From contig CP070718.1 of NCBI GenBank assembly GCA_020350565.1, positions 2,543,082-2,582,159 of the forward strand: a DNA stretch of 39,078 nt. Direction: 5' to 3'. This document shows, piece after piece, positions 1 to 39,078 of this stretch. The DNA comes from Phycisphaerales bacterium (GTDB lineage: Bacteria > Planctomycetota > Phycisphaerae > UBA1845). Positions within the stretch are counted from its first letter, which is position 1, and each line of letters opens with the position of its first letter. The translations under genes were made by a program, and so were the position numbers. The notes below the pieces were generated by a model. That model was not told the origin of the DNA and did not search any database. It was given only the letters and a program-made list of their open reading frames with translations.

Positions 1-2638
1 CCACGCCCTTGATCGCCCCGAGACCGAAACGAATAACGGGGCGCTTCTCGCGCTCGGTTTTGCCTCGGGCGGCATGAATTCCACCCGCCCCGGACCCATT
101 GCAGCCGGAGCCACCGCCCAAGACGCTGGCGGCGTTCCGCCCGCCGACCTGCTCCACCGTGAAGCCCCACTCCGAGGTATTGACGTTCGGCGGCTCGATC
201 CCGATGCCCATCTGGCGACATGCTTCGCAGTAGTCCACAATCTTGTCCGTGCTGGACATTTCGAAAGTCATCAGGGCGGCCATGAACTCCACCGGATAGT
301 AGTGCTTGAGCCAGGCCGTCTGATAGGCCACGAGCGCGTAACCGGTCGAATGGGCCTTGTTGAACGCGTAGCCACCAAATCTGAGGATGTCCTCGAAGAT
401 CTGCTCGGCTACCCTGGGCTTCATGCCGTTGCCCACGCAGCCGTCGAGGAAGGGCACGCGCATGTCCTCGATCATGGCCACCTTCTTCTTGCTGATCGCC
501 TTGGCGAGCCGGAACGCCCGCTTCAATTCGATGCCGCCGAGCCGGTTGACCAGTCGTGAGACCTGCTCCTGATAGACCATGACGCCGTAGGTCTCCTGAA
601 GCACGTCGGTCATGATGGGGTGTGGTGTCGTCCAGGGCTTGCCGTGCTTTCGCTCGATGTACTCGGGGATGTACTCCATGGGCCCCGGGCGGTAGAGCGC
701 GTTGGCCGCGATCAGGTCCTCAATACGATTGGGTTTCATGCGGGTCAGGACGTCGCGCATACCGTCCGATTCAAACTGGAAGATGCCTTTGGTATCCCCC
801 CGGGCAAAGACCTGATAGACGTTTTTGTCCGTCAGGTCGAGGTGATCAAGATTGATCTGCTTGCCGGCCGAGCGCTCCGCCAGTTGCCGTGCCGCCTCAA
901 TCGTGGTCAACGTCCGCAGGCCCAGAAAGTCCATCTTCAGCAGGCCGACACGCTCCACGGTCGGGCCATCGAACTGAGTGACCAGCGTCTCGTTTTCAGC
1001 CTTATACAGCGGCAGGAAGTTGACCAACGGCTGGTCGGCCACGACCACGCCCGCCGCGTGGACGCCGGCGTTCCGCGCCACACCTTCCAGCGACCGCGCA
1101 ATATCGACGATTTTGCGGATGCGGGGGTCCTGGTTGTAGCGCTTCTTCAGCTCGGGTTCCTGGGCCAGGGCCTTCTCGATGGTCATCTTCAAGTCGCTCG
1201 GCACCAGCTTGGTGAGGTTGTTCGCCTCCTCGAAGCCCAGTCCCATCACCCGCGAGACGTCCTTGATGGCCGCCTTGGCCTTCAGCGTGCCGAAGGTGAT
1301 AATCTGCGCGACGTGCCCGTACTTCTCCCGCACATGCTCGATGACCTGCTGCCGGCCGTTCTGGCAGATATCCAGGTCGATGTCCGGCATCTCGTCACGG
1401 TCGGGATCCATGAAGCGTTCGAAGAACAGTCCGTAACGAATCGGGTCGGGCCGCGAAATGTGCAGGCAGTGGGAGACGACCGAGCTACAGCCGCTGCCCC
1501 GCGCCCCGACGGGAATGCCGCGGGCACGACAGTAATTCACACAGTCCCAAACGATGAGGAAATAGCTCGCAAAGCCCTTGCCGGTGATGACCTCCAGCTC
1601 ATAGTCGATTCGCTCACGAAGATCCGGCGTGATTTCGCCGTAGCGCTCCTCGGCCCCCTCGTAGATGAGCCGCCTGAGGTACTCGGCGTCAGTCAGCTTA
1701 TCACCTTGCTCGTTGGTGATGCCGTCCGGGACGCGATAAACGGGTGCATGCCGTCGGCCCACCTCGAGCTCAAGGTTGCACATGTCCGCAACGTGCAGGG
1801 TGTTGGCGATGGCCTCCGGACAATCGGGAAAGACGGCCGCCATCTCATCGGCGTTCTTGAAATAAAACTGATCGGTGGGGAACTCGAAGCGGTCGTTGTC
1901 GCTCAGCAGGCTTCCGGTGTTGATGCAACAGAGAACGTCGTGCGCCTCCTGGTCTGAATGTTCGAGGTAATGGACGTCGTTCGTGGCGATGACGGCGACA
2001 CCCAACCGCCTCGCGATGTCGATCAGCTCAGGATTGATCGTCTTCTGCTCGGAGATCCCATGATCCTGAAGCTCGATGAAGAAGCGGTCCGGCCCGAAAA
2101 TTTCGAGGTACGTCTTGGCCAGCTCCTCCGCCTTCGCCCGGCTGTGGTTCAAGAAGGCCTGGGGCACCTCGCCCCCGATGCACGTGCTGGTGCACATCAA
2201 GCCCTCAGAGAACTCGCGCAGGACTTCCTTGTCGATACGCGGCTTGCGATAAAAACCTTCCGTATAGCCGATCGTGGAGAGGTGAATCAAGTTCTGGTAA
2301 CCGGTCCGATCCATCGCCAGAACAAGCAAGTGAAAGTACTCCTTGCCTGGCGCGGCTTCCTTCACGCGCCGGTCGCCCGGGGCAAGGTAGAGTTCACACC
2401 CTATGATGGGCTTGATGCCTTCACGGCGAGCGGCCTCGTAGAACTCCACGGCGCCGAAGAGGTTGCCGTGATCGGTCATGGCCACCGCGGGCATGTCGAA
2501 TTCCTTGGCCCGCTGGATGAGCGGTTTGATGCGGGTAGCGCCGTCGAGCAAGCTGTAATGCGTATGAAGATGCAGATGGACGAAGGAGAGCGAAGACATC
2601 GCGGTCACGGACTCCGTTCCAAGAGAGCTGTCAGCCAT
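1..2638 (-). CDS. dnaE: DNA polymerase III subunit alpha (C-terminus beyond window)
   Basis: Replicative DNA polymerase catalytic subunit. The minus strand reads open from 2638 to the window edge, about 879 codons of a family usually 1,100-1,200 long, so the OB-fold and tau-binding end is missing. An N-terminal PHP domain starts HLHLHTHYSLLDGA (residues 21-34) and continues with TDHG and GCELY, so the PHP metal ligands look intact. The polymerase palm motif MPDIDLDI is at residues 417-424, with D421 and D423 matching the catalytic Asp pair of E. coli (D401, D403). A short Gly-rich stretch lies near the visible end. Two in-frame starts are possible: 2638 (MADSS) and 2599 (MSSLSF). The second has GGAACGGAG upstream, so the true N-terminus may be 13 residues shorter. 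ktrA lies 277 bp upstream on the same strand. I am very sure of the family; DnaE versus a DnaE2/PolC-type variant is judged from PHP plus palm order. Confidence 0.96.
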   Translation of the reverse strand, partial: MADSSLGTESVTAMSSLSFVHLHLHTHYSLLDGATRIKPLIQRAKEFDMPAVAMTDHGNLFGAVEFYEAARREGIKPIIGCELYLAPGDRRVKEAAPGKEYFHLLVLAMDRTGYQNLIHLSTIGYTEGFYRKPRIDKEVLREFSEGLMCTSTCIGGEVPQAFLNHSRAKAEELAKTYLEIFGPDRFFIELQDHGISEQKTINPELIDIARRLGVAVIATNDVHYLEHSDQEAHDVLCCINTGSLLSDNDRFEFPTDQFYFKNADEMAAVFPDCPEAIANTLHVADMCNLELEVGRRHAPVYRVPDGITNEQGDKLTDAEYLRRLIYEGAEERYGEITPDLRERIDYELEVITGKGFASYFLIVWDCVNYCRARGIPVGARGSGCSSVVSHCLHISRPDPIRYGLFFERFMDPDRDEMPDIDLDICQNGRQQVIEHVREKYGHVAQIITFGTLKAKAAIKDVSRVMGLGFEEANNLTKLVPSDLKMTIEKALAQEPELKKRYNQDPRIRKIVDIARSLEGVARNAGVHAAGVVVADQPLVNFLPLYKAENETLVTQFDGPTVERVGLLKMDFLGLRTLTTIEAARQLAERSAGKQINLDHLDLTDKNVYQVFARGDTKGIFQFESDGMRDVLTRMKPNRIEDLIAANALYRPGPMEYIPEYIERKHGKPWTTPHPIMTDVLQETYGVMVYQEQVSRLVNRLGGIELKRAFRLAKAISKKKVAMIEDMRVPFLDGCVGNGMKPRVAEQIFEDILRFGGYAFNKAHSTGYALVAYQTAWLKHYYPVEFMAALMTFEMSSTDKIVDYCEACRQMGIGIEPPNVNTSEWGFTVEQVGGRNAASVLGGGSGCNGSGAGGIHAARGKTEREKRPVIRFGLGAIKGV

Positions 2639-2646
2639 CAGCTCTC
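2623..2646. repeat. Inverted repeat across the dnaE start
   Basis: GAGAGCTG (2623-2630) and CAGCTCTC (2639-2646) are perfect 8-bp inverted arms around an 8-nt loop that contains the upstream candidate start codon at 2636-2638. In the mRNA this hairpin would enclose the 2638 start but leave the 2599 start free. It could be translational control or chance. Confidence 0.4.
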
Positions 2647-2915
2647 AGGTGCCAACAATCAGCGATAAGCGATTGCCGTCGGCCTTTGAGTATATCGTCG
2701 TCGTATCCGGGGCAGCGTCCACAGCGCGGCCCCGTCTGAATGGTTCATTGTAAGGTCAGCATCCGAGGAGGTCATCTTTGCGCGCGGCGCGCGGAACGGA
2801 TTGCATGGCCCGGAGCTGTGAATTGCCTGGACTAAAGGATGGATCAACAGGGACCGGTTCGCTCTAACCTTCGCCACCTTCAGGGATTCCCCCCCGCGAG
2901 GACCTTGCGAGGCTT

Positions 2916-3602
2916 TCAGTCTCGCGGCAGCTTGCTGAGACCTTCGTTCGAGCCCACGAGGATCAGCACGTCACCATCCAGGATCTTCGTATCCGGATCC
3001 GGGACGATGATCGACGATCGGACGGCCGCCGCCCCTTCCTCTCCCGGGGGGGGGCTCTGAGGCCGGCTGATGGCGATCAGGTTGATGCCGTATTGATTCC
3101 GCAGCATGAGCGCCTTGGGTGTCTTGCCACAGAAGGCGCTGGGCGCGTCCACGTGGATCATACTGAAACCTTCGCCGAGCTCGACGTACTCGCGGATACG
3201 AGGCAAAGTAAGCCGGTGCGCCCAGCGATTGGCCGCCTCATGCTCGGGGTTGGCGATCTCGTCCGCACCGACCTTGCGCAGGATCCTCGCCTGGATGTCG
3301 CTCTCCGCCCGGGAGATGATTCGGTTCACTTTCAGGGATTTCAGCAGGGCGACCGTCAAAGCCGCCGACTCGAAATGCTCACCAATCCCCACAACAGCGA
3401 CATCAACCTGATCGACACCCTGGGCCTTGAGCGCTTCCTCATCCGTACTGTCGAGACAGACGGCCAGCGTGACCTGGTCACGCATGCTTTCGACCAACGC
3501 GGAGTTGCGATCGATCGCAATCACCTCCACACCATACTCGCTCAGGACTCGTGCGAGCTCCTTACCGAATCGACCCAATCCAATGACCGCAACCTTACTC
3601 AT
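2916..3602 (-). CDS. ktrA: TrkA/KtrA-family potassium uptake regulatory (RCK) protein
   Basis: Cytosolic gating subunit of a Ktr/Trk potassium uptake system. It forms a ring on the membrane subunit and responds to nucleotides. The protein is 228 residues when started at MSKVAVIGLG. This ATG at 3602 has AGGA upstream and sits at the start of the Rossmann fold; an open extension to 3680 has no family similarity I recognise. The RCK_N domain shows the GLGRFG dinucleotide-binding loop (residues 8-13) and an acidic residue after the second strand (IAIDRN). The C-terminal half, from about residue 135, looks like an RCK_C (TrkA_C) domain. In Firmicutes, RCK_C domains of KtrA/KtrC are established c-di-AMP receptors. 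That is notable here because a diadenylate cyclase gene lies at 30.7-31.6 kb. It follows the membrane subunit gene by 82 bp on the same strand, so the two are probably cotranscribed. Confidence 0.92.
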   Translation of the reverse strand: MSKVAVIGLGRFGKELARVLSEYGVEVIAIDRNSALVESMRDQVTLAVCLDSTDEEALKAQGVDQVDVAVVGIGEHFESAALTVALLKSLKVNRIISRAESDIQARILRKVGADEIANPEHEAANRWAHRLTLPRIREYVELGEGFSMIHVDAPSAFCGKTPKALMLRNQYGINLIAISRPQSPPPGEEGAAAVRSSIIVPDPDTKILDGDVLILVGSNEGLSKLPRD

Positions 3603-3684
3603 CGTTCGTTTTTCCTGATTTCGCGGCTTGCTGCGGCTCCCGGTCTGCGCCAACGTATGCTGAAACAGCTTCCCTTCCAATCTC

Positions 3685-5526
3685 TCATCCGATCGTCACC
3701 TGCTCGCTCGGATACTCGTAACGCGGTGGAACGGTGGGACCTGCCAGCGCGATCAGCAGCGTCAGCGGGCCGAGTCGTCCGGCGAACATGGCCGCTATGA
3801 TCACCAACCGTCCCGCCACCGTCAAATGGGGGGTCAGACCCGTCGACAGACCGACGGTGCCACAGGCTGACACCGACTCAAACACTGCCTCGCGCATGGA
3901 GACGGACTCGGTATACATGAGGAGTATCGCCGCCAGGCCCACGAGGAGAAACATGATGAAGGCAATGGCGGCCACCCGGCGGATGATCATCTCAGGGATC
4001 GTACGTCCGAACGCCTCGACGTTTCGGCGCCCGCGTATGGTGGCCAGCACGCCTAGGCACAGGACCGCCAGCCCCACGGTCTTCACGCCGCCGGCCGTCG
4101 ATGCCGGCGAACCACCGATGAACATCAACAGGGCCGCCAGGGCGTGGGACTCAGGCGACAGGGAATGGACGTCCATCTGCACGGTGTTGAAACCCGCCGT
4201 ACGGCAGGTCACCGAAAGGAAGAGGGCGTCGAGTATGCGGCCACCCAAGGAAGCCTCACGCATCACCGTACCGCCGGGGCCTTCTCCGACCTCACCCATC
4301 GACCCCCGCCGTGATTCGAGAACCACGAAGCCCAGGGTACCCACAAGAATGAGAAGCAGCGAAGTGGTCAGAACGATCTTCGTATGAAGCGAGAAGCGGT
4401 GGCGAAGTCGTGGAGCGTGAAAGGCCCCACGTCCCGCGACGCGCGTCGTCAGACGATGGAAGCTGACCTTCATGGCTCTCCACAGATCGGAGACGACGGG
4501 GAAGCCCAGACCACCGATGGTAATCAACGGGATCACCACGAGGTATACCTGCCATGCACGTTGATAGGCCGTCAGGCTGTCACTGCGCAGGGCGAAGCCG
4601 GCATTGCAGAACGCACTGATCGCGTGGAAGACGCTCTGATAGACGCGAAGCTCCGGCGTACCGACGTCTCGCCACATGGGGTACAGCATCGCGGCGCCGA
4701 TCGCTTCGATGACGAACGCGGACGCCACGATGAACCAGATCATCCGCCGCATGTCCCCTAATGTCTGATGGCCCAAGGTATCCTGCATGGCCAGCGATTG
4801 GCGCAGAGAAAGCTGCCGCCCGACGAGCAAACCGAAGAGCCCGCCAAAGACCATGATCCCCAGCCCACCCAATTGAATGAGGATGAGAATCACGGACTGT
4901 CCCACGGGCGTGAAGTCGCTACCCGTGTCGTAGACCACCAGGCCGGTAACGCAAGTGGCGCTTACCGATGTGAACAGGCAGTTGACCAGGTGGCGCGCCA
5001 CGTTGAAGTCCGGCGCCTCGTAGACGTGCGGCTGGACCGAACGGGGCAGCGCCAAGGCCAGTGTCCCCGCCAGGATGAGCCCGGCAAACGTCAGCACCAT
5101 CAGCCGGGCAGGGTGGAGCCGGCTCTGAGATAACGACAAATTCAGCCGAACCACCTCGATCCCCAGTCGGGTCACCAGCAGGATTTGCATGGCCGCGATA
5201 TAGAGAGCGGAGAGTTTGAGCACCGGGCGCGTGCTCCGGTCGACCTCCAGAAAGAGAAAGACGAGCAGCACAGCGCCCAGCAGCAGTAGATCGAGCCAGA
5301 AGCCACGGAGTGTCTTCAGCTTGTGCGGCGAGCGCGCGAGCTCGTATCCTCGCGAGAATACATACGCGACAACCGCGGCGGCTTGCACGCCGATCAGAAG
5401 CCACAAGGGCAAAGGCGGCTCGATGAAGCCGAATTCCAGGGCGAGAGAAACCAGCGCGAGCGCGGCAATCACCTTAACGGCAAGCCGCAGCTTCGATGGA
5501 ACGATGGGTGATGTGCTAAGGTTCAT
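3685..5526 (-). CDS. ktrB: TrkH/KtrB-family potassium transporter membrane subunit
   Basis: Potassium-translocating subunit partnering the RCK protein encoded just downstream. The 613 residues carry the four pore loops of the superfamily, with filter motifs near TCVTG (191-195), CNAGF (307-311), CRTAGF (441-446) and CGTVG (555-559). The intramembrane gate loop GGSPASTAGGVK (471-482) follows the third pore. The conserved Gly of each filter is present, fitting potassium selectivity. The protein is longer than typical KtrB (about 450): roughly 130 extra N-terminal residues form four predicted membrane segments before the first TrkH unit. The start at 5526 is followed at once by hydrophilic residues and TM1; its ribosome-binding site is weak (AGG close to the ATG). 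recG lies 133 bp upstream on the same strand. Confidence 0.93.
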   Translation of the reverse strand: MNLSTSPIVPSKLRLAVKVIAALALVSLALEFGFIEPPLPLWLLIGVQAAAVVAYVFSRGYELARSPHKLKTLRGFWLDLLLLGAVLLVFLFLEVDRSTRPVLKLSALYIAAMQILLVTRLGIEVVRLNLSLSQSRLHPARLMVLTFAGLILAGTLALALPRSVQPHVYEAPDFNVARHLVNCLFTSVSATCVTGLVVYDTGSDFTPVGQSVILILIQLGGLGIMVFGGLFGLLVGRQLSLRQSLAMQDTLGHQTLGDMRRMIWFIVASAFVIEAIGAAMLYPMWRDVGTPELRVYQSVFHAISAFCNAGFALRSDSLTAYQRAWQVYLVVIPLITIGGLGFPVVSDLWRAMKVSFHRLTTRVAGRGAFHAPRLRHRFSLHTKIVLTTSLLLILVGTLGFVVLESRRGSMGEVGEGPGGTVMREASLGGRILDALFLSVTCRTAGFNTVQMDVHSLSPESHALAALLMFIGGSPASTAGGVKTVGLAVLCLGVLATIRGRRNVEAFGRTIPEMIIRRVAAIAFIMFLLVGLAAILLMYTESVSMREAVFESVSACGTVGLSTGLTPHLTVAGRLVIIAAMFAGRLGPLTLLIALAGPTVPPRYEYPSEQVTIG

Positions 5527-5659
5527 TCGCCTGGGAACCTGACCGCATCTGGTTCCTCAAACCGCGGGCGATGATTCGATGGTCTCGATTCCGTGTTCGC
5601 AACGCTCCGGGCGGTCTCAAGGAGGCTGTATGCCTGTCCTTCGAATGCCGTAAGGCCTT

Positions 5660-7741
5660 TCAGGCCACGTCGGCGAGCTGCATTTTCGCCTCGTATTTGC
5701 GCAGCAACTCCGTTCTCAAGGCCGCGTGCTCCGAGCGGCACAGGGTATCGTCTTCCGCCAGGATAGCTGCCGCATCGTCGCGCGCCAGCTCCAACAGCTC
5801 AATATCCTGCACCATGTCGGCCACTTTAAAGGTCAGCAATCCATGCTGTCGAGTGCCCAAAAGTTCTCCGGGGCCTCGTATCCGCAGATCCTCCTCCGCG
5901 ATGCGAAAACCGTCATCGGTCTGACACAACACTTCCAGGCGTTCCGCTGCGGTTCCTTCGCCCGTATCGGAGAACAGCAGACAGTACGAGTTCTTCGCTC
6001 CTCGGCCGACCCGACCCCGTAGCTGGTGCAACTGGCTCAACCCGTAGCGCTCGGCATGCTGGATGATCATCAGGGTGGCATCGGGCACATCCACGCCAAC
6101 CTCGATGACGGTCGTGGATACGAGGGCATGAATCCGCCCCGAGCGAAACGCCTCCATGACCTTCGCTTTTTCGGTCGGGCGCATCCGACCGTGGAGAAGC
6201 GCCACCTCGAATCCGCCCAACACGGTATCCGAAAGTCGCTTCACCTCAACCGAAGCCGCCTTCAGGGGCAAGGCATCCGACTCCTCCACGAGCGGATAGA
6301 CGATATAGGCTTGCTCACCCTGTGATAGCCTCGATCGCACAAAGGACCACGCCTGGCCCGTCTGGGTGGGTCGGACGAGCCTGGTCTCCACCGGCTGCCG
6401 CCCCGGAGGACGTTCTCTCATCGTGGAGACGTCGAGGTCACCGAAGGCCGTCATGGCCAGCGTCCGCGGAATCGGTGTGGCCGTCATCACCAGCGTGTGC
6501 GGGGCCCGTCCTTTGCTTCGCAGCGATGCCCGCTGGGCCACGCCGAACTTGTGTTGCTCGTCAATGATCACCAAAGCGAGTTTCGCGAAGTCGACCTCAC
6601 TTTCAAGAAGCGCATGGGTGCCGATCAGCCAATCCACCTCGCCCGCCGCCAATCCGCGGAGTGTCGCCGCCCGCTTTGACTTCGCTGTCGAGCCGACAAG
6701 GAGTTCCGTACGCACCCGTCCCCCTTGCAGGTAGTGCCCGATTTTGGCGTGATGCTGGGAAGCCAACACCTCCGTGGGAGCGAGCAGGGTCACTTGTTTC
6801 CGATTGGCTATCGTTGCCAAAGCGGCGTAGATAGCGACAGCCGTCTTGCCCGCACCCACGTCCGCCTGCAGCAGCCGATTCATTGGAGTAGGCGCGCAAA
6901 GATCCCGGCAAATCTCCTCAATCACCTTGTCTTGCCCGTTCGTCAGTTGAAAAGGCAGCCGCCGGCGAATCCGCTGGTCGATTTCGTCGGTCAAGGCGAT
7001 GGGATCGGCTTGGGCGTTTCGCTTCAGCGCTCGGCGCGAGATCTGAACGGCGAGCTGGCAAAGGAGTAGCTCGTCGTACGCCAGGCGGCGCCGCGCGACC
7101 GGCGGATCGTCCGGGGACGTCGGCTGGTGGCAACGCAGGAAGGCGGTACGCCGCGGCGGCAAATGTCGCCGGTCGCGAATCGACTCCGGCACAAACTCCA
7201 CGACGGACTCGACAGCGTGCTCCAGAATGTTTCCGACGATCCGCCTGATGTCGCGTGACAAGAGGTCCGCTGTGGCCGGGTAGACCGGCACACAGCGGTC
7301 GACGTCATCTGCGAAGGGGTCTTTGTCTTCTTCCACGATCGTCAGTTGGGGATTGGTCAAGGATGCAAGGTCGCGCCAAACGTCCACCTTGCCCGTCAGA
7401 CGCACCACCTGGCCGTAGTGGAGCATGTCGACCAGATAAGCGCTGTTGAACCACTGCACGTTGCACCGGCCGGTACCGTCCACGACTTGGGCGGTGATTC
7501 GCTGGTTGGAGTAGCTGCCGCGGGTGCGGACGTTACGCAGCTCTCCGATGATGGTCGCAGTCTCACCAAGTTGCAGCGACCCGATCGGTTTGGACTCCGG
7601 ACGCAACTCGTATCGGAAGGGCAGGTGTTCGAGGAGGTCGCCAACTGTATGGACACCGAGGTTGGCGAAGTCGGCCGCTCGCTTGGGACCGACGCCGCGC
7701 ACGAATTGAACGGACTCTTCAAGCGCAACGCAGGTAGTCAA
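5660..7741 (-). CDS. recG: ATP-dependent DNA helicase RecG
   Basis: Branch-migration helicase that regresses stalled replication forks and processes recombination intermediates. The 693 residues match the usual RecG length. Order: an N-terminal helix-hairpin-helix-like segment with VRGVGPKRA, an OB-fold wedge (about 55-140), then two RecA-like motor domains. Motifs visible: Walker A ADVGAGKT (293-300; the family usually has GDVGSGKT), DEQH box (394-397), TATPIPRTLA (420-429) and motif VI QLRGRVGRG (573-581), with the RecG-type continuation FRIAEEDLRIRGPGELLGTRQ. It lies between ktrB and the LysM gene on the same strand. No promoter was recognised. Confidence 0.97.
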   Translation of the reverse strand: MTTCVALEESVQFVRGVGPKRAADFANLGVHTVGDLLEHLPFRYELRPESKPIGSLQLGETATIIGELRNVRTRGSYSNQRITAQVVDGTGRCNVQWFNSAYLVDMLHYGQVVRLTGKVDVWRDLASLTNPQLTIVEEDKDPFADDVDRCVPVYPATADLLSRDIRRIVGNILEHAVESVVEFVPESIRDRRHLPPRRTAFLRCHQPTSPDDPPVARRRLAYDELLLCQLAVQISRRALKRNAQADPIALTDEIDQRIRRRLPFQLTNGQDKVIEEICRDLCAPTPMNRLLQADVGAGKTAVAIYAALATIANRKQVTLLAPTEVLASQHHAKIGHYLQGGRVRTELLVGSTAKSKRAATLRGLAAGEVDWLIGTHALLESEVDFAKLALVIIDEQHKFGVAQRASLRSKGRAPHTLVMTATPIPRTLAMTAFGDLDVSTMRERPPGRQPVETRLVRPTQTGQAWSFVRSRLSQGEQAYIVYPLVEESDALPLKAASVEVKRLSDTVLGGFEVALLHGRMRPTEKAKVMEAFRSGRIHALVSTTVIEVGVDVPDATLMIIQHAERYGLSQLHQLRGRVGRGAKNSYCLLFSDTGEGTAAERLEVLCQTDDGFRIAEEDLRIRGPGELLGTRQHGLLTFKVADMVQDIELLELARDDAAAILAEDDTLCRSEHAALRTELLRKYEAKMQLADVA

Positions 7742-7837
7742 GCCTCATGCTCCACCTCGCGCGCGATCGTGTAGTCCTGCGGTCGCGGTGCGGCAAGCTT
7801 CGGGGCCGCCCGTCTTGCCGAATTGCCTCGGCGACGA

Positions 7838-8251
7838 TTACGGAATGATGAGCCGCTGGCCGACGTAAATCTTGTTCGGATCGGCAATTAACGACCGATT
7901 CGCCTCGTAGATGTCCCTCCAGCGACGCTGGTCACCGTAGTACTTCCGCGCGAGGGAGTACAGTGTATCGCCCTTGGCAACCGTATGGTGGCGGCCTGCC
8001 GATTCAGTAGCCGTCAGCCTCGTAGCCGCCGCCTCGGCAGGATACGCCGGCGTCGGCGCGCTGCTGGCTGAGTACGGATCGTACGGATCGTACGCAGGCT
8101 CCGACTCCACCGCCGGCGAAGTGGCGTAGAAGTCGCTGCTCTGCTGATCCATTGCCATCTCGGCGCCCTTGTCCTTGGACTTGCAGCCGGTGAAGGCGAG
8201 AGCAAGGATGGCCAAGCAGGGAACGACCAGGCGAGTTAAATCCGTTCGCAT
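7838..8251 (-). CDS. LysM-domain lipoprotein
   Basis: Small secreted lipoprotein predicted to bind peptidoglycan. The 137-residue product begins with a lipoprotein signal: charged MRTDLTR, a hydrophobic core and the lipobox AFTGC, with Cys23 as the lipidation site. A low-complexity linker rich in Ala, Pro, Asp and Tyr follows, including a YDPYDPY segment encoded by tandem GTACGGATC units. The C-terminus (about 88-137) is one LysM domain: HTVAKGDTLYSLARKYYGD, then W, IYEAN, and PNKIYVGQRLIIP. This start is chosen because AGGAGGT lies six bases upstream and a good promoter sits at 8305-8332; an upstream in-frame ATG at 8296 coincides with the likely transcript start. A role in envelope assembly or a wall-bound complex is inference. 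Confidence 0.9.
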   Translation of the reverse strand: MRTDLTRLVVPCLAILALAFTGCKSKDKGAEMAMDQQSSDFYATSPAVESEPAYDPYDPYSASSAPTPAYPAEAAATRLTATESAGRHHTVAKGDTLYSLARKYYGDQRRWRDIYEANRSLIADPNKIYVGQRLIIP

Positions 8252-8304
8252 CGTGTGACCTCCTGTCAGAAAACCTGGCAAACTGTGCAGCTCCACAGCC
8301 CCCT

Positions 8305-8332
8305 ATGATAAGCTGCGCAGGCTGGACGTCAA
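8305..8332 (-). promoter_or_regulatory. Sigma-70-type promoter for the LysM lipoprotein gene
   Basis: On the minus strand TTGACG (-35, 8332-8327) and TATCAT (-10, 8310-8305) are separated by 16 bp, each matching five of six consensus bases. The predicted transcript start is near 8298, giving a leader of about 47 nt to the ATG at 8251. Confidence 0.65.
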
Positions 8333-8370
8333 CAAAATAACTAATTGCCCGATCGGCCGTGAAGGCTCCC

Positions 8371-8961
8371 TCAGGTCAGGTTCTCCTTCCTCTGCCGGTA
8401 GAGTGACGGATCGACCACCGCAAGCATCGCGTCGGTGTCCAAGTCACCTCCGAGGAACTCGTTGATCGCGTCCACGGAGGGCTTGGGGTCTCTGATCACC
8501 TCGTTGTAATCGACGTTCAGCAGCTTGAAGTGCGAACGCTCACGTACCCAGAGCTCGACCTTGCGGAGTTGGGCCTCGAAGATCTGCATGAGCTTCTCCT
8601 TGCTCATTTCGCCGCCTTCCTTGCCCTGACGCTCGAGCATCACGTCCTGCGACCTAACCACCTCCGTCAAGTGCCGCCGCATGAAGATCACGCGGTACTC
8701 GTGGCCATCCGGCAGGTCCATCAGCAACAGATGGACCATTTTCACCACCTTGCCCACGGCCTGTTCGAGCCAGGAGGCATCCTCCTTGGTCTTCTTGACC
8801 GGCTCGAATTCGTAGTAGCCTTTCGGGTTGTCCTCGTCGGCCTTGCGGATGTTATCGGTGAGTGCGGGAATGCCGCTGGCGTCGATCATCTGCATCATCA
8901 GGGAAGTCCCCGAGCGGGGCAGGCCCGACACGATCGTCACGTACTCGCGTTCGCTGGACAT
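8371..8961 (-). CDS. Small sulfotransferase-family protein
   Basis: Probable PAPS-dependent sulfotransferase-like protein of 196 residues. The 5'-phosphosulfate loop is clear: SGLPRSGTSLMMQMI (about residues 12-26). The 3'-phosphate-binding region FMRRHLTEVVRSQDVML (about 93-109) has the Arg and Ser expected in the family. The C-terminus ends in a short helix with RQRKENLT. It is shorter than most sulfotransferases (250-300 residues), so substrate-binding elements are reduced; planctomycete-like genomes often carry such compact forms. The acceptor substrate cannot be told from sequence. It lies between the LysM gene and mutL on the same strand, with no PAPS synthesis genes nearby. Start at 8961 has GAAGGG about ten bases upstream. 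Confidence 0.82.
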   Translation of the reverse strand: MSSEREYVTIVSGLPRSGTSLMMQMIDASGIPALTDNIRKADEDNPKGYYEFEPVKKTKEDASWLEQAVGKVVKMVHLLLMDLPDGHEYRVIFMRRHLTEVVRSQDVMLERQGKEGGEMSKEKLMQIFEAQLRKVELWVRERSHFKLLNVDYNEVIRDPKPSVDAINEFLGGDLDTDAMLAVVDPSLYRQRKENLT

Positions 8962-9171
8962 GGAATGTTGACCCTTCGGCTAAAACCACGATTCATCCGG
9001 GTCCCCCGAATCGTCCACGGGACGGGATCCTTCTGTGGGCTTTAGTATCGTCAGGAAGCGGCGTTGAAACAAGACCGGGCGTTCCCCGGGGCTTTTCATC
9101 GCGGCTCGACCGGCCGAGCCCGGGAATCATCGGCCGCTCGACGCGGATGAACGGACGCTCGGAGAAGATGA

Positions 9172-11085
9172 TCATGTCCTCTTGAACTGCCGTTCCAGGT
9201 CGGTCTTGGTGAGCCGGAGCATGGTGGGGCGACCGTGAGGACAACTGCTGGACTTTTCCACCAGCTCCTTTCGGCTGATCAAGGTCTGTATCTCCTTGTC
9301 GGTCAGCGGGTCACCGGCCTTGATCGCGGCCTTGCACGCCATCATGTCCAGAAGCTCGTGGATCACAACCTCTGTCGAAGTACCGGCCTCCTGCTGGCTG
9401 AGGTGATCCAACAGGTCCCGCATGAACGACGGAACGTCCGTGTCCTTCAGCAGCGAAGGGAAGGCGTGCACCGCAATCGTGTCACTACCGAACGGCGTCG
9501 CCTCAACGCCCAGCCGCGCGAGCAGATCGATGTGTTCCTCCAACAAAGCCGCCTGCTGCGGTGTCACGCGGACCGTTTCCGGCAGCAGGAGCCGCTGCGA
9601 TTCGAGCGGACCGGACGTGATCCGCTGTCTAAGTTCCTCGTACATGATCCGCTCATGCAACGCGTGCTGATCGATAATGACGATTCCGTCCTCCGTTTCG
9701 GCCACCAGATACAGATTGTGCATCTGGATCACACGGGCACGCCTGTCGGCTTCGCCCGCTTTCGGTTGCGCAAGCGCGTCGGTTGTCGGCGAAAGAGGGG
9801 AGCCGGAGTCTGGAGCGCCATAGAGCGATCGCCAGCTTTCGGTCGCCTCTTCGGGGCTCCGCGCGGGCCGAGGCGAAAACGAAACGGCCGCTGCCGTGGG
9901 CGCGCCATAGCGACTGACCGGAAATGCCGGAATGGAAGGAATACGCCCCTGCCCTGGGGACGCTTGCCCCGCGGGCCCGATCGGCTGCATCGCCTTCAGC
10001 TGCGCTGCCACTTCCGACCGGATGCGGTCCTGCTCTTCGGGCCTGATCGGCTCTCTGACCCGGTCCGTTCGTAACGCCGGTGTCAGATCACAACGTTGAA
10101 AAGTCTCGCGGAGGGCGCTGAGAACCTGTGAATGAATCAGATTCGAGTCCGCCCAGCGCACTTCGATCTTCGTCGGATGCACGTTCACGTCGACCATACG
10201 CGGGTCAAGCTCGATGAACAGGAACGCGACGCCGTATCGATTCTGCTCGACGAGACCTCGATAGGCTTCCTTGATGGCGTGCTGGATGAACCGGTCTCGG
10301 ACATACCGGCCATTCACATACACGTATTGCCACTGAGCGTTGGATCGCGAATGAGCCGGTGGGGCCGCGTAGGCTTCAATAAGCACGCCGCGCTCGTCGC
10401 GGCTGATGCAGATCAGATCGGAGGCCAGCTCGGTCCCGTAACATTTGGCGATTCGTTCGAGCCGGGTCTCCACCGCCGGCAAGCTCAGTATGAGCCTGTT
10501 GTTGTGGGTCAGCTCGAATGCGATCTCCGGATGCGCGAGAGCGACCCGAGTGATCTGCTCATTAACATGGCCCGACTCCGTGGAATCGGCCCGAAGAAAG
10601 CGTCGCCGCGCGGGCACGTTGAAGAACAGGTCGCGGACCTCCACCGTGGTCCCAACGGGACAGCCGGCTGCCTGAGCCAGCTCCACTTGCTTGGCCACAA
10701 CGCTAATCTCCTGCCCCTCGTCCACCTCGGCCGGCCGCGAGACGATGCGCAGCTTCGCCACCGACGAGATGCTCGCCAGCGCCTCGCCCCGGAAGCCCAT
10801 CGTGAGAATCGAATAGAGATCGTCCTCTTCGATGAGCTTGCTCGTGGCATGAGGAACGGCCGCGAGCCCGAGGTTTTCCGGCGACATTCCGCATCCGTCG
10901 TCGACCACGCGAATGAGCTCTTTGCCGCCGCGTTCGATCGTGATTGCGATTCGCCTCGCCCCGGCGTCGATCGAGTTCTCGACCAGCTCCTTGACTACAC
11001 TGGCCGGCCTCTCGATCACCTCTCCGGCGGCGATCTTATTCACCAGTTGATCGGGCAGGACACGAATGTCGCGCTTCGGATTCAT
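9172..11085 (-). CDS. mutL: DNA mismatch repair endonuclease MutL
   Basis: Mismatch-repair ATPase that links mismatch recognition by MutS to strand nicking. The 637 residues show an N-terminal GHKL ATPase with KELVENSIDAG (E33 and N37 equivalent to E29 and N33 of E. coli), DDGCGM, ATSK and GFRGEALASI, then the transducer domain with VDVNVHPTKIEVR. The C-terminal dimerisation domain has the nicking motif DQHALHERIMYEE (472-484, DQHA-x2-E-x4-E), plus ACKAAIKAG (583-591) and CPHGRP (615-620). The endonuclease site is therefore intact, as in bacteria without MutH. A Pro/Ala-rich linker separates the halves. The gene diverges from the TIM-barrel gene and has a candidate promoter at 11164-11192. 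No mutS is in the window. Confidence 0.97.
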   Translation of the reverse strand: MNPKRDIRVLPDQLVNKIAAGEVIERPASVVKELVENSIDAGARRIAITIERGGKELIRVVDDGCGMSPENLGLAAVPHATSKLIEEDDLYSILTMGFRGEALASISSVAKLRIVSRPAEVDEGQEISVVAKQVELAQAAGCPVGTTVEVRDLFFNVPARRRFLRADSTESGHVNEQITRVALAHPEIAFELTHNNRLILSLPAVETRLERIAKCYGTELASDLICISRDERGVLIEAYAAPPAHSRSNAQWQYVYVNGRYVRDRFIQHAIKEAYRGLVEQNRYGVAFLFIELDPRMVDVNVHPTKIEVRWADSNLIHSQVLSALRETFQRCDLTPALRTDRVREPIRPEEQDRIRSEVAAQLKAMQPIGPAGQASPGQGRIPSIPAFPVSRYGAPTAAAVSFSPRPARSPEEATESWRSLYGAPDSGSPLSPTTDALAQPKAGEADRRARVIQMHNLYLVAETEDGIVIIDQHALHERIMYEELRQRITSGPLESQRLLLPETVRVTPQQAALLEEHIDLLARLGVEATPFGSDTIAVHAFPSLLKDTDVPSFMRDLLDHLSQQEAGTSTEVVIHELLDMMACKAAIKAGDPLTDKEIQTLISRKELVEKSSSCPHGRPTMLRLTKTDLERQFKRT

Positions 11086-11163
11086 GGCGGACTCGGCCGA
11101 ACCTCAACAGGACACAGCAGAACCGACTGATCTTCGACTCCATCGCAGGCCGCTTCGTGCAAG

Positions 11164-11192
11164 AGTATAATGCTCTGACTGGGCGAGGCCAA
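11164..11192 (-). promoter_or_regulatory. Candidate mutL promoter
   Basis: Minus-strand TTGGCC (11192-11187) and TATACT (11169-11164) are 17 bp apart; TATACT matches five of six bases of the -10 consensus, and the -35 matches four. A start near 11157 would give a leader of about 70 nt to mutL. Confidence 0.5.
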
Positions 11193-11283
11193 AACCGCCG
11201 AGCGGGCTCGAGCGGTCGAACGGCGATCCTGAGACAACGCACGAGGCCTCAGGCGACCTGTTATATCTTCGAAAGTCACACGG

Positions 11284-12018
11284 ATGATCGAGGTGGTTTC
11301 GATTTCCATCGACCGTCGAGGCTCATTGGAGGCGTTCGTGGAATCCGCATCCAGGATTCGCCAGGATGGTTTTTCGCGAATGGAGATCGTATTTCCGACA
11401 CTGGCCGGCGACGGCGGCTTGAGCTGTCCCTTCGACCCGCGCAGCGTCGTTCGTCCACTTAAGTCGGCGGGTGTGGCAATTGAAGCGATTGCGAGCGCCT
11501 GCCGAGTCGGAGCGGCTGAGAAAACTGCCGAGCATGCGGTGGATCGAATTCATCTGGCCCGCCTGCTCGGCGCGACCTTGCTGAATTTCTACTTTTCTGA
11601 AACCGAAACCCAGGAGCATGCGGACCGCCCGCCAAGCGACGCGTCCGAAAGCAGCTCGATCATACTTGACGTGCTTCGTCAGGTTCGTTACGAGGCCGAA
11701 GCGGCAGGTGTTACCATCGCGTTGGAAACCTGTGCCAACGTGTCCTTCTCGAACCCGTTGGGCCTCCGGGAAGTCATCGACGAGGCGAACTCCTGGACGG
11801 TCGGTGCCTGCGTTGACGCCGGCCGGACCGTAGAAGGCGGTTCCGCCGAGGACTGGCTCCGCACGCTGCGGCAACGAGTGCGATGCGTGCGCGTCAAACT
11901 CTTTGAGCCGCAGAACGGCGAGGCGATCGGGCTTGCACCGGAACTGAGCGAGGTCCTCGGGGAAATCCAGTACGAGGGACCGGTGGTGTATCAGATGGAC
12001 GTGGGCAAAGGCCTCTGA
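11284..12018 (+). CDS. Xylose-isomerase-like TIM-barrel protein
   Basis: Likely member of the sugar phosphate isomerase/epimerase (AP endonuclease 2-like) TIM-barrel family, 244 residues against a usual 260-290. Family traits are the N-terminal strand with a split region, SSSIILDVLRQVRYEAEAAGVTIALETC, and CVDAGRTVEGGSAEDWLRTL. The metal-site pattern looks degraded: E in ALETC and D in CVDAGR remain, but the usual His two or three residues after that Asp is Arg or Thr, the usual HxKD strand reads VRVKLFEP, and the final catalytic Glu strand reads VVYQMD. It may be a non-catalytic or altered-substrate member. No strong ribosome-binding site precedes the ATG at 11284. It is divergent from mutL and 54 bp upstream of a membrane-anchored protein gene, probably one operon. 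Confidence 0.7.
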   Translation: MIEVVSISIDRRGSLEAFVESASRIRQDGFSRMEIVFPTLAGDGGLSCPFDPRSVVRPLKSAGVAIEAIASACRVGAAEKTAEHAVDRIHLARLLGATLLNFYFSETETQEHADRPPSDASESSSIILDVLRQVRYEAEAAGVTIALETCANVSFSNPLGLREVIDEANSWTVGACVDAGRTVEGGSAEDWLRTLRQRVRCVRVKLFEPQNGEAIGLAPELSEVLGEIQYEGPVVYQMDVGKGL

Positions 12019-12072
12019 GACGCAGCCGTTCATCAGGACTTCCACGCTCGTCAGCCGAGCGATCGAGGTCGC

Positions 12073-13062
12073 ATGACTGAGCAGCAAGAGCAGCACACGC
12101 CGGAGTCCCTACAAGACTCTTTAGAGCAAACTCGGTCCGCGGCTGAAGACCGTCCGACCGAAAGGCGCTCCTGGCTGCGTCGCCTGGCCTTGATGGTGGT
12201 GATTGTCGCCGTTCTGGTCGTGTCGGTGTTGGTCTGGGCCGACCGCTTCATCAATGTCCCTCGCATGTCTGACGCGGAGTTCGCCGAGCGGCTGGAGCAG
12301 GCCATGAAAAGGGGAAATCAATGGGTGGCCCGGAACAGGGGCCGGTTGCTTGGCAAAGAGAGAAACATTGCACTGTTCTACATGCTTCAACGGATGGACG
12401 AGTTGCACGACAGTCCGGCGTTTCGGGACATGGTGGACGAGTTCCTCCGGACACCGTTTTCGCCCGCCTACTCGTTCTGGCTGAAGATGCTCGATGCCGA
12501 TGTGCACGCTTCGTCCTACCGTATGAATCAGGCGTTGGCCGGTCAATCGTTCGACAATCGTTGGACGATCTATGCCCTCGACCCGCAGCATGTAAGGCTT
12601 GCGCCGGAGGAAGTGAGAGGGCTTTTCGATCCCAACGAAAGGGAAGAATACGAGCTCACGCATCAGTTTTGGCCCTTGTGGCACCTTCGCCGGCTTTGGC
12701 AGGATCCCCGTGTGTCGGACGAATTGCTGACGACCTTGTGTCGGCGCATCGCCGACGAGGCGGCCCATGACATCCGCATCACCGATCTCTCCACCGAACG
12801 CTTGGCGTTCTTGCTCTTGGCCGATCACCCCGAGATGGTTCGGCGCCGTTGGATCGAGCGGCAAATCGACAATCAGCAGGCGGACGGCGGATGGGCCGAT
12901 TGCTGGTACACCTTGGGCACATCGTTGCATTACGCGGGCGATCCTGAGAGCAACGAGCACACCACCCTGCTCGCTCTACTCGCCCTCTATCACGTCAAGT
13001 ACAAGTATGCGGAACACTTCGGTTTGCCCGCAGCGCAGGCGGAAATCAAAAACGGATCGTGA
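12073..13062 (+). CDS. Membrane-anchored protein with a QW-like alpha-toroid motif
   Basis: Not recognised as a named family. The 329-residue product has a polar N-terminal tail of about 35 residues rich in Glu and Gln, one membrane segment (LALMVVIVAVLVVSVLVW, about 37-54) and a long, mainly helical soluble part with many Trp, Leu and Arg residues. Near the C-terminus, QQADGGWADCWYTLGTSLHY followed by a helix with HTTLLALLALYHVKYKYA resembles the QW repeat and following helix of terpene cyclase/prenyltransferase alpha-alpha toroids (QxxDGGW). Only one clear copy is seen and no DxDD or DCTAE motif, so cyclase activity is not supported; a structural toroid is possible. GAGG lies four bases before the ATG. 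It follows the TIM-barrel gene by 54 bp, suggesting joint expression. The soluble part probably faces the periplasm. Confidence 0.72.
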   Translation: MTEQQEQHTPESLQDSLEQTRSAAEDRPTERRSWLRRLALMVVIVAVLVVSVLVWADRFINVPRMSDAEFAERLEQAMKRGNQWVARNRGRLLGKERNIALFYMLQRMDELHDSPAFRDMVDEFLRTPFSPAYSFWLKMLDADVHASSYRMNQALAGQSFDNRWTIYALDPQHVRLAPEEVRGLFDPNEREEYELTHQFWPLWHLRRLWQDPRVSDELLTTLCRRIADEAAHDIRITDLSTERLAFLLLADHPEMVRRRWIERQIDNQQADGGWADCWYTLGTSLHYAGDPESNEHTTLLALLALYHVKYKYAEHFGLPAAQAEIKNGS

Positions 13063-13172
13063 GCATGAACATGAACGCTCGACACCCAGCGCTCGGGGGG
13101 CACGGCCTCCATCCACTTGCTGAAGTGGAGCACATCGGGCAGGCAAGCAAGCTGATCCGAAGCAAAGCGAAC

Positions 13173-13245
13173 AGCGGGCGAACGGACTCGAACCGTCAAC
13201 GTTCAGCTTGGAAGGCTGATGCTCTGCCAATTGAGCTACGCCCGC
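13173..13245 (-). tRNA. tRNA-Gly (anticodon UCC)
   Basis: A full 73-nt cloverleaf on the minus strand: acceptor GCGGGCG pairs with CGCCCGC, D-arm GCTC/GAGC with GG in the loop, anticodon stem TCAGC/GCTGA with loop CTTCCAA (anticodon TCC), T-loop TTCGAGT, discriminator U as expected for bacterial glycine tRNA. The CCA end is not encoded. Confidence 0.96.
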
Positions 13246-13399
13246 AGTGGCGTCTGCCTTCAGCATCGCCGCAGGCGGTGCCGGGCGGTGGACCAGTCCG
13301 ATGAATCGTAATGCGCCCTGATGCCGCTGACAAGGCTGTGGGACGCTTCTCCGGAGCGCACGGCGGCGACGCAGAGAGGCAAGGATCCCACCGGCGCTT

Positions 13400-14806
13400 T
13401 CACTGCTGCGCGCCGACCATTTCGGCCAGCTTGTCGGCGTCGGTGGGCAGATCGCCGGTCAGGACTTCCGGACCCGCTTCGCCCTCTGGTAACACTTGGA
13501 TCGTATCCTCGATGCGGATGCCGCCGAACTCGTCCGCCAGCAGCGCGTCGACCTTCGGCCTGTTCACGAGATCCGCAAAGGGGGCCACCAGTTCCGAATG
13601 CTCCCATATCGCCGGGACCAGATAGACGCCCGGCTCGATGGTCAGCACCATGCCCGAAGCCAGGTCACGATCGAGGCGGAGGTACTTGTTGCCGAACTCC
13701 TCTCTCCGTGTCCGGCCCGGGGCGTAGCCGGCCACATCGCCGAAATCCTCCATATCGTGCACATCGAGGCCGACTAGGTGCCCCAAGCCATGGACGAAGA
13801 ACAACGTGTGGGCGTAGCGGGCGGCCAGCTCCACCGGATCACCTCTGAGCAACTCCGCCTCTACGAGGCCTTCGCAGATCAGGCGGCCGGCCAAGTCGTG
13901 AACATCCCGGAATCGCTTACCCGGCACACACGCAGCAATGGCTTCCCTCTGAGCGCGCAACACGGTGTCATATAGATGACGCTGAATGGGCGAGAACGGA
14001 CCATCAACCGGCCAGGTGCGCGTGATGTCAGAGGCATAGCCGCTCGGCTCTTCGGCCCCGGCGTCGACCAGGAGCAGCCGGCCTTCCTTCAACTTGTTGG
14101 GATAGGTCTCGCTGTGTAGAGCCTCGCCACGGACGGTAACGATTGGGGTGAAGGACGGCACGGACAGATACCGAGTATAGACCGACATGATGGCCGCAGC
14201 GATGTGGGCTTCGCCACGACCCGGTTTGGTGGCCGCGATCGCCGCTTCGTGTCCTTCAACGGCAATCCTGGCCGCCCGACGCAACGCGATCATCTCGTGC
14301 TCATCCTTGATGAGACGCAGGTTGACGATGGCTACCAGCTCTTCGCGGTTGGGTGCTGGAATCTGATGCGAGCGCATCCATTCCATCGAAGCGGGGCATG
14401 GCGGACAGATCGCTGAGACCGGGCGTCCTCCAAGAATCGCGATCAGATCGTCGGGATCGGCGAGCGCCGCGATGGGAACACCCGCTGCCTCCGCGAGCGC
14501 TTCATCCGAGGGCGTCTCCCCAAGCCAGACGGTCTCCTCGAATTCACCGGGCGATCGCAGCAGCGTGCAGCCTTCGACGCCATCGCTTCTGGGCGTGATG
14601 ATCCAGGCCGCCCCTTCGACCGGTGGGCCGCCGAAATAAAGATAGCTGCTCCCCGCCCGAAATGGATAAGGATTGGTGGCGTAGTTCCGCGCCCGCCCGC
14701 GACCGGCCAGGATGATCATCGGCCGCGTCAGCGACTCCGCCAACCTCGCCCGCCGTTCCCGATAGACCTCCGGCGGAGCAACCATGTTGATATCTGGATT
14801 GGGCAT
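13400..14806 (-). CDS. pepP: M24-family Xaa-Pro aminopeptidase
   Basis: Dimetal aminopeptidase that removes N-terminal residues preceding proline. From the chosen start the protein is 468 residues. It has an N-terminal creatinase-like domain and a C-terminal pita-bread fold. Metal ligands are all visible: D248 (LLVDAGAE), D260 (SDITRTWP), H343 (HGLGHLVGLDVHD), E391 (TIEPGVY) and E433 (GIRIEDTI). ATG 14806 is preferred because GGAG lies eight bases upstream; an open extension to 14944 looks like untranslated leader. It diverges from two peptide transporter genes, which fits a peptide-scavenging role. pepP versus pepQ is judged from the N-terminal domain and the AMPP-like spacing of ligands. 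Confidence 0.92.
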   Translation of the reverse strand: MPNPDINMVAPPEVYRERRARLAESLTRPMIILAGRGRARNYATNPYPFRAGSSYLYFGGPPVEGAAWIITPRSDGVEGCTLLRSPGEFEETVWLGETPSDEALAEAAGVPIAALADPDDLIAILGGRPVSAICPPCPASMEWMRSHQIPAPNREELVAIVNLRLIKDEHEMIALRRAARIAVEGHEAAIAATKPGRGEAHIAAAIMSVYTRYLSVPSFTPIVTVRGEALHSETYPNKLKEGRLLLVDAGAEEPSGYASDITRTWPVDGPFSPIQRHLYDTVLRAQREAIAACVPGKRFRDVHDLAGRLICEGLVEAELLRGDPVELAARYAHTLFFVHGLGHLVGLDVHDMEDFGDVAGYAPGRTRREEFGNKYLRLDRDLASGMVLTIEPGVYLVPAIWEHSELVAPFADLVNRPKVDALLADEFGGIRIEDTIQVLPEGEAGPEVLTGDLPTDADKLAEMVGAQQ

Positions 14807-14922
14807 ATCAGCGACTCCAACTGTCCCAAACGACGCAAAGCCTGTGAGCCTCGATGCCACCAAGCTGCAGTAGGATACCATGGCGGCTCCTCTGGCACAT
14901 CCCTGTACCGCTCCACGCCGAC

Positions 14923-14951
14923 TTGTGAACGGGCGCCAGACCAAGTATCAT
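14923..14951 (+). promoter_or_regulatory. Candidate promoter for the first POT transporter
   Basis: TTGTGA (14923-14928) and TATCAT (14946-14951) are 17 bp apart. The -10 matches five of six consensus bases. Transcription would start near 14958, about 100 nt before the chosen ATG at 15061. Confidence 0.5.
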
Positions 14952-15060
14952 TCTCCTTTCCTGCCACGGCGCAGCCGGGCGGTGTATTTTTGGTGTGGAG
15001 CCCGACCGCAGAACCCGCCCCATTGAGCACAACCTGAGTCCAGCCAAGGAGTCCATGCGA

Positions 15061-16569
15061 ATGAGCGAAGCGTCCTCTTCCTCCCCGCCCAAACTGACCT
15101 TTTGGCAACAAATGGCCAGCTTCCCGAGATCTTTCTGGGTAGCGAACCTGATCGAACTGATCGAGCGCTTTTCCTTTTACGGAGTGCGGACGATCGCCGC
15201 CCTTTATATCGTCGGCGAAGCAGAAAAAGGCGGGCTCGCCCTGAGCAACACGGACAAGGGAGTCTTTTTCGGCACGTGGTCGCTTATTCAGTGCCTGCTG
15301 CCGATGTTCACAGGAGGATTCTCCGACCGATATGGCTACCGCGTGTCCCTGATGGTCGCCTTCGGGATCAACATCATCGGTTACGCCATGATGGGTTACA
15401 CGCACAGTTGGTGGAGCTTCATGTTTGCCTGCTGTCTGATCGGCACCGGAACCGCGATCTTCAAACCACCCCTACACGGAACACTCGCCCACTGTGTCAA
15501 TGAATCCAACTCCTCGGTGGGATGGGGCATGTTCTATCAGGTTGTCAATATCGGGGGCTTCATAGGGCCAATCGTCACCGGTTACCTGCGCCTGCTCGAA
15601 TGGAAATACGCCTTTTTCGCCGCGGCCGGCATCATTCTGGTCAACGTGCTCGTAGCCGGCCTGTTTCTCAAAGACTACGCGAAGAGAGGCAAGGCGGAAG
15701 GCGACGAGAAGCCGAAGGGACCGTTGGACACGTTCGTTGAAGCCATGGCGACGCTGAAGGACGTTCGCTTCATCGTCTTTCTGGCGATTTTCTCTGGCTT
15801 CTGGTTCATGTTCATGCAGTTGTTCGACCAACTTTCGATCTTCATCGAACAATGGGTTGATTCCAACGACGTAGCCACTTTTCTCGCCAGGATTACGGGT
15901 CTGGAATTCTTCCGAGAGCTTTCGGCGAACGGCGGGCAGGTAAACCCCGAGTGGATCGTGAATGTGGATGCTGGCTCGATCATCATCTTTGTGCTCCTCA
16001 TCTCGTTCATCACCGGCAAGTTCAAGCCCATCAGTGCCATGATCGTCGGTATGTTCATCGCCTGCATCGGACTGATCTATGCCGGGACTTCTACCACGGG
16101 CTGGGCTTGCATCCTGGGCATTTTCATCTTCGCCGTCGGCGAGATGGCATGCAGCCCGAAGTTCAGCGAGTACGTCGGGTTGATGGCCCCGCCTGAGAAG
16201 AAAGCCCTTTACATGGGTTACTCGAATATCCCCTTCGCTGTCGGCTGGAGCGGGGCCAACTTCATCGGTGGTCCCCTGTATGACCACATGTCCGACAAAC
16301 ATGAACTGGCACGGGACTACCTGGTCTATCAAGTTGGTCAAGACGTTGCAACCGTTGAGGGCCTCACGAAGGGCGAGGTCATGCCGGCGTTGGCCCAAGC
16401 CTTGGGCGAAACGGAAGCAGCAGCGCGCACCGTGCTGTGGAACCACTATCATCCACAGGACTTCTGGTACCTTTGCATGAGCATCGGCCTGCTTTCTACG
16501 TTGGCAATGGTGGGCTACCACTTCTGGCTGAAGGCAGATGTGAAAAGACGTGAGGCGCAGTCCGGCTGA
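15061..16569 (+). CDS. Proton-dependent oligopeptide (POT/PTR2-like) transporter
   Basis: Inner-membrane transporter of the major facilitator superfamily, about 502 residues. TM1 has IELIERFSFYG (residues 31-41), the ExxERFxxY signature of POT carriers that couple proton entry to di/tripeptide uptake. TM2-TM3 carries GGFSDRYGYR, an MFS loop motif, and TM4 has IGTGTAIFKPPLHGTLA. About 12 membrane segments can be traced, with a hydrophilic stretch of roughly 60 residues between the last two. The start MSEASSS is chosen because AAGGAG lies nine bases upstream; another ATG six bases earlier is too close to it, and the longer reading from 14995 overlaps the leader. A second POT gene follows after 326 bp, and the M24 peptidase is divergent. 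Substrate is inferred from the family only. Confidence 0.85.
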   Translation: MSEASSSSPPKLTFWQQMASFPRSFWVANLIELIERFSFYGVRTIAALYIVGEAEKGGLALSNTDKGVFFGTWSLIQCLLPMFTGGFSDRYGYRVSLMVAFGINIIGYAMMGYTHSWWSFMFACCLIGTGTAIFKPPLHGTLAHCVNESNSSVGWGMFYQVVNIGGFIGPIVTGYLRLLEWKYAFFAAAGIILVNVLVAGLFLKDYAKRGKAEGDEKPKGPLDTFVEAMATLKDVRFIVFLAIFSGFWFMFMQLFDQLSIFIEQWVDSNDVATFLARITGLEFFRELSANGGQVNPEWIVNVDAGSIIIFVLLISFITGKFKPISAMIVGMFIACIGLIYAGTSTTGWACILGIFIFAVGEMACSPKFSEYVGLMAPPEKKALYMGYSNIPFAVGWSGANFIGGPLYDHMSDKHELARDYLVYQVGQDVATVEGLTKGEVMPALAQALGETEAAARTVLWNHYHPQDFWYLCMSIGLLSTLAMVGYHFWLKADVKRREAQSG

Positions 16570-16895
16570 TTTTTGAGCCGACTGCCTCATCCTTCGGCAC
16601 CCCGGACGTTCGCCAGGAGCCAACGGAGGAATCGAACCACGCCGACGTCAGCATGCCCAAGAACCTTCGGAGGACAATCTTCATCTACGGCGTGGAAACA
16701 CGTGGCCGCGCGCCCGGTTGAGCCACGTCTCTACGGATTCCGCGGTGGCCTCAGCCGCCCATTTGGGCTATGCTGCCACTTCAATCCGGCGTCTGGGCGC
16801 CAGCCTTGGATGCCGACGAAGCCGATCCGTCCGAACCCGGTTCCGGCGCGCCGGGGCGGCGGTGAACGCAAGCCCCTATTACGGAGAACCGATCC
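16570..16895. other. Gap between the two POT genes
   Basis: A 326-bp GC-rich spacer. I see no gene, no tRNA and no convincing -35/-10 pair or hairpin terminator in it. Its only supported element is the GGAG ribosome-binding site at 16883-16886, nine bases before the GTG start of the second transporter. Confidence 0.5.
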
Positions 16896-18911
16896 GTGGC
16901 CAACGCAGCCCGAGACGACTTCCTGGTCGCCCGCAAGGGGGAGCTCTTCGGCCATCCAACCTGCCTGTTCACCTTGTTCTTCACCGAGTTCTGGGAGCGC
17001 TTCAGCTTTTACGGCATGAAAGCGCTGCTGATCTTCTACATGACCTACGCCTTGTTCTGGAAGCAGGCGGAGGCCTCCCATGTTTTCGCCTGGTACGCCG
17101 GACTGGTTTACGCCACGCCGGTGCTGGGCGGGCTGGTGGCCGACAAGCTCATTGGGGCGCGCTGGAGTGTGGTGATCGGGGGTGTGATCATTGCGACAGG
17201 GCACTTCCTGTTGGCGTTCGAGCCCCTGCCATTCTTCTACTCGGGCCTGGGCTGCCTGGTCATCGGTACGGGATTCTTGAAGCCGAACATCTCCACGCAG
17301 GTCGGGGCGCTCTACCGCCAGTCCGACGAACGCCGGGACAGCGCGTTCACCATCTTCTATATGGGAATCAATTCGGGCGCATTTGCCGGTCCGTTGGTCT
17401 GCGAAGCCCTGCGCGTGAACTATGGATTTCATTACGGCTTCGCGGCGGCGGGCGTGGGCATGGTCATAGGCCTGATCATGTATATCGCGGGCATGAGGAA
17501 GGTGGTTCGACGGGAGCGGCAGATTCTGGCGGAAGAGGCGGCCGAGGAAGCAGCCAGCCAGGCCTACGAACCGGAGGACCCAGGGACCGTACCGCCCACC
17601 ACCCCGCCGGCTCCGCAGCCGGATACCGGACCGTCCCGCGCCCGGATTTACCTCGATCGCTCGATCGTTCTGGTGGTCATTTGCGTGTTCGCGATTCTCT
17701 TCTGGGTCGGATTCGAGCAGGCCGCCAACGCCATGAACCTCTGGGCGGACCAGCATACCAACCTGCACGTCTTCCGCGGCTCGGCGCCGGAGGTGACGCT
17801 CCCGAGCGAGGAGACGCACGCTTCAGCAGCCCAGGGCTGGCGCAACTGGCGCATGGGCGCCGCAATGACACAATCGATCAATCCACTTTTCATTATCACA
17901 CTGGCGGCGGTGTTCGCTTGGTTGTGGCAGTACCTCGAACGCCGCGGACGCCAGCCGTCGACGCCGTTCAAGATGGCATTCGGCGTGTTCTTCCTCTCAT
18001 GCGCCTACGGCATTCTGATCATGGCTGCCCAAGTTGAAAACGGCCAAACCAGCACCTCACTCCGTAGTCTGCCTGAGGGTGTACAGATCGACGAAAATGG
18101 CAAGGTCTACAGCGAATCAACTGACGGTGCCGAGGATGGCGGAGAGGTAGAGCGCACTTATTACGGCGCCACACGCCTGACCTACCAGGACGGGCAACTG
18201 CAGATGCGGGGTGTGCTCAACGAACTCGATTGGATTAGGGCGCTGGCGGCCACGGCCAACCCCACATACCGGCAGGTCATCGCTGAACTGGTCGAAAAGG
18301 CGGAGACCCGCGCAGACGAGGTGCGTGGAGCGCAGCGCGCCGGCGAGTTGCCCGGCGACTACGAATGGGAAGTATCGGTTAGCATCCCCGAGAAGGTAGG
18401 CGATTTCGACCCGTTGGCCGGCTTGCCCACTGAGGGGCAGGGTCGAGAAAGAGTCACAATTGCCCGGTGGGACGCCGACACCCGTACCCTTACCGTCACT
18501 TCCGCCTTGAGTGATCGCGGCCAGGCAGAGCTTCTGGCCGCCGGCGCAGACCCGGAATTCCGTGAAGCTCTGACGTCGATATACCGGGAATCCTCGGTGC
18601 TCAAGGTGTCAATTCTCTGGCTGCTGGCGTTTTACCTGGTGTTGACCATCGGCGAGCTTTGCCTGTCGCCGGTGGGATTGTCACTGGTGACCAAGGCCGC
18701 CCCCCCGAAGCTGGTCGGTCTGTTTATGGGTCTGTGGTTCTTTACCACCGGCTTTGTGGCCAACTTCCTTGCGCACACGGTGGGCGGTTATTGGGGCACG
18801 ATCACACCAGCGGCATACTTCATGATCTTCGGGGTGATCGGGCTGGTGGCGACGGTGATCATGCTGTCACTGATCCGTGTGCTCAAGCCCATGCTGCATG
18901 GTGTGCACTGA
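16896..18911 (+). CDS. POT-family peptide transporter with large periplasmic insert
   Basis: Proton-coupled peptide transporter of 671 residues, much longer than bacterial POTs of about 500. The start is GTG at 16896, supported by GGAG nine bases upstream. TM1 holds EFWERFSFYGMK (31-42, ExxERF), TM4 has FLKPNIST, and TM10 has GELCLSPVGLSLVTK, all POT hallmarks. I trace 12 membrane segments. The cytosolic TM6-TM7 loop is long and Pro/Glu rich (about 203-250). A second hydrophilic loop lies between TM7 and TM8 (about 287-318). A soluble stretch of about 185 residues (382-566) sits between TM9 and TM10 and should face the periplasm. Animal PepT1/PepT2 carry an extracellular domain at the same topological place; I see no clear sequence match and do not claim homology of the insert. 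It converges on an aminotransferase gene with a hairpin between. Confidence 0.9.
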   Translation: MANAARDDFLVARKGELFGHPTCLFTLFFTEFWERFSFYGMKALLIFYMTYALFWKQAEASHVFAWYAGLVYATPVLGGLVADKLIGARWSVVIGGVIIATGHFLLAFEPLPFFYSGLGCLVIGTGFLKPNISTQVGALYRQSDERRDSAFTIFYMGINSGAFAGPLVCEALRVNYGFHYGFAAAGVGMVIGLIMYIAGMRKVVRRERQILAEEAAEEAASQAYEPEDPGTVPPTTPPAPQPDTGPSRARIYLDRSIVLVVICVFAILFWVGFEQAANAMNLWADQHTNLHVFRGSAPEVTLPSEETHASAAQGWRNWRMGAAMTQSINPLFIITLAAVFAWLWQYLERRGRQPSTPFKMAFGVFFLSCAYGILIMAAQVENGQTSTSLRSLPEGVQIDENGKVYSESTDGAEDGGEVERTYYGATRLTYQDGQLQMRGVLNELDWIRALAATANPTYRQVIAELVEKAETRADEVRGAQRAGELPGDYEWEVSVSIPEKVGDFDPLAGLPTEGQGRERVTIARWDADTRTLTVTSALSDRGQAELLAAGADPEFREALTSIYRESSVLKVSILWLLAFYLVLTIGELCLSPVGLSLVTKAAPPKLVGLFMGLWFFTTGFVANFLAHTVGGYWGTITPAAYFMIFGVIGLVATVIMLSLIRVLKPMLHGVH

Positions 18912-19041
18912 TTGTGCTTGCTAGCCGAGCAAAGCGCCAGAGTCTTCGTCACGGTAGAAGCGGCCGAGTTAGAGTCGCCACCCCCGACGCGTCGGCAGCG
19001 CTGCGGCTTTGCCGGAGCAGATTACCCACCGCCCGAGACAA

Positions 19042-19074
19042 GAGAAGCCCGCGGTTCGTTGCCACGGGCTTCTC
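19042..19074. terminator. Hairpin between convergent genes
   Basis: GAGAAGCCCGCGG (19042-19054) and CCACGGGCTTCTC (19062-19074) pair over 13 bp with one mismatch around a 7-nt loop. It lies between the plus-strand POT gene (ends 18911) and the minus-strand aminotransferase gene (ends 19140). There is no strong T-run on either side, so it may be a bidirectional hairpin of weak intrinsic type. Confidence 0.55.
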
Positions 19075-19139
19075 GATACGTCCTATCTATGTCGGTGGAC
19101 CGGCCGTCTCGGAAGGGCCCGGCCCCTGAGCCTTGGATT

Positions 19140-20282
19140 CTACTTCATCGCTTCGGCGAAAACCTTCTGCGCGGCCGCCACCCCGGCACCCAACTCGAAC
19201 TTATGGCCCAACTCGGCCAGGGTCATCTCGAAGGCCGAGATCGCCCCCAGCGTGTCGAAAACGTCCACGTAGCCCATGTGTGAGAACCGGACGATCTTGC
19301 CCTTCACCTCGCCTTGTCCGCCGGCGATGTGGAAACCATGCTTGGCCTTGATCGTCTTCCGGAGCTTGCCCTCATCGACGCCGTCCGGCACGACCAGGGC
19401 GGTCACCGAGTCCACGGGATCTTTGGGATAGACCTTCACGTTGATGGCCGCGGCCGCAGCCCGCATGGCTTTGGCCATGACCGCCGATTCCCTCCAGATC
19501 TGCTCCAGGCCAATCTCTTTGATCTTCCGCAAGTTCACCAGCAGCCCGCGGATCAAGGTGTTGGCCGGCGTGTAGGGTACATCGAAGTTCTCCAGCGACT
19601 TGCGGTAGGCCTTCAAGTCGAGGTACAGACCCGGCATCTTGCCGGAATCGACCCGTTTCCAGGCCCGGTCGTTGACGGCCGCGAAGCCCAGCCCCGGCGG
19701 GAGCATCAGCGCCTTCTGCGAGCCGGTGATGTACACGTCCACGCCCCACTCATCCATCTTCACCGGCAAGGTGCCGACGGCCGTGATTCCGTCCACGAGC
19801 AGCAGCGCGTCCTTTTCGCGGGTCACCTTGGCGATGTTCGGGATGTCGGCCAGAGCGGCCGTCGAGGTCTCGCTGTGCACCAGGATCACGGTGTCGATCT
19901 TCGGATCGGCGTCCATCTCCTTGCGGACCGTGTCGGCCCTGGGCCCGGTGCCCCAATCGAGGTCTACCGTCTTGTGGTCGATGTTGTAGGCGACACACAC
20001 CTCCGCCCACCGCTCGGAGAACTTGCCGTAGCGGTAGATCAGGGCCTTGTGCCCGGGCGGGCAGCAGCCGACGATGGCCGCCTCCGCCGCGGATGTCCCG
20101 CTGCCCGTAAAGGTCAGGCAGCTCGCATTGGTCTGAAAGAGGTATTGCAGCAGCTCGTGGCATTCCTTGGCCATCGCCCGGTACTCGGGCGTACGGTGAT
20201 GCTCGATCGGGCGGGCCATTTCCAGCAACGTGTCATCCGGCACCATCGTCGGACCGGGTGTGAAGAGGCGGAACTTTTTCAT
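19140..20282 (-). CDS. Class V aminotransferase (alanine/serine-glyoxylate type)
   Basis: PLP-dependent aminotransferase of fold type I, 380 residues, typical for the family. It begins MKKFRLFTPGPTMVPDD, the usual class V opening, followed by HHRTPEYRA and the cofactor-binding TGSGTSAAEAAI. The Schiff-base lysine is K190 in ITGSQKALMLPPG, and the Asp that holds the pyridine nitrogen is in LLLVDGITAVG. The C-terminal RFSHMGYVD is also typical. Members act as alanine-glyoxylate, serine-glyoxylate or, in some lineages, phosphoserine aminotransferases; sequence alone does not separate these here, and no serA or glycine-pathway gene is adjacent. Start 20282 is chosen because family similarity begins there and a TATAAT box lies about 55 bases upstream; the open extension to 20366 runs through that box. 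glgP lies upstream on the same strand. Confidence 0.88.
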   Translation of the reverse strand: MKKFRLFTPGPTMVPDDTLLEMARPIEHHRTPEYRAMAKECHELLQYLFQTNASCLTFTGSGTSAAEAAIVGCCPPGHKALIYRYGKFSERWAEVCVAYNIDHKTVDLDWGTGPRADTVRKEMDADPKIDTVILVHSETSTAALADIPNIAKVTREKDALLLVDGITAVGTLPVKMDEWGVDVYITGSQKALMLPPGLGFAAVNDRAWKRVDSGKMPGLYLDLKAYRKSLENFDVPYTPANTLIRGLLVNLRKIKEIGLEQIWRESAVMAKAMRAAAAAINVKVYPKDPVDSVTALVVPDGVDEGKLRKTIKAKHGFHIAGGQGEVKGKIVRFSHMGYVDVFDTLGAISAFEMTLAELGHKFELGAGVAAAQKVFAEAMK

Positions 20283-20337
20283 CTCACGCGCCTTTCGTCT
20301 CCAGGTGGGGTTCCATCGTTCCCATGCGGCACCCGTG

Positions 20338-20343
20338 ATTATA
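20338..20343 (-). promoter_or_regulatory. Candidate -10 box for the aminotransferase gene
   Basis: A perfect TATAAT occurs on the minus strand (20343-20338), about 55 bases before the ATG at 20282. No good -35 is seen 16-18 bp upstream, so this is a weak call resting on the -10 alone. Confidence 0.35.
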
Positions 20344-20560
20344 AGGGGTGCGCGACCAACCGCCATCCGGGCCGGGATGGGCCTGAAGTGCCCTTCGCCT
20401 GGCCAGTGTCTACCCCCGCCCGGACGGAATCTTCAATGGCAAACCGTGTTCCACCGGTGCAGACGAGCAGACCCGCAACATCCTGCCCCCCCGTGCTGGC
20501 GGAGAGCACTGCCGACTGGAGTCCGGCCACTTGAGTGGATTGGCGGGCAGGAACGGATTG

Positions 20561-23116
20561 CTACCCCCACTGGATCAATCCGACGGAGTGTTTGCTGACG
20601 ATGTCGGGGTGCTTGGGCACGACGCGGACGGCGAAGCCGTGCCGGCCGGCCGCGGAACAAGGGATCGCGCCCTTGTATGTGTAGACGCCGCTGACCGGCT
20701 CGCCGTCGGGTTCCATCGGCGTGACGCCGCCGTCGACGATCTCCGACACGCCGTCCATCAGGCCGTGGTAGACCTCAACTTGTACGTCCTGAGGCGCGAC
20801 TTCACCCAGATGAACGCGCGCCGTGACCTGCAAGGCGCCGCCAACCGATTGCGGGCCTTCATCGACCCTCCTGACTTCCTCAATCCGAATCTGTGGCCAC
20901 CGGTCTTTCAAAGCGGCCTTCCAAGCCGCCAAAGAGCGCCCTACGGAGAACTCATGTTCCGCAAGTTTCCCGGCCCGCCGGATGGTAGCTGCATACAAAC
21001 GGTCCGTGTACTCACGCACCATGCGGTTAGCGCTGAACATCGGGCTGCACGTGCGCATGGAGGCCTTCATCCTCTTGACCCAGCCGCCTGGCAGGCCGTC
21101 AGCGCCGCGATCGTAAAACAGCGGAATGATCTCACGCTCGAGCAGTTCATAAATAGACTCACTGTCCACGCGATCCTGATACTCGTTGTTCTCGTAGACG
21201 CGGGTACCGCCGATCGCCCAGCCGTTGGTCCCGTCGTAGGCCTCGGGCCACCAGCCGTCCAGGATGGAGAAGTTGATCCCGCCGTTCGGCGCAATCTTCA
21301 TCCCCGAAGTCCCGCTGGCTTCCAACAGCTTGATCGGGTTGTTGAGCCATACGTCGACGCCCTGAATCAACTCCCGAGCGATGCCCATCGAGTAATCTTC
21401 AAGAAAGACCAGCCGATTCCGTACATTCAGCTTACGCGCGAACTGAATGATATTCTTAATAAACTCTTTCCCAACCTCATCACGCGGATGCGCCTTGCCC
21501 GCAAAGACCATCTGAACCGGGCGAGTCGTATTACCGAGCAGCGCAGCCATCCGCTGAGGATCTTCCAAAAAAAGCGTTGCCCGCTTGTAGGTGGCGAACC
21601 TTCTGGCGAACCCGATGGTCAGGGCCTCCGGATTGAGGACACCTTCCGCGGCGGCGATCTCCGAAGGCGGCGCGCCACGGCGCTCCAGTTGCTTCTTCTG
21701 CCGCTCGCGCAAACGTACAACCAGCCGTTCACGGAGCCGCTCGTGCGCCTGCCAGAGCTCCGCATCGGGGATCTCGTCCACCCGGCTCCAGACCTGCTCG
21801 TCATAGGGATTGCGCGACCAGTCCGGTCCCAGATAGCGCTCGAACAAACGGGCCATCTCGCGCGACTGCCAGGTTCGAATGTGAATGCCATTGGTGATCG
21901 ACGTAATCGGCACCTCCTCCCGGGGCAGGTTTTTCCAGAGTGGATGCCACATGCGCCGAGCCACCGAGCCGTGCAGCTTGCTGACTCCATTGCATCCGCT
22001 GGACAGGCGTAATGCCACAATCGCCATGGAGAACGGCTCGTTCTCACGGGACGGATCGTACTGTCCCATGGCGAGCAGTTCCTCCTTGGAGATCCCGAGA
22101 CGCTTGGCCGTTCCGCGGAGGCACTTGGCCACCAGATCGGGCGGGAAGACATCGATTCCCGCGGGCACCGGCGTGTGTGTGGTGAACAGCGTGCCGGCCG
22201 TCACCGTTTCTTTGGCCTCCGCCAGGGAGAGGCCCCCCTCCTCCACAAGTTGCCGCATGCGCTCGATGGCTGCGAAGGCGCAGTGCCCTTCGTTCATGTG
22301 AACGATGTCCGCCCGGCAGCCGACGGCCTCCAGGGCACGCAAGCCCCCGATACCCAGCAAGATTTCCTGCCGGATTCGCATCTCCTGATCGCCGCCATAC
22401 AGCCTGCCGGTGATCTCTCGGTCCTCCGGCCGGTTGTCCGGCAGATAGGTATCCAGGAGGTAGAGCGGAACACGACCGACCTGCAACTGCCAGATTTGCG
22501 CCTTGAGCGGGCGCTCTTCCAGATCGACGGTGACCTTCTTCGGCTGCCCATCCTCTTCGTAGAGCAGCGTGACGGGCATATTGGGAAGATCCAGCGGTGG
22601 ATACTCCTCGAACTGCCAGCCGTCGTTGGATAAATGTTGATGGAAGTATCCGTATCGATAGAGCAGGGAAACGCCGACCACGGGCACACCGAGGTCGCTG
22701 GCCGACTTGAGATGATCGCCCGCCAGAATGCCCAGTCCGCCCGAGTACTGCGGCACGCACTCATGCACGCCGAACTCGGCCGAGATGTAAGCAATCCTCT
22801 TGTCCTTCAACTCCGGATAGCGATCCTCGAACCACGTCTTCGAGGTCATGTCGTATTCGAGCATCTCCAGCACACGTTCGAGATGCGCAAGAAAAGCGTC
22901 ATCGGCGGCGGCCTCCCGAAGCCGATTCTGGTTGATGGTATTGAGAAGCTTGACGGGGTTTTGCTCGAGCCGGCGCCAAAGGGCGGGGTCCAGGCGGCGG
23001 AACAACTCCTGCGCTTCCGTATTCCACGCCCACCAGAGGTTCATGGCCAACGTGCGGAGCGGCTTGAGCTTCTCCGGCAACGTCGGCAACACGGTGTATT
23101 CGCGAACCGTAAACAT
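20561..23116 (-). CDS. glgP: Alpha-glucan (glycogen) phosphorylase
   Basis: Cytosolic phosphorylase that releases glucose-1-phosphate from glycogen or maltodextrin. The 851 residues are of the short alpha-glucan phosphorylase type with an N-terminal DUF3417 region (RTLAMNLWWAWNTEAQELF) rather than the long animal-type N-terminus. Conserved parts include AYISAEFGVHECVPQYSGGLG (about 109-129), HMNEGHCAF (273-281), TTHTPVPAG, ITNGIHIRTW and the PLP-binding EASGTSGMKIAPNGG with K607. A C-terminal extension of about 130 residues after the catalytic core is common in this subfamily. GAGG six bases before the ATG supports start 23116. It diverges from panD across a 493-bp gap and precedes the aminotransferase by 278 bp. 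No other glycogen genes are in the window. Confidence 0.95.
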   Translation of the reverse strand: MFTVREYTVLPTLPEKLKPLRTLAMNLWWAWNTEAQELFRRLDPALWRRLEQNPVKLLNTINQNRLREAAADDAFLAHLERVLEMLEYDMTSKTWFEDRYPELKDKRIAYISAEFGVHECVPQYSGGLGILAGDHLKSASDLGVPVVGVSLLYRYGYFHQHLSNDGWQFEEYPPLDLPNMPVTLLYEEDGQPKKVTVDLEERPLKAQIWQLQVGRVPLYLLDTYLPDNRPEDREITGRLYGGDQEMRIRQEILLGIGGLRALEAVGCRADIVHMNEGHCAFAAIERMRQLVEEGGLSLAEAKETVTAGTLFTTHTPVPAGIDVFPPDLVAKCLRGTAKRLGISKEELLAMGQYDPSRENEPFSMAIVALRLSSGCNGVSKLHGSVARRMWHPLWKNLPREEVPITSITNGIHIRTWQSREMARLFERYLGPDWSRNPYDEQVWSRVDEIPDAELWQAHERLRERLVVRLRERQKKQLERRGAPPSEIAAAEGVLNPEALTIGFARRFATYKRATLFLEDPQRMAALLGNTTRPVQMVFAGKAHPRDEVGKEFIKNIIQFARKLNVRNRLVFLEDYSMGIARELIQGVDVWLNNPIKLLEASGTSGMKIAPNGGINFSILDGWWPEAYDGTNGWAIGGTRVYENNEYQDRVDSESIYELLEREIIPLFYDRGADGLPGGWVKRMKASMRTCSPMFSANRMVREYTDRLYAATIRRAGKLAEHEFSVGRSLAAWKAALKDRWPQIRIEEVRRVDEGPQSVGGALQVTARVHLGEVAPQDVQVEVYHGLMDGVSEIVDGGVTPMEPDGEPVSGVYTYKGAIPCSAAGRHGFAVRVVPKHPDIVSKHSVGLIQWG

Positions 23117-23548
23117 AGCGTTCCTCTACTCAGATCGTAGGCCAAAGCCGTTCCCGACCCGACTCCGATACGCATGCTCGCGGACGGGGTACCTCACGGA
23201 TGGCGTATCGTACCACCTCACGGACCGGGCCGGGATGACCGACCCGAGCCCGATCGCATCTTCCAGGCACCCCGCCCAGTACGGCGCCGGAGTCCTTCAG
23301 TCGGGCATCCCGCAACAACCGGGACCAGATGCAGCAGCCGCAAGGCCCTGGAAGCGAGCACGACACATGGGCCCGAGCGCCCGATATCGAGGCGCCTGGC
23401 CCGGCCCCGGTTGCCCCTTCCAGTAGTGCTGCAACCAGCCGCATCTCCAGGAAGCCAACGAATCAAGTATCGGTCCCTTGAGGATTCCCGTTGATGTGAT
23501 TCGTAAGCTCGCCCGCCAAACGCCGTTATCAGCCTCATCGCAGCCGCT
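23117..23548. other. Gap upstream of panD and glgP
   Basis: About 430 bp of divergent intergenic DNA before the panD promoter. Open frames here have no recognisable domains, ribosome-binding sites or gene-like composition. I see no RNA gene. A glgP promoter should lie here on the minus strand, but no convincing -35/-10 pair was found. Confidence 0.5.
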
Positions 23549-23577
23549 TTGACAAACAAATCCGTTTTTGGCATTAT
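23549..23577 (+). promoter_or_regulatory. panD promoter
   Basis: A perfect TTGACA (23549-23554) is followed after 17 bp by CATTAT (23572-23577, four of six). Transcription would start near 23584, giving a 26-nt leader that holds the GGGGAG ribosome-binding site of panD. Confidence 0.68.
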
Positions 23578-23609
23578 CCTTGCTTGCCCTGGGTTGGGGA
23601 GAACCACAC

Positions 23610-24017
23610 ATGCAGATTCAAATGCTCAAGTCGAAGCTGCACGAGGCCTGCGTCACCGATGCCAACATCCGTTACGAAGGCAGCCTGGGAATCGACGTCG
23701 AGCTGATGGAAGCCGTCGGTCTATACCCGCACGAAAAAGTCCTCGTTTCCAACATCAACAACGGGGCTCGGTTCGAGACGTACACGATCCCGGCCCCTTA
23801 CGGTTCCCGGCTCATTGTCCTTAATGGCGCAGCGGCAAGGCTCGGCGCGGTGGGCGATCGGATCATCATCATGAGCTTCGCCTGGCTGGAGGAGGCCCTC
23901 GTCCAGGATGGGAAGTACAGGCCCCGTATCATCCGTCTCGATCGCGGCAACGACCCGATCCCGCCTTTGACGAAGGCGCCAACCTTCGGGGAAATCGCCT
24001 CCATGATCGGCGGTTGA
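23610..24017 (+). CDS. panD: Aspartate 1-decarboxylase (self-cleaving proenzyme)
   Basis: Makes beta-alanine from L-aspartate for pantothenate and coenzyme A synthesis. The 135-residue proenzyme has every hallmark: K9 in MLKSKLHEA, Gly24-Ser25 in RYEGSLGID where self-cleavage creates the pyruvoyl group, and R54 and Y58 in NGARFETY that bind substrate and donate the proton. ATG 23610 is chosen because it gives the canonical Gly24-Ser25 numbering and has GGGGAG eight bases upstream; an upstream ATG at 23568 lies within the promoter. No panB, panC or PanM/PanZ maturation factor is in the window. An acyl-CoA synthetase gene, a CoA user, follows after 270 bp on the same strand, though shared transcription is unproven. 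Confidence 0.97.
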   Translation: MQIQMLKSKLHEACVTDANIRYEGSLGIDVELMEAVGLYPHEKVLVSNINNGARFETYTIPAPYGSRLIVLNGAAARLGAVGDRIIIMSFAWLEEALVQDGKYRPRIIRLDRGNDPIPPLTKAPTFGEIASMIGG

Positions 24018-24287
24018 CCTCGGCCCGAGCGCGCAACACGGCGGGGATACCGTCATCGGAGATAGCTTGGCCTGTGCGTGGCACCCGCCCTTTGTGCACC
24101 CGCCCGCACCTGGCAAAATGACCCAAGACCTCGGGGTGACCGCTTTCTTCCACCTTCTGAAGAGATTCCCGCTCGAAAACTACGGCCCGGTGCAGCCTGC
24201 AGGCACAAGGCGTGCAAAGGCTATGGGCAGTGAGAATGCCAACGGTTTGAGGTCGGTTCTGCACGAGGCGCCCTAACGCGGAGAACC

Positions 24288-26009
24288 ATGATGAAAGGGC
24301 TTAGCTACCGGCACCTGGGATCGGAGATCGGGTTCCTGGGGGAGACGATCGGCCAATGCCTGGATCGGATCGCGGACACCTACCCCAACGTGGAGGCCGT
24401 CGTCTCGGTCCCCCAAAACCAGCGCTTCACGTATTGCCAGTTTCGTGAAGTGGTCTACCGTGCCGCGAAGGCCTTCATGAGACTGGGAATCCAACGGGGC
24501 GACCGTGTGGCCATCTGGTCGGTCAACAATTACGAATGGGTGGTCGCGCAGTACGCCACCGCCATGATCGGCGCGGTCCTCGTAAACGTAAACCCCGCCT
24601 ACCGAACACATGAGCTGGAGTACGTTCTGAGGAAGTCCCGGTCAAAGATCCTGCTCCTCATCGAGTCCTTCAAGAGCTCCAATTACCTGGACATGTTCTA
24701 CAAGGTCTGCCCGGAAGCCCTCGAAGCCGTGCCTGGGCAGATCGATTCATGGCGCTTCCCGCACCTTAAAAGCGCCGTTTTCATCGGCAAGGAACAGCAT
24801 CCGGGGATGTTCACGCGGCGCGCGTTCGCCGAGCTTGGAGACGTCTTCCCCACCGAGGAGCTGATGGAAAGACGCCATGAGCTGGACATCGATGACGTTG
24901 TCAACATCCAGTACACGTCAGGCACAACCGGCTTCCCCAAGGGCGTGATGCTCACGCACAACAACCTGGTGAACAACGCCTTCTGGGTGGGGCACATCCT
25001 CAGGCTAACGGAGGAAGACCGTGTTTGTGTGCCCGTTCCTTTTTATCACTGCTTCGGGATGGTCATCAGCAACCTCGGGGCGATGACCTATGGGGCCACT
25101 GTGGTGATTCCTTGTCCCTCGTTCGAGCCCGGTGCTGTCCTGAAGGCCGTCCAGGACGAGAAGTGCACCGCGCTCCACGGGGTGCCCACGATGTTTATCG
25201 CCGAGCTCGATCACCCCGAGTTCGACAGCTTCGATCTCGCCTCGCTCCGGACAGGCGTGATGGCCGGCGCTCCTTGCCCGATCGAAGTCATGCGCAAGGT
25301 CATCGACAAGATGCACATGAAGGAAATTCTGATCGGCTACGGTCAGACCGAGGCCGCTCCGCTGACCACGCTCACCAGGCCGGAGGACCCGATCGAGTTG
25401 CGCGTGGGCACGGTCGGGCGCGTCCTGCCGCATCAGGAACTCAAGATCGTCGACCCCATCACGGGCAAGACGGTTCCCTATGGCGTGCAGGGCGAGGTTT
25501 GCTTCCGCGGCTACATGGTGATGCGTGGGTACGACGACATGCCGGAGGAAACGGCGGAGACCATCGACGAAAGCGGCTGGCTGCATTCCGGTGACCTCGG
25601 CACCATGGATGAAAACGGCTATGTCCAAATCACCGGCCGCATCAGAGAGATGGTCATTCGCGGCGGCGAGAACCTCTTCCCGCGCGAGATCGAAGAGTTC
25701 CTGCACACGCTTGACGTCATCGCCGACGCACACGTCGTCGGCGTACCCGACAAGAAATACGGCGAGGAGCTTCTTGCCTGCGTGAAGCTCAAGGGCACAC
25801 CGGGCGATGCGGTCCCGACGGAAGAAGAGTTCAAGGCCATGTGCAAGGGGAAGATCGCCCACTTCAAGATTCCACGCTATTGGCTCGTCGTGGACGAGTT
25901 CCCTATGACCGTGACCGGCAAGGTGCAGAAGTTCAAGATTCGCGAGCTGGGCATCCGCAGGTTCAATCTGACCGAAGAAGGAGAGGCCATTCATACGGAA
26001 GCGAAATGA
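24288..26009 (+). CDS. AMP-forming acyl-CoA synthetase (FadD/ACSF2-like)
   Basis: Activates a carboxylic acid, probably a fatty acid, to its CoA thioester through an acyl-adenylate. The 573 residues show the full adenylate-forming set: P-loop-like [16 protein letters not shown] (209-224), A5 motif GYGQTEA, A7 [10 protein letters not shown]8 hinge [20 protein letters not shown] and A10 with the catalytic lysine, [13 protein letters not shown]. Overall pattern is closest to medium-chain ACSF2-like enzymes, but chain length cannot be fixed by eye. Two ATG codons are adjacent; GGAG lies four bases before the first and seven before the second (24291), so the second is equally likely. It follows panD and converges with a small minus-strand gene. 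Confidence 0.94.
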
Positions 26010-26250
26010 CGTCGGAGACCGACCGTATCACGCTTTTCCGTAGGTCCGCGGCTTGACTGCGTCTCGGCTCTCCCAGAGCATCAACTCATGCCGGCACGAT
26101 GTCATAACGCCCCCCCGGGCATGGCACCGACCGCTGAGGCTGCGGAATTCCCCCTGCAGGCAACTGCTCGCCGTACTCGAATCCTGTCCACGATCACCGG
26201 CGGAAACCACCCCTCACCGCGATCGCCCGGCTTCCCGTGAGACTACAGTA

Positions 26251-26269
26251 GGAGTCCTTTCCGGACTCC
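26251..26269. terminator. Small hairpin downstream of the 61-aa gene
   Basis: GGAGTCC (26251-26257) and GGACTCC (26263-26269) form a 7-bp stem with a 5-nt loop, 15 bp past the stop of the small minus-strand gene and between convergent genes. No T-run follows, so termination is only suggested. Confidence 0.4.
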
Positions 26270-26284
26270 CGCGACAGGTCAAGC

Positions 26285-26470
26285 CTACTCCTGTGACGCG
26301 GCCGGTTCCACCTGGCTCGAGACCAGATCACTCAGGTTCTCTCCCAGCCCTTCATAGAAACCGCGCTGGAAGTTCAAGGCGGCCTTGTCGCAGCGCATGA
26401 TTGCAGTCGGCAGCACGCCGAACGCACCGACAACGAGTAACCAGCGGAATACTCTCGATGTTCGTTTCAC
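26285..26470 (-). CDS. Small membrane-anchored or secreted protein
   Basis: A 61-residue product read from GTG at 26470, which has a strong AGGAGG six bases upstream; the longer reading from an ATG at 26524 lacks such a site. A basic start (VKRTSR) precedes one hydrophobic segment (WLLVVGAFGVLPTAIM), then a Cys-Asp and the tail NFQRGFYEGLGENLSDLVSS. This looks like an uncleaved signal anchor or a signal peptide followed by a short exported tail. I recall short planctomycete proteins of similar shape but cannot name a family. The strong ribosome-binding site and the codon pattern support a real gene. Its upstream region holds an AT-rich stretch and a pair of direct repeats. Confidence 0.6.
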   Translation of the reverse strand: MKRTSRVFRWLLVVGAFGVLPTAIMRCDKAALNFQRGFYEGLGENLSDLVSSQVEPAASQE

Positions 26471-26567
26471 GGCCTTCCTCCTGCCACCTCGCCGATTCGT
26501 TGACACCAGGACGTGCGAGCGCATTGTAATACACTAATGTATATATGGTCCAGTGCACAACTTAACT

Positions 26568-26616
26568 TGTTACAAATGTATCAGGGCGTAGAGGCGGGAA
26601 TGTTACAAACGTTTCA
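26568..26616. repeat. Pair of 16-bp direct repeats
   Basis: TGTTACAAATGTATCA (26568-26583) and TGTTACAAACGTTTCA (26601-26616) differ at two positions and start 33 bp apart, about three helical turns. They lie in an AT-rich stretch, unusual for this window, between the small-protein gene and tRNA-Leu. They could be paired regulator sites for either minus-strand gene. Confidence 0.5.
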
Positions 26617-26679
26617 TCTGTCGCAGTGGGGAACCAGGAAAGCGAAAGACCACGCTCCGCGCTTGCCCATGAATTGAAC

Positions 26680-26761
26680 TGCGGCCGAGAGGATTCGAAC
26701 CTCCACACCTTTCGGTACCAGATCCTAAATCTGGCGCGTCTACCAATTCCGCCACAGCCGC
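26680..26761 (-). tRNA. tRNA-Leu (anticodon UAG)
   Basis: An 82-nt class II tRNA on the minus strand. Acceptor GCGGCTG pairs with CGGCCGC (one G-U), the D-arm reads GGCGGAATTGGTAGACGC, the anticodon stem CCAGA/TCTGG holds loop TTTAGGA (anticodon TAG), a long variable arm follows, the T-loop is TTCGAAT and the discriminator is A, as required for leucine. CCA is not encoded. Confidence 0.95.
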
Positions 26762-26937
26762 CACGTCGCGCCCCGCAGGAAGGCTCAACTCCACTTCATT
26801 ATCGTCGATTCCCGCCCCGTTTTCAAAGGCCGCTCGTGTGGATCGCGAGGACCGTCAAGCGACTCTTTGCGCTTCAAGCAAGCCTATTGGCACGGCACGA
26901 AGAGTGTTCGTTTGACAGCAGCGTCGATCCGCCCGCT

Positions 26938-28104
26938 TCACCCGGACGACGAACCGAGCGCCCGTGCGGCGGCCAGGAAGTGATCGTAGGCGGCGCGAAC
27001 TTCTCTCAGCGTATCCCCTGCGAACTTCTCGAGAAACACGCGCGCGATCTCGAAAGCCGCCACGTTTTCCACGACCACGCTGGCGGCCGGCACGGCACAG
27101 ATATCGCTCCGCTCATAGTCGGAGCGCTCCGGCTGCTTCGTCTCCAGGTTCACTGTGTCCAGACCACGGAGCAGGGTGCTGATCGGCTTCATGGCCGCGC
27201 GGAGCACGATCGGCTCACCGTTGGTCATGCCCCCTTCCAGCCCGCCGGCGTTGTTCGATCGCCGCACGAAGCCCAGTGAAGGCGTACCTTGTTGCCCAGG
27301 ATCGAACTCGATCTCGTCATGGACTTGGCTGCCGGGGCGATCGGCTACGCCGAATCCCAGCCCGATCTCGACGCCTTTGATCGCTTGCACGGAGCCGACG
27401 GCCTGCATCAACCGGCCATCAAGCTTCTCCTGCCAGCCGGCACAACTGCCCAGCCCCGGTGGATGACCGCGGACTTGGACTTCGACGATGCCACCCAAAG
27501 TGTCCTTGTCTTTCCTGGCCTGATCGATGGCCTCGATCATCCGCTCAGCGGCCTCGCTGTCGGGACAGTATACGTCGTTGTCGTCACGCAACCGGCGTAA
27601 CTCGTGCGTGTCGGCGCCGACCGGTATCTCACCGTCAACCGGCCCGATCTGCACCACGTAGCCGACGACCTCGATTCCGAACTCCCGCAACAGGCATCTC
27701 GAGAGGGCGCCGGCGGCCACGCGGGCGGCTGTCTCTCTGGCCGACGCCCGCTCCAGCGTCTCGCGACAGTCAGTGGTGAGCCACTTCAAGCTACCGGCCA
27801 AATCCGCATGGCCAGGGCGGGGCCGATGGACCGAGGGAGCTTCATCAATCCGGTGATCCCGGTTGACGAGATAAAGCACGATCGGCGACCCTATGGTCAC
27901 ACCGCGGCGCAGACCGGCGATGACGTCGACGGCATCACACTCAATCTTCATCCGCCCGCTCCGGCCATAACCTCCCTGGCGCCGGGCGAGCTCCTTGTTG
28001 ATGAATGCCTCGTCAACCTTCACACCCGCCGGCATTCCCTCGACCAACGCCACCAAGCCTCGACCGTGGGATTCTCCGGCTGTTCTACACGAAAGCCTTG
28101 CCAT
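26938..28104 (-). CDS. aroC: Chorismate synthase
   Basis: Last enzyme of the shikimate pathway, converting EPSP to chorismate with reduced FMN. The 388 residues match the family. Motifs: TAGESHGRGLVALVEGMPAG near the N-terminus, RRQGGYGRSGRM, RPRPGHAD (95-101, holding a catalytic His), RASARETAARVAAGA (119-133) and the C-terminal SDICAVPAASVV. The start at 28104 gives the standard short MARLSCRTAGESHG opening; its ribosome-binding site is weak. A candidate promoter lies at 28137-28164. No other aromatic amino acid genes are in the window. The end of the mscS-like gene is 236 bp upstream on the same strand. Confidence 0.97.
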   Translation of the reverse strand: MARLSCRTAGESHGRGLVALVEGMPAGVKVDEAFINKELARRQGGYGRSGRMKIECDAVDVIAGLRRGVTIGSPIVLYLVNRDHRIDEAPSVHRPRPGHADLAGSLKWLTTDCRETLERASARETAARVAAGALSRCLLREFGIEVVGYVVQIGPVDGEIPVGADTHELRRLRDDNDVYCPDSEAAERMIEAIDQARKDKDTLGGIVEVQVRGHPPGLGSCAGWQEKLDGRLMQAVGSVQAIKGVEIGLGFGVADRPGSQVHDEIEFDPGQQGTPSLGFVRRSNNAGGLEGGMTNGEPIVLRAAMKPISTLLRGLDTVNLETKQPERSDYERSDICAVPAASVVVENVAAFEIARVFLEKFAGDTLREVRAAYDHFLAAARALGSSSG

Positions 28105-28136
28105 GACCGCACCATGTTAAACGCTGAGCGACCGTC

Positions 28137-28164
28137 AGGATAGGCCTGGAGCAACATTGGTCAA
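28137..28164 (-). promoter_or_regulatory. Candidate aroC promoter
   Basis: Minus-strand TTGACC (28164-28159, five of six) and TATCCT (28142-28137, four of six) with a 16-bp spacer. Transcription would begin near 28130, about 26 nt before the aroC ATG. Confidence 0.5.
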
Positions 28165-28340
28165 CACCGGAGCCGGATGGACCGGCTCGACACGGCCGGA
28201 GCGCGAAGAACCATCTGACTCCCCTGCCGCCGAGGTTCAACCGAGAGTCGCCCCGACCTTCGTGTGTCGTTCTTAAAACTTGGATATGGGCTCTTCTCTT
28301 GCTTCTCAGCCACGCCTCGTACACCGAGCAGTCTGGCTGG

Positions 28341-30656
28341 TCACGGGCCGTCGCCCCCTATTGGCAGGCGTTCCGCCATCGCGGCGGATGCTTCGGTGGC
28401 CTCCCGGGCCTCGCTGTTTTGCAGGAACTGCACTCGGATTGGCTCACGGCTGTCCAAATGCACGTCACGCTGCGGGAATGCGATGACGATGCCTGCCTCC
28501 CGAAACAGCGCGTCGACCATGTAACGGATGTCGCTCTCCACAATGCGGCGATCCATGATGCGCCGCATGCGAACCCAGAAGTGCGCTTCAAAGATCAGTG
28601 CATTGTCGCCGAAATCGGAAAACAGAACAATAGGCTCCGGTTTGGGTAACACCTTGCCATGCTCGTCAAGCGCCTTCCGAATCAGCCGGGTGACTTCGCG
28701 TGTGGGAGATCCATAGACGACGCCTACGATGATGTGCGTGCGGTACCTATCGTCGGTCAGCGTCCAGTTGACGACGTTCTTCTCAAGAAACGAACTGTTC
28801 GGAACGATGATGTCCATGTTTTCTGGTGAGCGCACCCGCGTGCTGCGAGGCCCGATCCGGGCTACTATGCCGATCAGCTCCTCGATCTCGATCAAATCCC
28901 CCACCCGAATCGGGCGCTCGGCCAGCAAAATGAGCCCGCTGATGAAATTATTCATGATGTTCTGGCTGCCGAACCCTATGCCGATCGCGAGGGCACCGCC
29001 GAGGATGGTGAACGCGGTCAGCGGGACGTTCACGATACGGAACGAGAGCATCGTGACGGTCAGGACGAGCACATAGAACAGCAGTGATTGAATCGCTGCT
29101 GCCGCATTCTCGTTCAGCCCCAAACGGGGCAGTAAACGCCGGCCCAGCATGTTCGTAGCGACGCGTGACAACAGAAGTCCAACGACCAGCAGGATGATCC
29201 CGATCAGGATCTTCCGCACCGTGATCGGATTGTCCTGAATGGTGGTGATTTCATAGTTCCAGACGCCGATGACGGTGCTCCAGAACGCACTGAGTCGTTC
29301 TCCCCAGGTAACCGTTTCAACTTCCGCGCTGATCTGGCTGAGTAGCTTCTCGTGCAGTCTCTGCGCGGACTCCAGGCGATTGATCGTGTCCTCGTGGATG
29401 CGTATGAGACTGCCGAGTTGACGCTGCTGTTCCTCTCGCCAGCGCGATACTCCCGGTGCGGCGTCAGGGCTGGCGCTGATGCTGGACTGGAGCGTGGCAG
29501 CTTCGGTTCTCAGCTCGGTCAGGCGCCTCGAGTGAAGACGCAGGTCACGCTCGAGCTGCGCGAGCGATTGGCGCGTCTCCGTTTCCCAGGCGGACAGCTC
29601 ATTGCCACTTGCTCTCTGGTTAAACGTCTGGTGGCGGCGGCCCCAAACTTTTCGAGATTCCGCCAGCGCCTGGAGCTGCTGCCCGAGCAGTGCGACTTCT
29701 CGCTGTCGAGCCTGCCTGGCCAGCCGGCGGGCATCGACCTCCTCAACAACAGCTGGCTCTCTGGCCGGTGATGCATCGAGCCTCTGGCGCGCGTCCAGCC
29801 ACTGTGCGTCACGAACGCCTAGATCCACGGAAGCCCATTCCAGAGCCTGCTTGACCCGGTATTCCTCCTCGTCGATCTGCGCGAGAAACGTGTCCAGTTC
29901 CTGTTGGCTGAATAGGACGTCGCTCGCAATGAGATCGATCTTCTCTTGCAGAAACATAACTCGCAGTTTCTGCGTCTCTGTTTCGAACCTCTGATTCTCG
30001 AGCTCAGTTTGCCGGAGGCGGACCTCCTGGGCGGCCGCGCGGCTGCCGAGCTGAGCGATACGAAGCGCAACGCTGAGGGCAGGTCTCTGGTCCTCGTCCT
30101 GGTTCGTTTCAAGAGCCTCTTTCGCCTGGCGCCGAGCCCTTTCCTTTTGCTCCTGTACCAGCTTGGCGGCACTCAGGGCTGACTGCACCGCCTCGATCGC
30201 GTCAGCAAGTGATCGTTCGCGTGTCGTTTCCGTCGCTAATTGATCGCGTAGGCTCTCGAGCAGTCGGAAAGCGAAGGGTCTTGGCTCCGCCGGACCGTGG
30301 ACCCGCAGGTTGTCCAAGTCAGCTACGAGTTGTGCCTTGGACGCTTCAAGCTCCGTTGCGTGTTCGTGGGCTGCGAGAATCTGCTTGTAGAGAACGTCGA
30401 GACGGTTCAGCAGTTCGATTTCTCTTGTAAGTGTTTCTGGTGGCTCCTGACCTTCAGCCGATACCGATTCAAGCGCGGCCTTCGCTGCATTCAGCTGCAA
30501 GGCCAGCTTTTCCTGCTCGCTCGCAATCTGTTGCTGGTATGAGACGGGCTGGCTCTTTGCGGGAAGTTCAGTCCCGGAAATCTGTTGGGCAAACGCATGG
30601 GACGACGCAAGAAGCGTGAGCCCGATGAACAGTGTGACGCGAAGGCGACGTGTCAT
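28341..30656 (-). CDS. MscS-family mechanosensitive channel with periplasmic coiled-coil domain
   Basis: Probable channel that opens on membrane tension to release solutes during hypo-osmotic shock. The 771-residue protein starts MTRRLRVTLFIG with a signal peptide ending SSHAFA. ATG 30656 is chosen for its GGAG six bases upstream. About 430 mostly helical, Gln/Glu/Arg-rich residues with long coiled-coil heptads follow, as in the MscK/KefA and YbiO-like large channels. Then come several membrane segments and the MscS core: the pore helix with LGGALAIGIGFGSQNIMNNFISGLILLAERPIRVGD, split here as AIGIGFGSQNIMNN and ERPIRVGD, then the beta domain with PNSSFLEKNVVNWT and a C-terminal alpha-beta domain. 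It is 66 bp downstream of the diadenylate cyclase gene on the same strand, so it is likely the last gene of that operon. Gating ligands are unknown. Confidence 0.9.
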   Translation of the reverse strand: MTRRLRVTLFIGLTLLASSHAFAQQISGTELPAKSQPVSYQQQIASEQEKLALQLNAAKAALESVSAEGQEPPETLTREIELLNRLDVLYKQILAAHEHATELEASKAQLVADLDNLRVHGPAEPRPFAFRLLESLRDQLATETTRERSLADAIEAVQSALSAAKLVQEQKERARRQAKEALETNQDEDQRPALSVALRIAQLGSRAAAQEVRLRQTELENQRFETETQKLRVMFLQEKIDLIASDVLFSQQELDTFLAQIDEEEYRVKQALEWASVDLGVRDAQWLDARQRLDASPAREPAVVEEVDARRLARQARQREVALLGQQLQALAESRKVWGRRHQTFNQRASGNELSAWETETRQSLAQLERDLRLHSRRLTELRTEAATLQSSISASPDAAPGVSRWREEQQRQLGSLIRIHEDTINRLESAQRLHEKLLSQISAEVETVTWGERLSAFWSTVIGVWNYEITTIQDNPITVRKILIGIILLVVGLLLSRVATNMLGRRLLPRLGLNENAAAAIQSLLFYVLVLTVTMLSFRIVNVPLTAFTILGGALAIGIGFGSQNIMNNFISGLILLAERPIRVGDLIEIEELIGIVARIGPRSTRVRSPENMDIIVPNSSFLEKNVVNWTLTDDRYRTHIIVGVVYGSPTREVTRLIRKALDEHGKVLPKPEPIVLFSDFGDNALIFEAHFWVRMRRIMDRRIVESDIRYMVDALFREAGIVIAFPQRDVHLDSREPIRVQFLQNSEAREATEASAAMAERLPIGGDGP

Positions 30657-30722
30657 AGTCCTCTCCGATGCACCCCGACATAATGAACCGCTAATCGGCG
30701 CGGCCATACGAGTCCGAGCTTC

Positions 30723-31649
30723 TCACGCCCCGGGGGATTGAATCGGTCCCAAAGGTACCTCCGGATCCATTTGCAGCACCAGTTCGCCGCGGGAAAATGC
30801 TCGGACGAAGCCGTCAGTCGCCGATACCACAACCGCAGTGGCATGCGTGCGGCATGTTACCGAGGCTGCGGTAGTGTGGCGTGCCCCCAGACCAGCGGGG
30901 ACATCAACGGACGCCTTCGGCGCAGCGAGAAACGCCCCTGCCGTCCGAATGAGCCCGTCGCCCCGGACAATGAACGCACCGTCCAACTTGGCAAGTTCAA
31001 TCAGCATCTGGTGGATCGCTGGGTTCGTCAGCATGCGATCCGGGTCCTCATGGCCGTGGAACGGATTCAGAATGAGTTGCCTTGAACCCTTCGCAACCTC
31101 GTCCGAATCCCCGAGCACGAACAGAGCACCAATGGGTTTGCCCTGCCGGGTGATCATTCCGATCTTGCACGCCACACGGAGGGCCACCTCCATGACGCTG
31201 GGGCGGATTCCATCCGTCAGGCGCACCATTTCTGAGAGGGCCACCTCCGCCACATTTGCTTCGACGTCGGTGATGAGAACAAGATCGCCGCCGCCGTGGC
31301 ACAAATCGTGTCCGACTGCACACACCACCAAGTCGCCGACCGCTACCTTGCCTGCGTTCAGAGCCATGGAGACAGCATGACGGGCCTGCCGGTACTTGTT
31401 CGCCACCCGCATGGACAACCGTAACGCATCGGACCCGTCGCGTTTGAGGGCGTCGTAAGTGTCGCCGTTAGGAGTCGCTGCAACAACGGAAAGGCCGGCT
31501 CCCCTCTCCTTCACATGCCCGAATAGCACGCCAGTCTCGGTCCCGCAGATCACGCGGTCGGCGCCGACTGCCTGTGCAACTTGCACAATCATTCGCGCCA
31601 GGTCTGCATCTGACCGAACCATCTTGGCTTCTTTAGCTTTTCGGGCCAT
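30723..31649 (-). CDS. DacZ-like diadenylate cyclase (PK_C-like plus DAC domain)
   Basis: Predicted to make cyclic di-AMP from two ATP. The C-terminal DAC (DisA_N) domain (about 200-295) has the DGA motif in LDGAFIVRGDGLI (D223-A225) and GLGARHTTAASVT (254-266) at the place of the RHR motif, followed by THATAVVVSATDGFVRAFSRG. The third residue of RHR is Thr here. The N-terminal part (about 14-145) resembles the C-terminal domain of pyruvate kinase, with CGTETGVLFGH, RLSMRVANKYRQARHAV and GDLVVCAVGHDL. This domain order is that of archaeal DacZ, not of the common bacterial DisA, CdaA or CdaS. No membrane segment is seen, so it should be cytosolic. It is 31 bp after the ATP-grasp gene and 66 bp before the MscS gene. 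Confidence 0.82.
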   Translation of the reverse strand: MARKAKEAKMVRSDADLARMIVQVAQAVGADRVICGTETGVLFGHVKERGAGLSVVAATPNGDTYDALKRDGSDALRLSMRVANKYRQARHAVSMALNAGKVAVGDLVVCAVGHDLCHGGGDLVLITDVEANVAEVALSEMVRLTDGIRPSVMEVALRVACKIGMITRQGKPIGALFVLGDSDEVAKGSRQLILNPFHGHEDPDRMLTNPAIHQMLIELAKLDGAFIVRGDGLIRTAGAFLAAPKASVDVPAGLGARHTTAASVTCRTHATAVVVSATDGFVRAFSRGELVLQMDPEVPLGPIQSPGA

Positions 31650-31680
31650 GGCTCAGCCCCCAAAGGCAGCTCACTGCCGT

Positions 31681-32727
31681 CTACAACGTGCAGATTTCGT
31701 CATTGTCAAAGTTGCGCCCGTAGAAATTCATGTACTGGACCTTGCGATCAACCGCGTCGATAACGTAGCGTGCAAAGTTGATATTGGTAAACTTTTGTGC
31801 GCTGCCTAGCCCTCCCGGACTGAACACGTTGATCTCCATGAGCTTGTCCCCCACGATGTCGAGTCCGACCAGGAACATCCCGTCCTGGACCAGCTTGGGC
31901 CGTACAATCTCTGCAATGCGCAAGGCTGTGGCCCCGATTTCAGCCTCCCGGAGCTTGCCCCCCGCGTGGATGTTCGAGCGCATATCGCCCCCTGTGCGTA
32001 CACGACGGAACGCGGCGTACTTGCCTTTCACTTGCAGTGGACGCCCGTTCATGATGAAAAGCCGCGTGTCGCCCTCCTCTGCAGCCGGCAGGTATTCTTG
32101 AGCAATGACGTACCCGTCACGGCTGACCGCATCGATCATCTGGTTGAGGTTCGGAATATCCTCTGGTCGGACGAGGAATACACTGGATCCACCCGAACCC
32201 TGAAGCGGCTTGAGCACGCACCTTCCTTGGTCCTTCACGAAGGCCTTGATATCATCACGGTCTCGCGTGATTAACGTATTGGGGCGCACCTCAGCCGGAA
32301 ACAGTTGGAAATACATCTTGCTGTTCGCTTTGGCGAGGCCGTTGGGGTCGTTCACCACGACGACTCCGCGGCGCATGGCCAGTCGCCCAAACTCGGTTGC
32401 AACCGTGGCAGCCCAGGGGCGCCGGATCACGTCATCTGAGGGGACATTTCTCAGCATCAGAGCGTCCAGGTCATCCACGGTGATACGCTCGATTACGGCC
32501 CTTTTCTTATTCTGCAGATCTGCGAGGTACGACTCATGGCTGCCGTATTTCCTCTTGGGCGTTGTGTGCGCTCGAGCCCGAATGCACTCGTCGCTGTCGT
32601 AAGCCAGGTCGCCGACGCCGATCGTCCAGACCTCATGGCCCTGGTTGAGGGCAGCGTGAGCGAGTCGCGTTGTTGTGAAGCCGGGCTCCTCGGTCTTGAC
32701 ATCATTGACTATAAAGGCAATCTTCAT
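31681..32727 (-). CDS. GshB-like ATP-grasp ligase
   Basis: ATP-dependent carboxylate-amine ligase of the glutathione synthetase fold, 348 residues. Similar to GshB in order: MKIAFIVND, then VVNDPNGLAKANSKMY (about 127-142), the ATP-binding VLKPLQGSGGSSVFLV, AQEYLPAAEEGDTRLFIMNG, and the metal-binding end GLDIVGDKLMEINVFSPGGL. The final motif is EINVFSPGG where GshB usually has EINVTSPT, and no gamma-glutamylcysteine synthetase gene is near, so the product may be a different peptide-like compound. The ATG at 32727 has AGGAGG five bases upstream and overlaps the stop of the preceding gene (ATGA), which points to translational coupling. The next gene, the diadenylate cyclase, begins 31 bp downstream. 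Confidence 0.9.
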   Translation of the reverse strand: MKIAFIVNDVKTEEPGFTTTRLAHAALNQGHEVWTIGVGDLAYDSDECIRARAHTTPKRKYGSHESYLADLQNKKRAVIERITVDDLDALMLRNVPSDDVIRRPWAATVATEFGRLAMRRGVVVVNDPNGLAKANSKMYFQLFPAEVRPNTLITRDRDDIKAFVKDQGRCVLKPLQGSGGSSVFLVRPEDIPNLNQMIDAVSRDGYVIAQEYLPAAEEGDTRLFIMNGRPLQVKGKYAAFRRVRTGGDMRSNIHAGGKLREAEIGATALRIAEIVRPKLVQDGMFLVGLDIVGDKLMEINVFSPGGLGSAQKFTNINFARYVIDAVDRKVQYMNFYGRNFDNDEICTL

Positions 32728-34616
32728 GGGTACCTCCTAATCAGATCGAGGACTGTCATTCCATTCCTCAGCAAGGCGAGTCGCTCGCGCGCACCATCCA
32801 TGTCCATGTAGCGAGGACGCAAAGGCGGCTCCCGCAGAATGCCGCGGCGACGAAGCTCGCGAATAATCGGTATGTGTTCAAAGGCGATCTTGCCGACAAG
32901 TAATGGTTCCAGATCACCACCACTCTTCAGGTATTCCAGTAGTTGACAGAGCCCGCGGAGGTAAACTGCATCCTTGGTCAGGCCGCCGCCGCGGTAGACG
33001 CGAAGCGCGATCGAGAATGCCGTCCGCTTCTCGAAACCGTAAGCCTCGTGCATCTCGGTGAACGTCTGGATAAACGGCGCGCCGCCAAGCAGCCGGTGTG
33101 CGGCCAATACGCGCGCAGCCAAGAGCCGCAGACGGGAACGGCTCAGGCCGCCCACCAGGTATTCAGACAGCACCGCGATCCCCTCCTGGAGAGCCTCATA
33201 ACCGGCCAGCCCGGAATAGAGCTGTCTGAGCGGCTGGGCGCGTCCGTTGTAGTACGTCAACACGTGCGTCCCAATCTCATGTTGCAGCAACGCCTCGACA
33301 CGGCTCGCGGGAATTCGGGCCTCCTTGCCAATGAACAGCGCGCCTCGCGAGACCATGAGCCCGTTGCCAATGTCGTCCCTGATCTCTACCTTCGCCGCTA
33401 GATCCGTCCGCTTCGCAGCGTATTGGCGTAACTCGTCTTCGGCGCGCTCGGCAAACGCCTCGGCCCCTAATCGGCTCCGGCGCTCCTCGCTGGGTTTCCT
33501 GGGCAAGCGCTGTAGCAGTTCCTCTGCAAGACGCAGCAGGGGCTCTTCGACGTTGCCGTAGAGTTGAACGCTGCCATACATGAATCGCGGCGAGTTGATA
33601 TCGCCAAGCATGGTGATCTGGCGGTCCAACTCGTCCCGCTTCTGGCGGAAAATGTCCGCAATCGCAGGGTCTTCAACGCGCTCGATCAGGATCTTGAAGA
33701 GCCGACGTTTGAGGATAGGAGGATCGATGGCCAGTGGCCGGTAATGAAAGTTGGGTGTCCGACTATACTTGCTCAATTGGAAATCTCGCCAAGCCGCCTC
33801 CGAGTTGACCGGCGTGACCTGAAGCAGGAAGTCGAACCCGTCCGCAACCTCCGCAAGCTGTCGGTCAATGCCGAACACGACCTTCCGAATCACTCGACGC
33901 CCAAGGGCTTGGTAGTGAGGCGGTCGGTGCGTCGTGTGCGTGCGTGTGAACTGGTAGAAGCTGCGTTGCAGCGCGCGAGAGAGCTGGCGACGAAGGGTGC
34001 GCAGAACAATTGGAAACAGATCTTCGGAGCCGGGAGATCGGTAGACTGGGGCAACCTCGAGCCCGACAACATGCCAATCCGGCTCTCGGGCCGCCAGGCT
34101 CCCGCTGCCCATAGGATGGCAGCGACTCGAACGCACTATCTCTACCGTAGCAGTGTTCCGGTCCACCGAAATCCGAGAGAGCGCCTCCTCAAGAGTATCC
34201 AGGAAACGGCCCAGCATTTCGCGTCGAGGCACGTGGATTCGAAATCGCGGCTGCGCATGAAGTCCGTCACGCTCGTGCGCTGAGCTGGGCGGACCGGCCC
34301 ACAGTTCCAAGATGAGGACTGCGCCGAACTGGCCGCAAAGGGTGCCTACGATCTCGCCAAGGAGGTTTTTAAGGCTTGTCTGCAGCGAGCGTGAGCCTGA
34401 CGCGAGGATATAAGACGGTTCGGTCGTCACCAGTCCGGCCGTACCAGGGTCATCGCCTTTGACTGGCCGGCGGTACACGCACACGACGGGCAGCGGACGA
34501 TCCACCTGGATACGCCCCCAAATCGGCAAAGCGCGGCGTACGCGCTTGCCCTCTCGAACGCGCTTGCAGACATCGTCAATGAAGCGGGCCGTGATTACCT
34601 TGCGCATAGCCGCCAT
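32724..34616 (-). CDS. DUF1704 / QEGLA-motif metallopeptidase-like protein
   Basis: About 630 residues, belonging to the family annotated as flavohemoglobin expression-modulating QEGLA motif protein, whose eukaryotic relatives (MATCAP) are zinc tubulin tyrosine carboxypeptidases. The zinc motif HEIGTH (about 446-451) and the downstream YEALQEGIAVLSEYL (about 473-487), with the conserved Glu, are both intact, so peptidase activity is plausible; the motif reads QEGIA rather than QEGLA. An N-terminal region of about 230 residues precedes this core. Start: a GTG at 34622 is in frame, but ATG 34616 has AAGGG five bases upstream and is preferred. The gene begins within 10 bp of the preceding amidohydrolase stop and overlaps the ATP-grasp gene by 4 bp. 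No flavohemoglobin gene is in the window. The natural substrate is unknown. Confidence 0.87.
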   Translation of the reverse strand: MAAMRKVITARFIDDVCKRVREGKRVRRALPIWGRIQVDRPLPVVCVYRRPVKGDDPGTAGLVTTEPSYILASGSRSLQTSLKNLLGEIVGTLCGQFGAVLILELWAGPPSSAHERDGLHAQPRFRIHVPRREMLGRFLDTLEEALSRISVDRNTATVEIVRSSRCHPMGSGSLAAREPDWHVVGLEVAPVYRSPGSEDLFPIVLRTLRRQLSRALQRSFYQFTRTHTTHRPPHYQALGRRVIRKVVFGIDRQLAEVADGFDFLLQVTPVNSEAAWRDFQLSKYSRTPNFHYRPLAIDPPILKRRLFKILIERVEDPAIADIFRQKRDELDRQITMLGDINSPRFMYGSVQLYGNVEEPLLRLAEELLQRLPRKPSEERRSRLGAEAFAERAEDELRQYAAKRTDLAAKVEIRDDIGNGLMVSRGALFIGKEARIPASRVEALLQHEIGTHVLTYYNGRAQPLRQLYSGLAGYEALQEGIAVLSEYLVGGLSRSRLRLLAARVLAAHRLLGGAPFIQTFTEMHEAYGFEKRTAFSIALRVYRGGGLTKDAVYLRGLCQLLEYLKSGGDLEPLLVGKIAFEHIPIIRELRRRGILREPPLRPRYMDMDGARERLALLRNGMTVLDLIRRYP

Positions 34617-34624
34617 CGTCACCC

Positions 34625-35407
34625 TTACAATCTGGAGAGCTCCTCGAGCACACCCGGGATGGTGGCCCTCAACGCCTCTCTGATGGCCACGATTAGCTGT
34701 TCATCCTGCACGCCCGCCCATTCGTCCATGAAGAACTTCTTGACCTCTATGGCCAGCCCGCAACCGCTCGTCGGAAAGGCCTCATGAAGCCACCTCACGA
34801 AGTTTCCGCCCTGAAACTTGACGTTCTCGCGAACATCCAGCCGGCCGCCCGGAAAATCGAAGCTGCCGAGTTCTGCGATGAAACGATCCACCACCGGCGC
34901 CCAGCGCCGCCGGTCCATGGTGCCGGTTCCGATGTTGACCTGCGGATGACCTTGCTCATCAGCGGGTGGCCCGTCCGGTCCCGCGCGACGGTGGTTGTAG
35001 CTGTGCAAGTCATAAACGACGAACTGCCCGTAGGCACAGGTCAATTCTGTGAATAAGTCTCGCATCGAGGCGTAGAACGCATCGTACTCCGCGAGCGATC
35101 GCCGCACGAATCCGTCGGAGGGCTTGACTTTCCAGACGGAGAGACCCCACGCGTCATCCGGGACCCGGTAGACAGCTTTCTCGCGAGCCCGGTTCAAGTC
35201 CACCTCGAACCTGGACCGCGTCCCAACTACGCGTGTTGGCGCGATAGCGGTCCATCGTCCGGTGAACGGGTCCTCTTCGCGTAAGCGCTCGGCGTCAGAC
35301 AGGGCCATCACCTTCGCCACCTCCGGCCTGAGCTCGTGCCCATCGTGGATCGCCGTGGCCACGAGCTGCCCTCCGCCCAAGTGCAACCGCCAGATTTTCT
35401 CCGCCAT
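34625..35407 (-). CDS. N-formylglutamate amidohydrolase-family protein
   Basis: Metal-dependent amidase-like protein of 260 residues. Family features: TAIHDGHELRPEV near the N-terminus, FEVDLNRAREKAVY, YDLHSYNHRR (about 134-143, His and Asp suited to metal binding) and GCGLAIEVKKFFMDEW. The classic enzyme releases formate from N-formyl-L-glutamate in histidine breakdown, but no hut genes are here and the gene leads an operon with a peptidase-like and an ATP-grasp protein. I infer it acts on an acylated or amide-linked product of that module. ATG 35407 has GGAGG seven bases upstream. It diverges from a sigma-54 activator gene with about 240 bp between. Confidence 0.85.
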   Translation of the reverse strand: MAEKIWRLHLGGGQLVATAIHDGHELRPEVAKVMALSDAERLREEDPFTGRWTAIAPTRVVGTRSRFEVDLNRAREKAVYRVPDDAWGLSVWKVKPSDGFVRRSLAEYDAFYASMRDLFTELTCAYGQFVVYDLHSYNHRRAGPDGPPADEQGHPQVNIGTGTMDRRRWAPVVDRFIAELGSFDFPGGRLDVRENVKFQGGNFVRWLHEAFPTSGCGLAIEVKKFFMDEWAGVQDEQLIVAIREALRATIPGVLEELSRL

Positions 35408-35494
35408 TTAGGTGCCTCCGTGTCTATGCCGCTTGGTGCCGGCCAGCTAGGGGAACCAGAGCACATCGCGGTCCGGAGGCTCCATGCGCCCCCG

Positions 35495-35524
35495 TTGATT
35501 CGTCATAAACTCTTTTATTACAAT
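35495..35524 (+). promoter_or_regulatory. Candidate distal promoter of the sigma-54 activator gene
   Basis: TTGATT (35495-35500) and TACAAT (35519-35524, five of six) are 18 bp apart in an AT-rich patch between the divergent genes. It would give a leader of about 115 nt to the ATG at 35647. Confidence 0.42.
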
Positions 35525-35568
35525 TATTTACGGAACTCCTCGGCGCTGAAGGACTTCATACCGGGGCC

Positions 35569-35610
35569 TTGAAAACAGCAGTATTATGCCGATACTATAC
35601 GAAGGCTGTT
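35569..35610 (+). promoter_or_regulatory. Candidate proximal promoter with nested inverted repeats
   Basis: TTGAAA (35569-35574) and TACTAT (35593-35598) are 18 bp apart. The same stretch holds nested inverted repeats: AACAGC (35574-35579) with GCTGTT (35605-35610), and AGTAT (35580-35584) with ATACT (35592-35596) around a 7-nt loop. The -10 lies on the inner arm, so this could be an autoregulatory operator or a leader hairpin. Confidence 0.4.
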
Positions 35611-35646
35611 GCCGATGGATCATTAATCGGATGTGGACTACCGATC

Positions 35647-37104
35647 ATGCTTGTGCGTGTTCTGCTGCTTACCAACAGCCCTAGGCTGCGCCACCGCCTG
35701 AGCCGCCTGCTCGACGACCTGGACATTACGTTGACGCACACCGGTGGGCGCAAGGTCTTTTGGGATCGGGTCACCCAGGAACCCGCGGATTTGGTGATCG
35801 TCTCGCGCAGTTGCTTGCCTGACCCAATCGAGGAGACGGTCGCCGTGATTCGAGGGCTGCCGGATAGACCCGACTTGCTCGTCGTGTGGGACGAGGAGGA
35901 TCCCGAGGAGCGCGCCCGATTACTCATCGCCGGCTGCTTCGCTGTCCTTTTCGAAGGGTTGCCGGACGAGACGCTGCGGGAGGCCATTCAGTCTTTCGTG
36001 GTCCGGCGCCGGGACGCGAGCGTCGATCGGATCCGCCGCGAAATCGCGGAAACGGAGTACCGCCTCACCGACTTCGACTCCCCCAATCCAGCGATGAAGA
36101 GCTTCATGAATGTCGTTCGCCGGGTCGTGGAGCCCGACAGTTCGTTGCTGATTCTCGGCGAGACGGGCGTCGGTAAGGAAAGGCTTGCACGCGCGATCCA
36201 TGCCGAAAGCCCGCGTGCCTCGGAGCCGTTCATCCCCGTCAACTGCGCAGCGCTGCCGGAAACCCTCCTTGATGCGGAACTCTTTGGCCATGTGAAAGGT
36301 GCTTTCACCGGCGCTTCCGGTGACCGGCGCGGGTACTTTGAGCTTGCCCACTGCGGTACCGTCTTCTTGGACGAGATTGGGGAACTGCCCAAGCACCTCC
36401 AGATCAAGTTGCTCAGAGTTCTGCAAGAGAGAATGATCCAGCGATTGGGCAGCGAAGAGCCGATCGCAGTCGATGTCCGGATCATGGCGGCCAGCAATCG
36501 GGATTTGGAGCAGGAGATCGATCAGAACCGTTTCCGGCGCGATCTCTACTACCGTCTCGGTGTGGTTACTCTGGAGGTGCCGCCTCTCCGAGAACACCCC
36601 GAGGACATTCCACATTTGCTCGAGCAGTATCTGCAGGAATTTCGGGCGCGGTTTGGACGACCTGTTGCGTCATTCTCACGAGAGGCGATGGACATCTTGG
36701 GCCGATACCGCTGGCCTGGAAACATTCGCGAACTGATCAACGTCGTCGAGCGGGCGGTCATCCTGAGTCAAGGTGTCGTTCTGACGGTCTCGGACCTCCC
36801 GCGCGTTCTGGTGGAGCAGTGCACCGCGGGGAGCCTGCCTGCGGTTGGGAGTTGCGTCACGGTCTCGGGATTGGCGGTCGCGTCGGAGGATCTTCTCACC
36901 AAGCCCTGGAAGAACATGCGCCGTCAGGTTCTCGGCTACCTCGAGCAAGCATACCTGGTGCGCCAATTGACCAAAGCCCATGGGCGAGTCAATGACGCCG
37001 CAGAGAATTCTGGCGTTTCACCCCGCACCCTGTACGAAATGATGAAGCGTCATAGCCTGCGGAAGGAAGACTATCGTACCAAGAAGCGTCCTCGGAGCTC
37101 CTGA
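35647..37104 (+). CDS. Sigma-54 activator (NtrC-type) with degenerate receiver
   Basis: Enhancer-binding protein that opens sigma-54 promoters by ATP hydrolysis. From ATG 35647 it is 485 residues. The N-terminal 115 residues look like a receiver domain (VRVLLLTNSPRLRHRLSRLL), but the strand that should end in the phosphorylated Asp reads DLVIVSRS, with Ser53 at that place, so ordinary phosphorelay control seems lost. The AAA+ domain is complete: Walker A GETGVGKE (171-178), GAFTGA (218-223) for sigma-54 contact, Walker B VFLDEIGEL and the arginine-finger region RFRRDLYYRL. The C-terminus has a Fis-type helix-turn-helix, NDAAENSGVSPRTLYEMMKRH. The start is chosen where receiver similarity begins; an in-frame reading from 35569 runs through the likely promoter. 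It diverges from the amidohydrolase operon, which it may control. Confidence 0.9.
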   Translation: MLVRVLLLTNSPRLRHRLSRLLDDLDITLTHTGGRKVFWDRVTQEPADLVIVSRSCLPDPIEETVAVIRGLPDRPDLLVVWDEEDPEERARLLIAGCFAVLFEGLPDETLREAIQSFVVRRRDASVDRIRREIAETEYRLTDFDSPNPAMKSFMNVVRRVVEPDSSLLILGETGVGKERLARAIHAESPRASEPFIPVNCAALPETLLDAELFGHVKGAFTGASGDRRGYFELAHCGTVFLDEIGELPKHLQIKLLRVLQERMIQRLGSEEPIAVDVRIMAASNRDLEQEIDQNRFRRDLYYRLGVVTLEVPPLREHPEDIPHLLEQYLQEFRARFGRPVASFSREAMDILGRYRWPGNIRELINVVERAVILSQGVVLTVSDLPRVLVEQCTAGSLPAVGSCVTVSGLAVASEDLLTKPWKNMRRQVLGYLEQAYLVRQLTKAHGRVNDAAENSGVSPRTLYEMMKRHSLRKEDYRTKKRPRSS

Positions 37105-37625
37105 GGGTTGTCAAGCCGGTGTTGTGCAGAGCTTCCCCCCAATGCGACCCTTGCAGCGGTTGTGCTTTCCGGAAATGCCATCCGCAGCAAGGACCACCGT
37201 CTCGAATATCTCAAAGGGCATCTGCAATTGACGCTTCCTCCGCCACGGACACGCTGGTAATTCCTCACGTATGTATTGGTAGGTATAAGGGCTGGTAACG
37301 GGGCAGGGGCTGGGGACAGATGATCTTCATTTCTGTTCGGCCACCTGCCCGTAGCCAGGCCGAGTTGACCGCCGATGACATCGCTCTGCAGCAACAGCCG
37401 GTGGTCTTGAGTGAGCAGAAGAGACGGCCGGGCGTGACTTGCCGGGCACTGGAATTGCTCCCATACGGGAAAGCCCAGAGGCTGACCTATCCGCTCGACC
37501 CGGACATATGCCGGAGCCCGCGGCGCTTCCATGAACTTGGATTTTCCAGGTGCAGTGTTTGTAATGGAAAGGCAGGCGGCTGGTACCCTTGAGGACCCCC
37601 TATCCAGCGGCATTGGAGGACTGTC
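37105..37625. other. Gap between the activator and DUF5107 genes
   Basis: A 520-bp spacer without an intact gene. The right half holds a possible transposase remnant (separate entry). I see no tRNA or clear terminator. The GGAGG ribosome-binding site of the next gene lies six bases before its ATG. Confidence 0.5.
37350..37445 (+). pseudogene. Possible relic of an integrase-type transposase
   Basis: A short open stretch reads SQAELTADDIALQQQPVVL then SEQKRRPGVT. It resembles the N-terminal segment ENLALRQQLAVLxxxxxRPRLTxxDRLFW found before the DDE integrase core in IS481/IS3-like transposases. The similarity stops after about 30 residues and no DDE core, terminal repeats or target duplication can be seen. 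It would be a decayed fragment; chance resemblance is possible. Confidence 0.35.
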
Positions 37626-39078
37626 ATGAGCAGGAGAATCTTGTGGATGGGCTTGACGTTGACCGCGTTGTCGATCCCTGCGGCCGCTTCAGCAGCAGAG
37701 GGGGAAACCCGGTCGGCCGTCAGAATCTGGGAGGAGCCGCTGGTCATCCCCACCTATGAGGTCGCCCCTCCCGATCGCAATCCGCGATTCTACGCCGAGC
37801 GAGCGTATCAGGGTGCCCAGGGGCGCGTGTACCCGTATCCGATGTACGACGTGCTCACCGACATACGTCATGACAAAACCTACAACGCCGTCTACCTCGA
37901 AAACGAATTCGTAAAGATCTGTGTCCTCCCTGAAATCGGCGGTCGTGTCTTCTCCGCTGTGGACAAGACCAACGGCTATGATTTCGTCTACCGCCAGCAC
38001 GTCATCAAGCCCGCGCTCATCGGGCTGCTCGGCGCATGGATATCCGGCGGTATCGAGTGGAATGTGCCCCATCATCACCGGGCCACGGCCAGCCTGCCAG
38101 TCAGTTATGCGCTCCAAGAGAACCTTGATGGAAGCAAGACAGTCTGGGTAGGCGAGACGGAGCTTCGCCACCGAACGCGTTGGACGATCGGCTTGACGCT
38201 CCGGCCGGGCCGCTCCTGCCTGGAAGCAACCGTGACCATCTCGAACCGGACCCCGTTCGTGCATTCCTTCCTCTACTGGGCCAATGTGGCCGTCCACGCC
38301 AACGAAGAGTATCAAGTCATCTTTCCTCCGAGCACCCAGTATGCGACTTACCACGGGAAGAATGACTTCGCGCACTGGCCCATATCACACGAGGTCTACA
38401 AGGGAGTGGACTACACCGAAGGAGTCGACATCAGTTGGTGTAGGAATCATCCGTCGCCGATTTCGTTCTTTGCCTGGAACTACGAGGACGACTTCCTGGC
38501 GGGCTACGATCATGGGCGAGAGGCGGGTCTCGTTCACGTAGCCGACCACCACGTCGTTCCCGGGAAGAAGTTCTGGGTGTGGGGGCCGGGGCCCGTGGGA
38601 CAAATGTGGGACAAGATTCTCACGGACACGGACGGCCCATATCTCGAGCTGATGGTCGGCGCCTACTCCGACAACCAGCCTGACTACAGTTGGATACAGC
38701 CGTACGAAGTCAAGCGCATAAGCCACTACTGGTATCCCATCCGCAATCTGGATGGCGCGACGAACGCCAACTACGAGGCCGCCGTCAATCTGGACCTGAC
38801 CGCGGAGGACACGGCAATTCTCGCGTTCAATACAACCTCGCCGCGTCCACATGCCACCGTCATGGTTACCACCGGCAGTGCCACGGTCTTCGCGGAAACC
38901 GCGCACATCGCCCCCGACCGACCCTATCGAAAGGAGATCGCCGTTCCTGCCGGAATCAAGGCCGCGGACTTGCGAATCTCGCTGCTTTCGTCTGAAGGAG
39001 AGGAGCTGATCGCGTATCAGCCGGTCGCAGCAGAGCGGGGTCCGATGCCTGAGGTGGTCGAGCCGCCGCCTGCGCCGA
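37626..39078 (+). CDS. Secreted DUF5107-domain protein (C-terminus beyond window)
   Basis: The plus strand is open from ATG 37626 to the window edge, 484 codons. GGAGG lies six bases upstream. The first 22 residues form a signal peptide (MSRRILWMGLTLTALSIPAA, cleavage after ASA). The body has the hallmarks of DUF5107, a galactose-mutarotase-like beta-sandwich domain: YNAVYLENEFVKICVLPEIG, GRVFSAVDKTNGYDFVYRQ, ISGGIEWNVPHHHRATA, the strand FLYWANVAVHANEEYQVIFP and HVVPGKKFWVWGPGP. The family occurs in exported proteins, often with C-terminal TPR repeats, and is thought to bind or process carbohydrate. The Glu and His residues in the GGIEWN/HHHR part are candidates for a sugar site. No other carbohydrate gene is visible beside it, and the C-terminal half is unseen. 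Confidence 0.88.
   Translation, partial: MSRRILWMGLTLTALSIPAAASAAEGETRSAVRIWEEPLVIPTYEVAPPDRNPRFYAERAYQGAQGRVYPYPMYDVLTDIRHDKTYNAVYLENEFVKICVLPEIGGRVFSAVDKTNGYDFVYRQHVIKPALIGLLGAWISGGIEWNVPHHHRATASLPVSYALQENLDGSKTVWVGETELRHRTRWTIGLTLRPGRSCLEATVTISNRTPFVHSFLYWANVAVHANEEYQVIFPPSTQYATYHGKNDFAHWPISHEVYKGVDYTEGVDISWCRNHPSPISFFAWNYEDDFLAGYDHGREAGLVHVADHHVVPGKKFWVWGPGPVGQMWDKILTDTDGPYLELMVGAYSDNQPDYSWIQPYEVKRISHYWYPIRNLDGATNANYEAAVNLDLTAEDTAILAFNTTSPRPHATVMVTTGSATVFAETAHIAPDRPYRKEIAVPAGIKAADLRISLLSSEGEELIAYQPVAAERGPMPEVVEPPPAP

Follow-up and report, generated by a model that had tools for sequence, protein, structure and literature searches.

A putative archaeal-type diadenylate cyclase encoded beside a mechanosensitive channel gene in a Phycisphaerales bacterium

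It was found that a bacterial operon of the order Phycisphaerales includes a gene for an uncommon, archaeal-affiliated variant of the diadenylate cyclase CdaZ. The gene lies in the window, a stretch of 39,078 nucleotides (contig CP070718.1, positions 2,543,082 to 2,582,159), and its predicted product joins a sensor-like domain to a DAC domain. In my reading, to which I assign a probability of about 0.6, the protein belongs to the archaeal CdaZ/DacY branch of diadenylate cyclases; it is predicted to be active, to respond to a phosphorylated metabolite and to be linked with ion transport. What stands out here is the archaeal-affiliated variant itself, the loss of a specific loop and the conserved operon. 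The gene and its two domains are located as follows.

30723..31649, minus strand: archaeal-type (CdaZ/DacY-like) diadenylate cyclase of 308 aa with a PK_C-like sensor and a DAC domain (ORF, Pfam, NCBIfam, AlphaFold2 model and tree)
31263..31616, minus strand: PK_C-like N-terminal domain, residues 12-129 (structure match to the pyruvate kinase C domain, Z 15.8; Pfam PK_C)
30783..31151, minus strand: DAC catalytic domain, residues 167-289 (Pfam PF02457, 1e-17)

The ORF starts with ATG and has no internal stop codon, and the opposite (plus) strand has several stops there. The DAC profile PF02457 matched with 64.3 bits against a cut-off of 27 (E 1e-17). The PK_C profile PF02887 matched residues 17-117 with 23.3 bits (7e-5), under its cut-off of 28, and it reached 28.8-31.2 bits, over the cut-off, in three orthologues. 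Among the NCBIfam subfamily profiles, DacZ ranked first with 142 bits (E 2e-41), followed by DisA (28 bits, 1.5e-6), CdaM (23 bits), CdaA (20 bits, 3e-4) and CdaS (17 bits). The score for the DacZ equivalog NF041371, 141.9 bits, is below the curated cut-off of 430, and the DisA and CdaA equivalogs gave 27.6 and 20.3 bits against cut-offs of 201 and 188.8. The DAC domain of DisA is N-terminal, while that of the window protein is C-terminal. CdaA was split off at 100/100 in the tree. The DacZ_P sensor profile PF21755 gave 17.8 bits, under its cut-off of 27.4. An AlphaFold2 model was built with a 66-sequence alignment (mean pLDDT 89.6), and its Foldseek matches were re-aligned for Z and rmsd. Residues 12-129 have the fold of the pyruvate kinase C domain (4yng_G, Z 15.8, rmsd 2.1, 117 residues), and the C-terminal half has the DAC fold (DisA 9y4s, Z 15.1; CdaA 8c4n, Z 15.1; CdaS, Z about 15). 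Thus, the Pfam, NCBIfam and AlphaFold2/Foldseek results establish that the PK_C-then-DAC architecture is real. The original prediction had proposed exactly this domain order and had set the protein apart from DisA, CdaA and CdaS; the profile search and the structure prediction agree with it on both points.

Is this architecture exceptional in a bacterium? The original prediction took the DacZ order to be surprising in a bacterial genome, and this part does not hold. A clear DacZ-like protein is present in about 30 of the 149 sampled Planctomycetota genomes, and named relatives were also found in Verrucomicrobiota, Thermodesulfobacteriota, Spirochaetota, Fibrobacterota, Nitrospinota and others. 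Bacterial proteins of the DacZ/CdaZ branch whose N-termini are predicted to have the PK_C fold have already been reported, and members of the branch in an operon with MscS were marked (Braun et al. 2019, PMC6741144). Archaea are not the only carriers of the PK_C-DAC order, and a widespread bacterial DacZ is already known. The host genome itself has three DAC genes, which encode a CdaA, a bacterial-type DacZ and the window cyclase. Most genomes of the family, including G294, G348 and G406, carry the bacterial-type DacZ. In the host, the linker that joins the sensor to the DAC domain in that resident gene (L002:1426-2409; G000:C1, about 2,168,863-2,169,846) is interrupted by an in-frame TAG; the relative L019 has Leu at this site. 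The gene may be split or dead, but an error in the sequence is equally likely, since the one-contig assembly has an estimated completeness of only 67%. Four bacterial DacZ proteins of 510-540 aa (L009, L013, L017 and L018) have about 200 extra N-terminal residues that by eye resemble PTS EIIA type-2, an extension that may also be present in many of the other DacZ proteins with 450-500 aa. In several methanogen DAC proteins of 450-700 aa (L092, L093 and L098), the region before the DAC domain looks unlike PK_C; by eye, it is PAS-like in L092 and TPR-like in L098.

The window-type cyclase is much rarer. Among 51 genomes of the same family, full-length orthologues were found only in G294 (70%), G348 (69%) and G406 (64%), and fragments in G456. 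These genomes represent different genera of the family, and the cyclase is conserved at 62-68%. No further member turned up in 392 sampled Planctomycetota genomes, where the clade profile gave at most 164 bits outside the clade, compared with 602 bits on the window protein. The four full-length proteins form a single clade (100/99 or better) which is not joined to the bacterial DacZ of the family. In a full-length tree with 15 archaeal sequences, this clade grouped with archaea at 99/92. Under another sampling, it grouped with archaeal CdaZ at 96/85. When only the DAC domain was used, the split between archaea plus the window clade on one side and the remaining bacteria on the other had a support of 94/83, and the sister row was a single Halobacteriota sequence. 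The archaeal affinity was seen with and without the N-terminal domain, in three samplings and under a site-heterogeneous model. An AU test rejected the union of the window clade with the resident bacterial DacZ (p = 2.8e-5 for full length, 3.5e-4 for DAC only), and both tests rule out duplication of the resident DacZ as the source. The exact position of the clade is uncertain because its stem branch is long (0.9-1.9 changes per column). The trees favour, without proving, an archaeal affinity, and the simplest though unproven reading of them is that the gene was transferred from an archaeal lineage. The "archaeal-type" label given from the sequence was thus supported by the clustering with archaeal CdaZ/DacY, outside CdaA.

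Four short motifs of the protein were compared with their counterparts in relatives.

31530..31541, minus strand: TETG, residues 37-40, aligned with the effector-phosphate loop of pyruvate kinase (profile alignment to TETGNT of the Cryptosporidium enzyme)
31140..31154, minus strand: ITRQG, residues 166-170, at the (E)GREG position of other DacZ-like proteins (G167 and E169 invariant in 140 others)
30975..30983, minus strand: DGA motif, residues 223-225 (D and G invariant in 140 relatives)
30873..30881, minus strand: RHT, residues 257-259 (RH invariant in 140 relatives, third residue free)

The sensor domain resembles that of methanococci. TETG is present in 4/4 proteins of the window clade and 30/30 methanococcal proteins, and in 0/134 other bacterial DacZ proteins. 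TPNxxT was found in 3/4, 24/30 and 0/134, and NPFxGH in 4/4, 26/30 and 4/134 of the same groups, respectively; all three motifs were counted post hoc, the sequences having already been seen. Pfam has the sensor families DacZ_P, DacZ_T, DacZ_A and DACZ_N; the best N-domain model was PK_C for the window clade and the methanococci, while in the other bacterial proteins examined it was DacZ_P. When solved structures were searched with the N-domain, a single sequence as query gave nothing useful, and a six-sequence profile of the domain was aligned with the TETG of pyruvate kinase. C. parvum pyruvate kinase holds a sulfate at its effector phosphate site through Thr432, Thr434 and Thr437 of this loop, positions that are nearly always Ser or Thr (PMC3467265). 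In the M. tuberculosis enzyme, the phosphate of AMP is held by Thr374, Gln375, Ser376 and Thr379 (PMC5719368). The window protein keeps the first two phosphate-binding threonines (Thr37 and Thr39), while the third is Leu. Since these two residues of the effector loop are retained, a phosphorylated effector is proposed, and the cyclase is probably controlled by a nucleotide or by a phosphorylated metabolite. To my knowledge, no ligand is known for the PK_C-like domain in archaeal CdaZ and DacZ. Because TETG also occurs in pyruvate kinases, the motif may be ancestral and may have been lost in the other bacterial DacZ proteins.

The catalytic motifs were counted in an alignment of 140 further DacZ-like sequences, which came from archaea, Planctomycetota and other bacterial phyla. 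D223, G224, R257, H258 and S276, each invariant in 140/140 of these, are all present in the window protein. It had been noted from the sequence that DGA is intact and that the second motif reads GARHTTAA, and both are correct (the latter starts at residue 255). On the other hand, the emphasis placed on RHT instead of RHR was unwarranted. The third residue is Ala in 50 relatives, Glu in 15, His in 15, Arg in just 11, Trp in 9, Gln in 8 and Thr in 4, with 16 states altogether. RHT also occurs in the family members L069, L079, L123 and L147, and the four full-length proteins of the window clade have Thr, Val, Val and Ala at this site. These counts dispose of the idea that RHT is special. The complete RHR characterises CdaA and DisA, and an Arg in third place is not typical of DacZ. 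In M. tuberculosis DacA, replacement of all three RHR residues by Ala abolished activity (PMC3328451).

What sets the window clade apart lies elsewhere in the domain. G167 and E169 of the (E)GREG sequence, at the start of the DAC domain, are gone in the clade and are kept in 140/140 other proteins. The named-genome scan had used EGREG as its search pattern and was blind to members without it, so the counts were repeated on 63 sequences not picked by the motif; the two residues are present in 63/63. The Lys or Arg at position 217, just before DGA, is likewise found in 140/140 proteins elsewhere and is absent from the window clade. The two losses together suggest that the GREG residues and Lys217 may contact each other or share a common partner. 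Solved CdaA domains have no GREG at the equivalent place, where they read KR-RIGAL, and for this reason the GREG residues and Lys217 are probably not catalytic. The clade also reads SATDG where most relatives have SE/QSTG. As a unique inactivating change this is weakened by the Ala found at the same site, 277, in 5/140 relatives. The original prediction had overlooked the changes at GREG and Lys217 that mark the clade, as well as the resident bacterial DacZ and the operon.

The cyclase gene is the fourth of five genes in an operon on the minus strand, in the order FGase, QEGLA, ATP-grasp, cyclase and MscS, with gaps of at most 31 bp and one overlap. A regulator gene is divergent to it.

35569..37104, plus strand: divergent sigma-54-dependent regulator, 511 aa (Pfam Sigma54_activat, 4e-67)
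34625..35407, minus strand: FGase, an N-formylglutamate amidohydrolase-like protein of 260 aa, first gene of the operon (Pfam PF05013, 3e-18)
32724..34622, minus strand: QEGLA/MATCAP-type peptidase-like protein, 632 aa, overlapping the ATP-grasp gene (PF08014, 7e-95; TIGR02421, 1e-105)
31681..32727, minus strand: glutathione-synthetase-like ATP-grasp ligase, 348 aa, 31 bp upstream of the cyclase gene (NCBIfam NF009110, 8e-138)
28341..30707, minus strand: MscS/MscK-type mechanosensitive channel, 788 aa, 15 bp downstream of the cyclase gene (Pfam MS_channel_2nd, 3e-22; same-strand spacing)

In G294, the order is FGase, QEGLA, three ATP-grasps, cyclase, MgtE and a large MscS, and G348 has the same order through MgtE. 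The contig of G456 ends inside the cyclase gene, and in G406, on a short contig, MgtE lies before the cyclase. In every case in which the flank is available, a channel or MgtE gene adjoins that of the cyclase. Of the genomes of the family, 4/5 with the cyclase also have QEGLA, compared with 1/46 of those without it (Fisher p 1e-4, with no correction for relatedness). The operon of G288 includes MscS but no cyclase. In G127, G197 and G239, which belong to families of the class that are more distant, FGase-QEGLA-ATP-grasp is found without either a cyclase or a channel gene. Since the core of the operon exists without the cyclase, and the cyclase co-occurs with QEGLA in the family, it seems that the cyclase was added to an operon that already existed, and its neighbour is in each case an ion channel or a transporter. 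Compact FGase-QEGLA-ATP-grasp operons with one to three ATP-grasp paralogues were seen in several families of the class (L166, L169, L170 and L171). By eye, a divergent gene whose N-terminus is similar to that of the sigma-54-dependent regulator lies at the equivalent place in the orthologous clusters. Upstream of the operon, no sigma-54 promoter above chance was found in the window, nor in three of four further clusters; the remaining one, the G288 cluster, which lacks the cyclase, has a site with an uncorrected p of about 0.04. No c-di-AMP riboswitch was found in the window, where Rfam gave only two tRNAs. Canonical bacterial DacZ genes have diverse neighbours in the sampled loci, and none was linked to an FGase-QEGLA operon or a window-type MscS in 80 loci with flanks of up to 8 kb. 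A search for plasmid copies returned only haloarchaeal dacZ. A gene for an MgtE-type magnesium transporter lies directly upstream of DacZ-like genes in three Planctomycetota loci (L025, L030 and L156), and L025 and L030 are bacterial-type.

Other explanations have to be weighed against an active cyclase of archaeal affinity. An archaeal contaminant in this metagenome-derived assembly comes to mind with the low completeness estimate; its probability is negligible, as it is refuted by the position of the gene inside a bacterial operon, 31 and 15 bp from its neighbours, by a GC content of 61% like that of the window, and by orthologues in four other genomes of the family from different genera, two of which have the same operon and a third a fragment of it. 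That the host is bacterial, as the original prediction had concluded, is further borne out by RecG and MutL in the window, by chorismate synthase and by named kin that belong to Planctomycetota. A more serious alternative is that the protein is a fast-evolving relative of bacterial DacZ, drawn to archaea by long branches and by retained ancestral PK_C residues. The stem is indeed long, TETG is present in pyruvate kinases, and placing the window clade with Pirellulaceae-type DacZ (AU p 0.06) or with the remaining bacteria (p 0.055) was only marginally worse and not rejected at 5%. However, the archaeal grouping persisted with or without the N-terminal domain and across three samplings, under a site-heterogeneous model, and union with the resident DacZ of the family was rejected. 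I consider this alternative possible but distinctly less probable.

It may also be asked whether the protein makes c-di-AMP at all. A degenerate or purely regulatory DAC paralogue might bind ATP or c-di-AMP without synthesis and modulate the resident cyclases or the adjoining channel. The lost GREG residues and Lys217, the change of E/Q277 to Ala and the two other DAC genes in the genome would fit such a role. On the other side, the DAC core residues are retained in all four full-length clade members, the conservation is high without an internal stop in any member, and CdaA is active though its solved domains have no GREG, which makes the loop dispensable for DAC chemistry as such. A degenerate paralogue therefore seems rather unlikely. 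The operon might instead serve chiefly a peptide or amino-acid ligation pathway (FGase, QEGLA and ATP-grasp), with the cyclase as an optional extra that has a separate role. This is consistent with the cyclase-free cores of G127, G197 and G239 and with the channel-bearing, cyclase-free operon of G288. It accounts less well for the co-occurrence of cyclase and QEGLA and for the constant presence of a channel or MgtE next to the cyclase, and I regard it as less probable, though worth keeping in mind.

Among known systems, the closest is methanococcal CdaZ/DacY, which has the PK_C-DAC order, the PK_C profile match, TETG, TPN, NPFxGH and the tree grouping in common with the window protein. The identity is about 35%; in contrast to these proteins, the window protein lacks GREG and the Lys before DGA and is encoded in a bacterial operon. 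The CdaZ of Methanocaldococcus jannaschii showed activity in a heterologous system (PMC6741144). Haloarchaeal DacZ, such as HVO_1660 of Haloferax volcanii (NF041371), has the same domain order, and H. volcanii dacZ is in an operon with mscS2 (PMC6741144), which resembles the cyclase-MscS linkage of the window. However, the window protein falls far below the cut-off of that model, and none of the sampled Halobacteriota proteins has TETG. The bacterial DacZ proteins with a DacZ_P sensor, widespread in Planctomycetota and other phyla, share the order, DGA and GxRH. They differ in the sensor profile, in lacking TETG and in their invariant GREG, and genomes of the same family carry them separately. 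CdaA, DisA and CdaS have the DAC domain and the catalytic motifs in another domain arrangement, and the scores of 17-28 bits are far under their cut-offs.

How might the system work? By analogy with the family, two DAC domains would pair head to head, each binding ATP via DGA and RH, and the two ATP molecules would be joined into c-di-AMP, in keeping with the conserved active-site residues. The PK_C-like domain would act as a sensor whose TETG loop binds a phosphorylated metabolite or nucleotide and sets the activity. The c-di-AMP would be made next to the mechanosensitive channel of the same operon (MscS here; MgtE, or MgtE and MscS, in the relatives). The likely output would be osmotic or ion homeostasis, given the gene linkage and the H. 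volcanii dacZ-mscS2 operon. The host genome also encodes, besides CdaA, a 7TM-HD protein of the PgpH type of c-di-AMP phosphodiesterase. Genes for a TrkA (TrkA_N and TrkA_C) and a TrkH-type potassium uptake protein lie side by side in the window (2916-5526, minus strand, with TrkA at 2916-3680), and the proteins are possible c-di-AMP targets. The TrkA_C-type domain binds c-di-AMP in other bacteria. With CdaA, the PgpH-type protein and the TrkA-TrkH pair in the genome, a c-di-AMP messenger pathway is probably present and in use in the host. A bolder and rather improbable version of the model is that the archaeal-derived synthase is a dedicated local source of c-di-AMP in its bacterial operon, that its sensor reads a phosphorylated metabolite, and that its product gates or regulates the adjoining MscS or MgtE independently of the host's own CdaA and DacZ.

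In the window clade, the retained effector-loop motif and the defined operon with its ion channel open two questions to direct experiment: which phosphorylated metabolite would be the input, and which transporter would be the output. If the proposal is true, this would be a second-messenger enzyme that crossed the domains of life and coexists with two native versions.
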